NCBI RefSeq assembly: GCF_003144535.1
Contig: NZ_PHFJ01000001.1
Span: forward strand, 372,001 to 436,000
DNA: 64,000 bases
Reading direction: 5' to 3'
DNA from: Proteus penneri
Lineage (GTDB): Bacteria > Pseudomonadota > Gammaproteobacteria > Enterobacterales > Enterobacteriaceae
Numbering within the stretch: position 1 is the first letter of the stretch; each line of letters opens with the position of its first letter. The notes under the pieces were generated by a model. The model saw only the letters and a program-made list of their open reading frames with translations, did no database searches and had not been told where the DNA came from. The position numbers and the translations under genes are program-made. Shown here piece after piece: positions 1 through 64,000 of this stretch.

Positions 1-69
1 AATAGCAGCACCAATTCCTCTTGATGACCCCGTAACGACAGCGACTTTTCCTTGAAGATCGTTGTACAT
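1..69 (-). CDS. Short-chain dehydrogenase/reductase, N-terminal fragment (runs off the window)
   Basis: Only the first 23 codons lie in the window. The minus strand reads ATG at 69 and gives MYNDLQGKVAVVTGSSRGIG, the beta-alpha-beta start of the Rossmann fold with the TGxxxGIG NAD(P)-binding motif typical of the SDR superfamily. A GGAGGA ribosome site lies just upstream on the minus strand (complement of about 74-79). The substrate cannot be told from this fragment. The gene diverges from the RNA ligase gene on the plus strand. Confidence 0.8.
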   Translation of the reverse strand, partial: MYNDLQGKVAVVTGSSRGIGAAI

Positions 70-265
70 ACTTCCTCCGATATTCGATTTGAAAATTAAG
101 CAAAAAGTAATATAAGAGATAAATAAGATTATTTATCTAGCACTCTACTAAGCTTATGGTTAATATAGCCACTTATTTATTTTTCACTTCTCTTTATTGT
201 AGGTTGTTATTATGTAATACGCATTAAGGCACTGAAAGAATCGTGCAAATACAGAAAAATTAACT

Positions 266-292
266 TACCAAATTTATTTTAAAAATTTGGTA
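266..292. repeat. Inverted repeat upstream of the RNA ligase gene
   Basis: Perfect 10-bp arms TACCAAATTT (266-275) and AAATTTGGTA (283-292) with a 7-nt spacer, ending 30 bases before the ligase start codon. It could be an operator or a leader hairpin controlling the RNA-repair operon. There is no T-tract after it on the plus strand, so it does not look like a terminator. Confidence 0.5.
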
Positions 293-322
293 GAGCTTCT
301 GTTACTTAATGAGTATTAAATA

Positions 323-1027
323 ATGAATAATCAATCACAAAAATATGATAGAACCTATCACTATCCTTTTTCACCAGGCACAACAAACGACGATCGTATA
401 AATGCGCAATGGTGGCAGGATATTTGTCAAATAAAACAACTTATCCATACAGAAAAACTAGATGGAGAAAATAATTGCCTAAATAAAATGGGGGTTTTTG
501 CGCGTTCGCATGCAACTCCAACGCAATCAGCGTGGACATCTCAATTGCGTCAACGTTGGCAAATGATGAAAAATGATTTAGGTGAATTAGATATTTTCGG
601 TGAAAATTTATATGCCATTCATTCTATTGAATATGCACACTTAGAAGAATATTTTTATGTGTTTGCGGTTCGTTATAAAGATAAATGGCTAGGTTGGGAA
701 GAAGTGCAGTTTTATGCTTCTTTGTTTGATCTTCCTACTGTGCCAGAAATTAAATTGCCTGAATGTCAGGATAAAACAGAGTTTGAAAATATGATTGTTT
801 CACAAGCCAAAAAGGCAAGTTTTTTTCAATCTCAAGATGTTTTAACTCAAAAACTAAGCCCAATGGAAGGTATTGTTACACGAGATGCACAGTCATTTTC
901 TTTAAATGATTTTTCTCATCGTGTTTTTAAATATGTTAGAAAAGACCATGTTAAAACAGATGTTCATTGGAAAAAAAATTGGCGGCGAGCCCCTTTAATC
1001 TGGGAAAAAACACAGGAGTCTCAATGA
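323..1027 (+). CDS. ATP-dependent RNA ligase (nucleotidyltransferase family)
   Basis: The 234-residue protein shows the ordered motifs of covalent nucleotidyltransferases of the RNA ligase family. Motif I is KLDGEN at residues 45-50, with Lys45 the expected AMP-accepting lysine. A motif III-like FGENLYAIHS lies near residue 92. Motif IV is EGIVTR at 182-187 and motif V is KYVRK at 203-207. By family knowledge it seals 5'-phosphate to 3'-hydroxyl ends of broken RNA. Its stop overlaps the start of the HD/kinase gene (ATGA), so the two are translationally coupled and form an end-healing plus sealing pair. The ribosome site is weak. The subfamily within RNA ligases is not resolved from sequence reading alone. 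Confidence 0.88.
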   Translation: MNNQSQKYDRTYHYPFSPGTTNDDRINAQWWQDICQIKQLIHTEKLDGENNCLNKMGVFARSHATPTQSAWTSQLRQRWQMMKNDLGELDIFGENLYAIHSIEYAHLEEYFYVFAVRYKDKWLGWEEVQFYASLFDLPTVPEIKLPECQDKTEFENMIVSQAKKASFFQSQDVLTQKLSPMEGIVTRDAQSFSLNDFSHRVFKYVRKDHVKTDVHWKKNWRRAPLIWEKTQESQ

Positions 1028-2160
1028 TGCTTCATAAAAAACTACACACTGAAATGTCATGGGAACACCTTTGTGAACTGTATGATGAAATAAATGATAT
1101 GGCTGGTGTTATACAAGATCCTATTCATCATGCAGAAGGCGATGTGGCGATACATACACAAAGAGTAATCAATTCAGTGAAATCATTGCCAGAATATACG
1201 AGGCTAACTGAAAGAGAACAGCAAATTTTATGGATCTCGGCACTATTTCATGATGTAGAAAAACGCTCTACAACCCGGGAAGAAGAGGGACGTATTGTTT
1301 CACCGGGTCATGCACGTAAAGGTGAGCTAACAACGCGTCTTTTTCTATATAAAAAAGTACCTTTAAGCTTTGCTGATAGAGAGCAGATCGCTGCTTTAGT
1401 TCGCTTTCACGGTTTACCGTTGTGGGTGATGGATAAACCTGATCCTAAAAAAGCTCTGCTTGCTGCATCACAGAGAGTAGATTGCTATTTATTAGCATTA
1501 TTAGCTAAAGCTGATGTTTTAGGGCGAGACTGTGAAGATAAACCAGCTCTTTTTGATAAAATTGCGTTATTTACACTTTATTGTGAAGAGTTAAATTGTT
1601 GGCGTAGAGCTGCTCCATTTCCTTCAAATGATGCTCGTTTTCACTATTTTTATACAGACAGTAGTACGGATTGTAATTACGAGCCTTATCCTGAAAAAGG
1701 AAGTGAAGTGACAGTGTTATGTGGATTACCTGGTATGGGAAAAGATACCTTTATTCGCCAACATTGTGCAGATCTTCCGATTGTGAGTTTAGATGATCTC
1801 CGTCGCCAACATAATATTAAACCTGATAACAGAGATGCTAATGGTTGGATAGCACAGCAAGCAAAAGAACAAGCTCGTATATATTTACGAGAGCATAAAC
1901 CTTTTGTTTGGAATGCCACCAATATTACAAGAAAAATGCGAGATCAACTTATCTCTTTGTTTTATCGTTACAATGCAAAGATTACGTTGGTATATATTGA
2001 AGTCCCTTATGCGCAATGGCAGAGGCAAAATAATGCAAGAAACGAAGCAGTGCCAGCTAAAGTAATGGAACGTATGTTGAATAAATTGGAAGTACCAACA
2101 CCAGAAGAGGCACACAAAGTGATTTATTGGATTGAAGGTCAATCTCAGACCATATTTTAA
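1024..2160 (+). CDS. HD-Pnk: HD phosphoesterase fused to 5'-OH polynucleotide kinase
   Basis: Start chosen at the ATG at 1024, which overlaps the ligase stop and has AGGAG at 1014-1018; an in-frame ATG at 967 would overlap the ligase by 61 bases without a good ribosome site. The 378-residue product has an N-terminal HD domain (His36, His44, His76-Asp77, His96, His129). This is followed by a P-loop kinase with GLPGMGKD at 234-241 and SLDDLR at 255-260, the DDxR signature of T4-type polynucleotide kinases. By analogy with the HD-Pnk enzyme of Runella, the HD part should remove 2',3'-cyclic phosphates or 3'-phosphates and the kinase part phosphorylate 5'-OH ends. That prepares cleaved RNA for the adjacent ligase. 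A clear terminator follows. Confidence 0.87.
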   Translation: MMLHKKLHTEMSWEHLCELYDEINDMAGVIQDPIHHAEGDVAIHTQRVINSVKSLPEYTRLTEREQQILWISALFHDVEKRSTTREEEGRIVSPGHARKGELTTRLFLYKKVPLSFADREQIAALVRFHGLPLWVMDKPDPKKALLAASQRVDCYLLALLAKADVLGRDCEDKPALFDKIALFTLYCEELNCWRRAAPFPSNDARFHYFYTDSSTDCNYEPYPEKGSEVTVLCGLPGMGKDTFIRQHCADLPIVSLDDLRRQHNIKPDNRDANGWIAQQAKEQARIYLREHKPFVWNATNITRKMRDQLISLFYRYNAKITLVYIEVPYAQWQRQNNARNEAVPAKVMERMLNKLEVPTPEEAHKVIYWIEGQSQTIF

Positions 2161-2209
2161 TTAATTGATTAATCTCGGTGAAATGTTAAGTCGGTTATAA
2201 AATAAATGA

Positions 2210-2241
2210 GGGTTACTTATAAAAATAAGTAACCCTTTTTT
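2210..2241 (+). terminator. Rho-independent terminator of the RNA-repair operon
   Basis: Perfect 11-bp stem GGGTTACTTAT / ATAAGTAACCC with an AAAA loop, followed by six T residues on the plus strand. The minus-strand side is followed by a weaker T-rich stretch and might also serve the convergent DUF4822 gene. Confidence 0.9.
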
Positions 2242-2286
2242 ACTTATTGAGTAGGATTAATTCACAAGTAAAACAACGTACTCAAT

Positions 2287-2778
2287 TTACTTTTTAACGT
2301 GATGGATAATATCGAAATAGACATTACGATCATCAGCATTTGGATAAATACGATAGGTGTACTCATCATCTTTAACTGTGATATTTTCTACATCACGGGT
2401 GAATAGTGTTTTACCTTCAGTATCTTTGGCAACTAAGGTGCGTATTTTGCCATCGTCTGACATTGACCAGTCACCTTGCATTTTTTGTTTACCTTCTGGC
2501 GTAAACATAATAAATGTGCCATTAGGGTAGTATTCTGCAAGCCCAAAATAGTTGCTAACTTGAGCATTATCTGGAGTTGTTTTATTTCCTTTTTCATCGA
2601 TAGCGTCAGTTGTTATCCAAACTTTTTCTATCATGATTTTCTCATAATCGTTAAGGTCTTTTTGAGCCTGAATAACATCTTGAGTTTGAATGTTAGTAGC
2701 AGTTGATGAACTTTCTGCAGCAAAAAGAGAAAAACTAGCGCTTAATAATGAGATTGCGATAAGTGATTTTATTTTCAT
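2287..2778 (-). CDS. Secreted DUF4822-family protein
   Basis: A 163-residue protein with a clear signal peptide (KIK basic start, hydrophobic core, cleavage expected after FSLFA at about residue 20). The mature part carries the pattern I associate with DUF4822: KVWITTDAIDEKG, NYFGLAEYYPNGTFIMF, GDWSMSDDGK, then FTRDVENITV and YTYRIYP. It looks like a small beta-rich, lipocalin-like periplasmic or exported protein. Its function is unknown in the family. It stands alone, convergent to the RNA-repair operon, with about 960 bases of AT-rich DNA upstream. Confidence 0.75.
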   Translation of the reverse strand: MKIKSLIAISLLSASFSLFAAESSSTATNIQTQDVIQAQKDLNDYEKIMIEKVWITTDAIDEKGNKTTPDNAQVSNYFGLAEYYPNGTFIMFTPEGKQKMQGDWSMSDDGKIRTLVAKDTEGKTLFTRDVENITVKDDEYTYRIYPNADDRNVYFDIIHHVKK

Positions 2779-3674
2779 TGATATATCCTTATTTTACGTT
2801 GTGCTTTTTGTCAGTAATTTATGTTATGTCTGACGGTATGGATAAATTTTAGTATAAAATGAGTGAAGTGCGAGGAAATAATTATGTCTAAATGTTTCTA
2901 AAAAAAGAATTTTTGACAAATCTTACTGGTTAGAAATATTCAATATACTATATTTATTAGCATTATTATCTCCATTTATTCTTATTATAGATTTAATTGC
3001 TATAGGTGGTGTAATTAAAAAAAACAAATCATATTTATAGATAGCACAAAAAATAGATAAAAATCTTTCTTGATTTACAATATGAATTCAAAGATTGACT
3101 CATTGGTGAATTAAATAGACAAAGATGATGACGTTTTTATCTAACTAAATGTTACTTAGGTCACAAAAATGAAAGATGAAAACTGAGTGTGTTTTAAGCG
3201 TTGCTTTTGCATTACTTAAGTAATTTACGTTCTCTGGTGAAAAGATAACATTTTCTTTGGTGTTTAATGATTAAAATGTCTTTATGGTAAATGCGTTTTA
3301 AAAATCAGAGATGATAAAAATAATTAATGCATTGCACGATTCAATTAGATTGTATTTTATTTAAGCATTATTACGGATAGTTTATAGTGATATAAAATGA
3401 TTTCTTTTGTAAGATCTTACATATAAAAATAAATTTTATTTTTATATGTAAATCAATAATATTATTTTCCGTATAAAAATAAAAAAGCAATATTAAATTT
3501 ATTTATATTAATAAGGTAAGACGACATTGTAAATTTACTCATTTTTTTCTAAAAAAAGTATAAGTTAAAAATTCATTTATTAAATTATCTTACTATTGTC
3601 ATTGTTTATTTCTGTTTCTTTTTGTTTTTTATTTTTGTATTTCTGCTTTTTTTTGCTTTTAATAAATAACATAT
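2779..3674. other. AT-rich intergenic region
   Basis: Nearly 900 bases between two divergent genes with very high A+T content and stops in all frames. No gene, RNA structure or recognisable gene remnant was seen. It probably holds the promoters of the DUF4822 gene and of the kinase-fusion operon, and would be a plausible H-NS target by composition. Confidence 0.5.
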
Positions 3675-3718
3675 GATTGTAATCACAATCCCATAACAAC
3701 TAATAAACTAAAGTTGTT
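3675..3718. promoter_or_regulatory. Paired inverted repeats, candidate operator of the DeoR-PfkB operon
   Basis: Two adjacent dyads lie 20-63 bases before the start codon. The first is GATTGT-AATC-ACAATC (3675-3690). The second is AACAAC (3695-3700) with GTTGTT (3713-3718), 12 bases between the arms. Their position directly ahead of a gene with a DeoR DNA-binding domain suggests autoregulation. This is inference from symmetry and position only. Confidence 0.45.
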
Positions 3719-3737
3719 GCCATAGAGGTAACATTAA

Positions 3738-4958
3738 ATGAAAGCAGAACGTCATAAAAAAATAATTAATCTGATTAAAGGTAATGGTGCAGTAAAAGTT
3801 TCTGTTTTGGCTAAAGAACTTGATGTTACCAAAGAAACAATACGATCAGATTTAAATACACTCGCAGAAAAAGGAATTATAAAAAGGTGCCATGGTGGTG
3901 CTTTTATAGAATTTGAAACTTTAGATAAAGTTGCAAAAAAAGAAATTATACAATTTCTAGAATGTAATGATCAAATTGATAAAAACGATTTAGCAAACAA
4001 AACAGCAATAAATAAGGTGTGCGTACTAGGTTCATTTAATGTTGATATGATTAGTTATCTTCCTAGATTGCCAGAAGCCGGGGAATCCTTATTATCGAAT
4101 AAGTTTATCTTCTCACCAGGAGGTAAAGGTTGTAATCAAGCATTGGCGGCGAGTTATGCTGATGCACAGGTGCATTTTATAACGAAGATAGGTACTGATC
4201 AATTTAGTGATTATGCAGTTAATTTTATATCATCATCAAGAATAAAAACATCAACGATATATCAAACTGAAAATTATCAAACAGGAACTGCATCTATTTT
4301 TGTTTCTGAAGAGAGTGGGGAAAATATTATTTCTATTTATTCTGGCTCTAATATGGATATTACTGCTGATGAAGTAAAAATACAAAAAGATAAAATTATT
4401 GATGCGGATATAATTTTACTTCAATTAGAAACAAATATTGAGGCATTAAAAGAAATTATTGCTATTGGAAACGAAAATAATATACCTATTATTCTTAATC
4501 CAGCACCTTATAATAAAATAGTTAATGAATTACTTCCAATGATAGATGTATTAACACCTAATGAAACGGAAGCCAGTTTATTATCTGGAATAGAAGTACT
4601 CGATTTAGAATCTGCAAAAAATGCTGCAGTTTCTATTTATCAACAAGGCGTAAATAAAGTGGTTATTACGCTGGGTAGTAAAGGTTCGTTAGCTTATGAC
4701 GGATATAAGTATATTTATTCGCCGGCATATCCGGCAGTTGTAAAAAATACAGCAGGGGCAGGTGATGCTTTTAATGGAGCGCTCGCTGCCTCGTTGGCAA
4801 AAGGAAAGCAGTTTTCTTATGCGTTACGCTATGCATCAGCTTTTTCATCATTAGCTGTTGAGACGAGTAATGCTTCAGAAATGCCTGAAGATATTAATGT
4901 CATGCATCGCATCAATCAAACAACATATTCACAGATTGTCACCCAATCCCCTGAATAA
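3738..4958 (+). CDS. DeoR-type winged helix fused to PfkB/ribokinase-family sugar kinase
   Basis: The 406-residue protein has a DeoR-family helix-turn-helix at residues 1-57 (RHKKIINLIKGNGAVKVSVL, then TKETIRSDLNTLAEKGIIKR), a short linker, and a full PfkB kinase from about residue 92. The kinase shows GSFNVDMI, the GGKGCNQA substrate loop, and the signature NTAGAGDAFNGALA with the catalytic Asp. The usual DeoR sensor domain is replaced by the kinase, so substrate or product binding may control DNA binding. The ribosome site AGAGGT precedes the ATG. It is the first gene of an operon with a GATase-like protein, a transporter and a hydrolase. Substrate unknown; a ribose-like or nucleoside-derived sugar is most likely by family. 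Confidence 0.87.
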   Translation: MKAERHKKIINLIKGNGAVKVSVLAKELDVTKETIRSDLNTLAEKGIIKRCHGGAFIEFETLDKVAKKEIIQFLECNDQIDKNDLANKTAINKVCVLGSFNVDMISYLPRLPEAGESLLSNKFIFSPGGKGCNQALAASYADAQVHFITKIGTDQFSDYAVNFISSSRIKTSTIYQTENYQTGTASIFVSEESGENIISIYSGSNMDITADEVKIQKDKIIDADIILLQLETNIEALKEIIAIGNENNIPIILNPAPYNKIVNELLPMIDVLTPNETEASLLSGIEVLDLESAKNAAVSIYQQGVNKVVITLGSKGSLAYDGYKYIYSPAYPAVVKNTAGAGDAFNGALAASLAKGKQFSYALRYASAFSSLAVETSNASEMPEDINVMHRINQTTYSQIVTQSPE

Positions 4959-4985
4959 ATAATCTTTTTTGAAAGAGGAATAAAA

Positions 4986-5723
4986 ATGAAAATCTTATTT
5001 ATTGGTGAGTCATGGCACATTCATATGATCCACTCTAAAGGCTACGACAGTTTCACTTCCAGCAAATATGAAGAAGGTTCTACGTTCTTATTAAGTTGCT
5101 TAAGAGAAAAAGGTGTTGAAGTTGATTATATGCCTGCCCATACCGTTCAGGTTGCATTTCCACAAACGGCTGAAGCATTGGCTAAATACGATGTCATTGT
5201 TATTAGTGATATTGGTGCAAATACGTTCCTTCTGCAAAACGATACGTTCTATAACATGAAAGTCATTCCTAACGCATTAGGGTTAATTAAAGAGTTTGTA
5301 GTTAATGGCGGTGGCTTATTAATGATTGGTGGTTACCTGTCATTTATGGGTATTGAGGCTAAAGCAAACTACAAAAATACATTACTTGCAGAAGTTCTGC
5401 CTGTTGAAATGCTGGATGGCGACGATCGTGTAGAAGCGCCTGAAGGTGTATTTGCAAGTGCTGTAAACGCTGAGCATGCATCAGTAAAAGGCTTTGGTGA
5501 ATGGCCTATGTTCCTTGGCTATAACAAAGTTTCAGCTAAAGAGAATACAGAAACCGTTTTAAATATTGGCGAAGATCCATTGCTGGTATTTGGTCAGTTC
5601 GAAAAAGGAAAAACAGGCTGCTTTATGAGTGATTGTTCTCCTCATTGGGGTAGCAAAGAGTTTTTAGCATGGCCTCATTATGCAGATATGTGGGTTAACA
5701 TTCTTAAACAAATTGCCCGTTAA
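4986..5723 (+). CDS. Putative glutamine-amidotransferase-like (ThuA/GATase1-like) protein
   Basis: This 245-residue soluble protein has a class I GATase-like Rossmann pattern: KILFIGESWHIHMIH at the start, then KYDVIVISDIGANTF and NGGGLLMIGGYLSF. I recognise it as the family annotated 'putative glutamine amidotransferase' (PF07090 type). The nucleophile-elbow cysteine of true amidotransferases is not evident: the corresponding stretch reads LLMIGGY. Amidotransferase activity is therefore doubtful. Ribosome site GAGGA sits ahead of the ATG, 27 bases after the kinase fusion, so it is the second gene of the operon. Its role is probably in catabolism of the same unknown compound. Confidence 0.72.
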   Translation: MKILFIGESWHIHMIHSKGYDSFTSSKYEEGSTFLLSCLREKGVEVDYMPAHTVQVAFPQTAEALAKYDVIVISDIGANTFLLQNDTFYNMKVIPNALGLIKEFVVNGGGLLMIGGYLSFMGIEAKANYKNTLLAEVLPVEMLDGDDRVEAPEGVFASAVNAEHASVKGFGEWPMFLGYNKVSAKENTETVLNIGEDPLLVFGQFEKGKTGCFMSDCSPHWGSKEFLAWPHYADMWVNILKQIAR

Positions 5724-5758
5724 TTTGAATTAAGAATAACTGTAATAAAAAGTAAAAA

Positions 5759-5782
5759 AGCGCAGAGTTGCCGCTCTGCGCT
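5759..5782. repeat. Intra-operon hairpin
   Basis: Perfect 9-bp stem AGCGCAGAG / CTCTGCGCT with a 6-nt loop. The T-tract needed for termination is present only on the minus strand (complement of AAAAA at 5754-5758); on the plus strand the hairpin is followed by AATAAAAC. No minus-strand gene ends here, so it more likely stabilises the upstream mRNA or sets differential expression within the operon. Confidence 0.55.
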
Positions 5783-5851
5783 AATAAAACCGATTACTTG
5801 AAAAATAAAAAAAGAAATCACTCATAGCCAATAATCCAAAAGGAACATCTT

Positions 5852-6808
5852 ATGAGTACAAAAAATTTATCAACACCATTGCTGATGTTAGCAACTGTGT
5901 TAGCAGGTATGCTATCACCAATGCAGTCTGCGGTGAATGGGCAGTTAGGGCATGTTTTAAAAGATGGTAACGCCAGTGCAGTTATCTCTTTTGCCAGTGG
6001 TTTAGTGGTGATGTTTTTTATCATTATGTCGAAAAAACAGTATCGCCAACAATTTGCTTCAATTCCAAGTTTAATTAAAACGCGTAAAATCCCATTATGG
6101 AACTGGTTTGCGGGTCTTTGTGGTGCAATGGTTGTTTTCTCTGAAGGAGCTTCTGCGAGCGCGTTAGGAATTGCAACATTCCAAACAGCATTAATTTCAG
6201 CACTCTTATTATCAGGTTTATTATGTGACCGCTTTGGTGTCGGTGTTGATGAGAAAAAATATTTCACACCATATCGTGTATTAGGTGCAATATTAGCTGT
6301 TGTTGCAACTTTATTTGTAGTTTCTCCACAATGGCACTCAACCTCATTTATTTATTTAGCAATTTTACCTTTTCTGGCTGGTTTATTAGCCGGTTGGCAG
6401 CCAGCAGGTAACGCTAAAGTTGCTGAAGCAACAGGTTCTATGATGGTGTCTATCACTTGGAACTTTATAGTTGGCTTCACTGTTTTAACGATTGCTCTCA
6501 TTGTTCGCATGGCATTAGGTCATATCACTCTTGAATTACCAGGTACTTGGTGGATGTATTTAGGTGGTCCTTTAGGACTTATGTCTATCGCATTAATGGC
6601 TATTTTAGTACGTGGTTTAGGCTTACTGATGTTAGGCGTTGCCTCAACAGCGGGTCAGTTGTTAGGTTCTGTATTAATTGACTTATTATTACCGTCATTA
6701 GGCAATACCGTTTATTTAGTGACAATCATTGGAACATTATTTGCGTTAGTGGGTGCGATTGTAACTACAATTCCTGAATTCAGAGCGACTAAGTCAGCAA
6801 AAGCGTAG
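5852..6808 (+). CDS. YdcZ-type DMT-superfamily inner-membrane transporter
   Basis: This 318-residue protein is almost entirely hydrophobic, with about ten membrane segments in two homologous halves. The opening MLATVLAGMLSPMQSAVNGQ and the internal repeat around residue 165 (AILPFLAGLLAGWQPAGNAK) are typical of the YdcZ (PF04657) family, here as a tandem two-domain form. An AAGGA ribosome site precedes the start. Lying between the GATase-like gene and the hydrolase, it probably moves the operon's substrate or product across the inner membrane. The direction of transport is not known. Confidence 0.82.
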   Translation: MSTKNLSTPLLMLATVLAGMLSPMQSAVNGQLGHVLKDGNASAVISFASGLVVMFFIIMSKKQYRQQFASIPSLIKTRKIPLWNWFAGLCGAMVVFSEGASASALGIATFQTALISALLLSGLLCDRFGVGVDEKKYFTPYRVLGAILAVVATLFVVSPQWHSTSFIYLAILPFLAGLLAGWQPAGNAKVAEATGSMMVSITWNFIVGFTVLTIALIVRMALGHITLELPGTWWMYLGGPLGLMSIALMAILVRGLGLLMLGVASTAGQLLGSVLIDLLLPSLGNTVYLVTIIGTLFALVGAIVTTIPEFRATKSAKA

Positions 6809-6818
6809 GAGTATCGTA

Positions 6819-7850
6819 ATGAAAGGTTATATTCAAACCGTAACTGGCCCCGTGAAAAAAGAAGATATGGGGCTAACATTGCCTTATGAACACCTTTTTA
6901 ATGATCTCTCAGGTGTTGTTGATGAACCTTTTTATGAATTCTCGCATGTGTTAGTTGATAAGAAGGTGAGTGCAGATATTCAGTGGGGACTTAAATACGA
7001 TCCATATTGCTGTTGCGATAATATGGATAAAAAGCCTATCGAAGATGTTATTTTTGAATTAAATAACTTCAAAGAGTTAGGAGGCAGAACAATTGTTGAT
7101 GCAACAGGATCTTCATCAATTGGACGTGATATTAGAAAATTAAGACAAGTTGCAGAAATCACTGGTATTAACGTTGTTGCTTCTTCAGGACTTTATATTG
7201 AAAAGTTTGAAGGGAAGCGTTTGGCTGATGATATTGATGCAATGGCAAAAATCATTGATGATGAATTGAATGTAGGTATTGATGGTACTGATATTTGTGC
7301 TGGCATGATTGGCGAAATTGGCGTTTCTCCATTCTTTACTGATGGTGAAAAAAATAGCTTACGTGCTGCTGCCATTGCGCAAAATGGTAATCCTCATGTT
7401 TCAATGAATATTCATATGCCGGGTTGGCAACGTCGTGGCGATGAAGTTTTAGATATTCTATTAACAGAAATGGGATGTAACCCCGCTAAGATTTCATTGG
7501 CACATTCGGACCCATCAGGTAAAGATATTGATTATCAATGCAAAATGTTAGATCGCGGTGTTTGGCTTGAGTTTGATATGATTGGTCTGGATATCTCTTT
7601 CCCTAAAGAAGGGGCAGCACCAAGTGTTATGGATACCGTAGAAGCCGTCGCAACCTTAATTGAAAGAGGTTATGGTAGCCAAATTGTATTAAGCCATGAT
7701 GTGTTCTTAAAACAGATGTGGGCGAAAAATGGAGGAAATGGTTGGGGATTTGTTCCTAATGTATTCCTTTCATTATTGGCTCAACGTGGCATTGATAAAT
7801 CTATTATTAAAAAATTATGTGTAGATAATCCAGCTAATTTATTGGCTTAA
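6819..7850 (+). CDS. Phosphotriesterase-family metal hydrolase with altered first metal ligand
   Basis: This 343-residue TIM-barrel amidohydrolase is of the phosphotriesterase (PHP/aryldialkylphosphatase) family. Visible ligands are His25 in YEHL, the bridging-type Glu in GMIGEIGVSP, His in MNIHMPGW, His in SLAHSDPSG and Asp in LSHDVF. The normal opening motif of the family is TLxHEHL; here it reads TLPYEHL, so the first histidine of the HxH pair is Tyr23. A TAGGAG ribosome site precedes the start, 10 bases after the transporter, and a terminator follows, so it closes the operon. It probably hydrolyses a lactone, ester or phosphoester of the imported compound, but the substitution leaves activity uncertain. 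Confidence 0.84.
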   Translation: MKGYIQTVTGPVKKEDMGLTLPYEHLFNDLSGVVDEPFYEFSHVLVDKKVSADIQWGLKYDPYCCCDNMDKKPIEDVIFELNNFKELGGRTIVDATGSSSIGRDIRKLRQVAEITGINVVASSGLYIEKFEGKRLADDIDAMAKIIDDELNVGIDGTDICAGMIGEIGVSPFFTDGEKNSLRAAAIAQNGNPHVSMNIHMPGWQRRGDEVLDILLTEMGCNPAKISLAHSDPSGKDIDYQCKMLDRGVWLEFDMIGLDISFPKEGAAPSVMDTVEAVATLIERGYGSQIVLSHDVFLKQMWAKNGGNGWGFVPNVFLSLLAQRGIDKSIIKKLCVDNPANLLA

Positions 7851-7897
7851 ATCTGAAGTGAGTAAATAACAATAAATATACCCCTTGAAGTAAATTT

Positions 7898-7927
7898 AGC
7901 GGCATCTTAATAAAGTGCCGCTTTTTT
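7898..7927 (+). terminator. Terminator of the kinase-fusion/hydrolase operon
   Basis: Stem AGCGGCA / TGCCGCT followed by a run of six T residues on the plus strand, 48 bases after the phosphotriesterase-like stop codon. Confidence 0.85.
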
Positions 7928-7959
7928 ATGTTTCAAGGAAAAGAAGACAAAATGAAGCA

Positions 7960-8940
7960 TTAACGTAAATGGAAATTTTCAATATAACGCAATGAATGCG
8001 TTGAACCATTAATGACTAAAGAGTGTGTTTGTAAGTATTGAGCTTGTTGATTAACACCAGATAAAAAATCACCTTTGGTAATTGCTGTTGCTGCAAACAT
8101 AACATCTTGGTTACGTACTAATGTGTCTAATGACAATTTAATATTTACATCGGTACCCATTTTGTGGCAACGAGCAATTTCAGAAACGGCATATTCTCTA
8201 TTTTCCGCACTATTTCCTTTTGCAATATCTCGAGTAATCAAACGTGCTTGCATATCACCGCCTAATGCCTTCGCGATAGCCGCACTAATTACGCCCTCGG
8301 GTGCTCCACCAATACCATACATAACATCAATACTGTTATTAGGCATTGTGGCATATAAAGAAGCTAAAACATCACCATCAGGTAGTGTAATAATATTAAT
8401 ACCTTTCGCGCGCAGATCTTTAATAATATCGTGGTGACGTGGTTTATCTAAAATAGCAAGGGTTAGCTGTTCAATAGGTTTATTTAATGTTTGTGCAATA
8501 GCATCAAGGTTATATTCAAGGCAATGGTTAAGATCAATCACACCAGCAGCTTGTTTACCAACAATTAATTTCTCCATATACATGTCAGGAGCTTGTAAAA
8601 AACTGCCTTCAAAGCCAGCGGCTAAAATAGCTAGGGAATTATTTTCACCCATAGCGACCATGCGTGTACCGTCAATGGGGTCAACTGCAATTTCTATTTT
8701 ATCGCCTTTCCCATTTCCTACTTTTTCGCCAATATAGAGCATAGGCGCTTCATCTATTTCACCTTCACCAATGACAATTTCACCATTGATATTTAGGTTA
8801 TTTAAACGTTCACGCATGGCACTGACAGCAGCATCATCTGCTGCATTTTTATTTTGTTTTCCAATCCAAGGCATTGCTGCAATAGCTGCGGCTTCTGTTA
8901 CAGAAGCGATAGCATTAGTTAATTCGTCATTTAATTTCAT
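7960..8940 (-). CDS. glpX: Class II fructose-1,6-bisphosphatase (GlpX family)
   Basis: The 326-residue protein has the GlpX hallmarks: VIGEGEIDEAPMLYIGEKVG, the metal-site motif AVDPIDGTRMVAMG, LPDGDV, YGIGGAPEGVISA and ALGGDMQARL. It hydrolyses fructose 1,6-bisphosphate to fructose 6-phosphate in gluconeogenesis. It stands alone, not with glpF-glpK as in E. coli. The family also includes YggF in E. coli, so the symbol is by family and not by synteny. Divergent from the DUF2339 gene. Confidence 0.85.
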   Translation of the reverse strand: MKLNDELTNAIASVTEAAAIAAMPWIGKQNKNAADDAAVSAMRERLNNLNINGEIVIGEGEIDEAPMLYIGEKVGNGKGDKIEIAVDPIDGTRMVAMGENNSLAILAAGFEGSFLQAPDMYMEKLIVGKQAAGVIDLNHCLEYNLDAIAQTLNKPIEQLTLAILDKPRHHDIIKDLRAKGINIITLPDGDVLASLYATMPNNSIDVMYGIGGAPEGVISAAIAKALGGDMQARLITRDIAKGNSAENREYAVSEIARCHKMGTDVNIKLSLDTLVRNQDVMFAATAITKGDFLSGVNQQAQYLQTHSLVINGSTHSLRYIENFHLR

Positions 8941-9146
8941 ATTATGAGTGTGTTTTGCGATATAAATGGAAGATTAAGTTAGGTTACCGATCATACCTTT
9001 TTTTCGAAATTGTGTGTTAGGTTTAAATCAAGAGTTCTCGAAATAGATTATTTAGGAATAAACTAAGATAAATCTGTGAAAATTAAAGTATAACTAAGGG
9101 GAAGAGATTAAAACTATGTGATGCTTAACGCAAAAGGATTAGGTTT

Positions 9147-12100
9147 ATGGACGACTTTTTGACGCTCATTGTTACAATATTTGTCGTGGTATCTTTGTAT
9201 TGGCAATATCACGCTTATATAAATAGCAACTCATTGTTACATCGAATTAAACAGCTTGAAGAAAAGTTTACTGAGCAACAAGAGAAATTATTTAAGTTAT
9301 TAAATAAAGATAACGCTGTGGATATTCGCACAGAGCTTGATACTCAGAAAAGTGAAGTTAAGGATTTATCTCGCGATATAAAAAAAGAGCCTCAACCAAC
9401 GGGTTCAACTTATCAACCTAAAACAGTTGAATCTACTGACACAATAGAACAGGTGCAAAATAAGGCGGAGAATAAAAGTACGCCTGTATATCAACATGCA
9501 CAAGTATCACAAGAAAAGGTATTTAATAAAGCTTTTCCTAATGAAGAAAATCCATCAGTCCAAGCTTCTATGGTTAATGATATTAACCTTGAAAACAAAC
9601 AACCTAATAAGCCAGAAATATCAACGGCCCCTATACCTAAAGAGCCTGAACCATATCGGCCGAAGGTAGCAACAAGCCGTTTTGCTCATCATTACCAAAA
9701 AGAGGTAAAACAAACCTATGTTGGATCAGCAGCAGATCTGCTTGTGGAGAATAGTGCTGGTGTAACAAGTACAAGTCTTGCGGGATCTGAAACGGGTCAT
9801 TTAGGAAATGTTACACCTCAAGTAAATCGACCAGCATCGCAATATAGACCTAATTTAAATCCTCACCCAAAACGTCAACAGAAATCGATTTTGGGACTTA
9901 TTTGGAATTGGGTAGTAACAGGAAATCCGCTGGCTAAAATAGGGATGCTATTGCTCTTCTTTGGTCTGTCTTATTTACTTAAATACAGTATTGAGAATGA
10001 ACTTGTCTCAGCATCAACACGTTTAATGATGGCGGGAACAGGATGTTTGGCCTTATTAGGTATTGGCTGGTGGCTTAGAAAGAAAAACCTGATATATGCA
10101 TTAATTTTACAAGGTGGCGGCATTGGTGGGGTCTACATCACTATTTTTGCTGCGACTAAAATTTATGATTTTGTTCCTATTGGCATTGCTTTAGCCATTA
10201 TGGTCTTTATTTGTATTGTCAGTGTTATTTTAGCAGTTCTTCATCGAGCAATTAGTTTAGCTGTATTAGCTTCATTAGGAGGATATTTAGCGCCTGTATT
10301 ATTGTCCACAGGAAGTGGCAATTATATTGCTTTGTTTAGTTATTATCTTATTCTTTCAATTGGCATTCTTATTATCAGCCATTGGCAAGTTTGGCGTTTA
10401 TTAAATCTTATTGGTTTTGCTTTTACTTTTGGTATTGGTTTTATATGGGCGATACCAAATTATACTCATGCCGATTATTTACCTTGTCAGTTATTTCTAA
10501 TTGCGAATTGGTTGATTTTTGGTGTTGCAACGGAACTTTCAACACTAAAAAATAAACTGAAACTTAATATTCCTTTTGATGCCACATTACTGTTTGGCAC
10601 ACCATTAATTGGTTTTATTTTCCAATATCGATTAGCCTCAGAATGGCCATATGGAGTTGCTATTGCTTCATCTCTTTATGGATTAGCTTATTTTATACTA
10701 AGTTGGTTTGCACTTAAGCGTTATCGTAAAGAGGGTAAATTGCTGGCAATTGCCTTCTTTATGCTCTCTGCCACCTTTGCCACTTTAGCCGTACCATTTG
10801 CATTCTCTGCTGAATGGACATCGATTGTATGGGCAATTGAAGGGATGATGATCCTTGCTTTTTCTGTTTTACAGCAGCAAAAGAAACCCGCTATTGCAGG
10901 GACTATTTTAGTTGCAGTTTCTTTTGTTTTATTATTTAACATGCCCGTTATCTCGTTGGGTGATTGGCTAATGCTGGTAACACAAGTAATCGTTGTATTT
11001 GCTGTCGCAGTACTGTGGTATCGAGCGCAATTTACTAATATTGATAATCGAGCTATTGGATATGTCACACTGTTTATTTCTGCTGTAAGCTGGGGATATA
11101 GTGTTTTACTTTTACAAGAATATGGTGAACATTGGTTCTCTCCAGAAGTAAAATCCATTACTTTTGCTTTTATTCTTATCAGCTGTTGGGGCATGTTCTT
11201 TGCTGGGAAGAAATCCCAATTTTTTGAGTTGGCAAGTTGCTCTATTTTATTATGGCCGATGTCAGCACTTATTATGTTGGTATATATCTATCTTGCAGGT
11301 TCGTTAATTGATAATTGGTTAAGTGCGATTATCTGGTTCGCAATTTTTGCTAGTGGTTTCTATTTACTTAAAGTAAATACATTATTGCCGAAACAAAGGA
11401 TAAATAAAGCATTGATCCACAGTATGCATCTTATCTTTATTGGTCTCTTCTTATTTACTGAAATTATTTGGTTAATGGATGTTACGTATCTTTATGTGAG
11501 CTTACATTTTGCAAGTGTAATTTTTGTTATCAGTTTATTTATTGCAATAAGCTATATATTCGCAATGAAAGTGAATTGGACAAAAGAGTACCAAGATGCT
11601 TATTGGATAGTCACTTTACCTATTTTAGGTTTACTAGCACTCTCTTTAATCTTTGCAAACTTTAATGATGGCACTGAAAGTGGAATTAAATTTATTCCAT
11701 TATTTAATTTGATGGATCTAATGGGTATTATTGGAATATGGATTGGTTATCAATTTATTTCAGTAATAAAACAATCACCTAAATATCAAGCATTATTGAA
11801 AAATAGCTTACCTATATTGAATTACATTATTCCGGCTATGATTTTCTGGTGGGCAAATGGTGTTCTATTAAGAGGATTAGTCTTTGCAACAGATGTTGAT
11901 TGGTCGAGTTATGCAATAATTAATTCCAAAGTGATCCAAACAGTATTAGCAATTATTTGGGCAATTACTGCATTAGTAACTATGGTGATGGCGACACGTA
12001 AGAAGTCACGTTCACAATGGTTTATTGGTGGTGTACTGTTGGCGGTGGTTATCGCTAAACTTTTCCTAATTGACACATCATTAAGTAGTGGATTACTCAG

Positions 12101-12197
12101 AGCATTGGCCTTTATTGGTGTTGCAATACTGATTTTATTAATTGGATATTTCTCACCACTACCGCCGAAAAAACAGAGTAACAATACAAGTGTGTAA
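9147..12197 (+). CDS. DUF2339 polytopic membrane protein
   Basis: This very large 1016-residue protein has an N-terminal membrane segment (about residues 4-20), a short coiled-coil-like stretch (LHRIKQLEEKFTEQQEKLF) and a polar, low-complexity linker to about residue 245. More than twenty predicted membrane spans follow, to the C-terminus. The conserved start of the membrane region (NWVVTGNPLAKIGMLLLFFG, then LGGYLAP) matches DUF2339 (PF10101). The function of this family is not established; an envelope role is likely from topology. The gene is monocistronic, starting after AGGATTAGG. Confidence 0.82.
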   Translation: MDDFLTLIVTIFVVVSLYWQYHAYINSNSLLHRIKQLEEKFTEQQEKLFKLLNKDNAVDIRTELDTQKSEVKDLSRDIKKEPQPTGSTYQPKTVESTDTIEQVQNKAENKSTPVYQHAQVSQEKVFNKAFPNEENPSVQASMVNDINLENKQPNKPEISTAPIPKEPEPYRPKVATSRFAHHYQKEVKQTYVGSAADLLVENSAGVTSTSLAGSETGHLGNVTPQVNRPASQYRPNLNPHPKRQQKSILGLIWNWVVTGNPLAKIGMLLLFFGLSYLLKYSIENELVSASTRLMMAGTGCLALLGIGWWLRKKNLIYALILQGGGIGGVYITIFAATKIYDFVPIGIALAIMVFICIVSVILAVLHRAISLAVLASLGGYLAPVLLSTGSGNYIALFSYYLILSIGILIISHWQVWRLLNLIGFAFTFGIGFIWAIPNYTHADYLPCQLFLIANWLIFGVATELSTLKNKLKLNIPFDATLLFGTPLIGFIFQYRLASEWPYGVAIASSLYGLAYFILSWFALKRYRKEGKLLAIAFFMLSATFATLAVPFAFSAEWTSIVWAIEGMMILAFSVLQQQKKPAIAGTILVAVSFVLLFNMPVISLGDWLMLVTQVIVVFAVAVLWYRAQFTNIDNRAIGYVTLFISAVSWGYSVLLLQEYGEHWFSPEVKSITFAFILISCWGMFFAGKKSQFFELASCSILLWPMSALIMLVYIYLAGSLIDNWLSAIIWFAIFASGFYLLKVNTLLPKQRINKALIHSMHLIFIGLFLFTEIIWLMDVTYLYVSLHFASVIFVISLFIAISYIFAMKVNWTKEYQDAYWIVTLPILGLLALSLIFANFNDGTESGIKFIPLFNLMDLMGIIGIWIGYQFISVIKQSPKYQALLKNSLPILNYIIPAMIFWWANGVLLRGLVFATDVDWSSYAIINSKVIQTVLAIIWAITALVTMVMATRKKSRSQWFIGGVLLAVVIAKLFLIDTSLSSGLLRALAFIGVAILILLIGYFSPLPPKKQSNNTSV

Positions 12198-12293
12198 GTA
12201 ATATTTATGCTTACATTGTGTTTATTATAAAAATTAAATCATGCATATAATCTTAAATGATTAATGCATGATTTAATGGAAAGGAGAACTATA

Positions 12294-12694
12294 ATGCATC
12301 AAGGTCAATGTTTATGCGGTAAAGTTAAATTATCAACAGCACAAGATATCTCTGCGCTCAGCGTTTGTCATTGCAGTATGTGTTTACGTTGGAATGGGGG
12401 CCTGGTTTTTCAATTGATTGCAAATCAGATTTGAAGATTGAAGGTGAAGAATATATAACACGCTATGATTCATCTTCATGGGGTGAGCGAGCATTTTGTA
12501 AGCATTGTGGCTCTCATCTTTTTTACCTTCTAAAAGAAACTCATACTTACTATGTGTCAGCAGGATTATTTCCTGATGCGAAAGAAAGCAAACTGACAAT
12601 GCAAATTTATATAGATAGCAAACCCCACTATTATAATTTTGTAGAAAAAACACCAATGCTAACAGAACAAGATATTATGAATATGTTCAATTAA
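12294..12694 (+). pseudogene. GFA-family (glutathione-dependent formaldehyde-activating-like) gene, frameshifted
   Basis: From the ATG at 12294 (ribosome site AAGGAG at 12281-12286) the reading starts MHQGQCLCGKVKL and continues to VCHCSMCLRWNGG, the first two zinc-cysteine motifs of GFA proteins. It then leaves frame and stops at 12432. From the same point the other frame continues the family sequence: GPGFSIDCKSDLKIEGEE, then AFCKHCGSHLFY and YYVSAGLFPD, to the stop at 12694. The break coincides with a run of five G at 12396-12400; one more G would restore a full-length protein of about 133 residues. It is either a true pseudogene, a phase-variable tract or a sequencing error. Confidence 0.88.
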
Positions 12695-12728
12695 TAATAT
12701 TTTATTTATTGATTTTTTTATATTTTTT

Positions 12729-12757
12729 AAAGGCTCTTTTCTATATGAGCCTTTTTT
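12729..12757 (+). terminator. Terminator after the GFA-family gene
   Basis: Stem AAAGGCTC / GAGCCTTT with a 10-nt loop and a following T-tract. It separates the GFA-like gene from the uvrY-like gene. Confidence 0.85.
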
Positions 12758-12841
12758 ATTATAGTATAATAATCATGTTAAAATTTATGGAAAGTTGATT
12801 TAACATTCTTTGTTATATTTTAATTTAAAAGGAAAGAGTTA

Positions 12842-13501
12842 TTGATAAATACATTGATAATAAGTCGAGTTGAAATATTTAGCTTGGGAATAAAAACACT
12901 TCTTAGTCAGATTAAAAAAATTAATGTTCGAAAGGTAATGAATGATGAAAGTGATGCATTCCGCTATTGCCGACAATTTTCGGTTAATCTTATTATTTTT
13001 TACTCAGCACCTTCAGTTTCATTAATTGATTCTATAAAAAGAATAAAGCGTTCATCTTTATCAATTAAAATAATTGTTATTTCACCAAAAACAGACTCTA
13101 TATTATCAATAACACTTCTTCAATTGGGTATTGAAGGCTTTATTATTGTTGATACTTCTTGTGAAAATATTCTGCAAGCTATTCGACAGGTTTGTATCGG
13201 TCAGCGGTATATAAGCCAAGAGTTAGCAATGGAAATCGCGCTAACAAAATTACAGCAAGAATTAAATCCTTTACATCATTTGTCTGAAAGAGAATTGCAG
13301 ATTATGTCGATGATCATCAGAGGGAAAAAAATCACACAAATCGCAAGTGAGTTGAATATTAATACAAAAACAGTAAATAGCTATCGTTACCGAATGTTTA
13401 GTAAACTTAAAATCTCAGGTGATGTAGAATTAACACATATAGCAATACGTTATGGGTTAATTGAGATAGAGAGTCATTTACAAAGTGGAAGACAAATTTG
13501 A
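12842..13501 (+). CDS. uvrY: UvrY/GacA-like LuxR-type regulator with degenerate receiver domain
   Basis: A 219-residue protein at the conserved uvrY-uvrC-pgsA locus. It starts with TTG at 12842; the MIN start aligns with E. coli UvrY, and AAGGAAAGAG precedes it. The C-terminal LuxR helix-turn-helix is well kept ([43 protein letters not shown]). The receiver domain has lost its chemistry: Asp8-Asp9 of UvrY are Ser8-Arg9, the phosphorylated Asp54 is Tyr54, and the conserved SKG lysine is replaced (FIIVDTS). In E. coli the BarA-UvrY pair activates csrB/csrC; here phosphorelay input looks impossible through this protein. The stop overlaps the uvrC start by 17 bases. Confidence 0.88.
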
Positions 13502-15317
13502 CGCCAAAGCATTCTTAAGCCGAATCACAGATAAACCGGGTGTGTATCGGATGTATGATGCGACAGACACAGTAATCTATGTAGGTAAAGCTAAGGATCT
13601 GAAAAAAAGGCTTTCTAGCTATTTTCGCACACAGGTAAATAGCCGTAAGACCGAAGCTTTAGTGAAGTGTATCGCAAATATTGATGTCACGATCACCCAT
13701 ACAGAAACGGAAGCTTTATTGCTTGAGCACAGCTACATCCAACGTTATCAACCTCGCTATAATGTGTTGCTACGAGATGATAAATCTTATCCTTATATCT
13801 ATTTAAGTGGTGATAAACATCCCAGAATTGCTAGTTATCGAGGAGCCAAACATGCCAAAGGGGAATATTTTGGACCTTTCCCTAACTCTTTTGCAGTAAG
13901 AGAAACACTGGCATTAATGCAAAAATTGTTTCCTATTCGTCAATGCGAAGATAGTGTTTATCGCAATCGTTCAAGACCTTGTTTGCAATATCAAATTGGT
14001 CGTTGTCTTGCTCCTTGTGTAAAAGGCTATGTTTCTGATGAAGAATATGCCCAACAAGTTAATTATGTGCGACTTTTCCTTTCAGGTGATGATACGCAAG
14101 TTATTGACGGATTGGTTAAACGTATGGAAGAAGCAAGCCAAGAATTACGTTTTGAAGAGGCTGCTCGCATCCGAGATCAAATCCAAGCAGTAAGGCAAGT
14201 GACTGAAAAACAATTTGTTGCCAATATTGGTGATGATCTTGATGTGATAAGTGTTGCTTTTAATGGTGCGATTGCTTGTGTTTATGTTCTCTTTTTCCGT
14301 CAAGGTAAAGTGTTAGGAAGTCGGAGTTATTTTCCTAAAGTTCCTGCGAATACCTCAATTGATGAGGTTGTTCAGACTTTTATTGGTCAATTTTATTTAC
14401 AAGGCAGTGCAATTCGTACTTTACCCACTGAAATTTTGCTTGATTTTAATTTAGAAGATAAAGTTATTCTTTCTGAATCTATATCTTCAATTGCAGGGCG
14501 AAAGATTCAAATTCAAACCAAACCGCGTGGCGATAGGGCGCGCTATTTGAAATTAGCTAGAACAAACGCAGCTACGGCATTGGCTTCAAAACAAGTCGAG
14601 CAATCGACAATTTCACAACGTTATACCTCTTTGATGTCTCTTCTTGATATGAAAGAGATAAAACGAATGGAATGTTTTGATATTAGTCACACTATGGGAG
14701 AGCAAACTGTGGCTTCATGTGTAGTATTTGACATGAATGGCCCATTAAAATCGGAATATAGGCGCTATAATATCAGTGGTATTACTCCTGGTGATGATTA
14801 TGCGGCAATGAATCAAGTGCTCACTCGACGTTATGGTAAACCATTAGAAGACAGCAAGGTTCCAGATATTATCTTTATTGATGGTGGTAAAGGGCAATTA
14901 GCACAAGCAATAGAGGTATTTGATTCTCTTAATGTTGATTGGGACAAATCACACCCGAAATTAATTGGTGTTGCAAAAGGGAGTGACCGTAAGGCAGGGC
15001 TTGAAACCTTGTTTTTTGTGCCGGAGGGGGAAGGAATGGCGTTGCCTTCCGATTCACCTGCGTTACATTTGATTCAACATATTCGTGATGAATCGCATCG
15101 TCATGCGATAACTGGACATCGTCAACGTAGAGCCAAAGTAAAAAATACCAGTTCATTGGAGTCTATTGAAGGTGTCGGACCTAAGCGTCGTCAAATGTTG
15201 TTGAAATATATGGGGGGGCTACAAGCTTTACGAGATGCAAGTGTTGAAGAAATTGCGAAAGTTCCGACAATTTCGACTGCATTAGCAGAAAAAATTTTTA
15301 ATGCGTTGAAACACTAA
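13485..15317 (+). CDS. uvrC: Excinuclease ABC subunit C
   Basis: The 610-residue UvrC starts with GTG at 13485, aligning with the E. coli VSDQFDAKAFL start. It has the GIY-YIG nuclease domain ([20 protein letters not shown]), the Cys-rich linker ([15 protein letters not shown]), the UVR helix around residues 205-240, the C-terminal RNase H-like nuclease ([25 protein letters not shown]) and a helix-hairpin-helix end ([14 protein letters not shown]). It makes the dual incisions of nucleotide excision repair with UvrB. It is coupled to uvrY by overlap. Confidence 0.97.
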
Positions 15318-15372
15318 GTGTATTGATGCACCATATTAATAACTCTCACTTTTCTAGGTCGTGTAGAACGCT

Positions 15373-15921
15373 ATGCAACTAAATATCCCAACTTGGCTAA
15401 CTCTATTTCGTGTCGCTCTAATTCCATTCTTTGTTTTGGTGTTTTATTTACCATTCAAAGATGCTCCATTAGTCTGCGCTATTATTTTTATGGTAGCAGC
15501 TGCAACAGACTGGTTTGATGGCTTTTTAGCACGTAGATGGAAACAAACTACCCGCTTTGGCGCTTTTCTCGATCCAGTAGCGGATAAAGTAATGGTTGCA
15601 ACAGCACTTGTTTTAATTACTGAATACTATCATGAGTGGTGGATAACTTTACCAGCAGCAACAATGATTGCTCGTGAAATTATTATCTCTTCATTAAGGG
15701 AATGGATGGCTGAATTAGGAAAACGTAACAGTGTTGCTGTTTCTTGGATAGGAAAAGTGAAGACGACCGCACAAATGGGATCGTTGGTTGTGTTATTATG
15801 GCGTCCTACTATTGAAGCAGAGTGGTTTGGATTCGCTTTATTATATATCGCAACAGTGTTGACTTTCTGGTCAATGTTTCAATATTTGAGCGCTGCGTGG
15901 TCAGATTTGCGTGAAGGTTGA
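15373..15921 (+). CDS. pgsA: CDP-diacylglycerol-glycerol-3-phosphate 3-phosphatidyltransferase
   Basis: A 182-residue inner-membrane enzyme that makes phosphatidylglycerophosphate. The CDP-alcohol phosphotransferase signature DG-x2-AR-x8-G-x3-D-x3-D is intact (DGFLARRWK, then [11 protein letters not shown]), and four or more membrane segments are visible. It follows uvrC by 55 bases and precedes the glyW-cysT-leuZ tRNA operon, exactly as in E. coli. Confidence 0.96.
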
Positions 15922-15971
15922 TCGAAATGACTGAAAATTCACCGAACAGTCAAAAAGATGCAAATATAGTG

Positions 15972-15999
15972 TTGACTAGATTCAGGAAATCAGTAGAAT
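15972..15999 (+). promoter_or_regulatory. Sigma-70 promoter of the glyW-cysT-leuZ tRNA operon
   Basis: The -35 box TTGACT (15972-15977) and -10 box TAGAAT (15994-15999) are separated by 16 bases. The following GCAACGC stretch would put a GC-containing discriminator before a start near 16007, as is usual for stringently controlled stable RNA promoters. Confidence 0.7.
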
Positions 16000-16062
16000 G
16001 CAACGCATCGAAAGGCACAACGGTTTACGGAAATAAATAAGTAAATCAGCAAGTTCGGTAAA

Positions 16063-16138
<76 letters not shown>

Positions 16139-16163
16139 ATCTCTTATGAGATTGAGTAGTTGA

Positions 16164-16237
16164 GGCGCGTTGGCAGAGTGGTCATGCAGCGGATTGCAAA
16201 TCCGTGTACCTCGGTTCGATTCCGGGACGCGCCTCCA
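16164..16237 (+). tRNA. cysT: tRNA-Cys (anticodon GCA)
   Basis: A 74-nt cloverleaf with acceptor GGCGCGT / ACGCGCC, anticodon loop TTGCAAA, T-loop GGTTCGATTCC and encoded CCA. It sits 25 bases after tRNA-Gly in the glyW-cysT-leuZ order. Confidence 0.96.
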
Positions 16238-16242
16238 TTAAT

Positions 16243-16329
16243 GCCCAGGTGGTGAAATCGGTAGACACAAGGGATTTAAAATCCCTCGGCTGTAAGGCTG
16301 TGCGGGTTCAAGTCCCGCCCTGGGCACCA
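16243..16329 (+). tRNA. leuZ: tRNA-Leu (anticodon TAA), copy 1
   Basis: An 87-nt class II tRNA with a long variable arm (CGGCTGTAAGGCTGTG). The acceptor is GCCCAGG / CCTGGGC, the anticodon loop is TTTAAAA and the CCA is encoded. It lies 5 bases after tRNA-Cys. It reads UUA/UUG codons, which are abundant in this AT-rich genome. Confidence 0.96.
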
Positions 16330-16454
16330 TCTCTTTAGATAAAGAGTTAGGTGCAAAAAGAAAGTCCATTATAAATGGCAGTGAAGAATAAATAAGTCGT
16401 CCATACCAGTATCTTTCTTAGTAATAAGAATTTACGGGCGTACCACAGAATTTA

Positions 16455-16541
16455 GCCCAGGTGGTGAAATCGGTAGACACAAGGGATTTAAAATCCCTCG
16501 GCTGTAAGGCTGTGCGGGTTCAAGTCCCGCCCTGGGCACCA
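16455..16541 (+). tRNA. tRNA-Leu (anticodon TAA), copy 2
   Basis: Identical over all 87 bases, as far as I can read, to the copy at 16243. It starts 125 bases after copy 1 ends. It is preceded by AATTTA and followed by ATATAAA, flanks it shares with copy 3 but not with copy 1, and then by its own terminator. Confidence 0.95.
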
Positions 16542-16550
16542 TATAAATAG

Positions 16551-16576
16551 CGGACCTTAACTTAGGTCCGTTTTTT
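16551..16576 (+). terminator. Terminator after tRNA-Leu copy 2
   Basis: Stem CGGACCT / AGGTCCG with loop TAACTT, followed by six T residues. Partly repeated after copy 3, where the CGGACCT arm recurs. Confidence 0.88.
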
Positions 16577-16710
16577 CTTCCTCTAGCGATAAGTTAGAGA
16601 GAAAAATCAAAAAACTGAAGTTAGTTATTTTAGACATAACGTTTTAAATTTATTTGTTATTTAAATTGTATGATAAGTAAGTATTATGCGTAACAAGTAA
16701 ATACAATTTA

Positions 16711-16797
16711 GCCCAGGTGGTGAAATCGGTAGACACAAGGGATTTAAAATCCCTCGGCTGTAAGGCTGTGCGGGTTCAAGTCCCGCCCTGGGCACCA
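16711..16797 (+). tRNA. tRNA-Leu (anticodon TAA), copy 3
   Basis: A third 87-nt copy identical to the others by eye. The spacer after copy 2 (169 bases) contains copy 2's terminator, so copy 3 needs its own promoter or read-through. The AATTTA and ATATAAA flanks match copy 2. Confidence 0.95.
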
Positions 16798-16809
16798 TAT
16801 AAAAAAACG

Positions 16810-16832
16810 GACCTCATTGAGGTCTTTTTTTT
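16810..16832 (+). terminator. Terminator after tRNA-Leu copy 3
   Basis: Stem GACCTC / GAGGTC with a 3-nt loop and eight T residues. It begins with the same CGGACCT sequence as the terminator after copy 2, a sign of tandem duplication followed by drift. Confidence 0.85.
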
Positions 16833-16846
16833 GATCATAAAAAATA

Positions 16847-16883
16847 AAAATCACCTTATCAGTTGTAGTAATAAGGTGATTTT
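16847..16883 (-). terminator. Terminator of the glycosyltransferase gene (minus strand)
   Basis: Perfect 13-bp stem AAAATCACCTTAT / ATAAGGTGATTTT with an 11-nt loop. On the minus strand it is followed by a T-rich tract. It lies between convergent tRNA and glycosyltransferase genes and may act on both strands. Confidence 0.82.
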
Positions 16884-16915
16884 CAGTTAATTATTGTTTT
16901 TTTAGTAATAGTCGA

Positions 16916-17947
16916 TTAGTTATTTGTATCTAAAATAGTAACTCGATTTCTTAGTGCAATAAAACGAGTCAATACATCGTCTACCGTAAGAAGCCCTACA
17001 GTATCTTCAGGTGCTTTCAGTACTTCACTGGTAATATGCCATGGTCCCCAAAAATCAGCATCACTATTACCAAACATTGCTACTGTTGGCACACCAACAC
17101 CGACTGAAATATGTAATGCACCACCATCGCTGGTTAGCATCTGATCACATAAAGACATACCCGCCATTAATTCTCGAAGATTTTGCGTAGGCACTGGCGT
17201 AATAGGGATATCTTTACATTGTTCGAGTATAAATTGTGCTTTTTCATCATCACTAGGATGCTGCTTATTATCATTGCTTCCTGGCGACCAAAAGAGAAGA
17301 ACATGGCATTTTTCGCGTTGCGTTAATTGGTGTGCTAACGCGATAAATTTTTCTGCTTGCCAACGTTGTTGTGGTTTACGTGAGCTGATTTGTAAGCCGT
17401 AAACAGGAACATTTTCAGTTATTTTAATGCGTTGCCGAATTGTAGAGATCTCTTCGTCTTTAACATACAACTTCAAAGGGCCGGCTTTTTTCTCTATTCC
17501 AAGAGGACGAGCTAGTTGACAGAATAACTCAGCGATATGACCTTTGTTAGACGGTGTTGGAATGGGATCTGTCACTGCTGATGGCGCGTCATCGCCAATA
17601 GCGATAATCCGTTTAGCACCTGATAATTTGGCCCATTGTAATGCTCTTTTGGCCCAATGATCGCGAGCAACAATTGCAATATCATAATGCTGACGACGCA
17701 TATCAAAAATAATTTTTAAGCGACTTAGAATGAGCTTTAAGGACGATTGTCCTGATTTTTTATGATGTAACTTACTGTAAATATGTACATTTCCGACAGA
17801 AGGGTTACCTTCTAAGATTGCTTGATTGTAAGAATTTACGAGAAGATCAATTTTTGTATTGTATTCGTGGGCAAGAGCATCAATTAATGGTGTTGTAAGT
17901 ATTAAATCACCAATGTTATCTCTTTGTATTATTAATATTTTGGTCAT
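16916..17947 (-). CDS. Glycosyltransferase family 9 (heptosyltransferase-like)
   Basis: A 343-residue protein with the GT9/ADP-heptose-LPS heptosyltransferase pattern: ILIIQRDNIGDLILTTPLID at the N-terminus (acceptor-domain GD motif), HIAELFCQLARPLGI in the middle, and the C-terminal donor site TSDGGALHISVGVGVPTVAM followed by FGNSDADFWGPW. Enzymes of this family add heptose or another sugar to the LPS core in the cytoplasm. It stands alone, away from a core cluster, so the exact sugar is not known. Its 5' side opens on an accessory region with a gene remnant. Confidence 0.85.
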   Translation of the reverse strand: MTKILIIQRDNIGDLILTTPLIDALAHEYNTKIDLLVNSYNQAILEGNPSVGNVHIYSKLHHKKSGQSSLKLILSRLKIIFDMRRQHYDIAIVARDHWAKRALQWAKLSGAKRIIAIGDDAPSAVTDPIPTPSNKGHIAELFCQLARPLGIEKKAGPLKLYVKDEEISTIRQRIKITENVPVYGLQISSRKPQQRWQAEKFIALAHQLTQREKCHVLLFWSPGSNDNKQHPSDDEKAQFILEQCKDIPITPVPTQNLRELMAGMSLCDQMLTSDGGALHISVGVGVPTVAMFGNSDADFWGPWHITSEVLKAPEDTVGLLTVDDVLTRFIALRNRVTILDTNN

Positions 17948-18119
17948 AATTAGATTTATTCATACTCGAATGAAAAAATAACACTGTAAGTAATAACTTA
18001 AGCGTTAATCATAATGTATGTTTATGATTATAAGCTATTCGATATGTTTAGGCATTACTATCAAAAAATTAATTACTTTTTTGGATTGGAAATGAGTAAT
18101 CATTATGCTGACTTGTAGA

Positions 18120-18155
18120 AAGTAAGGTGATTATCTATAAATAATCACCTTACTT
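18120..18155. terminator. Long perfect hairpin downstream of the alcohol dehydrogenase remnant
   Basis: A 15-bp perfect stem AAGTAAGGTGATTAT / ATAATCACCTTACTT with a 6-nt loop. It may be the former terminator of the minus-strand pseudogene ending at 18222. Its core AATCACCTTA also forms the hairpin at 16847-16883. Confidence 0.6.
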
Positions 18156-18221
18156 ATGATACATTTTGATATGTAACTTGTTTTTAACAACTTACACAAT
18201 AGTAATTTTTTAAAATCATCG

Positions 18222-18470
18222 TTAAAAACAAGCGTCTAAAATATTCAGGACATTTTTTGTTGTTAATTTCCTATAGCCTTTATCAATAATTGTTGTGGAT
18301 TGAGCAATACTTGGTAGCATCTCTCTTGTTGCTCCTAAGGTTTCTAATGATGTGATACGGCTATACTTCAACATAACTGTTTCGCCATAATGCGGTAATT
18401 CATCATTTAATTTAGCAAGAGAATTCTTTCCAAAATAAATAGTTGTCGGATTGTAGTAACAAAAATCGAA
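18222..18470 (-). pseudogene. Iron-containing alcohol dehydrogenase remnant with internal deletion
   Basis: The minus strand from 18470 reads FDFCYYNPTTIYFGKNSLAK, then LNDELPHYGE: the beginning of type III (iron) alcohol/butanol dehydrogenases (YNPTxIxFGKG). After about 40 codons it passes without a stop into MLPSIAQSTTIIDKGYRKLT and TKNVLNILDACF, ending at the TAA at 18222-18224. This resembles the C-terminal end of the same family. About 300 residues, including the metal-binding His cluster, are missing, and a stop codon replaces the upstream start region. No function is expected. Confidence 0.62.
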
Positions 18471-18837
18471 TTACTGGTTTTGAGTTAATAATATTATTTT
18501 TTTAATCTCTTCAGATAGGCTCCATACGGTATAAATTAATTAATATTGTAGTAGTTAAAATATCATAATGTATGAAATAAATTTTTGATAATTAATTTTT
18601 TAATAAGAATTTTAGAAAGTAAAAATGAAAAATATGATAGGTAGTATTTAATAAATCACAGTCTTATCGATTTATTATTTGTTGATTTCTCAGAAGTGAA
18701 AATAAATAGAACTGTATATCTCCGTAATAAAATGTAAAAAATAAAAAGAATCGTAATTCAGATTGAACCTGGTTTATTTAAACTATATATCTTAAAAAGA
18801 AATATTAAAAAAATATGGTTTATATGTGGAGTTTTAT
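18471..18837. other. AT-rich region without genes
   Basis: About 370 bases of extremely AT-rich sequence between the dehydrogenase remnant and the small membrane protein. It probably holds that gene's promoter. I see no conserved element. Confidence 0.4.
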
Positions 18838-19257
18838 ATGAAACAGATACTTATTATTACAGGAGGAGTGTTATCGCTGACTATTATGCTAGCTATTCTT
18901 GTTGCTATTTTAATAGAGTCTGTGATTAAAGAAAATACAGATGAGTTTTGGAGTGAAAGCCACGAAGTGATTGAGAATTCGTCATCAACATTACGTGAAA
19001 CTTTTTCTACCGTAGAAGCAAAACACGATACGCTGATGGCTCTTTATCAATCTAAAGATAATAATGGAAGTTGCCAGCAGTTAGCTGAAAAACTAAACGA
19101 TGTTGAAAAAGCGCTTTCTAATGGAAATTTAGTGCTACCACGACCAGCAAAAGAACAAATTTCGACTATCAAAAATGCTTTTAATGGTTCAACATCACCT
19201 ACGAAAAACATTGCTTGCGAACAAGCACTTCAAGTTATTAATGAATTAAGTCAGTAA
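18838..19257 (+). CDS. Small single-span membrane protein of unknown function
   Basis: The 139-residue product starts at the ATG at 18838 (GGAG six bases ahead; an in-frame GTG at 18826 is less likely). One hydrophobic segment covers residues 3-27, then a polar, helical periplasmic or cytoplasmic part follows with two cysteines (CQQLAEKLNDVEKAL and IACEQALQVINEL) that could pair. I do not recognise the family. The gene stands alone in an accessory, AT-rich stretch between a gene remnant and sotB. Confidence 0.6.
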   Translation: MKQILIITGGVLSLTIMLAILVAILIESVIKENTDEFWSESHEVIENSSSTLRETFSTVEAKHDTLMALYQSKDNNGSCQQLAEKLNDVEKALSNGNLVLPRPAKEQISTIKNAFNGSTSPTKNIACEQALQVINELSQ

Positions 19258-19716
19258 TCTCAATATCCTTTCTATTTTTATTTATCTTTTATCCAAAAAT
19301 AAGATTATTTTCGGTTATTAAATTAATATATCTTAACTTAATTCAATGAATACACGATATATTTTTCTTAAAAAGAGTAAATTTCTACTTTCCAATATAA
19401 AGTAATAACCGGTCATTTATATCTACAGTTTTACTATTAGTAGATTATGTTAACGTTAAAAAGAAGTTGCTAAAGGGATTTAAAGTTGCGATGTGAATAT
19501 GCTAAAATTAATAGCTGATTCGCTTTAGCAATGAAGTTTAGTGATAATTTGGTTTATTTTTTGTTTCTAATAAAATGCATTTTTATCTTTATGCTTTTTT
19601 TTATTTTCAATGTAATTAATCCATTTTATCTCAAGTAAGAAAAGAAAATCAGACAAAACTTCTACAAAAAAATATGGTATATATATCAATATAATTTAAG
19701 AAAGTATCTATTAACT
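19258..19716. other. AT-rich intergenic region upstream of sotB
   Basis: About 460 bases without a supported gene. No clear terminator or operator was seen. It must contain the sotB promoter. Confidence 0.4.
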
Positions 19717-20946
19717 ATGAATATCGCAACATCAAACGTAAATGAAGTTAGTCGTCAAACAGCATGGATCAGAGTAATAATATTATCATTCGCGGCTTTC
19801 GTTTTTAATACAACAGAATTTGTTCCTGTTGCTCTGTTAAGTGATATTTCTGAAAGCTTCGGTATGCTCCCTGCTCAAACAGGTTTAATGATCACGATAT
19901 ATGCTTGGGTTGTTGCTTTAATGTCTCTGCCTTTAATGATAATGACAAGTAAAGTTGAGCGACGTAAGTTACTTATTATTTTATTTATACTTTTTATTTT
20001 AAGTCATATTTTATCTAGCGTCGCGTGGGATTTTAAATCACTGATAGTAGGGCGTATTGGTGTCGCTTTTTCTCATGCTGTATTTTGGTCTATTACCGCG
20101 TCACTGGCCATTAGAGTGGCGCCTGCTGGTAAACGCGCCCAGGCATTAGGCTTATTAGCAACAGGAACAGCACTTGCAACAGTATTAGGTTTACCTATTG
20201 GTCGTGTTGTTGGGCAGTGGTTAGGATGGCGTGCAACATTTATGGGTATTGGGATATTAGCCTTAATTACCCTGTTTGCATTAATGCGCTATTTACCTTT
20301 ATTACCAAGTGAGCATTCAGGGTCACTAAAAAGTGTGCCAATGTTATTAAAGCGTGGCCCGCTTATGGGGATCTTTCTATTAACGGTTATTGCCGTAACA
20401 GCGCATTTTACAGCGTATAGTTATATCGAGCCTTTTGTCGTTGATATTGCGGGTCTGGATCAGAATTTTGCTACGTTAGTTTTATTGATTTTTGGTGGAG
20501 CCGGTATCATTGGTAGCGTGTTATTTAGTCGTTATAGTGCCAAAATGCCAACATCATTCTTATTTTCAGCCTTAATATTGCTTACTTTTTGTTTAGGCTT
20601 ATTAATGATCAGTAGCCAGAATCTAACAGCATTTATTGTACTGATTATATTTTGGGGGATTGGATTTATGTGTATTGGGCTAGGAATGCAAGTTAAAGTG
20701 ATTGATTTAGCCCCTGATGCAACTGATATCGCTATGTCTATCTATTCTGGTATTTTTAATATTGGTATTGGTGCTGGGGCATTGATTGGTAATCAGGTTA
20801 TTTTACATGCCGGTATGACAAATATTGGTTATGCAGGAACAATATTAAGTATTATTGCAGTGGTTTGGTGTGGTTTTATCTTTAATCGCTATCGTGTTTC
20901 TATGGGCGGGGAACCCCGTCAAAAAAATCAACTCCATCAACACTAA
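19717..20946 (+). CDS. sotB: Sugar efflux transporter SotB (major facilitator superfamily)
   Basis: A 409-residue 12-span MFS exporter closely following E. coli SotB (YdeA). Shared blocks include [76 protein letters not shown] and [10 protein letters not shown]. SotB exports arabinose and related sugars and relieves sugar-phosphate or IPTG stress in E. coli. Monocistronic, with its own terminator. The start has only a weak ribosome site (AAGAAAG). Confidence 0.92.
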
Positions 20947-20973
20947 ATAAGTACTCCCAAACTTCCATAATAT

Positions 20974-21008
20974 AAAGGCACTTATTCAATAGAAAGAGTG
21001 CCTTTTTT
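20974..21008 (+). terminator. Terminator of sotB
   Basis: Stem AAAGGCACT / AGTGCCTTT followed by T residues, 28 bases after the sotB stop. Confidence 0.87.
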
Positions 21009-21088
21009 ATTTGTTGTAGATGAATATCCTTAATCTTGCTTGTGATAGAATTCACAAAATTGACTTTGTATAGGATTAAGACGAAAAA

Positions 21089-21421
21089 ATGAATGGATTA
21101 ACTTACCTAATGTTGGCAATTATATCTGAAGTCATTGCGACAACAATGCTGAAAGCTTCTGATGGTTTTAGCCGATTATATCCGTCTATTGTAGTCGTCA
21201 TTGGTTACTGTTTTTCTTTTTGGGCACTTTCTCAAGTGGTAAAAGTTATGCCATTAGGCATTGCTTATGCAATATGGAGTGGATTAGGAATAGTTTTAGT
21301 TTCTGTTGCAGCGGTGTTTCTCTATCAACAAAAGCTCGATTTACCTGCCATTGTTGGTATGACTTTAATTATTGCTGGTGTTTTAGTTATAAATCTACTT
21401 TCAAAAAGTGCTTCACATTAA
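21089..21421 (+). CDS. emrE: Small multidrug resistance exporter EmrE
   Basis: A 110-residue, four-span SMR protein. The essential membrane glutamate Glu14 is present in TM1 (MLAIISEVIATT), as are the GIAYAIWSGLGIVLVS segment of TM3 and the GVLVINLLS end. Length and sequence match E. coli EmrE very closely. It exports quaternary ammonium and other cationic compounds in exchange for protons as an antiparallel dimer. Confidence 0.93.
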   Translation: MNGLTYLMLAIISEVIATTMLKASDGFSRLYPSIVVVIGYCFSFWALSQVVKVMPLGIAYAIWSGLGIVLVSVAAVFLYQQKLDLPAIVGMTLIIAGVLVINLLSKSASH

Positions 21422-21454
21422 TAGGAATAACTGGAAGAAATTAGGGTCTCTTTA

Positions 21455-21766
21455 ATGCAAAAGAAATTTAAAATAGCTTGTTATCTATCTATGCTGCTAA
21501 CTAGCTTTGCTTTTATTGCAGGATGCAGTAATTCAGAGCAGACACAACACCCATCTACACAAATAGTGAGTAAGAGTCGGACAATACTGATAACTAGTCC
21601 TGATATTCCCTTAGAAGAATCAGCCAAGGCTACCTGTGTCTTTTCAGGTGGTGTGCCGTCTTTAAACTATGAATTGCATGGCGGTCAGACACCCGTGTGT
21701 CAGTTCGCTAATGGTAAGCGTTGTAGTGAACAAGCTTTAATAGAAGGGGCTTGTATTCCAGGTTAA
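21455..21766 (+). CDS. DUF333 lipoprotein (YoaF-like)
   Basis: A 103-residue protein with a lipoprotein signal peptide and lipobox FIAGC (Cys at about residue 24). It is followed by a DUF333 domain: ATCVFSGGVPSLNYELHGGQ, then CQFANGKRCSEQALIEGAC. Four cysteines in the mature domain could form disulfides. It starts 33 bases after emrE and may share its transcript. Function unknown; members are often annotated as putative hemolysin on weak grounds. Confidence 0.8.
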   Translation: MQKKFKIACYLSMLLTSFAFIAGCSNSEQTQHPSTQIVSKSRTILITSPDIPLEESAKATCVFSGGVPSLNYELHGGQTPVCQFANGKRCSEQALIEGACIPG

Positions 21767-21810
21767 AGTTTGTCTTTGGTTGAATATTTAATCGCTGTTT
21801 TTCTATTATA

Positions 21811-21845
21811 AAAATAGCCCTTAGTTTATCGCTAAAGGCTATTTT
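21811..21845. terminator. Bidirectional terminator between the DUF333 lipoprotein gene and dsbB
   Basis: AAAATAGCC / GGCTATTTT stem with A- and T-rich flanks that suit both strands. It sits between convergent genes. Confidence 0.8.
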
Positions 21846-21850
21846 CTTTT

Positions 21851-22375
21851 TTATTCTTTTGTTTTAAAAGAACTTGTTATTTGGCTCACTAATACTAATA
21901 AACCTACAACAAAATAAGCAGAGAAAATAATAAGCATCCATTGTGGCATTTCTAAAGTTAAGAATTGCCATTGGCTGACAGAACAATCACCGGTTGCTTG
22001 GAATACAGCAGGGAACCAATCTTGCAAGGCAAACCAAGAAGGTAATGTGACAAAAAAGTCACAGGTTGCAAAAGGTGAGGGATTCAGAATAAGTTGTGTA
22101 TGCTCCCAAGAGAGTTCAATTCCTCGGTATGCGGAATAAATCCATAAAAAACTACTGGCCATACGCATAAGTGTCATTTTAGGTGCGGATGCCCCAATCA
22201 ATGCCGCAACTAAGATCCCTAATACCGCGATGCGTTGATAGACGCACATTACACAAGGCATTAATTCCATTCCGTACTGAAAATACAATGCAGCACCTTC
22301 AAGACCTATTGCAGTTAATGCAAGCAACAGCCATGAAAAACGGCTTTGGGACCAGTGACGAAGAGATGTCAGCAT
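21851..22375 (-). CDS. dsbB: Disulfide bond formation protein DsbB
   Basis: A 174-residue, four-span inner-membrane quinone reductase that reoxidises DsbA. With the start at 22375 the cysteine pairs fall at 41/44 (PCVMC) and 105/131 (TCDFF, GDCS), the same first pair as E. coli. An upstream in-frame ATG at 22387 would add four residues. It lies downstream of nhaB on the same strand, as in E. coli. Confidence 0.94.
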   Translation of the reverse strand: MLTSLRHWSQSRFSWLLLALTAIGLEGAALYFQYGMELMPCVMCVYQRIAVLGILVAALIGASAPKMTLMRMASSFLWIYSAYRGIELSWEHTQLILNPSPFATCDFFVTLPSWFALQDWFPAVFQATGDCSVSQWQFLTLEMPQWMLIIFSAYFVVGLLVLVSQITSSFKTKE

Positions 22376-22495
22376 AATAATATCCATTTAAATATTAAAT
22401 AAAATAAGTGTCTATTTTGCCCAAAAATCAAGCGCAAAAAAAGTTAAAATCCGTTATTTCACAAATATTTACATTGAAGCTTGTTTTTATGAAGA

Positions 22496-22528
22496 AAATA
22501 GGACTTTTATCGAATAAAAGTCCTATTT
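22496..22528 (-). terminator. Terminator of nhaB
   Basis: Perfect 15-bp stem AAATAGGACTTTTAT / ATAAAAGTCCTATTT with a 3-nt loop, between nhaB and dsbB. A short T-tract follows on the minus strand. Confidence 0.82.
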
Positions 22529-22553
22529 ATGTGGTGTAACTGTGGAGCAATTG

Positions 22554-24098
22554 TTATGGAATAGCAACTAAACCAATGTCATAGAACCAATGTGTTGCAG
22601 GAACAAGCCAGAATTCAACCGCCAGTAAACCAAATAATGTCATCACAATAGTATATGGCAGTGCCATTATCACCATACGGCCATATGATAAGCGGATGAG
22701 TGGTGATAGTGCTGATGTTAATAAGAACAGGAATGCGGCTTGACCATTTGGAGTCGCAACAGAAGGTAAGTTTGTACCTGTATTAATAGCAACACCAATA
22801 TGCTCATATTGTGATTGGCTAATTAACCCATCTTGCAATGCTGTTAAAGCTTCACTGATATAAACAGTACCCACAAACACGTTATCTGAAATAGCAGATA
22901 ATAGGCCATTGAAGAGGTAAAAAAGAGACAGTTGTGAGGATTCTGAAGCTTGAAGAACAAACTGAATAATAGGGCCAAATAATTGTTGATCAATAATAAC
23001 AGCAACAATAGAGAAAAAAACGGTTAATAATGCAGTGAAAGGCAAGGCCTCTTCAAATGCTTTACCAAGCGCATGTTCTTCTGTGATCCCACAAAATGCA
23101 GTGGTGAGAATAATAACAGATAAACCGATAATACCGACTTCTGCTAAATGGAGCGCTAAAGCAACAACCAACCAAATACCAATTAATGCTTGGATTATTA
23201 GTTGTGCTTTTTCTTGAGAAGTGCGTTTTTCACTGTTTTTCTTGTCGTATTCAGTTAGAACTTTACGAACCAAATCAGGTAATTCAGCGCCATAACCAAA
23301 GAGCTTAAAGCGTTCTACAAAGTAGCACACCGCAAGACCAGCAAAGAAGACTGGAATAGTTACAGGTGACATTCTGATAAAGAAAGTCACGAAATCCCAT
23401 TCTAAATGTTTTGCAATAATCAGGTTTTGTGGTTCACCCACCATGGTCATTACGCCACCTAACGCAGTACCGACACCGGCATGCATCATTAAGCTGCGTA
23501 AAAAGGCACGGAATTGTTCTAAAGTTTGTTTTTTTTCTGCGGTATCAATAAACCCATCATTACTTAATTCTGTACCTGATTGATTAGACGCAAAATTATG
23601 ATAAATAGAGTAGAAACCGAGAGAGACACTGATGACAACCGCGATAACGGTTAAAGCATCTAAAAAGGCAGATAAAAATGCACTTGCAAAGCAAAAAGCA
23701 ATAGATAACAGTCGTTTAGAACGAATAGATAACAGTAGTTTAGTAAAAGCAAACAGTAATAATTGCTTCATAAAATAGATACCAGCAACCATAAAAACAA
23801 GAAGCAAAATCACTTCAAGGTTGTTGGCAATTTCATGACCAATCTGTTTTGGGGTAGTCATACCAATGATGACGGCCTCAATAGCAAGTAATCCTCCGGG
23901 TTGTAATGGATAACACTTTAGTGCCATGGACAGTGTAAAAATAAATTCTACAACTAATAGCCAGCCGGCAACAAAAGGGTCAACAAAGAAAAAAATCAGT
24001 GGGTTGATAATTAAAAAAGTAAGAATAGCAAGCTTATACCAATCTGGGGAGTTCCCCATAAAGTTCTTTAGTAGTGCTTGTCTTATACTCATATCCAT
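22554..24098 (-). CDS. nhaB: Na+/H+ antiporter NhaB
   Basis: Start placed at 24098 because [13 protein letters not shown] aligns residue for residue with the E. coli NhaB start and a GGAGG site lies upstream; the open frame extends further to 24188. The 514-residue protein has about twelve membrane spans and NhaB signature blocks: [52 protein letters not shown] and [19 protein letters not shown]. It exports sodium in exchange for protons. Divergent from fadR, which regulates nhaB in some species. Confidence 0.95.
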
Positions 24099-24331
24099 TA
24101 GGTTTCTCATCCTCCAAAAAGAGATTTTTAGCGCAATATTATGCAATCTAACCATAGTACGCGCTAATCGCTGTGAAATTAAGCTCATTAGTCATAATTA
24201 ATTAGTAAAACGACATCAAGTTTTATGATGCCATTCACTATTTAATGATGGTTGAGCTATATCAAAATTACGCATTCTGATATTATATTTTCCATTATTA
24301 GCAGAAAAGTCGCTTCGGAAGAAATAAAAAT

Positions 24332-25051
24332 ATGGTTATTAAGGCTCAAAGCCCCGCAGGTTTTGCGGAAGAGTATATTGTTGAAAGCATTTGGAATAAT
24401 CGTTTTCCTCCTGGATCTATTCTTCCAGCGGAACGTGAGCTGTCTGAATTAATTGGCGTTACAAGAACTACATTAAGAGAAGTGTTACAACGCCTTGCTC
24501 GTGATGGTTGGTTAACTATTCAGCACGGAAAGCCAACGAAGGTAAACAATTTCTGGGAAACATCAGGCCTTAATATCCTTGAAACAGTCGCTCGCCTTGA
24601 TCATGATCGAGTACCACAATTAATAGATAACTTATTGGCTGTCAGAACCAATATCTCTGCTATTTTTATACGTACAGCATTTAGAAATAGCCCTGAAAAA
24701 TGTATTGAAGTTTTAAATCATGAACTTACTACTGAAAATAGTGCTGATGAGTTTAGTGAACTGGATTACAACATTTTTCGTGGATTGGCGTTTGCATCAG
24801 GTAACCCAATTTATGGTCTTATCTTAAACGGCTTAAAAGGGCTTTATACACGTGTAGGCCGTTATTATTTCTCAAATATTCAAGCCAAAGAACTCGCGTT
24901 AGCATTTTATAAAAAACTGGCTGTATTATGTGAGCAAAAAGATGTCGAGCATGTCATGGAATGTGTCCGCCAATATGGTAAAGACAGTGGTATTATCTGG
25001 CAAAGTTTACAGTCACCATTACCGAGTGACCTAGAAGAAGTAAAACGCTAA
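24332..25051 (+). CDS. fadR: Fatty acid metabolism regulator FadR
   Basis: A 239-residue GntR-family protein with a winged helix-turn-helix ([37 protein letters not shown]) and the FadR acyl-CoA-binding helical domain. Length and sequence match E. coli FadR. It represses beta-oxidation genes and activates fabA/fabB. CGGAAG lies ahead of the start, and the gene is divergent from nhaB as in E. coli. Confidence 0.95.
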
Positions 25052-25076
25052 TTAAGTTTGTTGTGTTATCACAATA

Positions 25077-25117
25077 AAAAACCAGTATTTACATAATTTG
25101 AGATACTGGTTTTTTTA
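25077..25117 (+). terminator. Terminator of fadR
   Basis: Stem AAAACCAGTAT / ATACTGGTTTT with a 14-nt loop followed by a seven-T run. Confidence 0.87.
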
Positions 25118-25526
25118 TGCATTTAAAAAAGTCCAACAGGTCATTTTTTTAGGCAATGCTTTAAATAGGTTATTTTTAGTAAAAAGAATAACCAAATCGA
25201 GCCAATTTAAGAATTAAAATCTAAAATATTGTTCAATCTTAGATTTTAATAAAACCCTTATTTCCTTTCCCTACACATAAAACTTTCTTCAATTCAAAAT
25301 AATTTATTAAGCAATATTTTTATAAGTTATAGTAAAAATTATATCTTGTTGATTTTACGTGTTAATTCAATATTTTTTTTTGAAAATTACTTATCGAATA
25401 ACAATCAAGTGTGACTTAACTCTAAAATCTGTCTTTTTATTGGTCTAGATGATTATTCTATATTGGCTTTTTGTGTATGGAATATTATTCTTATGTTATA
25501 TCAATGTAAATTATTGGAGTCTTGCC
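25118..25526. other. Long leader/promoter region of dadA
   Basis: About 410 bases without a gene. In E. coli the dadAX promoter region is controlled by Lrp and CRP over a similar distance; the many A/T tracts here fit Lrp binding, but no specific site can be claimed. The E. coli ycgB gene that lies in this interval is absent. Confidence 0.4.
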
Positions 25527-26831
25527 ATGAAAGTGATCATCTTAGGTGGCGGCGTTATTGGTGTAACAAGTGCGTGGTATCTTGTGCAACAAGGCCATGA
25601 AGTCATTGTTGTTGATAGACAAAATAGTGCAGCAGAAGAGACTAGTGCTGGTAATGCAGGTCAAATATCCCCAGGATATGCAACGCCTTGGGGAGCACCA
25701 GGTATCCCATTAAAAGCAGTAAAATGGATGTTCCAAAAACACGCACCATTAGCGATTAAACCTGATGGCTCACTTTTCCAATTACGTTGGATGTGGCAAA
25801 TGTTACGTAATTGTGATGCGTCACATTACACCATGAATAAAAGTCGTATGGTGCGTATTGCCGAATATAGTCGTGATTGCATTCGTCAATTACGCCAAGA
25901 TACAGGCATTGAATACGAAGGTCGTCAAGGTGGTACTCTGCAACTGTTCCGTGATCAAAAACAATTTGATAATGCAGCAAATGATATTGCTGTATTAAAG
26001 CAAGAGGGCGTTGCTTATGAATTGTTAACAGCCGATCAACTAAAATTAGCAGAACCCGCACTCGAGCATGTTAGTCACAAATTGACAGGTGGTTTACGTT
26101 TACCCAATGATGAAACGGGTGATTGCCAAATTTTTACGAAAAAACTCGCTAAAATGGCAGAAAATGCTGGTGTTACATTCTTGTTTAACAAAGAAATCAA
26201 ACATTTGTTATTTGATGGTGATAAAGTAGCGGGCGTTCAATGTCATGATGGATTATTAACTGCTGATCATTATGTTGTGGCTATGGGCTCTTATTCAACA
26301 GAGTTTTTGAAAAACAAAGTCGCCATTCCAGTTTATCCCCTTAAAGGTTATTCGCTTACGATGCCGATTATTGATGCTTCACGAGCGCCAACATCCACTA
26401 TTTTAGATGAAACTTACAAAATTGCGGTAACACGTTTTGATGAGCGAATTCGTGTCGGCGGAATGGCCGAGGTCGTTGGTTTTAATCTGAATATTTTAAA
26501 ATCACGCTGTGAAACATTAAAAATGGTTGTACAAGATCTTTATCAAGGTGGTGGTGATATTGAGAAAGCTACATTTTGGACAGGTTTAAGGCCTATGACA
26601 CCTGATGGTACACCTATTGTAGGACCTACGGCTTATCGCAATTTATCATTAAATACAGGGCATGGCACATTAGGTTGGACAATGGCATGTGGCTCCGGGC
26701 AATTATTGGCTGATTTAATTTCAGGGAATAAACCTGCTATTGCTGCTGATGATTTATCTGTGTTTCGGTATATCGATGGCTTTAATACTAAATTGCTCTT
26801 ACCAGGGCAAAAACTTGATGCGGCTTATTAA
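25527..26831 (+). CDS. dadA: D-amino acid dehydrogenase, small subunit
   Basis: Start set at ATG 25527 (GGAG upstream), giving the canonical [19 protein letters not shown]; the open frame extends to 25449 but that extension is not conserved. The 434-residue FAD enzyme shows the GxGxxG dinucleotide fold, [19 protein letters not shown] and the C-terminal [16 protein letters not shown]. It oxidises D-alanine to pyruvate at the membrane. It forms an operon with the racemase dadX. Confidence 0.95.
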
Positions 26832-26844
26832 TTGAGGAAAAACC

Positions 26845-27957
26845 ATGTCCAGACCCACAAAAGTAACCATTAACCTCGATGCATTAAGCCATAATCTGTC
26901 TGTTATTAAAGAGAGAACTAAAGGCAGCAAAGTGTGGTCTGTTGTGAAAGCAGATGCTTATGGGCATGGCTTATCCTATGTTTGGCCTGCATTAAGTCAT
27001 ACTGATGGTTTTGCATTAATTGAGTTAGACAAAGCTGTCATGTTAAGAGAGCAAGGATGGGTAGGACCTATCCTTTTGCTGGAAGGTTTTTTTAGGCCAG
27101 AAGATGTTTATTTATTAGAACGTTATTCTCTGACAACAACAGTACATTCTGATTGGCAATTTGATGCTATAGAAAATGCACAATTAGAAAAACCGATTAA
27201 CATCTATCTTAAACTAAATAGTGGAATGAATCGGTTGGGTTACCGACCAGACACCTATAAACAAGCAATTGATCGTGCAAAAAGTATTAAAAATATTGGC
27301 TCTATCATCCAAATGTCGCATTTTGCTAATGCAGATACTGGCTTGAACATGGATGCACAAAAGACCACCATTAATCAGGCAATGGTAAATGAATTACCTC
27401 GATGTTTGGCAAATTCAGCTGCAACGTTATTTGATCCTGAAACTTATCAAGATTGGGTGCGCCCGGGCATTATTTTATATGGTGTTTCGCCTTCCGGTGT
27501 TTGGCAAGATATTGCTGATTTCGATTTACAACCCGTAATGACATTTAACAGTGAAATATTAGCTATTCAACAAGTCAAAAAAGGTGAGCAGATAGGTTAT
27601 GGTAGCCGATATACCGCTGAGCGTGATATGCGGATTGGTGTTGTTGCCTGTGGTTATGCTGATGGTTATCCAAGACATGCACCAGATGGCACACCAGTTA
27701 TTGTTAATGGACATAAAACACAATTGGTAGGGCGTATTTCTATGGATATGCTAACCATTGATGTTACGGATTTTCCTGATGTCAATTGCGGTAGCCCTGT
27801 TGAATTATGGGGGGAAGAACTTCCTATTGATGATGTTGCAACAGCATGTGGCACTATTGGTTATGAATTACTGTGTGCAATAGCACCAAGAGTAACTGTC
27901 GAAGTGATGATAAATTTACCTAATTCCACTTTTTCTGATCTAAATGAAAGTTGTTGA
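26845..27957 (+). CDS. dadX: Catabolic alanine racemase
   Basis: A 370-residue PLP enzyme: the VVKADAYGHG motif carries the PLP-binding lysine, YGSRYTAERDMRIGVVACGY contains the conserved Arg/Tyr region and the catalytic tyrosine, and GRISMDMLTIDVT is typical. It starts 13 bases after dadA with a GAGGA site, so it converts L-alanine to the D-alanine substrate of DadA. Confidence 0.95.
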   Translation: MSRPTKVTINLDALSHNLSVIKERTKGSKVWSVVKADAYGHGLSYVWPALSHTDGFALIELDKAVMLREQGWVGPILLLEGFFRPEDVYLLERYSLTTTVHSDWQFDAIENAQLEKPINIYLKLNSGMNRLGYRPDTYKQAIDRAKSIKNIGSIIQMSHFANADTGLNMDAQKTTINQAMVNELPRCLANSAATLFDPETYQDWVRPGIILYGVSPSGVWQDIADFDLQPVMTFNSEILAIQQVKKGEQIGYGSRYTAERDMRIGVVACGYADGYPRHAPDGTPVIVNGHKTQLVGRISMDMLTIDVTDFPDVNCGSPVELWGEELPIDDVATACGTIGYELLCAIAPRVTVEVMINLPNSTFSDLNESC

Positions 27958-28006
27958 TAATCACTAAACTAGAATAAGCTTAAATTTATTTTGATTTGGT
28001 GATCCT

Positions 28007-30310
28007 ATGAGTAACGGCATTACATTGCGTGTGAAAGGAAAGGTTCAAGGCGTTGGGTTCCGCCCATTTGTTTGGCAATTAGCCCATCGTTTTGGTTTAT
28101 TAGGGCAAGTAAGCAATGATAGTTTGGGTGTATTAGTGCATTTAACGCTTTCCCCTAAAAATTCACTCTTTATAGAAGCATTAAAAGCAGAGTGCCCACC
28201 ATTAGCACACATTGAACGTATAGAAGAATCACCCTATCAATGGGAGCAGCTACCTACTGAGTTTATTATTGTAAAAAGCGGTGGTGGCGAAATGGATACA
28301 CAAGTTGTTCCAGATGCAACGACTTGCCAAGCTTGTATTGATGAATTGTTTGATCCACAAAATCGTCGTTATCATTATCCATTTATTAACTGCACACATT
28401 GCGGTCCTCGTTTTACTATCATAAAAAAAATGCCTTATGACAGGCCTTTTACTTCAATGGCTGAATTCCCATTCTGTCCTGAATGTAAACGCGAATATGA
28501 AGATCCTGCCGATAGACGGTTTCATGCTCAGCCTAATGCATGTCCTGTATGCGGCCCCCATATCTGGCTTGCAGATAATCAGGGTAAAGAATTAGCGACA
28601 AAAGAGCATGCATTAACTCAAGCCTGTGAAGCGTTACTTGCTGGAAAGATTATTGCAGTTAAAGGTATTGGTGGTTTTCATTTAGTGTGTGATGCACGTA
28701 ATAATGAGAGTGTTGCATTATTGCGTGAACGCAAATACCGACCTGCGAAGCCATTAGCTGTGATGATCACAGGTATTGATCAAATCAAAGCAAATAAGCA
28801 AGATCCAGATTTTCTTCCAACAGCTATTCAAACATTACAAAGCACTGCTTCCCCAATTGTATTAGTCCCTAAAATTGTTGTCCCTAAACTTGCGGATCTT
28901 ATTGCGCCAGGATTAACTGAAATAGGGGTAATGTTGCCAGCCAATCCTTTACAACATTTATTAGCGCGTGGTACGAATATTCCTCTTGTTATGACATCAG
29001 GAAATGCTTCTGGTCATACACCGGCATTAAGTAACGAAGAGGCCTTAACGCAATTGAAAGACATTGCGGACTTATTCTTAATGCATAACAGAGAAATCAT
29101 ACAAAGGGCTGATGATTCATTAGTTCGCATTGAGGGTAAACAGAGCGTTATGATCAGACGCTCTCGTGGTTATGTTCCTGATGCTATTTCATTACCTGAC
29201 GATTTTGAACCACAACCCTCAGTGCTTGCCATGGGGGGCGATCTCAAAAATGTATTTTGTTTATTACGCCAACATCAAGCGATTATGGGGCCTCATTTAG
29301 GAGATCTTGATGATTTAAGCGTGAGACAACAGTTGGTAAAATCGTTGACTCTTTTCCAACAGATTTATCGGTTTACACCTAAAGCTATTGCAATAGATGC
29401 ACATCCTAACTACATCAGCCATCAGTTGGGTAAGCAGTTTGCTCAAGAGCAAAATATTCCTGTTATTGAAGTCTCTCATCATCATGCACATATTGTTTCT
29501 TGCCTTGCTGAACATGGTCATACCCAGCGACAAGGTGCGGTCATTGGTATTGCTCTTGATGGATTAGGTTTTGGGCAAGATGGTACGTTATGGGGAGGAG
29601 AATGTCTGCTGGTGGACTATAAAAGATCAGAGCGGATTGGTGGACTTCCTGCTGTTGCGATGCCCGGAGGTAATCTTGCCTCTATTCAACCTTGGCGAAA
29701 CTGGTTCGCACATTTAGCTACTTTTTCTAAGAATTGGCAAGGTAGTGTTATCACCCAAATGATGCCTAACCATGATTTACATATATTAAATAAGGCATTA
29801 GAACGTGGCTTAAACTCACCTAAAGCTTCTTCTTGTGGCCGTTTTTTTGATGCAGTTTCGGCATCATTAGGATTAGCTCCTAAAGAAATAAGCTGGGAAG
29901 GTGAAGCAGCCTGTTATCTACAAACTGCTGCATTAGCATGTCATAAAGAAAAACAGTCAGAAATAATTGAGCGATATGGGCATTTGATGCCTGTAAAAAA
30001 TAGTGTGCTTGATTTGGGCGTTTTTTGGTCGCAATGGGAAAGTATAAAGCTTAATGTTAGTGAAAAGGCATGGCTATTTCATTATTTATTAGCTGAAAGT
30101 TTAGGCAATATCGCATTGCAATATGCCGATGAACATCAGATTGATACTGTTGTACTTACGGGTGGTGTGTTAAATAACACATTACTCAAACATATGTTTA
30201 AGAAAAAATTAAACAATAAAAAAGTACTAACCCCTATGATGTTACCCGTTGGAGACGGTGGTATTGCATTAGGGCAAGCACTGATTGCTACACATCTAGT
30301 GCAAAACTAA
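28007..30310 (+). CDS. hypF: Carbamoyltransferase HypF ([NiFe] hydrogenase maturation)
   Basis: A 767-residue multidomain protein. An N-terminal acylphosphatase domain (VKGKVQGVGFRPFVWQLA) is followed by two zinc fingers (CQACIDELFDPQNRRYHYPF with CTHCGPRF, and CPECKREYEDP with CPVCGP). A YrdC/Sua5-like domain (GIGGFHLVCDARN) and a C-terminal Kae1-like carbamoyltransferase domain (HHHAHIVSCLAEHG, VVLTGGVLNN) complete it. It makes the thiocarboxamide used by HypE for the CN ligands. No other hyp or hydrogenase gene is in the window, so it stands apart, 50 bases after dadX. Confidence 0.95.
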   Translation: MSNGITLRVKGKVQGVGFRPFVWQLAHRFGLLGQVSNDSLGVLVHLTLSPKNSLFIEALKAECPPLAHIERIEESPYQWEQLPTEFIIVKSGGGEMDTQVVPDATTCQACIDELFDPQNRRYHYPFINCTHCGPRFTIIKKMPYDRPFTSMAEFPFCPECKREYEDPADRRFHAQPNACPVCGPHIWLADNQGKELATKEHALTQACEALLAGKIIAVKGIGGFHLVCDARNNESVALLRERKYRPAKPLAVMITGIDQIKANKQDPDFLPTAIQTLQSTASPIVLVPKIVVPKLADLIAPGLTEIGVMLPANPLQHLLARGTNIPLVMTSGNASGHTPALSNEEALTQLKDIADLFLMHNREIIQRADDSLVRIEGKQSVMIRRSRGYVPDAISLPDDFEPQPSVLAMGGDLKNVFCLLRQHQAIMGPHLGDLDDLSVRQQLVKSLTLFQQIYRFTPKAIAIDAHPNYISHQLGKQFAQEQNIPVIEVSHHHAHIVSCLAEHGHTQRQGAVIGIALDGLGFGQDGTLWGGECLLVDYKRSERIGGLPAVAMPGGNLASIQPWRNWFAHLATFSKNWQGSVITQMMPNHDLHILNKALERGLNSPKASSCGRFFDAVSASLGLAPKEISWEGEAACYLQTAALACHKEKQSEIIERYGHLMPVKNSVLDLGVFWSQWESIKLNVSEKAWLFHYLLAESLGNIALQYADEHQIDTVVLTGGVLNNTLLKHMFKKKLNNKKVLTPMMLPVGDGGIALGQALIATHLVQN

Positions 30311-30404
30311 AATAATTATAGGTAAAATAATATTGGTTTTAGTTAATTGTGACTGAAATTGGTTTTTGGTTGCTACTTTATTAATGACAATATGGAAAAT
30401 CATC

Positions 30405-31157
30405 GTGAGTAATAAGAAGATTATCATTTCTTTAGCCGTTATTGCAGGACTTAGCGCACCAGCAGCATTTGCTGGAGAATGGTCAATTGGTGGCTCGGTC
30501 TTAGCGCAAGTCACGCCTTATAAAGGGGCTAAATCAAAAGATTATTTATTACCCGTGCCACAAGTTAACTACCAATCAGAAAATTTCTATTTTGCGACAT
30601 TAGCCGCAGGGTATTACTTGTGGAACACCCCTAAAGATCAACTTTCTGTTGATTTACATTATTACCCTCAAGCTTATAAACCAAGCGATAGTGACGACGA
30701 GCAAATGAAAAAATTGAATCGTCGTCGTGACACAATGATGGGTGGCTTTACTTATAAACATCATGAATCATGGGGTAGCTTAAGAGCAATTGTATCGGGT
30801 GATATGCTAGGTAAAAGTAACGGTATTATTGCTGACGCTGCTTATTTATATCCTTTCAAATTTGGTAATTGGTCTTTACAACCAGGTGCGGGTGTTGTCT
30901 GGGAAAACAAAAAGCAAAACCGTTATGCTTATGGAATTAGCCACGCAGAATCACAACGCAGTGGTTTAGCAGAATATACGCCAAATGATAGTTGGAGACC
31001 TTATTTTGAAATCTCTGCTAACTATAAATTTGCAGAAAAATGGAATTTCTTTGCGATGGGACGTATTGACCATTTACCAAGTGAAGTGAAAGACAGTCCT
31101 ATGGTGAATAAATCTGTGACTGCAATTATGTGGACTGGTGTGACTTACACATTCTAA
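30405..31157 (+). CDS. mipA: MipA/OmpV-family outer membrane protein
   Basis: Start proposed at GTG 30405, giving a clean signal peptide MSNKKIIISLAVIAGLSAPA then AFA; an ATG at 30384 in the same frame is possible. The 250-residue product has the MipA barrel pattern: LLPVPQVNYQSENFYFATLA, AGYYLWN, GDMLGKSNGIIADAAYLY, then GYxPNDSW-like EYTPNDSWRPYFEISANY and a final aromatic ITYKF-like VTYTF for barrel assembly. In E. coli MipA scaffolds MltA and PBP1B; related proteins affect antibiotic sensitivity. Confidence 0.87.
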   Translation: MSNKKIIISLAVIAGLSAPAAFAGEWSIGGSVLAQVTPYKGAKSKDYLLPVPQVNYQSENFYFATLAAGYYLWNTPKDQLSVDLHYYPQAYKPSDSDDEQMKKLNRRRDTMMGGFTYKHHESWGSLRAIVSGDMLGKSNGIIADAAYLYPFKFGNWSLQPGAGVVWENKKQNRYAYGISHAESQRSGLAEYTPNDSWRPYFEISANYKFAEKWNFFAMGRIDHLPSEVKDSPMVNKSVTAIMWTGVTYTF

Positions 31158-31188
31158 CTCACTAAAATTTAGTAAGATTTGCAATGAT

Positions 31189-31219
31189 AAAAAAGCTTCG
31201 ATTAAACTCGAAGCTTTTT
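31189..31219. terminator. Bidirectional terminator between mipA and yeaD
   Basis: AAAAAAGCTTCGA / TCGAAGCTTTTT stem with a 6-nt loop; A- and T-tracts on both sides suit both convergent genes. Confidence 0.87.
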
Positions 31220-31243
31220 ATTGTGTAAGATACCAGTAATAAT

Positions 31244-32128
31244 TTATTTTTCGGCTATATCTTTACGAACACGAACTACCAGAGATAAACGACCAGGATG
31301 AACGTTATCTGGTTTTAATGGTTGGTGAATACGAGCAGTTTCTACACAAGCCATTTTACGATAGCCACCTGCACTCATATCTTTCATTGAACTTGCAAGC
31401 TCTGCGCCGGGGTTCCAACAAACCACATCACTATGATGATAATGATGAACTTCAATTGTGCGATCCCAACCATCATCATGTATAAGGTTAAAATCCTCAG
31501 GCTCGGTATAAAGCCTGTCAGTGCGCCCATTAAAGCGCAATGAGGTTTCATCAGTGTAAACCTCTTTATCTGCCACTGTGTCAATGTAGTGGCTTCCTAG
31601 GCCGGTTACAGATACATTATCAATGTCACTCACATTAAAATAAGAGTGAAGGGCAGCTGTCGCTTCATAATCACCATAAGATTCTAATTCAACCTCACAG
31701 GTTGCTCCTAATTTAAAACGAGCAATAACAGTAAAGGGATGAGGCCAATATTTTTGTGTCTGCTGGCTCTCTTTTAATGTCATAGTGATGAGAACACCAT
31801 CATCTTGTTCTGTATGGGCACTAAATTCCCAAGGAATAATTCGCGCAAATCCATGACTTGGTGTACCTGCTGAAGCAAACCAAGGCCAGCAAATAGGAAT
31901 ACCGCCACGAATGGCAACGCCAGGAGTGAAGAGAGAAGCTTCGCTTACCCAAAACACAGGATGTTCTTGTGCGGGTTGCCAAGCAATTAAATGCGCGCCT
32001 TGAAGACTGATAGCTGCGCGTACTTTAGGGTGTGAAATAACAAGGATAGAAAGCTCGCCTAATTGCCGACGACTTAAGTAAGGTGATATTTGTTCAATAA
32101 TCGGCAAAGAAAAAATTTTCTCATTCAT
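31244..32128 (-). CDS. yeaD: D-hexose-6-phosphate mutarotase YeaD
   Basis: A 294-residue aldose-1-epimerase-like protein: HPKVRAAISLQGAHLIAWQP, FTPGVAIRGGIPICWPWF, SHGFARIIPWEF and GGYRKMACVETARI match the glucose-6-phosphate 1-epimerase family. It interconverts alpha and beta anomers of hexose 6-phosphates. It lies downstream of gapA on the same strand, as in E. coli, but a terminator separates them. Confidence 0.92.
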   Translation of the reverse strand: MNEKIFSLPIIEQISPYLSRRQLGELSILVISHPKVRAAISLQGAHLIAWQPAQEHPVFWVSEASLFTPGVAIRGGIPICWPWFASAGTPSHGFARIIPWEFSAHTEQDDGVLITMTLKESQQTQKYWPHPFTVIARFKLGATCEVELESYGDYEATAALHSYFNVSDIDNVSVTGLGSHYIDTVADKEVYTDETSLRFNGRTDRLYTEPEDFNLIHDDGWDRTIEVHHYHHSDVVCWNPGAELASSMKDMSAGGYRKMACVETARIHQPLKPDNVHPGRLSLVVRVRKDIAEK

Positions 32129-32185
32129 TATCTTATGACCTTATGTCACTGACTATTTCAATACAATAAACTGACTGGCTAGAAA

Positions 32186-32212
32186 ATAAAAGAGCCACCG
32201 AAAGGTGGCTCT
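32186..32212 (-). terminator. Terminator of gapA
   Basis: 9-bp GC-rich stem AGAGCCACC / GGTGGCTCT closed by a 4-nt loop. On the minus strand it is followed by TTTTATTTT. It separates gapA from yeaD, with probable partial read-through. Confidence 0.87.
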
Positions 32213-32241
32213 AAAAGAAATCGTGACTTTCTAAACTCTAA

Positions 32242-33580
<1,339 letters not shown>

Positions 33581-34018
33581 ATGGCAGATAATGAAAAGAA
33601 AGTGAATATTTCAAGTAATAACAATCACCTTGATTTATCAACACTCAACGAAATGCAACGTTATGTGACGCAACAACAAGGTACAGAGCCCCCATTTAGT
33701 GGTAAATTATTACACAATCGCGAAACAGGAATTTATCACTGTTTATGTTGTTCTGCTCCCTTGTTTTATTCAGATACCAAATTTGATGCAGGATGTGGTT
33801 GGCCTAGCTTTTATCAACCTGTTAGTGATAGTGCAATTCGCTATATTGATGATTTTTCTCATAATATGAAAAGAACGGAGATCCGTTGCCAACAATGTGA
33901 TGCACATTTAGGTCATGTTTTTAATGATGGTCCTGCCCCAACAGGGGAGCGTTATTGTGTTAATTCAGCATCTCTTTCATTTACGAATAGTGAAACAGGC
34001 GAAAAACAAGCTGGTTAA
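33581..34018 (+). CDS. msrB: Peptide-methionine (R)-S-oxide reductase MsrB
   Basis: A 145-residue enzyme with zinc cysteines Cys54/Cys57 (CLCC) and Cys103/Cys106 (CQQC), the [13 protein letters not shown] block and the catalytic Cys126 in RYCVNSASL. It reduces methionine-R-sulfoxide in proteins. AGAGG lies ahead of the ATG. Divergent from gapA and followed by yeaC, as in E. coli. Confidence 0.95.
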
Positions 34019-34098
34019 TTTAGCGAGTTAACAAAATAACAACAACTGAAAAAACGATTCAGCTATTTCAAGTGATTATTTAGCTTATGGAGCAATCA

Positions 34099-34380
34099 AT
34101 GGAAGTTAATGAACTTATTTCGATGGTAACACCCGAAATATATCAGCGTATTTCAACCGCAGTTGAACTAGGTAAATGGCCTGATGGCGTTGCATTGACA
34201 GCTGAACAAAAAGAGCATTGTATGCAGATTGTTTTATTATGGCAGGCGAAAAATAACCACACACCTGAGCATATGACAGTAGGCACTAATGGACAAATTA
34301 CCATGAAGAGCAAACAAGAATTAAAAGCTCAGTTTCAATCTGAACGTTTAGCAACGTTAACGCCAATAGATGATGACTAA
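34099..34380 (+). CDS. yeaC: YeaC family protein (DUF1315)
   Basis: The second ATG (34099) is chosen because GGAG at 34089-34092 is correctly placed for it and MEVNELI aligns with E. coli MNLDDII; the ATG at 34087 overlaps that site. The 93-residue product contains PEIYQRISTAVELGKWPDGV and the MTVGTNGQITMKSKQELK stretch. It is conserved next to msrB but its function is unknown. Confidence 0.88.
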   Translation: MEVNELISMVTPEIYQRISTAVELGKWPDGVALTAEQKEHCMQIVLLWQAKNNHTPEHMTVGTNGQITMKSKQELKAQFQSERLATLTPIDDD

Positions 34381-34409
34381 AAAATGTGTTAAATGAATAG
34401 AACAGAGAT

Positions 34410-34457
34410 AAAAAGGGGATATTTATTAACCAAGTTGGTTAATAGTATCTCCTTTTT
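34410..34457. terminator. Extended bidirectional terminator hairpin between yeaC and pncA
   Basis: An inner palindrome ATTAACCAA-G-TTGGTTAAT is nested in an outer AAAAAGG...CCTTTTT stem, with T-rich tails on both strands between convergent genes. Confidence 0.75.
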
Positions 34458-34500
34458 CATTTTATGAGATAAAAAATAAAGAAACTACTGGACTACTGAA

Positions 34501-35145
34501 CTACTGATTATTACGATTAAGCCAATGAGCTGAATCAATTAATATTGCACCCTTCACTCGCATCTCTTCCAGTGCTTTTTCGCTATCGTCATTTTGAATA
34601 TTTACACCGCGACAACCGTCTGTAATGACTGAGACCTGATATCCTAATAACAGCGCATCTAGCACTGTAAATTTGACGCAGTAATCTGTAGCAATTCCTA
34701 AAATATAAAGATGTTTTATATTGAGCGTCTGTAAAAGTGTGTGTAAGCCGGTTTGATATTCATGGTCGTTATCAAAAAAAGCACTATAACTATCAATAAG
34801 GGGGTTTTGCCCTTTATAAATAATATGATTAATTAAGGCTTGGTTTAATTCAGGGTGAAATGCAGCACCATAAGAATGTTGTACGCAATGAACTGGCCAC
34901 CAAACTTGTGGTAATCCATTAAGTGTACCGATTTCTCCCACAACAGTACCTGAATTTTCAGCAAAGCTAAGATGATCGGCTGGATGCCAATCTAAACTTG
35001 CAATAATCGGGCTTTTAGTTTGCTTGAAACCATTAATAAGCTGATTGGCTGTTTGAATAACCCTCTCACTCTCGTTAACAGCTAAAGCTCCCCCTGTACA
35101 AAAATCGTTTTGTATATCAACCAGTAATAGCGCAGAGTTTTTCAC
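34501..35145 (-). CDS. pncA: Nicotinamidase / pyrazinamidase
   Basis: A 214-residue cysteine hydrolase with the catalytic Asp in LLVDIQNDFCTGGALAV, the metal-site ASLDWHPADHLSF block and the catalytic cysteine in GIATDYCVKFTVLDA. It deamidates nicotinamide to nicotinate in NAD salvage. It lies 22 bases after ansA on the same strand, an operon also seen in E. coli. Confidence 0.95.
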   Translation of the reverse strand: MKNSALLLVDIQNDFCTGGALAVNESERVIQTANQLINGFKQTKSPIIASLDWHPADHLSFAENSGTVVGEIGTLNGLPQVWWPVHCVQHSYGAAFHPELNQALINHIIYKGQNPLIDSYSAFFDNDHEYQTGLHTLLQTLNIKHLYILGIATDYCVKFTVLDALLLGYQVSVITDGCRGVNIQNDDSEKALEEMRVKGAILIDSAHWLNRNNQ

Positions 35146-35167
35146 TAAAGTTGCCCTTTTATTAAGC

Positions 35168-36190
35168 TTAGTCGTTATCGTTTAATGTCATTTCACCGCG
35201 AAGGTTTTGTTGCATTAAGCGACAAATTTCAGTGTAATTATATTGTTGGCTAAGGAGATAATGCAGTTTAGTTAATGTCGCCTCAAATGTCATATCATAA
35301 CCACTAATAACACCGACTTCCGCTAATGCTTGGCCTGTTGCATAACCTTCCATATTCACTCGACCAGAAATACATTGTGTAAGATTAATAACCACAATGC
35401 CACGCTCTGTTGCTTCGCGCAGTGTAGAAAGTAAAGCAGGGTGTGATGGTGCATTACCGACACCATAAGAGCGCAATATTAAGGCTTTCACCGGTTGTAT
35501 CAGAATATTTTTCACTACTACATCTGAAAGGCCAGGATAAATCGTGACAACACCGATAGGCTGGGGCGTAATATTATGTGCAATAAATTCCCCTTTCCCT
35601 TTGGGAAAAGAGTTAATTTTAAATTGTTTAATATTAATGCCCGCTTCTAACAATGGTGCGCTATTCGGTGACGCGAAGGCATTAAAGCCATCAGCATGTG
35701 CTTTTACTGTGCGGTTTCCTCGATACAACGTGTTATTGAAGAAAAGTGCTACTTCATTAATTGGATGATGTGCAGCGAGATAAAGTGCATTTAATAGGTT
35801 TGTTTGTCCATCAGACCGTAAGGCTTCTAAAGGAATTTGAGAGCCAATAACGATAATAGGCTTGCTAAGATTCTCAAACATAAAAGAGAGTGCTGATGCG
35901 GTAAATGCCATGGTATCAGTACCATGAAGAATAACGAACCCATCATAGTTGTGATAATTTTCATTTATATCATCAGCGATAGATTGCCAATCTTCTGGGG
36001 TGATATTTGATGAATCAATTAAAGGAAGGTGCTCTTTGATTGTAAAATCGGGCATCTCTTCACGATGGAATTCTGGCATTTTAGCTAATTGGCGTTGTAA
36101 ATGCCCTGATACAGGAATATAGCCATGTTCAGAATGTTGCATACCAATAGTACCGCCAGTATAAACAACGTAGATTGATTTTTTTTGCAT
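35168..36190 (-). CDS. ansA: L-asparaginase I (cytoplasmic)
   Basis: Start set at ATG 36190 to match the E. coli MQKKSIYVxYTGGTIGMQ start; a GTG in frame at 36202 would add four residues. The 340-residue protein has the nucleophile threonine in YTGGTIGMQ and the second catalytic block VILHGTDTMAFTASALSF. No signal peptide is present, in agreement with the cytoplasmic type I enzyme. First gene of the ansA-pncA operon. Confidence 0.94.
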   Translation of the reverse strand: MQKKSIYVVYTGGTIGMQHSEHGYIPVSGHLQRQLAKMPEFHREEMPDFTIKEHLPLIDSSNITPEDWQSIADDINENYHNYDGFVILHGTDTMAFTASALSFMFENLSKPIIVIGSQIPLEALRSDGQTNLLNALYLAAHHPINEVALFFNNTLYRGNRTVKAHADGFNAFASPNSAPLLEAGINIKQFKINSFPKGKGEFIAHNITPQPIGVVTIYPGLSDVVVKNILIQPVKALILRSYGVGNAPSHPALLSTLREATERGIVVINLTQCISGRVNMEGYATGQALAEVGVISGYDMTFEATLTKLHYLLSQQYNYTEICRLMQQNLRGEMTLNDND

Positions 36191-36394
36191 CAGACAAAGC
36201 ACTCTTATTCAGCTGTGAGAAATATCTGATTATAGGGAGTTTACAGAATAAAAAAAGGAAAGGATGCTAAAAAAATAAAATAGAGATTAATGAATATCCG
36301 CTTTAAATCATCGCGTTAAAAATATCATTGATAAGAATGAGTGAAAAATAATCGCCAGCATATTATGCCAAATAAAGTCAGAAATAAAAGAGAA

Positions 36395-36421
36395 AACACC
36401 CACCTTGAAAGGGTGGGTGTT
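36395..36421 (-). terminator. Terminator of sppA
   Basis: 10-bp stem AACACCCACC / GGTGGGTGTT with a 7-nt loop; a T-rich tail follows on the minus strand. Confidence 0.87.
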
Positions 36422-36434
36422 GAGACTGAAAAGA

Positions 36435-38291
36435 TTATTGAATATCCCCACAAGATAAACAATACGCATAGCGATTTAACGGGTCGTTCATATTGCGATA
36501 AAACTCTGTCTGGGTTTTAACTTCTTTTAAAACAGGTGCAGGTATATACGCTTGTAATGGATCAGGAAGGAGCGCTTTTGCATTAGACGATAAACTCATT
36601 ATGATCTGCTCTGACAGGCTTAATTCAGGTTTCATCCAATCAACAACAGGCTGGTCAATTTTTGCCATTTTAGCCGCAGCATCAATAGCATCATCAAAAT
36701 CACCAAACTCATCAACTAAACCCACATTCTTTGCATCTATTCCTACCCACACTCGACCTTGAGCAATACGGTCAATTTGAGCTGGCGTTTTTTTACGAGA
36801 TTCTGCGACTAAATGAATAAACGTTTTATAACCACTTTCGATATTTAACTGTAAAAGTTCGGCAAACTCTTCAGGTAGTTTATTTGTGACAGATAATCCG
36901 GCTAAGGGTGAAGTTGTGACGCCATCAGTATAAACACCAATAGACTCTAAGCTGTTTTCAAAGGTATTAATAACGCCAAAGATGCCAATTGAGCCTGTTA
37001 ATGTCGATGGGCTAGCAATAATCTTATTTGCAGGGGTTGAGATCCAATATCCACCTGATGCGGCTAAACCTCCCATTGAAACAACCACATGTTTTTTCTG
37101 TTGTTTAAAGGCGGCAACTTCACTACGTATTTGCTCTGATGCAGAAACACTACCTCCAGGGCTATTTACACGTAATACAAGTGCCTTAATATTCGGATCT
37201 AAACGTGCTTGGCGAATTTGATTAGCAATAGTTGTCCCTCCTGCAGAACCCGGGATACTTTCACCATCAATAATGGCTCCTTGAACAACGACGACGGCAA
37301 TATTCCCTTCATCATTTGCAGGTAATGATGAAGTTAATGTATCGGCATAATCATAAATGCTGATATTGTTAAATTGTTGGTTTTCTTTATCCCACTGGAA
37401 GGTCTCTGTCATATCTGCTTCAAATTGAGCGTATGAGCTTACAGAATCCACTAATTTACGATTTAGCGCATAAGTTGCGTTATCGCCATCTGCATTGCGT
37501 AGCTGTGCAATCATCTCTTTTGCACCAGGGAAAACATCTTCTTTGGTAATGCTACGGTTTTCTGCAACTTGGGTTAAATAAGTAGACCATAGTGAATTAA
37601 CTAAACGTAATGAAGCTTCCCGTGATTCTGCAGACATGTCATTACGCATTAATGGCTCAACCGCGGATTTATACGTTCCTACGCGGAAAATATGAGTACT
37701 AACTTTTAAATTTTCTAACAGTGTTTTGTAATAGAGGTTTTGAAAGCCAAAACCATAAATGCCTACGGCACCTTGAGAAGTGAGGTAAATCTTATCTGCA
37801 TAAGAAGCGAGATAATACTGTGGTTGACTGTAATAGCCACTTACTGCAAAAATCGGTTTGCCTGTCTTTTTAAATTCATTAAGTGCTTTACCAATATAAT
37901 TTAGCGAAGGCTGGTCTGCGCCTGCAAATTCATCAAGTTTAAGCACCATACCTTTAATTTTGGGATCTTGAGTTGCTCGACGTAACGTGTCGACAACTTC
38001 AAATAATGAATTTTCTTGAAGCTGACTACTAGAAACGCCTAAAAGCTCACGTCCAACTTCTCCTAAGGGATTTTGGGTTGCAGTTTGGTCAACAATGACA
38101 CCTTTAAGGTCAACAAGAAGGGCGCCTTCATAATCCATTGGTTTTTGTGCTTCCTTACTAATTAAGAAAATACCAATAACCATAAAGAGAAGGAAAAAGA
38201 AAATAACGTTTAAGATTAATTTCCTGATAAAGTTAATGGCTTGCCAACTGAATTTTAATATTACGCCGATTAACTCCATAATTTTATTCAT
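36435..38291 (-). CDS. sppA: Signal peptide peptidase SppA (protease IV)
   Basis: A 618-residue tandem-repeat peptidase (S49) anchored by an N-terminal membrane helix (about residues 25-45). The lysine of the dyad is in RVGTYKSAVEPLMRNDMS in the first half. The serine is in VLRVNSPGGSVSASEQIR in the second, followed by SMGGLAASGGYWISTPAN. It degrades cleaved signal peptides in the inner membrane. The start aligns with E. coli SppA. Confidence 0.95.
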   Translation of the reverse strand: MNKIMELIGVILKFSWQAINFIRKLILNVIFFFLLFMVIGIFLISKEAQKPMDYEGALLVDLKGVIVDQTATQNPLGEVGRELLGVSSSQLQENSLFEVVDTLRRATQDPKIKGMVLKLDEFAGADQPSLNYIGKALNEFKKTGKPIFAVSGYYSQPQYYLASYADKIYLTSQGAVGIYGFGFQNLYYKTLLENLKVSTHIFRVGTYKSAVEPLMRNDMSAESREASLRLVNSLWSTYLTQVAENRSITKEDVFPGAKEMIAQLRNADGDNATYALNRKLVDSVSSYAQFEADMTETFQWDKENQQFNNISIYDYADTLTSSLPANDEGNIAVVVVQGAIIDGESIPGSAGGTTIANQIRQARLDPNIKALVLRVNSPGGSVSASEQIRSEVAAFKQQKKHVVVSMGGLAASGGYWISTPANKIIASPSTLTGSIGIFGVINTFENSLESIGVYTDGVTTSPLAGLSVTNKLPEEFAELLQLNIESGYKTFIHLVAESRKKTPAQIDRIAQGRVWVGIDAKNVGLVDEFGDFDDAIDAAAKMAKIDQPVVDWMKPELSLSEQIIMSLSSNAKALLPDPLQAYIPAPVLKEVKTQTEFYRNMNDPLNRYAYCLSCGDIQ

Positions 38292-38824
38292 ATTATCTCC
38301 ACATCATGTAAAGCTAAAATTTAATCCTAAACAGTCATGCTAGAATTATTGGTAAGCAGGTTACATCCACATAATCTCATACTATTAAAACAAAGAATGT
38401 TGTTAGCAATAGAGAGAATAGCAATAACAATGAAGGAATATTCTAATATAGCTCTTATTGAATGTCTGTCATTGATTTTTAGGAAACCTCGAATGATAAC
38501 TCTTTGCTTAAGATGTTATTAAGTAAAAAGTTATTTTACGTAAAAATAGCTAAATAAATTCACACAAAAAGGCATCAAACTAATATGAGAATCGTCGAAT
38601 TAAAGATAAAAATAGACTTAAATTAACGGAGTAGGCTGATGTTAATCATTTTATGAACAATAATTTACGATTAAATAACCACATCGCTGACTTTTAGAAA
38701 AATTTCCGCCTAAATCTGTGGATGGTGGTAATATAACAGTTTGTTATACTGCGAATTGATAAGAACTGTCCATCCCCATAAGAATGGGATCTTGCTAAAA
38801 TAAAATGCTGACAGGAGAATAAAA
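38292..38824. other. Intergenic region between sppA and ydjA
   Basis: About 530 bases between divergent genes with promoter-like AT-rich sequence. The only open frame (38337-38522) has no ribosome site or recognisable content. A 13-bp inverted arm pair was not found. Confidence 0.4.
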
Positions 38825-39376
38825 ATGGATGCATTAACACTGCTTTTGAACCGCCGTTCAGCTTCCCGCCTGACTACACCAGCCCCTGATAGTGAAGCCC
38901 TCAATACTATTTTACAAGCTGGTATGCGCGCGCCTGATCATGGTGCACTTAAGCCTTGGCATTTTGTTGTAATGCAAAAGGAAGGTATTGAGCGTTTTAG
39001 CCAATTACTGCATAAAGCCGCGGTTGTGAGTAATTTAGGCCCTGAGGTTGAAGAAAAAGCAAAAAATGCACCTTTTCGTGCCCCATTGATCATCACAGTT
39101 ATTGCGAAAGTGAAAGATCATCCTAAAGTGCCTGAATGGGAGCAAGTTGTTGCAGCAGGTTGTTGCGTACAAGCAATGCAAATGGCCGCTGTTGCACAAG
39201 GATTTGGGGGAATTTGGCGCTCAGGCTCTTGGACTCATGACGCAGTTGTAAGAGAAGGGCTTGGCTGTGGTGAACACGACCAGATTATTGGTTTCCTTTA
39301 TTTAGGTACACCAGCTTTAAAAGCACCAATGACGGTTTCTCCTGCTGACTTAACTGATTTTGTGACTTATTTTTAA
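38825..39376 (+). CDS. ydjA: NAD(P)H nitroreductase YdjA
   Basis: A 183-residue minimal nitroreductase-fold FMN protein: [15 protein letters not shown] (FMN phosphate-binding RRS), [18 protein letters not shown], and the C-terminal [24 protein letters not shown] lies ahead of the ATG. It precedes selD by 16 bases, the conserved ydjA-selD-topB operon. Its physiological substrate is not known. Confidence 0.92.
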
Positions 39377-39392
39377 AAAAGGATGGCATGTT

Positions 39393-40436
39393 ATGTCTGA
39401 AGCAATTCGTTTAACACAATACAGTCATGGTGCAGGTTGTGGTTGTAAAATCTCGCCAAAAGTTTTAGAAACCATTTTACACAGCGAACAAGCTAAATTT
39501 CATGATCCTCATTTACTTGTTGGTAATGAAACTAAAGATGATGCCGCTGTTTATGATTTAGGAAATGGTACAGGTATTATCAGCACCACTGATTTTTTTA
39601 TGCCAATTGTTGATAACCCTTATGACTTTGGGCGTATCGCTGCAACAAATGCAATCAGCGATATTTTTGCAATGGGTGGAAAACCTATTATGGCGATTGC
39701 TATTTTAGGTTGGCCAATTAATAAACTGGCACCGGAAATTGCACGTGAAGTGATTGAAGGTGGTCGAGCTGCTTGTCAAGAAGCAGGAATTTCATTAGCT
39801 GGTGGTCACTCAATTGATGCGCCAGAACCTATTTTTGGTCTTGCCGTAACGGGTGTAGTGCCTGTGAGTAAAGTGAAGAAAAACAGTGAAGCTAAAGCAG
39901 GATGTCAGCTTTTTTTAACTAAACCTTTGGGTATCGGTGTATTAACAACTGCTGAGAAGAAAGGTTTATTAAAACCAGAACACCAAGGTTTAGCGACAGA
40001 AATTATGTGTCGTATGAATAAAGCCGGTTCTGATTTTTCTGATATTGATGGTGTCACTGCAATGACTGATGTTACAGGGTTTGGTTTATTAGGGCACTTA
40101 AGTGAAATCTGTGATGGCTCTGGTGTACAAGCGACTATTCACTTCTCACAAGTACCAAGATTGCCAGAAGTCGAGTCTTATATTGAACAAGGCTGTGTTC
40201 CGGGTGGTACAAGTCGTAACTTTGAAAGTTATGGTCATTTAATTGGTGAGATCACTGAAATGCAACGCAAATTACTCTGTGATCCACAAACATCAGGTGG
40301 CTTATTATTAGCAGTATTACCTGAAGCTGTGGAACAAGTTAAAGACGTCGCGGCTCGTTTTGATATTGAACTAACCTCTATCGGTGAGTTAACTGAGCCA
40401 GTGGCAGGAAAAGCGTTGATTGAAGTGATTAACTAA
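39393..40436 (+). CDS. selD: Selenide, water dikinase (selenophosphate synthase)
   Basis: A 347-residue enzyme with the catalytic GAGCGCK stretch (Cys16 and Lys19, matching Cys17/Lys20 of E. coli), a cysteine rather than selenocysteine form. It also has the [14 protein letters not shown] site and [13 protein letters not shown]. It makes selenophosphate from selenide and ATP for selenocysteine and selenouridine synthesis. Confidence 0.97.
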
Positions 40437-40440
40437 CGTA

Positions 40441-42402
40441 ATGAGATTATTTATTGCAGAAAAACCCAGCCTTGCTCGAGCTATTGCTGATGTATTGCCA
40501 AAACCTCATAAACGGGGCGATGGCTTTATTCTTTGTGGTGATAACCAGTATGTGACGTGGTGTGTTGGTCACTTACTTGAACAAGCTGAGCCGGATGCAT
40601 ACGACCCGCGGTACGCCCGCTGGTCGTTAGATGATTTGCCCATTATTCCTGAAAAATGGCAACTGAAACCCCGAGCTGATGTTAAGAAACAGCTGGAAAC
40701 CATTAAAACACTGCTTAAGCAGGCACAAGAAGTGATCCACGCGGGAGACCCCGATCGTGAAGGTCAGCTTTTAGTAGATGAAGTGCTTAACTATTTAAAT
40801 ATCAGTGAAGAGCAAAGAAAACAGGCACGCCGTTGCTTAATTAATGACTTAAATCCCGCGGCTGTGACACGTGCTATTGATAAGCTACGGTATAACCATG
40901 AATTTGTACCATTATGTGTATCTGCTTTGGCACGAGCAAGAGCAGACTGGCTTTATGGTATCAACATGACGCGAGCCTATACACTCTTAGGCCAGCGCAA
41001 TGGTTACCAAGGCGTATTATCTGTAGGGCGTGTACAAACGCCTGTATTAGGCTTAGTCGTTCGTCGTGATGAAGAAATTGAAAACTTCGTTCCTAAGGAT
41101 TTCTTTGAAGTTAAAGCACATGTTGTAACACCTGCTGATGAACGCTTTACTGCGATTTGGCAGCCAAGTGAACATTGTGAACCTTGGCAAGATGAAGAAG
41201 GGCGATTATTAAATCGTAAACTTGCAGAGCATGTTGTTGAGAGAATTAAAAACAAACCTGCGTATGTAACGGATTATCAAGATAAGCAAGAATCTGAAAT
41301 AGCACCACTTCCTTTTTCACTTTCTGCATTACAAATTGAAGCAGCAAAACGTTTTGGTTTAAGTGCACAGCAAGTTTTAGATACATGCCAACGCCTATAT
41401 GAAACACATAAGCTGATCACGTATCCGCGTTCTGACAGTCGTTATTTACCTGATGAACATTTTGCTGGTCGCCATGCTGTTATTAATGCGATTAGTACAC
41501 ATGATCCAAGCCTATTACCGCAAGCGACCCTAGATATTGATAAAAAGAATCGTTGCTGGGATGATAAAAAAGTTGATGCTCACCATGCGATTATTCCAAC
41601 GGCAAAAACGAGTAATATCTCATTAAGTGAAAATGAGAAAAATATTTATTATCTCGTGGCTCGCCAATATCTAATGCAATTTATGCCTGATGCAGTTTAT
41701 CGTAAATGCGTTATTGAACTTGATATTGAGAATGGCAAGTTTATTGCTAAAGCACGTTTTTTAGCACAATCAGGATGGCGAGTATTACTAGGTGCGAAAG
41801 AGCAAGATGCTGAAAATGATGGTTCTGCATTGCCAATAGTGGCTAAAGGTGATGAGTTGCTGTGTGAAAAGGGTGAAATTGTTGAAAAGCAAACGCAGCC
41901 CCCAAGGCCTTTTACTGATGCAACATTGCTTTCAGCTATGACCGGAATTGCGCGCTTTGTTCAAGATAAAGAACTTAAGAAAATCCTAAGAGCAACAGAT
42001 GGCTTAGGTACTGAAGCGACAAGGGCGGGGATTATTGAGCTATTATTTAAACGCGGTTTTTTGCAAAAAAAAGGGCGAGCCATTAATTCAACGCCGGCCG
42101 GTAGAGCATTAATTCATGTATTGCCCGATATGGCAACCTTACCGGATATGACCGCACACTGGGAATCGATACTCACGCAAATTAGTGAAAAGCAATTTAA
42201 ATATCAAGATTTTATGATGCCATTAAATAACACCTTGATAGAGTTGATTACTCAAGCAAAACGTCGTCCGAATATTCAAGCTTTTAGAAATCTTCCTGCA
42301 CCGGCGCATAACAAAAAGCGCAAGACAGCAACGAAAGGAAGTCATAAAGCAAGCGCCAAAAAAAATAAAGCGCAGAGTAAAGACGCAACGACTGAGAGTT
42401 AA
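40441..42402 (+). CDS. topB: DNA topoisomerase III
   Basis: A 653-residue type IA topoisomerase: a Toprim domain with [19 protein letters not shown] and the acidic triad in [16 protein letters not shown], the catalytic tyrosine in [13 protein letters not shown], and [21 protein letters not shown] basic, lysine-rich C-terminal tail ([20 protein letters not shown]) contacts DNA. It decatenates replication intermediates. Starts only 4 bases after selD with little ribosome site, so probably translationally coupled. Confidence 0.97.
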
Positions 42403-42410
42403 GCACAAAT

Positions 42411-42446
42411 AAAAAGCACTTTCTCTATATTTAGCGAAGTGCTTTT
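42411..42446. terminator. Bidirectional terminator between topB and xthA
   Basis: Stem AAAAGCACTT / AAGTGCTTTT with a 14-nt loop and T-rich tails on both strands, between convergent genes. Confidence 0.85.
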
Positions 42447-42468
42447 ATTGAATTAAAATTTTATTTGA

Positions 42469-43275
42469 TTAGATTTTAAATTCAGCCCATACAGGGGCAT
42501 GATCAGATGGTTTTTCCATTCCACGAATATCGTAATCAATTCCTGTTGAAATACAATTATCCGCTAAACAACGACTGGCTAAGAGTAAATCGATACGTAG
42601 TCCACGATTGTCATCAAATCCTTTAGAACGATAATCAAACCACGAGAATTTATCATCTGCTTCAGGATGTTGTTGGCGGAAAGTATCTGTTAATCCCCAG
42701 CCCATCAATGTTGCCAGCCATTCCCGCTCTTCTGGTAAGAAAGAACATTTACCTGTTTTTAACCAGCGTTTCATATTATTTTCGCCAATACCAATATCTT
42801 TATCTGTTGGGCTAATATTTAAATCACCCATAATAAGTACTGGAGAGGTCGGTTTTAAGCTGGCAGTTAGGTAGTTTTGAAGGTCAGCATAAAATTTTTC
42901 TTTTGCTGGAAATTTAGTTTCATGATCACGGCTTTCACCTTGAGGGAAATAACCGTTCATCACTGTCAATAAACCCGCGGGTGTTTCGATATCAGCCATG
43001 ATCATGCGGCGTTGAGCATCATCGTCATCACTAGGAAAACCTTTACGTACTGCGACGGGTTTTTCCTTTGTGAGTAAGGCAACTCCATAATGCCCTTTTT
43101 GACCATGATAGAAAACATGATAACCCAAGGCACCCACTGTATCTAATGGAAACATATCATCATGAACTTTTGTTTCTTGAAGTCCAATAACATCTGGCTG
43201 ATGTTTTTCTATGATAGCTTCAAGTTGGTGAGGACGAGCGCGTAAACCATTAATATTGAAAGAGACAAATTTCAT
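42469..43275 (-). CDS. xthA: Exonuclease III
   Basis: Start placed at 43275 ([20 protein letters not shown]), giving 268 residues as in E. coli; the open frame runs on to 43377 without conservation. Catalytic blocks are [10 protein letters not shown] (metal-binding Glu), [14 protein letters not shown] (Asp/Asn) and [12 protein letters not shown] (His). It is the major AP endonuclease and 3'-repair nuclease. Confidence 0.96.
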
Positions 43276-43711
43276 GTGACTGTAACCATTTATATATTGA
43301 ATAATAGGATGCCTTATACTAACAGGATCATAAAATGAATGTAAGCAAATCACTGAAATGATGGTACAGCTTATCAAGAGAGAGATAAAATAAAGATTAT
43401 TAAATAGAGTACGCCAATTTAATAAAAATAATTAATTACATAACAAAAAATATTAATTAAACAAACTAGAAACATAAACTAATCTTTGATAGAAGAATAT
43501 AAGTATTATTATTCTTTATATGTGAAGAATGATGACATAATAAAAATAATATTGTAGTTATAAATTGTATTCATTAAAAGGAGGTAAAAGAATATTTATA
43601 TAAAACTGCTTTTATATAAAATTAATTTTTAAATTAATTAATCACTATTTCATTTACATCAAATGAATTAATGAAATTATTTTATTCTACACAGCTAAGG
43701 AATGGTGAATT
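43276..43711. other. AT-rich region between xthA and the LysR gene
   Basis: About 435 bases of strongly AT-rich sequence between divergent genes, with no supported gene. It likely carries both promoters, and the LysR protein probably binds here. Confidence 0.4.
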
Positions 43712-44575
43712 ATGTTTTTTTCTCGTAAATTAGAAGCCTTTATGGCCGTAGTCGAAAATGGCTCATTAAGTAAAGCTGCTCGGGTGATGAATCGCACAAC
43801 GCCTCCCGTCGCTAAATCTATCAAAGACTTTGAAGCCGTATTAGGAAAGCGTTTATTTAAACGAGAGAAGTTTGGTATGAGTTTAACCCAAGAAGGGCTT
43901 GAGCTTTATAATGATTTGAAATCGCTCTATCTACAGGAAAAAGAGATAACTAAAAAACATATCTCGGGTATTATAAATAATAGCATTCATGTTTATTATG
44001 ATTGGGGAAAAAGCCAATATTTAACTCAGCTTTATCAAGCAGCAAATAAAAATTATTCCCATATAAATATAATGCGATTCTCAAGAGAAAGCTTTGAAGA
44101 AATACCTGATTATGATGGTAATACATTAATATTAAGTTCTGATAAAATTATTAGTGAAAAATTTAGCCTTCTTCATAAAATAGAAAATAAACACTTAGGT
44201 ATTTGTTGTCAAAAAACACTTGTAAATAGTGTAAATAATAATCTTGATAGACTTTTAAGTGAAAATATTTGGTTATGTGATCCGGCATTATACAAAACAA
44301 CTAAGATAAAAAAATTAGAGAGTGAAATGGGGGATAGAGGAAAGACTGTGTGTGTCAGAATAATGGATGATCTTAATTGCTGTTTACGTTTTATTCAAAC
44401 GCATAATTCTCTTTTATTGACAGATGAAAACCCATTGAAAGATGAGTATGAAGCAGACTTATGCTTTATACCATTAATTCAACCTAAGATACGATATAAC
44501 TGTTACATCTATAAATCTAAGTATCACTCAAGTGTATTGAATCGATTTTTAGATTTAATTAATAAAATGGAATGA
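43712..44575 (+). CDS. LysR-family transcriptional regulator with divergent effector domain
   Basis: The 287-residue protein has a clear LysR helix-turn-helix (LEAFMAVVENGSLSKAARVM, RTTPPVAKSIKDFEAVLGKR, LFKREKFGMSLTQEG) in residues 1-62. The rest only loosely resembles the periplasmic-binding-type effector domain and has few landmarks. It lies between xthA and tRNA-Tyr, where the E. coli gene order changes blocks, and its A+T content is high. This suggests acquisition or rapid divergence. Target genes are unknown. Confidence 0.82.
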   Translation: MFFSRKLEAFMAVVENGSLSKAARVMNRTTPPVAKSIKDFEAVLGKRLFKREKFGMSLTQEGLELYNDLKSLYLQEKEITKKHISGIINNSIHVYYDWGKSQYLTQLYQAANKNYSHINIMRFSRESFEEIPDYDGNTLILSSDKIISEKFSLLHKIENKHLGICCQKTLVNSVNNNLDRLLSENIWLCDPALYKTTKIKKLESEMGDRGKTVCVRIMDDLNCCLRFIQTHNSLLLTDENPLKDEYEADLCFIPLIQPKIRYNCYIYKSKYHSSVLNRFLDLINKME

Positions 44576-44608
44576 AAAGGATTTTTCTAGACTAAAACGA
44601 AGAGGAGA

Positions 44609-44693
<85 letters not shown>

Positions 44694-44731
44694 AACATTA
44701 AATTGTTTTGCTGTCCGTGACAGCGGGCGCA

Positions 44732-44759
44732 ATAATACCAAATACCTGAGATCTGTAAA
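44732..44759 (-). promoter_or_regulatory. Promoter of tRNA-Tyr with stringent GC discriminator
   Basis: On the minus strand the -35 TTTACA (44754-44759) and -10 TATTAT (44732-44737) are 16 bases apart and followed by TGCGCCCGC. This is the same architecture as the E. coli tyrT promoter (TTTACA, 16 bases, GC-rich discriminator), a classic target of ppGpp/DksA control. Confidence 0.78.
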
Positions 44760-44874
44760 GCGCTATTTTACTAAAAAGAGTCTGACTGCTGTAAAAATGT
44801 GCGTATCGTTCAAGCTTTATGCGCTATCGTGTTGATTTTAATTAATATCATCTCTATTAATAAGGGATAAAAAT

Positions 44875-44903
44875 AAACCGCGATATGCTTGATATCGCGG
44901 TTT
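44875..44903 (-). terminator. Terminator of purU
   Basis: 12-bp stem AAACCGCGATAT / ATATCGCGGTTT with loop GCTTG; ATTTTTAT follows on the minus strand. Confidence 0.88.
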
Positions 44904-44944
44904 ACATTTAGATAGTCATGCTCGCGTTATTAGTGGCAGAAAAC

Positions 44945-45793
44945 TTATAAAATGATTGTTCTGTTACCGTAAACGAATACACGTTGTGAAAGTACCCAAT
45001 ATAATGCATGACTAAGAACATTTTTTTCAACATCTCGACCCGCTCGCATCATATCTTCAGCAGAAAACGTATGGTCAACGTTGATCACATTTTGAGTGAT
45101 GATTGGACCTTCATCTAAATTATCATTTACGTAGTGTGCAGTTGCCCCTATGATTTTAACACCACGCTCATAAGCCTGATGGTAAGGACGTGCACCAATA
45201 AAGGCAGGTAAGAAGGAGTGGTGAATATTAATAATTTGGTTTGGGAAGTTTTGTACAAATGCAGGTGTTAATACACGCATATATTTTGCGAGTACAACAT
45301 AATCAGGTTTGTATTGATTAATTTGTGTAATTAACTTTTCATCATGTTGATCACGGGTTAAGCCTTCATGGCTAACAAGATGGAAAGGAATACCAAACTG
45401 TTCTACTAAATGTTTTAACGTGTCATGATTACCAATAACGGCGGCAATTTCAACATCCAAATCACCGAATGCACTTTTCATTAATAAGTCACCCAAGCAG
45501 TGTGCTTCTTTTGTCACCATAATGACGATGCGACGACGGCCTGCGGTATTTAATTCACGTTTTGAACCTTGTGGTAAGGCATCATCTAAATCGGCAAGAA
45601 AGGTTTCATCATTAAAGATACCTTCAAGCTCGGTACGCATAAAAAAACGACCTGTACGATGATCAACAAACTCACTATTTTGAACAATATTTAATTGATG
45701 TTTATAACAAATATTGGTGATTTTAGCGATAAGTCCTTTTGCATCAGGGCAAATAGTACGTAGTATTTTTTTTTGAATATTTTGGTGTTGCAT
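44945..45793 (-). CDS. purU: Formyltetrahydrofolate deformylase
   Basis: A 282-residue protein with an N-terminal ACT domain (residues about 8-85, ILRTICPDAKGLIAKITNIC) and a formyltransferase-like catalytic domain with IINIHHSFLPAFIGARPYHQ and IIGATAHYVNDNLDEGPII (catalytic Asn/His/Asp). It hydrolyses 10-formyl-THF to formate and THF, supplying formate for PurT. The position next to tRNA-Tyr and ychJ is conserved. Confidence 0.95.
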   Translation of the reverse strand: MQHQNIQKKILRTICPDAKGLIAKITNICYKHQLNIVQNSEFVDHRTGRFFMRTELEGIFNDETFLADLDDALPQGSKRELNTAGRRRIVIMVTKEAHCLGDLLMKSAFGDLDVEIAAVIGNHDTLKHLVEQFGIPFHLVSHEGLTRDQHDEKLITQINQYKPDYVVLAKYMRVLTPAFVQNFPNQIINIHHSFLPAFIGARPYHQAYERGVKIIGATAHYVNDNLDEGPIITQNVINVDHTFSAEDMMRAGRDVEKNVLSHALYWVLSQRVFVYGNRTIIL

Positions 45794-45831
45794 GTATGGA
45801 TAAATCCTTTCTTTTACTTCTGTGTTTGCAG

Positions 45832-46305
45832 TTATTTGATGTTATTTTCACAACATTTTTTGTATTTACGTCCTGAACCACAGGGGCAGGGATCGTTTCG
45901 TCCCACTTTCGGTTTCACACCGTCAATATAAAACCAACAGTCATCTATTTTTAGAAAACGAGAGCGTTCATGTAAGTACTGTTTATCATCGGCATTTCTT
46001 TCAATAAAGCAAGCTGAGAATTCAACATATGCCTCATTTTTATTTGTGCTCGCTTGCGATGAAATAACATTGAGTCCAAGCCATTGTGTATTTGGAAAGC
46101 CTGAAACTAATTCATCATGTAAGGATGCAACACGACAAGAGGGGTGCCACGTTTTTATTAAGTAATCAGCATTATGCTTAACGAACGCGCTATAACGCGA
46201 ACGCATCAATGCCTCTGCTGTTGGGGCGTTTTTTTGACCTAAATGGTAAGGCTCGCAACAATCAGAGTAGAATAATTGGCTATTGCAGGGGCATAAACTC
46301 GACAA
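45832..46305 (-). CDS. ychJ: YchJ family protein with SEC-C zinc motifs
   Basis: A 157-residue protein with an N-terminal SEC-C motif ([13 protein letters not shown]) and a C-terminal one ([18 protein letters not shown]), flanking an NTF2-like core ([20 protein letters not shown]). It is conserved between purU and rssB. Its function is unknown; SEC-C motifs bind zinc and occur also in SecA. Confidence 0.92.
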
Positions 46306-46454
46306 AATAATGTCCTAACTCACGTTATCAGTATGACGATTTCCCATAGCGCGAAAAAAGTAACGATTGGGAATAGTTAACGTCAATGTTGAACTAAACT
46401 AATAATGTAGCGCTAATTTATCAGCATGTGAAACGATAGTTACCGGAGTCACCA

Positions 46455-47474
46455 ATGAACAAAGCCTTAGTGGGTAAAAAAATTTTAATAATTGATGATG
46501 AGGTCGTTTTTCGCACAATGTTGACGGAATATTTCTCACATGAAAAAGCATGTGTCTATACAACAGATAACGGTAGCCAAGCATTATCTTTATTAGAAGG
46601 GGGATTGCTTCCTGATCTTATTTTATGTGATATCCGTATGCCGATAATGAATGGGCCCACTTTTTTGTATCATCTTGAACAACTTAAATTGGCTATTCCT
46701 GTTATTGCCATTTCATGTGCAGATAATATGGCTGAAATAGATGATATGTTGCGTTTAGGAGCACAGGAGATTTTCCTTAAACCAATAATACATCTTGATA
46801 AATTAAAACAAAAAGTCATTGAAGTATTATGTCCTGGTTTTTTTGAATCAGTATTAATAGAAGGCATACACTTAAAACCACTTTGGAATAGCTTACAAAA
46901 AGATACTCATTATATTCAGTCGTTCATAAAACAGATGCAACCTCAGGTTAAGCAGGTTGTTGCGGGATATTGTGTTAATTATCGTCAATTAAATGATATA
47001 GCTAAGATGGGGTTATTATTTGATATTGCAGCTTTATCAGAAGATCAAATTATTTTCTATTGTGTTGATATATCGAGAGATGATGAAAATGGACTTTTAG
47101 TCGCTTTACTTTTACGGGTTGTTTTTAATGATGTATTAAAATCATCAGAAAAAGTACGATCTTTGCCAAGTATGCATAATATGTTGAATAAATTAAATAA
47201 AATGATTAATGAAATTGGGGTGAAAGGACAATTTCCTATTACAATTGGTTATTATCATACTCAGAAAAAAAATATCCTTTTAGCCTCAGCAGGCTTAAAA
47301 GCTGAAATAAAAACAGAAAGTAAAAAATTCAAATTAAATAGTGGTGTTCCCTTGGGCACCTTGCAACTTTTATATATTAATCAAATAAAATGTGAGGGAA
47401 CAATTTGGCAATGTAAAATTTGGGATAACACAAATCAGATTAAATTAATGTTTTCTCCTATCTATAAAAGTTAA
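46455..47474 (+). CDS. rssB: RssB, adaptor response regulator for RpoS degradation
   Basis: A 339-residue protein with an intact receiver (acidic IIDDE at 12-16, phospho-acceptor Asp59 in LILCDIRMPIMNG, lysine in EIFLKPI). The C-terminal pseudo-phosphatase (PP2C-like) domain has GYYHTQKKNILLASAGLKA. It delivers sigma-S to ClpXP. In E. coli it follows rssA, but here the 149 bases upstream hold no rssA and the gene is divergent from ychJ. Confidence 0.92.
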   Translation: MNKALVGKKILIIDDEVVFRTMLTEYFSHEKACVYTTDNGSQALSLLEGGLLPDLILCDIRMPIMNGPTFLYHLEQLKLAIPVIAISCADNMAEIDDMLRLGAQEIFLKPIIHLDKLKQKVIEVLCPGFFESVLIEGIHLKPLWNSLQKDTHYIQSFIKQMQPQVKQVVAGYCVNYRQLNDIAKMGLLFDIAALSEDQIIFYCVDISRDDENGLLVALLLRVVFNDVLKSSEKVRSLPSMHNMLNKLNKMINEIGVKGQFPITIGYYHTQKKNILLASAGLKAEIKTESKKFKLNSGVPLGTLQLLYINQIKCEGTIWQCKIWDNTNQIKLMFSPIYKS

Positions 47475-47654
47475 GTTTAGATTAAATAAAAATAGAATAT
47501 CGTGCATATATTAAACATAAATGAAGAACTATCTCAATTAACGGGTAGGAGTCTGTTTATCCTTAGATATTAGCTGGTATACTCTGGCGATTATTTTTAA
47601 TTGTACCCATTCACAATCTGAAAGTAGAACGGTACGAATTGCAGGAGAAATGTA

Positions 47655-48563
47655 ATGTCATCAGCAGTGCGTAAAGTTAGAAAAGCGGTGATCCCTGTTG
47701 CTGGATTAGGAACAAGAATGCTACCTGCAACCAAGGCAATTCCAAAAGAGATGTTGCCAGTGGTTGATAAGCCTCTTATTCAATATGTAGTGAATGAGTG
47801 TATTGCAGCAGGTATTAATGAAATTGTACTTGTTACACATTCATCTAAAAATTCAATTGAAAACCATTTTGATACCAGTTTTGAATTAGAAGCAATTTTA
47901 GAAAAACGAGTTAAACGCCAGTTATTAGAAGAAGTACAAAGCATTTGTCCAAGCCATGTCACTATTATGCAAACTCGTCAGGGAATAGCAAAAGGATTAG
48001 GCCATGCTATTTTATGTGCTAAGCCATTAATTGGTGATGAACCTTTCGCTGTTATCCTGCCTGATGTCATTTTAGATAGATACAGTGCTGATTTAACCAA
48101 AGTTAACTTAAAAGAGATGCTTTCTCACTTTGAACATTCCGGCGCAAGCCAAATCCTTGTTGAACCTGTTCCTGAAGATGAAGTTTCTAATTATGGTATT
48201 GTTGATTGCATGGGCGAAAGCTTATGCCCAGGTGATAGCAAACCAATTACTCGTGTTGTTGAAAAACCTAAAAAAGAAGAAGCACCTTCGAATTTATCTA
48301 TCGTAGGGCGTTATGTGTTATCTGAAAGTATTTGGCCACTCTTAGCGAAAACTGCACCAGGTGCTGGAGATGAAATTCAGTTAACTGATGCAATTGCAAT
48401 GCTGATTGAAAAAGAAGCTGTTGAAGCTTATCACCTACAAGGGAAAAGCCACGATTGTGGTAATAAACTAGGGTATATGAAAGCTTTTGTAGAGTATGGA
48501 ATACAGCACGAAGAGTTTGGCGAAGATTTTGCCCAATGGATAAAATCATTAAAAATACAATAA
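47655..48563 (+). CDS. galU: UTP-glucose-1-phosphate uridylyltransferase
   Basis: A 302-residue nucleotidyltransferase: [39 protein letters not shown], and [10 protein letters not shown] with [11 protein letters not shown]. It makes UDP-glucose for LPS, trehalose and UDP-glucuronate synthesis. AGGAGAAATGTA ahead of the ATG gives a good ribosome site. It precedes the UDP-glucuronate 4-epimerase gene on the same strand. Confidence 0.97.
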
Positions 48564-48688
48564 AATAAAGCTTATTAACCATCATTTATCTAGTTAATTT
48601 CACTGTATAATTCCTGTCAATGTATAATGCATAATAAGTGATTATTTTGTGGGAAAAGCTAGATAAAGTGATTGTAGGAGATTAAGGT

Positions 48689-48717
48689 ATGGCTCAATGC
48701 ATATAGTATTGAGCCAT
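48689..48717 (+). repeat. Hairpin between galU and the epimerase gene
   Basis: Perfect 10-bp stem ATGGCTCAAT / ATTGAGCCAT with a 9-nt loop. No proper T-tract follows, so it is more likely an mRNA-stabilising or attenuating structure than a full terminator. Confidence 0.6.
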
Positions 48718-48829
48718 GTTGATTTCTGTTATGTATGATGATGTTAAGCGTTATGATGTTTAATCGAGGTGATATTAAGTATGATAGCGTTGGCATAAAA
48801 ATAAATTATTGGGCTATTTGAGTGATAAT

Positions 48830-49837
48830 ATGAAAATATTGGTAACAGGTGCGGCGGGTTTTATTGGCTATCATATGAGTCAGCGTTTAATCGAAATGGG
48901 TTATCATGTTGTTGGAATAGATAACCTGAATGATTATTATGATGTACGCTTAAAAGAAGCTCGATTAGCTAAATTACAACAGCTAGAAAAATTCCATTTT
49001 GAAAAACTTGATATTGTTGATTCAGTAAAAGTGGCTCAATTATTTGCATCACACCAATTTGACCGAGTTATTCATTTAGCTGCTCAACCTGGGGTTCGTT
49101 ATTCAATTGAAAACCCAATGGCATATATTGATGCGAATATTGTTGGTCATATTAATATATTAGAAGGATGTCGCCATAATAAAGTCGGACATCTTATCTA
49201 CTCCTCATCAAGCTCTGTTTATGGTTTAAATCAGAAGCAGCCTTTCTCAACAGAAGATAGTGTTGATCATCCTGTTTCATTATATGCGGCAACAAAGAAA
49301 GCCAATGAATTAATGTCTCATAGCTATTCACATTTATATCAATTACCAACAACGGGATTACGTTTCTTCACGGTATATGGCCCTTGGGGACGTCCTGATA
49401 TGGCATTATTTAAATTCACCAAAGCAATGTTAGCAGGTGAACCTATTGATGTTTATAACGGTGGAAATATGACGCGTGATTTCACTTATGTTGATGATAT
49501 CGTGGGATCCGTTGTTCGATTGGTTAATGTTATACCAGAAGCAGATGAAAACTGGACAGTAGAGAAAGGTGAAACATCTTCAAGTTCTGCTCCTTATAAA
49601 ATCTATAATGTGGGTAATGGGCAACCAACTAAATTGATGGCATTTATTGAAGCGATAGAAAAATCATTAAATATTAAAGCTAAATTGAATTTAATGCCGA
49701 TGCAAGATGGTGATGTTCTTTCTACTTGTGCCGATTGCCAAGACTTGTCTGAAACAATAGGTTTCTCACCGAATACAGAAGTAGAATATGGCGTAAAACA
49801 GTTTGTTGATTGGTATTTAAGTTATTATAAAAATTAA
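48830..49837 (+). CDS. UDP-glucuronate 4-epimerase (extended SDR)
   Basis: Start set at ATG 48830 (MKILVTGAAGFIGYHMSQRL), 335 residues. It has the GxxGxxG NAD motif, the FDRVIHLAAQPGVRYSIENP stretch and YSSSSSVYGLNQKQPF. The catalytic YAATKKANE (YxxxK) and RFFTVYGPWGRPDMALFKFT follow, all typical of UDP-GlcA 4-epimerases. It would make UDP-galacturonate for LPS core or O-antigen. An insert with SSSSAP near residue 255 is unremarkable. It follows galU with 266 bases between. Confidence 0.9.
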   Translation: MKILVTGAAGFIGYHMSQRLIEMGYHVVGIDNLNDYYDVRLKEARLAKLQQLEKFHFEKLDIVDSVKVAQLFASHQFDRVIHLAAQPGVRYSIENPMAYIDANIVGHINILEGCRHNKVGHLIYSSSSSVYGLNQKQPFSTEDSVDHPVSLYAATKKANELMSHSYSHLYQLPTTGLRFFTVYGPWGRPDMALFKFTKAMLAGEPIDVYNGGNMTRDFTYVDDIVGSVVRLVNVIPEADENWTVEKGETSSSSAPYKIYNVGNGQPTKLMAFIEAIEKSLNIKAKLNLMPMQDGDVLSTCADCQDLSETIGFSPNTEVEYGVKQFVDWYLSYYKN

Positions 49838-49860
49838 TAATATTAGTTTCATTAAATCAA

Positions 49861-49888
49861 AAAAAAGGGAGCGATAAAGCTCCTTTTT
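49861..49888 (+). terminator. Terminator after the epimerase gene
   Basis: AAAAAAGGGAGC / GCTCCTTTTT stem with one bulged G and loop GATAAA, T-tail on the plus strand. Confidence 0.82.
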
Positions 49889-50002
49889 CATTATAAATAA
49901 CGTAGTTATTACATTTTTTATTTTGTTTACCCTCATCTAATACAAACAACATCAGCACATATTAAAATTAAACGCTTGTTTAATTAAATGGGATAAACAA
50001 CA

Positions 50003-50034
50003 AAATACCCTTTTAAGTAATTAAAAGGGTATTT
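50003..50034 (-). terminator. Terminator of hns
   Basis: 14-bp stem AAATACCCTTTTAA / TTAAAAGGGTATTT with loop GTAA; TTTTG follows on the minus strand. Confidence 0.82.
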
Positions 50035-50056
50035 CAAATAGAGTATTGACTGTAAA

Positions 50057-50461
50057 TTACAGCAGGAAATCTTCTAATGATTTGCCTTCTTCATCAATAG
50101 CACGTTTGATTACAGCTGGTGTACGACCTTGGCCTGTCCAAGTTTTAGTTTCACCATTATCATCAACGTAAGAATATTTAGCTGGGCGAGCTGCACGTTT
50201 AGCACGGCCAGTTTTATTAGTTGCACTTGCTTCAAGTAAGTCTGTTGGATCAATACCGGCTTCTTCTAACATTTCACGGTATTTTTGTAATTTCTGAACA
50301 CGTTCTTCTTCAGCTGCTTTTTCTAATGAGAATTCTTCACGACGCTCATTAACGACAACTTCGAGTTTCTCCAGCATTTCTTCTAAAGTTTCTAAAGAAG
50401 TTTCTCTTGCTTGTGCGCGGAGAGTACGGATGTTATTTAATATTTTTAAAGATTCGCTCAT
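50057..50461 (-). CDS. hns: Histone-like nucleoid-structuring protein H-NS
   Basis: A 134-residue protein with an N-terminal coiled-coil oligomerisation domain ([20 protein letters not shown] through about residue 80), a basic linker and the C-terminal DNA-binding domain. That domain has [20 protein letters not shown], including the QGR hook for the AT minor groove. It silences AT-rich acquired DNA. Conserved galU-hns-tdk neighbourhood. Confidence 0.97.
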
Positions 50462-50969
50462 TTTCCTGGTCTCAAATAAATGTTGTTGGCTGATGTAATA
50501 CTAATAATAGATTGCTATTTAAATTTCTGCAATACCTAAATACAAACCTTACGTAAAATTTCTTTTTTTTAAACTAATATCTCAACGAAAAAAATAATAA
50601 AAGTTGAGGTATCTTTAGTCAATAAAGGAAATATTAGTAAGGAAATGCATCTTTTAAGTGATGATAGCGCTAATGCTAAAGAATAGAAAGCTTTGTTCAT
50701 TTTTTTATAATAACTGACTTTTTTCTAAAAATGGAATCGGACTAACTTTCATACTTTAATAAAGGTATATCAAGGTGTGTTTTAATATGTTAAGTACTTA
50801 TTAAAGCTATTTATTTTTTAAACAAAATTAGCATTAACAACAAACTTTATCTTTGGATGGTATATCTAGAATAGAAATAAAGGCTATAAATACTTGTTAT
50901 AGATAACTTGTAGATTGTTTATGTTAGACTGTCGTTCGTGAAAATAAACACTATTTAAGGAGAGAGCTG
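50462..50969. other. Divergent regulatory region of hns and tdk
   Basis: About 510 bases, AT-rich, between the divergent starts of hns and tdk. It carries no gene. Autoregulation of hns by curved AT DNA is expected from E. coli, but no specific element is claimed. Confidence 0.45.
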
Positions 50970-51566
50970 ATGGCTCAGCTTTACTTTTATTATTCAGCCA
51001 TGAATGCTGGAAAATCAACATCTTTATTGCAATCCTCTTATAACTATAATGAACGAGGAATGCGCACATTGATTTTCACAGCGGCTATTGATACACGCTT
51101 TGCAAAGGGAAAGGTTAGCTCAAGAATAGGATTAAGTGCTGATGCATTACTCTTTAGTGATGATATGAATATTCGTGATGTTATTGTTGCTGAACATAAC
51201 AAACAACCTATTCACTGTGTATTGATTGATGAATGCCAATTTTTAAGTAAGGCACATGTTGAACAACTTTGCGAAATAACGGATACCTATGATATTCCTG
51301 TTCTCACTTATGGATTAAGAACGGACTTTAGAGGTGAGTTATTTACTGGCAGTGCTTATTTATTAGCATGGGCTGATAAGCTTGTAGAACTTAAAACAGT
51401 ATGTTACTGCGGTAGAAAGGCAAATAAAGTACTACGCCTAGATGATAAAGGAAATGTTCTGAGTGATGGTGCTCAAGTTGAAATAGGTGGAAATGAAAAA
51501 TATGTTTCAGTCTGTCGTAAGCATTATACGCAGGCAACCTTAAAAGGGTGTATTGAACAAGAGTAA
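50970..51566 (+). CDS. tdk: Thymidine kinase
   Basis: A 198-residue type II thymidine kinase: P-loop [20 protein letters not shown], the catalytic Glu in [17 protein letters not shown], the lasso region [20 protein letters not shown], and zinc cysteines (CYCGRK and C-terminal CRKH). AAGGAGAGAG gives a strong ribosome site. Confidence 0.96.
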
Positions 51567-51578
51567 CTTTTTCAATTT

Positions 51579-51612
51579 CCCTCTTTTACTAATTTGTTAG
51601 GGTAAAAGAGGG
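51579..51612. repeat. Hairpin directly after tdk
   Basis: 11-bp stem CCCTCTTTTAC / GTAAAAGAGGG with a 12-nt loop, without a T-tract. Probably protects the tdk mRNA end processed from the terminator 80 bases further on. Confidence 0.55.
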
Positions 51613-51684
51613 GGATGAAATAAGAATTCAAATAAAGCGTTATATTATGTAATACCAAAAAATGTTTATACATTTTTAATTTTT

Positions 51685-51706
51685 AGCCAATTTGTTGGCT
51701 TTTTTT
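51685..51706 (+). terminator. Terminator downstream of tdk
   Basis: Stem AGCCAA / TTGGCT with loop TTTG and six T residues. Confidence 0.75.
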
Positions 51707-52705
51707 ATATCAAAATGCGGTGAGTTTGATTTTCTTTTGTGAAGATATGTTATTTTTTGACAGGAAAATTTATTTATTTCATCGATTTCATTATCATTAA
51801 TCAAAAAAGACATAATCAAATATACGTAAGGTGTTTATTTTGTGATGTCGATATTGTTTTTTACAAATGATAAGAGAGAGGGACATTTGATTCATTTATA
51901 TTGTTCATAGTTTAATAAAGTTGAATAAAGATAGGCGGAAAACACTAAAAGATATTTCGTTTATCTATGGTTAGTATAATGAAACGTTTATATCAGGTTT
52001 TATAGATGCTGATTATAGACTGTTTAAGTTATCATTGAATAAATAAAACACTTCATTTTGTAGCTGTTAATACGGATAAACAGGCTCTTCTCATACTCCT
52101 AAAGGAGTAAGTTTCTAAGCGTAATGTACAAATAGCGACCTTTATTACGTTATTATTTCGGTAATAAGTTAATCAGCTTCATTCTGATAATACTTTATTG
52201 AGATTATATTTTTTATAAATCCAACGCGGTTAGAGATATAAAATATTTATATCTCCATATTTTAAACACAAATTAATAATCCAAATAATGAAGTCTATTT
52301 GTTTTATCGGATAAGAATTCAATTGTAAGAAAGCGTAAAGTAATCACGATGATTTCAAATAACATTTTGTTATCGTCATTATGTGAAGGATATAAGATAA
52401 GAGTGAGATGATTAAACTAACTAAATCAAAGAGGGGAGAGTTTGACGCGTTCTATAATCCCCTACAAAGCATTTTTTATCATGTGGTAATACGTTGGTAT
52501 GGCTTGATCGATGAGTTGCTCAGCGCCTTTTCTAGAGCCAATTATGAATGCATAAAGAAAGGTGTTATTTTTATAGTAAAAATCAAATTTACAAAATAAG
52601 TATAACTACTTATATTTTATGGCTAAATAGTGACCTATCACGCCTTATTCCTCAATATTAGAAAACAGTCGCAAATTATAGATAAGCAAATGAGAAGCCA
52701 TAAAA
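51707..52705. other. One-kilobase AT-rich region between convergent tdk and adhE
   Basis: Bounded by terminators on both sides, so neither neighbour needs it. It holds a small palindrome TACTCC-TAAA-GGAGTA (52094-52109) and one 63-codon open frame (52408-52599) with no known relatives that I recognise. No promoter or RNA gene can be claimed, but the space could hide a small RNA or a decayed gene. Confidence 0.4.
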
Positions 52706-52732
52706 AAACCCAGCCATGGTAGGACTGGGTTT
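52706..52732 (-). terminator. Terminator of adhE
   Basis: Stem AAACCCAG / CTGGGTTT with an 11-nt loop, followed by a seven-T run on the minus strand. Confidence 0.87.
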
Positions 52733-52789
52733 CTATTTAAGAATAAATAACCGAAATATTGAGGATCACACTAGTACAGTGTATTTCAA

Positions 52790-55456
52790 TTATTTTTTAC
52801 TGCTTTTTTTAGCTGGTTTTGTCTCTTCTTTTACTTCAACAACTGGATGTTCATTAAATTCACGACCATAGTAAGAATCTAATAACAGTTGTTTTAGTTC
52901 AGATATCAGTGGGTAACGTGGGTTAGCACCAGTACACTGATCGTCAAACGCATCTTCAGATAATTTATCAACCCTTGCTAAGAAATCACTTTCTTGGACA
53001 CCAGCTTCACGAATAGAAGATGGAATTCCTAATGAAGATTTCATTTCCTCTAACCAAGCTAATAACTTCTCAATTTTAGCAGCAGTACGGTCACCCGGTG
53101 CTGAAAGTTCTAAGTGGTCAGCGATTTCTGCATAGCGACGGCGTGCTTGAGGGCGGTCGTATTGGCTAAATGCAGTTTGTTTTGTTGGGTTGTCATTAGC
53201 GTTATAACGAATAACGTTTGAAATTAATAACGCATTAGCTAAACCATGAGGAATATGGAACTCAGAGCCTAATTTATGCGCCATTGAGTGACAAACACCC
53301 AAGAATGCGTTAGCAAAAGCAATACCCGCAATAGTTGCCGCATTATGAACACGTTCACGAGCAACTGGGTTTTTAGCCCCTTCATGATAACTTGCTGGCA
53401 GATATTCTTTCAGTAACTTCAATGCTTGCAGTGCTTGTCCGTCAGAATATTCGTTAGCTAATACAGAAACATAAGCTTCTAATGCGTGAGTTACTGCGTC
53501 TAAACCACCAAATGCACACAATGATTTAGGCATATTCATAACAAGGTTTGCATCAACAATAGCCATATCTGGTGTTAATGCATAGTCTGCTAATGGGTAT
53601 TTTTGACCGGTTTCATCATCAGTTACAACTGCAAATGGTGTTACTTCAGAGCCTGTACCTGATGTTGTTGTGATAGCAACCATTTGTGCTTTCACACCCA
53701 TTTTCGGGAACTTATAAATACGTTTACGGATATCCATAAAACGTAATGCTAATTCTTCGAAGTGAGTTTCTGGGTGCTCATACATAACCCACATGATTTT
53801 TGCCGCATCCATCGGGGAACCACCACCTAATGCGATGATCACGTCAGGTTTAAAGCTGTTCATTTGTTCTGCGCCTTTGCGCACAACACTTAATGTTGGG
53901 TCTGCTTCAACTTCAAAGAAGACTTCTGTTTCAACACCAAATTTTTTCAGTACACGAGTTACTTCATCAACATAACCATTGTTGAATAAGAAACCATCGG
54001 TCACGATAAAAGCACGTTTTTTACCATCTGTCGCAATCTCTTCCAGTGCGATAGGTAAACAACCACGGCGGAAGTAAATAGATTTAGGGAGTTTATGCCA
54101 CAACATATTTTCTGCTCTTTTCGCCACGGTTTTAGTGTTGATAAGGTGTTTTGGCCCTACGTTTTCTGAAATGGAGTTACCACCCCATGAACCACAACCT
54201 AAAGTTAGAGAAGGAGCAAGTTTAAAGTTGTATAAATCACCAATACCACCTTGAGATGCTGGAGTATTGATTAAGATACGAGATGTTTTCATTTTATCGC
54301 CGAAATAGGCAACATGTTCAGGACAATTATCTTGGTCTGTATATAAGCAAGATGTATGACCGATACCACCCATTTCAACTAATTTTTCTGCTTTATGTAC
54401 CGCATCTTCAAACGATTGAGCGTGGTACATTGCTAGTAGTGGAGATAATTTTTCGTGAGCAAATGGTTCTGCTTCTGTAGTTTCTTTTACTTCACCAATT
54501 AAAATTTTGGTATTTACAGGTACTTCAATGCCAGCCATTTCAGCAATTTTTGTTGCTGGTTGACCTACAATAGCTGCGTTTAAGTTACCGTCTTTTAAGA
54601 TGATATCTTGAACCGCTTTTAATTCTTTACCTGTTAGCATATAACCGCCGTGAGTTGAGAAACGCTCACGAACTTGTTTATAGATGCTATCAACAACGAT
54701 AACAGATTGTTCTGACGCACAAATTACGCCGTTATCGAAAGTTTTAGACATTAAGATTGATGCTACAGCACGTTTAATATCTGCTGAGTCATCAATAACG
54801 ACTGGCGTATTACCCGCACCAACACCGATAGCAGGTTTACCTGAACTATATGCTGCTTTAACCATGCCTGGACCACCTGTTGCTAAGATCAGGTTGATAT
54901 CTTCATGGTGCATTAATGCGTTAGAGAGGGCGACTGATGGTTCATCAATCCAACCAATAATGTCTTTTGGCGCACCCGCGGCGATAGCTGCATTTAAAAC
55001 GATTTCAGCAGCACGGTTTGTCGCTTCTTTTGCTCGAGGGTGTGGAGAGAAAATAATACCATTACGTGTTTTTAAGCTAATTAATGCTTTAAAAATCGCA
55101 GTAGAAGTTGGGTTAGTGGTCGGTACGATACCACAGATGATCCCAATAGGTTCAGCAATGGTTATTGTGCCGTAAGTGAGATCTTCAGATAAAATCCCGC
55201 AGGTTTTTTCGTCTTTATACGCATTGTAGATATACTCAGAAGCAAAGTGGTTTTTTATCACTTTATCTTCAACGATACCCATACCAGACTCTTTGACGGC
55301 CAATTTTGCAAGAGGAATACGAGCATCAGCGGCAGCTAATGCAGCAGCACGGAAAATAGCATCAACTTGTTCTTGAGAGAAATTAGCAAATTCACGTTGG
55401 GCTTTTTTTACACGAGCAACCAAATCATTGAGTTCAGTAACGTTAGTTACAGACAT
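52790..55456 (-). CDS. adhE: Bifunctional aldehyde-alcohol dehydrogenase AdhE
   Basis: The 888-residue protein combines an N-terminal acetaldehyde dehydrogenase (catalytic Cys in FDNGVICASEQSVIV, GVGAGNTPVVID) with a C-terminal iron alcohol dehydrogenase (IIALGGGSPMDAAKIMWVMY, ATTSGTGSEVTPFAVV, GGLDAVTHALEAYVS and the metal-binding His in LGVCHSMAHKLGSEFHIPHG). It converts acetyl-CoA to ethanol in fermentation and forms spirosomes. Its C-terminal tail is lysine-rich (KKSSKK). Confidence 0.97.
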   Translation of the reverse strand: MSVTNVTELNDLVARVKKAQREFANFSQEQVDAIFRAAALAAADARIPLAKLAVKESGMGIVEDKVIKNHFASEYIYNAYKDEKTCGILSEDLTYGTITIAEPIGIICGIVPTTNPTSTAIFKALISLKTRNGIIFSPHPRAKEATNRAAEIVLNAAIAAGAPKDIIGWIDEPSVALSNALMHHEDINLILATGGPGMVKAAYSSGKPAIGVGAGNTPVVIDDSADIKRAVASILMSKTFDNGVICASEQSVIVVDSIYKQVRERFSTHGGYMLTGKELKAVQDIILKDGNLNAAIVGQPATKIAEMAGIEVPVNTKILIGEVKETTEAEPFAHEKLSPLLAMYHAQSFEDAVHKAEKLVEMGGIGHTSCLYTDQDNCPEHVAYFGDKMKTSRILINTPASQGGIGDLYNFKLAPSLTLGCGSWGGNSISENVGPKHLINTKTVAKRAENMLWHKLPKSIYFRRGCLPIALEEIATDGKKRAFIVTDGFLFNNGYVDEVTRVLKKFGVETEVFFEVEADPTLSVVRKGAEQMNSFKPDVIIALGGGSPMDAAKIMWVMYEHPETHFEELALRFMDIRKRIYKFPKMGVKAQMVAITTTSGTGSEVTPFAVVTDDETGQKYPLADYALTPDMAIVDANLVMNMPKSLCAFGGLDAVTHALEAYVSVLANEYSDGQALQALKLLKEYLPASYHEGAKNPVARERVHNAATIAGIAFANAFLGVCHSMAHKLGSEFHIPHGLANALLISNVIRYNANDNPTKQTAFSQYDRPQARRRYAEIADHLELSAPGDRTAAKIEKLLAWLEEMKSSLGIPSSIREAGVQESDFLARVDKLSEDAFDDQCTGANPRYPLISELKQLLLDSYYGREFNEHPVVEVKEETKPAKKSSKK

Positions 55457-55684
55457 AAAGAGACTCCTGATAAAATGTTAAATTTTTTAAGCAAATTAGC
55501 CGTTTTCATCATAATTAATAAGAATAGCTTAGAAAGATGATAATGTGCTCAATTCGATAATAATTATTAGAGAGCATAATTTGCTTAAAAAACTTAAAAA
55601 AAACAATAATCAAGGAAAATATATTTTTGAAGTAGCCCTCTTTCTTTGAATGATAACAGCTTACCATCTTTCTAATTAATTAAC

Positions 55685-55698
55685 GTGATATATATCAC
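55685..55698. promoter_or_regulatory. Perfect palindrome GTGATATATATCAC, candidate CRP/FNR-type site
   Basis: A 14-bp perfect palindrome about 230 bases ahead of the adhE start and 270 ahead of ychE. It resembles both the CRP (TGTGA-N6-TCACA) and FNR (TTGAT-N4-ATCAA) half-sites. Either would make sense for adhE, but the sequence alone does not decide. Confidence 0.4.
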
Positions 55699-55970
55699 AA
55701 AATTGGCAAGCTGACACCTTTCAGCATGGCTTTTTATGAGAATGATTCTTATATGTAATAAATCTTCAACGATTTTTTTGTCGTAGACTTGATTTCGATA
55801 TAAAATTAAACCACTAGGTTTTAATCAGTTTACAATAGAATATTTTAGGTAAAAACTTGTTAACTAATAGAATTAACTGGTTTATTGATTTAAAGTAACG
55901 CGCATTTTTTGGAGTTAATCTATCTTTTTATAGATAATTCGCATGTTTATTAGCCAATAAGGGGCTTTTC

Positions 55971-56615
55971 ATGGGGTCATTACTGGATTTATCCGGTTAT
56001 ATTAAATTTTTTGTCGGTCTTTTTGCGATTGTAAATCCAATTGGTATTTTGCCAGTCTTTATCAGTATGACGAGTTATCAAACTGATGCAGGGCGCAACA
56101 AAACAAACTTAATTGCGAATGGCTCTGTTGCAATTATTTTAGTCTCTTCTCTGTTAATCGGTGATTCTATACTGAATGTTTTCGGTATTTCTATCGACTC
56201 GTTTCGTATAGCTGGTGGGATACTGATTGTTACCATTGCCATGACGATGATTAATGGGCGTTTAGGGGAAGATAAACAAAACAACCAAGAACGAAACGAA
56301 TCCGCAGTACGCAATAGTGTTGCGGTTGTACCTTTAGCATTACCATTAATGGCGGGACCCGGGGCAATCAGTTCCTGTATTGTGTGGAGCTCTCGCTGGG
56401 AAGGGTTTACTAATTTTATAGGACTAGCCGCAACCAGTATCTTTTTTGCCTTTTGCTGTTGGTTGCTGTTTCGCAGTGCAACACTATTAGTAAAATATTT
56501 AGGGCAAACTGGCATTAATGTGGTTACTCGTATAATGGGTTTATTATTAATGTCGTTAGGTATTGAATTTATTGTGACCGGATTGCGTTCTATTTTCCCC
56601 GGCTTATTAGTTTAA
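55971..56615 (+). CDS. ychE: YchE, MarC-family membrane protein
   Basis: A 214-residue protein with six membrane spans and the MarC/UPF0056 pattern: FFVGLFAIVNPIGILPVFIS, VVPLALPLMAGPGAISSCIV and MGLLLMSLGIEFIVTGLRS. It lies next to adhE, as in E. coli. The transport function of this family is not established; some members are annotated as amino acid (NAAT) transporters. Confidence 0.93.
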   Translation: MGSLLDLSGYIKFFVGLFAIVNPIGILPVFISMTSYQTDAGRNKTNLIANGSVAIILVSSLLIGDSILNVFGISIDSFRIAGGILIVTIAMTMINGRLGEDKQNNQERNESAVRNSVAVVPLALPLMAGPGAISSCIVWSSRWEGFTNFIGLAATSIFFAFCCWLLFRSATLLVKYLGQTGINVVTRIMGLLLMSLGIEFIVTGLRSIFPGLLV

Positions 56616-56638
56616 ACACAGCGCAGAACAATTAAAAA

Positions 56639-56666
56639 GAGCAGTATTAATAATGCAATACTGCTC
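56639..56666. terminator. Bidirectional terminator between ychE and the ABC transporter operon
   Basis: 10-bp stem GAGCAGTATT / AATACTGCTC with an 8-nt loop; T-rich tails on both strands. Confidence 0.82.
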
Positions 56667-56697
56667 GGTTCCTTTCTTTTATTTATTCTCTTTTATC

Positions 56698-57411
56698 TCA
56701 ATCGAGACGATGTATCCCTTTTGATAACGCCTCCCGATCATAATGTTGTGTTAGTTCACCATTTTCCATTAATGCGGCTCTATCTGACATATGTGCAATA
56801 ACATCAGCATCATGGCTGACTAATAAATATGTCATATTATGCTCTTTTTTCAGGGTGTTAAGCAGATTTAAGATCTCGGCTTGTACTGACATATCTAGCG
56901 CTGAGGTTGGCTCGTCTAAAAGCAATAATTGAGGTTGTAATAAAAGGGCTCTGGCAATGGCGACGCGTTGACGCTGTCCACCCGAAAGTTGATGAGGATA
57001 ACGACTTGTCACATCTGCAGGCAAACCAACTTGGGCCAATGCTTGCTTAATCGTATCTTTATCGAAAGGAATTTGATGGATTTTTAAAGGCTCGGAAAAC
57101 GCACGCTCAATACGGTGTTGAGGGTGTAAAGAGGCGTAGGGATCTTGAAATACCATTTGTATATTACGACGTAATGCGCCTTGAAAACGTTGTTGTGGTT
57201 TAATGGTTTGCCCTAAAAGTGACATGTTACCTTGCCAATGAGTCAATAATCCAGCAATCACTCGTAAAATAGTCGATTTTCCGCAACCAGAACGACCTAT
57301 TAAGCTAAAAGTTTCACCTTGTTGAACATGTAAGTTGATCCCTTTTACAACGTGCTTTGCTTGTTTGCCTTGCTCAAATTGAACATGTAAATCATGAATG
57401 TCAATTAACAT
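56698..57411 (-). CDS. Peptide/nickel-type ABC transporter ATP-binding protein (OppF/DppF-like)
   Basis: The 237-residue ATPase has Walker A GRSGCGKST, signature LSGGQRQRVAIARAL and Walker B LLLLDEPTSALD, followed by the H-loop LVSHDADVIAH. It lacks the long C-terminal oligopeptide/dipeptide extension often seen in OppF. Its start overlaps the end of the partner ATPase gene by 11 bases. Last gene of a five-gene import operon. Confidence 0.92.
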   Translation of the reverse strand: MLIDIHDLHVQFEQGKQAKHVVKGINLHVQQGETFSLIGRSGCGKSTILRVIAGLLTHWQGNMSLLGQTIKPQQRFQGALRRNIQMVFQDPYASLHPQHRIERAFSEPLKIHQIPFDKDTIKQALAQVGLPADVTSRYPHQLSGGQRQRVAIARALLLQPQLLLLDEPTSALDMSVQAEILNLLNTLKKEHNMTYLLVSHDADVIAHMSDRAALMENGELTQHYDREALSKGIHRLD

Positions 57412-58237
57412 GATGTAGCCCCTTGAAATTAAGCGTCCTATCTAATACCGGCAATTGCGTGCCATAAGTGCTTGCATTAGGTCTGCATGTCCAAAGTGTA
57501 CGAGTATAAGGGTGCGTAGCTGTCGGTAGCGCTTTCGCATTGAGTTCATCCACTTGTTCGCCTTGGTACATCACCATTACACGTTCGCAATATTCGGCAA
57601 CAAGAGGCAAATCATGGCTAATTAACAATAGGCCCATGTTGCGTTGTTCACATTGCATGGTGATCAGTTCAAGAATTTGATGACGCAACTGAGCATCAAG
57701 TGCTGATGTCGGCTCATCGGCAATTAAAATAGTAGGGTTATTGATTAGCGCAATAGCTATCATTGCTCGTTGCCCCATACCACCTGATAATTCACCGGGA
57801 TAGCGATAAATATTCTGTTCAGGTAAACCGACAGACAGTAGTGTATCGATGATAAGTTGACGTCTATCTTGGCGAGAAAGTTTTTGATGCTGTTTGACGG
57901 TTTCTTCTACTTGCTGATAAATGGTTTTTACCGGATTTAAGGCATAACGAGGATCTTGTAATACCATTGAAATCGTATTACCTCGGATGTTATTCCATTG
58001 GCGCGATGAGAAATCCAATAAATTATTTCCCTGCAAATTGAGTTTATCTGCACTGACTTTTCCTGGCTGACGAACTAATCCCATTAATGCACGAGCGGTC
58101 ATTGATTTGCCTGAGCCTGATTCGCCAACAACCGCTAAACGCTCTTGACCTAAAGAGAAAGAAACATTATTGACAACTCTTGCTTTTGGGAAATCGATGC
58201 AGAGGTTATTGACCTCAATTAATGGTGTTTTATTCAT
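57401..58237 (-). CDS. Peptide/nickel-type ABC transporter ATP-binding protein (OppD/DppD-like)
   Basis: Start set at ATG 58237 (MNKTPLIEVNNLCIDFPKAR), preceded on the minus strand by GGGAGA; the open frame extends to 58270. The 278-residue product has Walker A GESGSGKSM, signature LSGGMGQRAMIAIAL (the GMGQR form) and Walker B ILIADEPTSALDAQLRHQIL. It overlaps the permease gene by 8 bases, so translation is coupled. Confidence 0.92.
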   Translation of the reverse strand: MNKTPLIEVNNLCIDFPKARVVNNVSFSLGQERLAVVGESGSGKSMTARALMGLVRQPGKVSADKLNLQGNNLLDFSSRQWNNIRGNTISMVLQDPRYALNPVKTIYQQVEETVKQHQKLSRQDRRQLIIDTLLSVGLPEQNIYRYPGELSGGMGQRAMIAIALINNPTILIADEPTSALDAQLRHQILELITMQCEQRNMGLLLISHDLPLVAEYCERVMVMYQGEQVDELNAKALPTATHPYTRTLWTCRPNASTYGTQLPVLDRTLNFKGLHHVN

Positions 58238-59060
58238 GGGTATCTCCCAATACGTCGCGTAATCCATCACCCAATAAATTAAATGCCAGACTGCTGATTA
58301 AAATCGCTGTACCCGGAATAGCGGCTACCCACCATTGGTCAAAAATAACAGGCATACCTTCTGCGATCATTGCTCCCCATTCAGCCATAGGAGGGCGAGC
58401 ACCTAATCCAAGAAAACCCAGACCTGCGGCAGCAAGAATAATCACCGCCAAATTAAGGGCTAAACGTACAATGGCTGACGGTAAGCATAGAGGTAAAATA
58501 TGTCCCCATAAAAGTCGAATACCTTTAATTCCCATCATTTCGGCTGCAGCAAGATAATCACTATTACGCAAATGTTGAATTTCACTGCGAGATTGACGTG
58601 CATAAGCAGGCCATGCAGTTAAAGCCAGTGCTAATGCACCATTTAGCAGGCCAGGACCTAACATTGCGACAAAGGCAAAGGCGAGAATAAGAGAAGGCAT
58701 CGACATTACAATATCGGTGATGCGCATTAAAATACGTTCAGTCCAACCGCCGTAATATCCAGATAAAATCCCGATCAACAATCCTAATGGTAAGGTGATA
58801 ATAGCCACCAATCCCACCAAACCTAGCATTGGGCGAGTACCATAGATAAGGCGAGAAAGAATATCGCGTCCATAATTGTCTGTGCCTAGCCAATGTTCAG
58901 CATTGGGTGCTAACAAACGTTGGGCTGCATGTTGCCAATTGGGATCATAAGGGGCTAACCAAGGTGCAAAAATAGCAATAATTAACAGTAAAATAAGCAA
59001 CGATAAACCGATAAATGCGGAAGGCGAACGCGCTATTTTTCTTAAAAATGAAGGTGACAT
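58230..59060 (-). CDS. Peptide/nickel-type ABC transporter permease (OppC/DppC-like)
   Basis: A 276-residue permease with an N-terminal span ending in APWLAPYDPNWQ (OppC N-terminal motif), the DNYGRDILSRLIYGTRPML block, and the ATPase-contacting EAA loop AAEMMGIKGIRLLWGHILPL. Six spans expected. Its start codon overlaps the stop of the other permease gene (TAATG). Confidence 0.92.
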   Translation of the reverse strand: MSPSFLRKIARSPSAFIGLSLLILLLIIAIFAPWLAPYDPNWQHAAQRLLAPNAEHWLGTDNYGRDILSRLIYGTRPMLGLVGLVAIITLPLGLLIGILSGYYGGWTERILMRITDIVMSMPSLILAFAFVAMLGPGLLNGALALALTAWPAYARQSRSEIQHLRNSDYLAAAEMMGIKGIRLLWGHILPLCLPSAIVRLALNLAVIILAAAGLGFLGLGARPPMAEWGAMIAEGMPVIFDQWWVAAIPGTAILISSLAFNLLGDGLRDVLGDTHE

Positions 59061-60103
59061 TAGCGGAGCCTCGGATCAGTCAAACGAATAACGATATCGG
59101 TAATATTATTAATAAAGACAAAGCATAAACCGATAACTAAAGTACCACCCATAATAGCGGTGGTATCACCCGCAAAAAGTGCGGTTGTAAGATATCGACC
59201 GATTCCCGGCCAAGAAAAGACCGTTTCTGTTAATACCGCCCCTTCTAACATACCGGTATAAGATAGGGCGATAATAGTCATTAAAACACCACGAATATTG
59301 GGTAATACGTGATAAAAAAGAATACGTAACTCACCAATGCCTTTTGCTCTCGCTAGTGTGACATACTCTTTATTCATTTCGTTTAAACAGGCCGAACGAG
59401 TTAAACGAGTAATAGAAGCAAGGGCAAAATAAGCTAACAGAGAAACGGGCAAAATAAGGTGTGATAACGCGTTAAAAAAGGCGTCTTTATCACCTGCTAA
59501 TAAGGTATCGATTAACGCAAAGCCTGTTACGGGTTCAATCGTAAATTGATAGATATCGTCTAATCGTCCGGGGCCAGCAGTCCATTGTAATGTGGCATAG
59601 AAGATCAATAGCAAAATCAAACCTAACCAGAAAATAGGAACAGAGCTACCCAATAGCGTCAAAATGCGCAAAATAAAATCGAGAGGTGTTCCCACAAATC
59701 GCGCACATAAAACACCGAATAAAATACCGAGACTGGCACCAATCAGTAATGCAATCGTCGCTAATTCTAATGTCGCGGGGAATGTTGCTAACAAATCATC
59801 AAGCACTGGCTGGCCTGTTGATGTTGCTGTACCTAAATGCCCTTGTAGCAGTGCTTCCACATAGTGAAAAAACTGCATATAGAGAGGTAAATCCAGCCCT
59901 AATTCATGTTTGACTTGGTTATAGGTTTCGAGGCTTGCATGATCACCAACAATTTGCAGAACAGGATCAACAGGGGAAAGTGCAGAAAGCGTGAAAGTAA
60001 TTACAAGAAGCCCAAAAAGTGTAAGTACTAATGTCAATATTCCTTGAGCAAAAGTAATTAACTGACTTTTTAGACGAATAGGTAACGTCATAGCAGTATT
60101 CAT
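59060..60103 (-). CDS. Peptide/nickel-type ABC transporter permease (OppB/DppB-like)
   Basis: Start proposed at ATG 60103 because the longer frame (to 60145) begins inside the hairpin that follows the binding-protein gene. The 347-residue product has an N-terminal span, LSPVDPVLQIVGDHAS, LGLDLPLYMQFFHYVEALLQ, and the EAA loop YVTLARAKGIGELRILFYHV. It pairs with the OppC-like permease. Confidence 0.9.
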   Translation of the reverse strand: MNTAMTLPIRLKSQLITFAQGILTLVLTLFGLLVITFTLSALSPVDPVLQIVGDHASLETYNQVKHELGLDLPLYMQFFHYVEALLQGHLGTATSTGQPVLDDLLATFPATLELATIALLIGASLGILFGVLCARFVGTPLDFILRILTLLGSSVPIFWLGLILLLIFYATLQWTAGPGRLDDIYQFTIEPVTGFALIDTLLAGDKDAFFNALSHLILPVSLLAYFALASITRLTRSACLNEMNKEYVTLARAKGIGELRILFYHVLPNIRGVLMTIIALSYTGMLEGAVLTETVFSWPGIGRYLTTALFAGDTTAIMGGTLVIGLCFVFINNITDIVIRLTDPRLR

Positions 60104-60137
60104 ACAGCAATAGCCTAGTGAAATGGCAAAAAATAGA

Positions 60138-60165
60138 CCATCCACAATAACATGACTGTGGATGG
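60138..60165 (-). repeat. Hairpin between binding-protein and permease genes
   Basis: 9-bp stem CCATCCACA / TGTGGATGG with a 10-nt loop. It lies directly after the solute-binding protein gene, where such hairpins commonly protect the upstream mRNA and reduce downstream expression so that binding protein is made in excess. Confidence 0.65.
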
Positions 60166-60180
60166 TTTCAGGAGAAAATA

Positions 60181-61746
60181 TTACTTAGTTACTTTGTCAT
60201 AATAAACCATATCTGCATTTAGACCTTGGGCATAACCTTTAACATTATCGCGCATGACGATTTGGTTTTTACCTTGATCGATAAAGACATAAGGTGAACT
60301 ACGTTGTAACTCTTTTTGCATTTCAGTATAGAGCGATTGACGTTTTGTTTTGTCTGCTTCATTAAGTGCAGCCAATGTTTGCTGGCTTAGTTCAGGAATT
60401 TTCCAACCATTTAACCAAGCAACAGTATTGGATTGTCCATCGTTATAAGCAAAGGCACTCGCATTTGAATGCGCATCAAAATAGTCTGGGATCCAAAAAC
60501 GAATCGCGGCTTGGTGTTGTTTAGCGCGTACGCGGCTATACACTTGGCTACCTGCCGCTGGCAATAAATCTACTTGTACACCTGCTTGAGCAAAACTTGC
60601 CTGAATGGATTGTGCCACCGTAATATAAGGTACTTTGTTCTCAACATCTAATGTAAAGCGAGCATTGGTAATGCCTGCTTTGGCTAAAATTTCTTTGGCC
60701 TTCTTTGGATCAAAAGTGAATGGGTTATCTTTTAGTGCACCCGGTAAACCTACGGGTAAAAAACTTTGGTGAATAAAATACTGACCGCGCATTAGATCTT
60801 CAGTAATGCCTTTGTAGTCAACTAAATAACGAGACGCTTCCCAAAATGCAGGGTTACTCAGTGCAGGGTTTCCACTGGCAGTATTAAACGCCATATACAC
60901 TTGTTCTGCAGAAGGGATATCTAAAATTTTGATCCCTGCTTTGCCTGCTAATGCGGCAGTTTGGTCAGTGCCTAGTTCACGTGCAATATCTGCATCACCT
61001 TTTTCAATCAATAAGCGACGTGATGCCGGATCGGGCACGTTTTTAATAATAATATTCGCCATTTTAGGCGCGCCAGTTGGTGAGAGAGGGTTTGCTTCTA
61101 ACACTATGGCTTGACGTGGTTGATAAGCCCGCATTTTGTATGCGCCACTTCCGGCTGAGTTCATTTTCAGCCAGCTATTCCCAAAGTCATTATTTTTAAT
61201 GTGAGCAGAAACTAGCTTTTCATCAACGATAGAAGCAATTGGGGTTGAGAGGATATTTAGCACAACATCAGGGCTGACATCCGCAGTCCAACGCACTTCT
61301 AATTCATTATCACTGACTTTTTTCAATAATGAAGTAATGTTTTCTGTTTTCCAACCTAAGACATTTAGAATAAAGGCTGGTGATTTATTCATGGTGATCG
61401 CACGCTGATAAGAGAAGATAATATCTTCAGGGCGAACGGTGTTACCAGATGCAAATTTTGCATCAGGTTTAATTTTGAATACGATAGATTTTTGTTCAGG
61501 ATTTGCTTGCCAGCTTTCAACTAAAATTGGCTCATTAATCTCAGGATTATCACGATTAGGTTGAACAATACGCTGATATAAACTAGGCACAGTTTGAATA
61601 CTAGACAGTTCATTACTTTCAGCTGGATCAAGGCTAACAATATCATCAAGCCCTTGTACCACAATTAATGTATTCGCAGGTGTTGCTGCAAATGCCGGTA
61701 CGGAAAGGGCACCCACAACGAATAATGATAATAATTTTGCTTTCAT
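60181..61746 (-). CDS. Periplasmic solute-binding protein of peptide/nickel-type ABC transporter
   Basis: The 521-residue protein has a clear signal peptide (MKAKLLSLFVVGALSVPAFA, cleavage before ATP). The family 5 binding-protein pattern follows: LDDIVSLDPAESNELSSIQT, LVESWQANPEQKSIVFKIKP, DAKFASGNTVRPEDIIFSYQ and the later ASRRLLIEKGDADIAREL. GGGAG lies ahead of its ATG, and it leads the operon. It resembles neither OppA nor DppA closely. A peptide, opine or similar ligand is likely but cannot be fixed. Confidence 0.9.
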   Translation of the reverse strand: MKAKLLSLFVVGALSVPAFAATPANTLIVVQGLDDIVSLDPAESNELSSIQTVPSLYQRIVQPNRDNPEINEPILVESWQANPEQKSIVFKIKPDAKFASGNTVRPEDIIFSYQRAITMNKSPAFILNVLGWKTENITSLLKKVSDNELEVRWTADVSPDVVLNILSTPIASIVDEKLVSAHIKNNDFGNSWLKMNSAGSGAYKMRAYQPRQAIVLEANPLSPTGAPKMANIIIKNVPDPASRRLLIEKGDADIARELGTDQTAALAGKAGIKILDIPSAEQVYMAFNTASGNPALSNPAFWEASRYLVDYKGITEDLMRGQYFIHQSFLPVGLPGALKDNPFTFDPKKAKEILAKAGITNARFTLDVENKVPYITVAQSIQASFAQAGVQVDLLPAAGSQVYSRVRAKQHQAAIRFWIPDYFDAHSNASAFAYNDGQSNTVAWLNGWKIPELSQQTLAALNEADKTKRQSLYTEMQKELQRSSPYVFIDQGKNQIVMRDNVKGYAQGLNADMVYYDKVTK

Positions 61747-62498
61747 GAGACGCTCCCTGAAATGGTGTAGCTAAAGTCGTTATGTCAATAACTTATTACT
61801 TATTACTTTGTGAACTTAACTTAGGCAAAACGTGACCAATGCGCAAAGTTTTAATTACGCTTACATATAACCCTTCGTTATAAGTAGCCAAAATTAATTA
61901 TGGTAGAAGAATAATTAACCGCAAGAATAGGGTGATGAAATATGTCTTTAGACGATCACTTTCCATTCAAATTAAACATTTAGATTAAATTTTAAAAACA
62001 AATAATAAAAGTGAATATTTAATAATCTATAAATATTTTTATATTAGAATTGTTATTCAGTTTAGAGATGAATTTATTGTTATTTTAAATTAATTTCAAA
62101 GAGAAATTTTTTACAAATAAAGCATCATAAAGTTCTGTGAGTTAAGTAAAACCCATCCTAATTATATTAAATTTGTGAGCTGAGTAGGTTTTCTATCTAT
62201 AAAACTTGCATGATGTTAATTTAATGTTTATTTGTTGTTTTGTTCCTCTCGATATATATATTTTATTTTCTCAGGATAGAACTCTAGAGGGCTCAATAAA
62301 GTTAAGTGATAAGAATACCGCATTAATTGACAAAATTTACGATAAGTGTAAAAAAGAAGAGTGTTGGTATCATTTTTATCTCATAAATATCTTTAAAATC
62401 TTTAAGAGCCACAAATATTACAATCAAAATTTAACAACGATACATATCGTTAATTGAGCGACCCCGCTATAAATTATTGTTTATTAGGAGAGGTACCC
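61747..62498. other. Divergent regulatory region of the ABC transporter operon and oppA
   Basis: About 750 bases, strongly AT-rich. It must hold both promoters and the oppA leader, which in related bacteria is a target of the small RNA GcvB. One 83-codon frame (62206-62457) is not supported as a gene. Confidence 0.5.
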
Positions 62499-64000
62499 AT
62501 GAAAAATAAAGCCACGTTAAAAACAGTGTTCCCACTTAGTATTATGTCACTTGTATTAACCTCCTTTTTTTCTCATGCCATTACTCTTCCTGAAGGCACT
62601 ACTCTGGCCAAACAACAGAATATTGTGATTAATAACGGTACTGAAGTTTCATCTCTTGACCCGCATAAAGTAGAAGGCGCACCAGAAACTAATATTATTT
62701 TAAATTTATTAGAAGGTCTGACTTATGTGGGGCCTAATGGCGAGAGCATGCCGGGCGTTGCACAACGCTGGGAAACGGATGATAACAAGGTGTGGACATT
62801 CTATTTGCGAGAAGATGCAAAGTGGAGTGATGGTACACCAGTGACCGCTGAAGACTTTGTTTATAGCTGGCGTCGAGTGGTCGATCCTAAAACAGGTTCA
62901 CCTTATGCCAGTTATCTTGAATATGCTTATGTTGAAAATGTTGCAGATATTCTTAGTGGAAAAAAAACGCCTGAAGCACTAGGTGTGAAAGCGATAGATC
63001 CTCATACTTTGCAAATTAATTTAACCAAGCCAATTCCCTATTTAGTCGATATGGTCAGCCATACGCCATTAAAACCAGTTAAAAAAGAGGTTGTTGAAAA
63101 ATATGGCGTGAATTGGACTCGTCCTGAAAATTTTGTCGGTAATGGTGCTTATGTTATTGAAAATTGGGTTGTGAATGAAAAGGTGACTTTAAAACGTAAT
63201 CCACTTTATTGGGATAATAAAAACACCATTATTGAGCAAGCTACATTTTTACCAATTAGCTCAGAAACCAGTGATATTAATCGCTATCGTAGCGGTGAAA
63301 TAGATATCACTAATAGCGCTATTCCTCCTGTTCTGTATAGAAAAATGAGGCAAGAACAGCCAGAGAATTTACATGTCACACCGTATTTATGTACTTTCTA
63401 TTATGAATTAAATAATAAAAAAGCGCCTTTTGATGATCCTCGTGTTCGTGAAGCGGTGAAACTGACACTTGATAGAGAAGTTATTGCTGAAAAAATAATG
63501 GGACAAGGGCAAATACCCGCTTATTCTTTTACTCCCTCTTTTATTGGTAACGGTAATTTTAAAGCGCCTAAATGGGCTTATTGGACACAACAGCAACGTA
63601 ATGAGAGGGCGCGTGAATTATTAAAAGAAGCGGGATTTGATGCTCAAAATCCTCTAACTTTTACTTTGCTCTACAATACGTCTGATCAAAATAAACAGCA
63701 GGCCATAGCTGCTGCATCAATGTGGAAAAAAAGTATTGGTGCAAATGTGACGTTGCAAAACCAAGAGTGGAAAACCGCATTAGAAAATCGTAATCAAGGA
63801 AATTATCAAGTTGCGAGAGCAACGTGGTGTGCAGATTACAATGAACCAACCTCGTTTTTAAATTCATTTCTTTCCACAAGTAGTCTTAATACAGTCTTTT
63901 ATGAAAATAATGATTACGATGACGCATTAAATAATGCTTCAATTGCGGTTGATAAAGAGGCTCGACATCAACTCTATCAGCGCGCTGAAGCCTTGTTAGA
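62499..64000 (+). CDS. oppA: Oligopeptide-binding protein OppA (5' part; runs off the window)
   Basis: Translation from ATG 62499 (AGGAGAGG upstream) stays open to the window end, 500 codons. It shows a signal peptide (KNKATLKTVFPLSIMSLVLT, then SFFSHA), INNGTEVSSLDPHKVEGAPE, DAKWSDGTPVTAEDFVYSW, NRYRSGEIDITN, CTFYYELNNKKAPFDDPRVR and RATWCADYNEPTSFLNSFLS, all OppA/MppA landmarks. It binds oligopeptides for the Opp importer and follows ychE in the conserved order, displaced by the inserted transporter operon. MppA, its murein-peptide paralogue, is an alternative name. Confidence 0.93.
   Translation, partial: MKNKATLKTVFPLSIMSLVLTSFFSHAITLPEGTTLAKQQNIVINNGTEVSSLDPHKVEGAPETNIILNLLEGLTYVGPNGESMPGVAQRWETDDNKVWTFYLREDAKWSDGTPVTAEDFVYSWRRVVDPKTGSPYASYLEYAYVENVADILSGKKTPEALGVKAIDPHTLQINLTKPIPYLVDMVSHTPLKPVKKEVVEKYGVNWTRPENFVGNGAYVIENWVVNEKVTLKRNPLYWDNKNTIIEQATFLPISSETSDINRYRSGEIDITNSAIPPVLYRKMRQEQPENLHVTPYLCTFYYELNNKKAPFDDPRVREAVKLTLDREVIAEKIMGQGQIPAYSFTPSFIGNGNFKAPKWAYWTQQQRNERARELLKEAGFDAQNPLTFTLLYNTSDQNKQQAIAAASMWKKSIGANVTLQNQEWKTALENRNQGNYQVARATWCADYNEPTSFLNSFLSTSSLNTVFYENNDYDDALNNASIAVDKEARHQLYQRAEALL

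What the first reader, a model, noticed from the sequence alone, without database searches (positions are those of the whole stretch)
266..2160. Two-gene RNA end-healing and sealing operon (RNA ligase + HD-Pnk)
Seen: a ligase with intact motifs I, IV and V overlaps (ATGA) a fused HD-phosphoesterase/polynucleotide kinase with intact HD, P-loop and DDxR residues, ahead of a strong terminator. Together they hold every activity needed to repair RNA cut with 2',3'-cyclic phosphate and 5'-OH ends. Known: T4 Pnkp/Rnl1 undo the anticodon nuclease PrrC, and a Runella HD-Pnk has been characterised biochemically. Inferred: this chromosomal pair may protect against tRNA-cleaving toxins (colicin-type, contact-dependent or anti-phage anticodon nucleases). 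The 10-bp inverted repeat 30 bases upstream could couple it to a stress signal.
Basis: partly seen in the sequence, partly recalled or inferred. Interest (0 to 1): 0.72.

Follow-up and report, generated by a model that had tools for sequence, protein, structure and literature searches.

The report
Proteus RNA end-repair gene pair
Two overlapping Proteus genes encode a small RNA ligase and an enzyme that repairs broken RNA ends; the pair is of a known kind, but some relatives in Serratia and Bacteroides sit beside the RtcB-PrfH ribosome-repair genes, which suggests that it mends RNA cut by toxins.

Summary
A 234-aa ATP-dependent RNA ligase (323-1027) overlaps by ATGA an HD-phosphoesterase/polynucleotide kinase (HD-Pnk, 1024-2160); a terminator follows. 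The known kind is the Deinococcus DRB0100-0099-0098 operon and HD-Pnk, here without the macro-domain gene. HD-Pnk lies beside the ligase in all 28 ligase-positive genomes of 295 surveyed, and downstream in 79 of 80 fetched genome loci. Both genes are full-length in 19 of 20 Proteus.

What I add is context. In 21 of those 80 loci rtcB lies upstream on the same strand, in 9 with prfH; 8 carry rtcB, prfH, ligase and HD-Pnk (3 Serratia, 5 Bacteroidota). The rtcB-linked ligases are not one clade (AU p=8e-81). Serratia and Bacteroidota ligases are 61-66% identical but their RtcB only 30-32%, so the linkage probably arose at least twice. KptA/Tpt1 sits just upstream in two loci. This favours RNA repair after ribotoxin damage over DNA repair. 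In Proteus the pair stands alone; this strain's rtcB2 lies elsewhere, split between two frames. The upstream repeat looks more like an RNA hairpin than an operator. Substrate and sealing are untested; the Deinococcus ligase adenylates but did not seal.

The parts
200..246 (+). block upstream of the ligase conserved across Proteus; probable promoter or regulatory region
   Evidence: run of invariant columns in a 10-sequence Proteus alignment; window 150-322 matches in 19 of 20 Proteus genomes, the exception having lost the ligase; no sigma-70-like site found there on the + strand
265..293 (+). hairpin in the probable 5' untranslated region, 11 pairs including G-U
   Evidence: 92.7% of 110 cells paired, 3 pairs with changes on both sides, G-U at one position in 9 of 10 rows
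323..1027 (+). ATP-dependent RNA ligase, 234 aa, nucleotidyltransferase domain with family-specific N- and C-terminal motifs
   Evidence: Pfam RNA_ligase 4.8e-27; PHROG RNA ligase 6.6e-38; model mean pLDDT 90.5; K45, E94, E182, K203 in 80 of 80 cellular relatives
1024..2160 (+). HD-Pnk, 378 aa: N-terminal HD phosphoesterase, C-terminal P-loop polynucleotide kinase
   Evidence: AAA_33 1.6e-26, HD 0.023; profile hits polynucleotide kinases and an HD domain; residues
2208..2237 (+). intrinsic terminator (nearly symmetric, also scores on the - strand)

Best explanation
The pair is a two-enzyme RNA repair kit. HD-Pnk opens and removes the 2',3'-cyclic phosphate left on the 3' end and phosphorylates the 5'-OH end; the small ligase then joins 3'-OH to 5'-phosphate using ATP. 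Shown: gene structure, domains, conserved catalytic residues, near-obligate pairing. Inferred: that the substrates are RNAs of the translation machinery (tRNAs first, possibly rRNA) cut by ribotoxins from rival bacteria or phage-exclusion systems, and that the pair complements RtcB2-PrfH, which mends rRNA but was reported not to protect against tRNA-cutting colicins.
For: Domains and residues. HD-Pnk adjacent in 28 of 28 ligase-positive genomes out of 295 and downstream in 79 of 80 fetched genome loci, in two of them with one gene between. Both genes full-length in 19 of 20 Proteus. A second, divergent ligase (22% identical in the one compared) also precedes an HD-Pnk in one more genus, in both genomes of it that were looked at. 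rtcB upstream on the same strand in 21 of 80 loci, prfH in 9, all four genes in 8; KptA/Tpt1 immediately upstream of the ligase in Runella zeae and a Dysgonomonas. These partners act on RNA and ribosomes. Linkage probably arose more than once. RtcB2-type gene in 21 of 28 pair genomes versus 16 of 267 others; urease control 7 of 28 versus 45 of 267. PMC9223846, sections 2.4 and 3 read: RtcB2-PrfH protects from colicin E3, not from E5 or D.
Against: The Deinococcus relative DRB0100 adenylates but sealed neither DNA nor RNA in the conditions tried, and no DNA ligation was seen with its operon partners (PMC1997131 passages). Deinococcus HD-Pnk is reported to aid resistance to ionizing radiation and mitomycin C (title seen in a reference list only). 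In Proteus the pair is not beside rtcB2-prfH; of the 42 Enterobacterales among the 80 loci only the 3 Serratia show the linkage within the fetched flanks. In 59 of the 80 loci no rtcB was found, some of them cut by contig ends. Long-type RtcB also co-occurs with the pair (19 of 28 versus 25 of 267), and none of these counts is corrected for phylogeny. One Proteus of 20 has lost the ligase and most of HD-Pnk.
Confidence: 0.62

Rival explanations
1. The pair repairs DNA breaks with 3'-phosphate and 5'-OH ends (or DNA/RNA hybrids), as first proposed for the Deinococcus operon; the RNA-repair neighbours in relatives are incidental.
For: Deinococcus operon induced by radiation, its kinase acts on DNA oligonucleotides (PMC1997131 passages); paper title linking HD-Pnk to radiation and mitomycin C resistance (reference list).
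Against: rtcB, prfH and kptA next to relatives in two phyla; ligase matches RNA ligase families; the Deinococcus ligase did not seal DNA.
Confidence: 0.18
2. The pair serves housekeeping RNA processing or stress-induced RNA turnover, mending RNA cut by the cell's own toxins (for example MazF-type mRNA interferases), rather than foreign toxins.
For: Both genes full-length in 19 of 20 Proteus genomes, so it is not a recent island there; a conserved upstream region and a 5' hairpin suggest regulation.
Against: Patchy in the family, 28 of 295 genomes, with some decayed copies: a frame-broken and a stop-containing ligase and one in-place loss; this looks more like conflict genes than housekeeping.
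Confidence: 0.15

Closest known systems
Deinococcus radiodurans DRB0100-DRB0099-DRB0098 operon (ligase, PARG-type macro domain, HD-Pnk)
   Same: Same two enzymes in the same order; ligase with one domain only; ligase 33% and HD-Pnk 29% identical; PMC1997131 passages, PMC11833690 passages
   Different: No macro-domain gene between the two here; the Deinococcus ligase did not seal in vitro. Its authors saw no motif V, but in my alignment it keeps the family's K-x-V-R
HD-Pnk of Runella slithyformis and relatives (Shuman laboratory)
   Same: HD then kinase domain order; the HD-Pnk of Runella zeae (L139) is 48% identical and also lies behind the same ligase
   Different: The R. slithyformis biochemistry is recalled, not read; Runella zeae has KptA upstream, the Proteus window has an SDR gene there
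RtcB2-PrfH operon (colicin E3 resistance)
   Same: Acts on 2',3'-cyclic-phosphate/5'-OH breaks; directly upstream of this pair in Serratia, and an rtcB-prfH pair likewise in five Bacteroidota loci with all four genes
   Different: Different ligase chemistry (direct 3'-phosphate/5'-OH joining); separate locus in Proteus
T4 Pnkp + Rnl1 against PrrC
   Same: Same order of chemical steps: heal both ends, then seal with ATP (recalled)
   Different: T4 uses another phosphatase fold on the other side of the kinase and a two-domain ligase (recalled)
Pnkp1-Rnl-Hen1 complex (PMC4411300, start of abstract seen in a search listing)
   Same: Bacterial RNA repair of ribotoxin cuts
   Different: No Hen1 methylase gene beside this pair; the neighbours are an SDR and a DUF4822 gene

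Membership tests
HD-Pnk family | HD phosphoesterase and P-loop Pnk in one chain, in that order | tested here: met
   AAA_33 above cut-off, HD 0.023 below cut-off; profile hits HD and polynucleotide kinase structures
HD-Pnk family | catalytic residues (HD motif, P-loop lysine, D and R of the kinase, lid arginine; roles recalled) | tested here: met
   H76, D77 79 of 79; K240, D257, R260 78 of 78; R339 77 of 77 aligned
HD-Pnk family | kinase and 3'-phosphoesterase activity | not testable with these tools
   needs purified protein
ATP-dependent RNA ligase (PF09414, Rnl2-like) | nucleotidyltransferase motifs with nucleophilic lysine | tested here: met
   K45, E94, E182 in 80 of 80; Pfam 4.8e-27
ATP-dependent RNA ligase (PF09414, Rnl2-like) | classical motif V K-x-K (recalled) | tested here: not met
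   K203-Y-V-R206; K203, V205 and R206 invariant in 80 of 80 cellular relatives
ATP-dependent RNA ligase (PF09414, Rnl2-like) | fold match to a solved RNA ligase | tested here: inconclusive
   T4 Rnl2 1s68 only at E 0.88 by sequence profile, behind chance hits; fold searches could not be run
Deinococcus DRB0098-0100 type operon | macro/PARG gene between ligase and HD-Pnk | tested here: not met
   ATGA overlap leaves no room
RtcB-PrfH repair operon | rtcB and prfH adjacent | tested here: not met
   in the own genome they lie on another contig, C22

The most novel reading that the evidence does not exclude
The ligase/HD-Pnk pair is the second arm of a PrfH-centred rescue programme: PrfH frees ribosomes stalled by cut RNA, RtcB2 mends ends it can join directly, and ligase/HD-Pnk mends the breaks RtcB2 does not, notably tRNA cuts. 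Bacteria in two phyla assembled the two arms into one operon independently, and Proteus keeps them apart.
Probability: 0.35. Interest if true: 0.68.

Novelty: new member of a known kind. Interest (0 to 1): 0.48.

Why it matters
What damage ATP-dependent RNA repair enzymes of bacteria meet in nature is largely open (my judgement), and the Deinococcus example has been discussed as DNA repair. The linkage to rtcB, prfH and kptA gives a concrete hypothesis testable in laboratory E. coli: which toxin cuts does the pair reverse, and does it cover the tRNA toxins that RtcB2-PrfH does not? The four-gene clusters of Serratia and Bacteroides are good subjects for reconstitution.

Tried and rejected
Replacement of the Rtc system by the pair: rejected, they co-occur (26 of 28 pair genomes have RtcB1 or an RtcB2-type gene, the split one of G000 counted). 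Defence-system membership: no PADLOC match. Upstream repeat as DNA operator: not favoured. Known RNA family near the operon: only two sub-threshold snoRNA-family matches. Recent mobile-island origin in Proteus: not supported, 19 of 20 genomes keep both genes. Distant ligases on plasmids: no HD-Pnk annotated next to them in the three records looked at, of 51 records hit. Viral relatives: HD-Pnk within the locus in 10 of 80, some of them near-duplicate contigs; of nine neighbouring proteins from five of these loci, two were BtpA family and five had no Pfam match. A close-relative scan of viral contigs with the ligase alone found none.

Dropped rows and limits. Of 516 genome contigs relatives only the best 80 were returned and examined, of 271 viral relatives 80. 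Absence of rtcB or prfH means absence within at most 7 kb; several loci are cut by contig ends. The ligase tree used 90 of 92 rows; L091 and L126, whose aligned stretch held a stop, were left out, and its bootstrap had not settled. The AU test used 62 of the 90, 27 close relatives and the phage row removed; the group was defined by gene neighbourhood, but I had seen the tree. RtcB and PrfH trees are midpoint-rooted with three groups, so they show distance, not order; the PrfH tree carries a long-branch warning. RtcB2 versus RtcB1 was assigned by me from bit scores, hits transcribed by hand; rtcB2 with prfH beside it was checked in seven genomes. Five partial RtcB hits were left out of the main count; with them 21 of 267. 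Six weak urease hits, one in a pair genome, were left out of the control. The invariance of residues 8-15 and 208-216 is partly built in, because the scan patterns used them. Direction of transfer rests on midpoint rooting with a long phage branch.

Literature: the searches listed no paper that by title or abstract start describes rtcB-prfH beside ligase/HD-Pnk, and I found none in the passages read. The most likely place, Burroughs and Aravind 2016 (recalled), is not held, so priority cannot be claimed; the 2019 release-factor paper (PMC6514570, passages) lists other accessory genes and points to a supplement that I did not see.

Full report
What is there. The window begins at G000:C11:372001 of a 3.77-Mb Proteus genome (the genus follows from the 95-99% matches to named Proteus). 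The ligase ORF 323-1027 and the HD-Pnk ORF 1024-2160 overlap by ATGA and end before a 13-pair terminator at 2208-2237. The neighbours are an SDR gene upstream and a DUF4822 gene downstream, both on the other strand; neither suggests a role.

Identity. The ligase matches Pfam RNA_ligase at 4.8e-27 over residues 39-205 and a PHROG RNA ligase at 6.6e-38. Its model is confident (mean pLDDT 90.5) but could not be compared with solved folds, the search machine being busy at each of eight tries; by sequence profile T4 Rnl2 appears only at E 0.88. Across 80 cellular relatives K45, D47, G48, E94, E182, K203 and R206 never vary. The classical second lysine of motif V (recalled) is absent from the 80. 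Outside the Pfam model lie two family motifs, KYxRTxHxxxSPGxxxDD at the N end and HVxTDxHW at the C end; they are also strongly conserved in 80 viral relatives, but the scans that fetched these sets used parts of them. HD-Pnk has a clear kinase domain, related by profile to T4 polynucleotide kinase and to entries such as 4gp7 (recalled as the Clostridium Pnkp kinase), and an HD domain that scores below the Pfam cut-off in this protein but keeps its residues in the relatives.

Distribution. In 295 family genomes the ligase occurs in 28 and HD-Pnk in 33. All 28 ligase genomes have HD-Pnk directly beside it. The other five are one in-place remnant in a Proteus (G082), two genomes of one genus with a 39-40% HD-Pnk, and two weak hits. 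The two 39-40% cases also have an RNA ligase directly upstream, longer (307-308 aa; Pfam 3e-35) and, for the one compared, only 22% identical: the architecture recurs with a different ligase subfamily. Some copies are decaying: a stop in the ligase of G180, a frame break in G238, a stop within the matched HD-Pnk stretch of G070. Within Proteus, 19 of 20 genomes have the ligase (80-100% range for the pair; ligase 83-100%) without inner stops and a full-length HD-Pnk beside it; the twentieth, G082, has only the remnant.

Fetched relatives. The genome scan found 516 relatives and returned the best 80: by title 42 are Enterobacterales (Proteus, Xenorhabdus, Providencia, Budviciaceae, Serratia, Enterobacillus) and 38 Bacteroidota, many of the latter metagenome bins. 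HD-Pnk is found downstream in 79 of 80, in L095 and L120 behind one other gene and in L143 in two frames; Dysgonomonas mossii (L133) lacks it. In the tree of 90 ligases the Enterobacterales form one clade (100/95) placed within Bacteroidota, rooting by midpoint only. A transfer from Bacteroidota is the simplest reading.

Linkage to ribosome repair. rtcB lies upstream on the same strand in 21 of 80 loci: 18 of 38 Bacteroidota, and 3 of 42 Enterobacterales, all three Serratia. In 16 of the 21 it is next to the ligase or separated only by prfH (and kptA in L141); in L112, L114, L116, L119 and L124 it is 1.1-3.7 kb away with other genes between. prfH is present in 9, and rtcB, prfH, ligase and HD-Pnk are all present in 8 (L115, L117, L118, L128, L134, L135, L136, L141; in L135 rtcB runs off the contig). 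Within these eight the gaps are short or overlapping apart from kptA in L141. A further genome, G273, whose ligase groups with Serratia, has the same order. The RtcB and RF-1 (PrfH) assignments were confirmed by Pfam for one Serratia and one Bacteroides. KptA/Tpt1 sits between prfH and ligase in L141 and just upstream of the ligase in L139, Runella zeae; two further KptA cluster members lie farther off (L095, L143).

Independence. Holding all rtcB-linked ligases together costs 130 log-likelihood units (AU p 8.1e-81). The ligases of the three Serratia are as close to the 18 linked Bacteroidota ligases (61-66% identical) as to four Proteus ones (62-67%), whereas Bacteroidota RtcB is only 30-32% identical to Serratia RtcB2, which is 55-56% identical to the whole Proteus RtcB2 copies. 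PrfH is less telling: 47-50% to Proteus, 41-45% to Bacteroidota. So the Serratia cluster probably did not arrive whole with the ligase; the linkage very likely arose at least twice, which argues for a functional tie. Loss of linkage in other lineages may also have occurred.

Co-occurrence. An RtcB2-type gene is present in 21 of 28 pair genomes (the split one of G000 counted) and 16 of 267 others (Fisher 1.5e-16; by genus 12 of 15 versus 10 of 139), against a urease control of 7 of 28 versus 45 of 267 (p 0.30). Long-type RtcB1 is also enriched (19 of 28 versus 25 of 267). These tests ignore phylogeny, there is one control only, and some non-carriers are reduced genomes, so they are supporting evidence only.

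Own genome. rtcB2 and prfH lie on contig C22; rtcB2 is split between two reading frames in this assembly (real or a sequencing error), prfH is open, and three other Proteus have rtcB2 in one frame. No long-type RtcB was found. If the split is real, the pair is this strain's only intact end-repair system among those searched (RtcB family and this pair; RtcA and KptA were not searched).

5' region. Ten Proteus sequences keep a hairpin at 265-293: 92.7% of cells pair, three pairs change on both sides, and nine of ten rows have G-U at one position; the number of further pair types does not exceed shuffles (112 of 500) and four pairs have unpaired cells. With ten related sequences this is suggestive of RNA structure, not proof. 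A conserved block at about 200-246 may hold the promoter.

Mechanism. RNases that leave 2',3'-cyclic phosphate and 5'-OH produce ends that ATP-dependent ligases cannot use (stated in PMC7824862 passages); HD-Pnk would heal both and the ligase seal. PMC9223846 (sections 2.4 and 3 read) reports that RtcB2-PrfH protects from colicin E3 but not E5 or D, leaving tRNA damage as the open niche. Against this stand the failure of the Deinococcus ligase to seal the substrates tested and the reported radiation phenotype of its HD-Pnk (title only). PMC11833690 (passages) links the Deinococcus macro protein to removal of RNA ADP-ribosylation, which also fits defence against RNA-damaging toxins.

Verdict. 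The pair is a real and fairly ordinary member of a known enzyme couple. Its relatives' repeated placement beside RtcB-PrfH, and in two loci KptA, is the part worth following; I found it described in none of the papers I could search, but the most relevant review was not available.

Noticed in passing
G000 contig C22 ~48-50 kb (L054): rtcB2 of this strain is split between two reading frames while prfH behind it is open; intact copies exist in other Proteus (L057, L058, L061).
   Followed up: partly
L055 (G082): One Proteus of 20 has lost the ligase and most of HD-Pnk in place, keeping a C-terminal HD-Pnk remnant near the usual neighbours.
   Followed up: yes
L059:6343-8417 and L060:6370-8447: A parallel two-gene operon in another genus of the family: a longer RNA ligase (307-308 aa) followed by a 39-40% identical HD-Pnk.
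   Followed up: partly
L112, L114, L124 (and L116): In some Bacteroidota one or two genes lie between rtcB and the ligase: in L112 a predicted AAA/peptidase M41 protein and a second protein, with cluster relatives in L114 and L124; L116 has one 686-aa protein without Pfam match.
   Followed up: no
L145-L150, L161, L163, L167, L177 and L032: Several phage contigs, many of them very large, carry both the ligase and HD-Pnk, with a BtpA-family gene between them in L146 and L147.
   Followed up: partly
window 200-246: Upstream block strongly conserved across Proteus, with no sigma-70-like promoter match on the + strand.
   Followed up: partly
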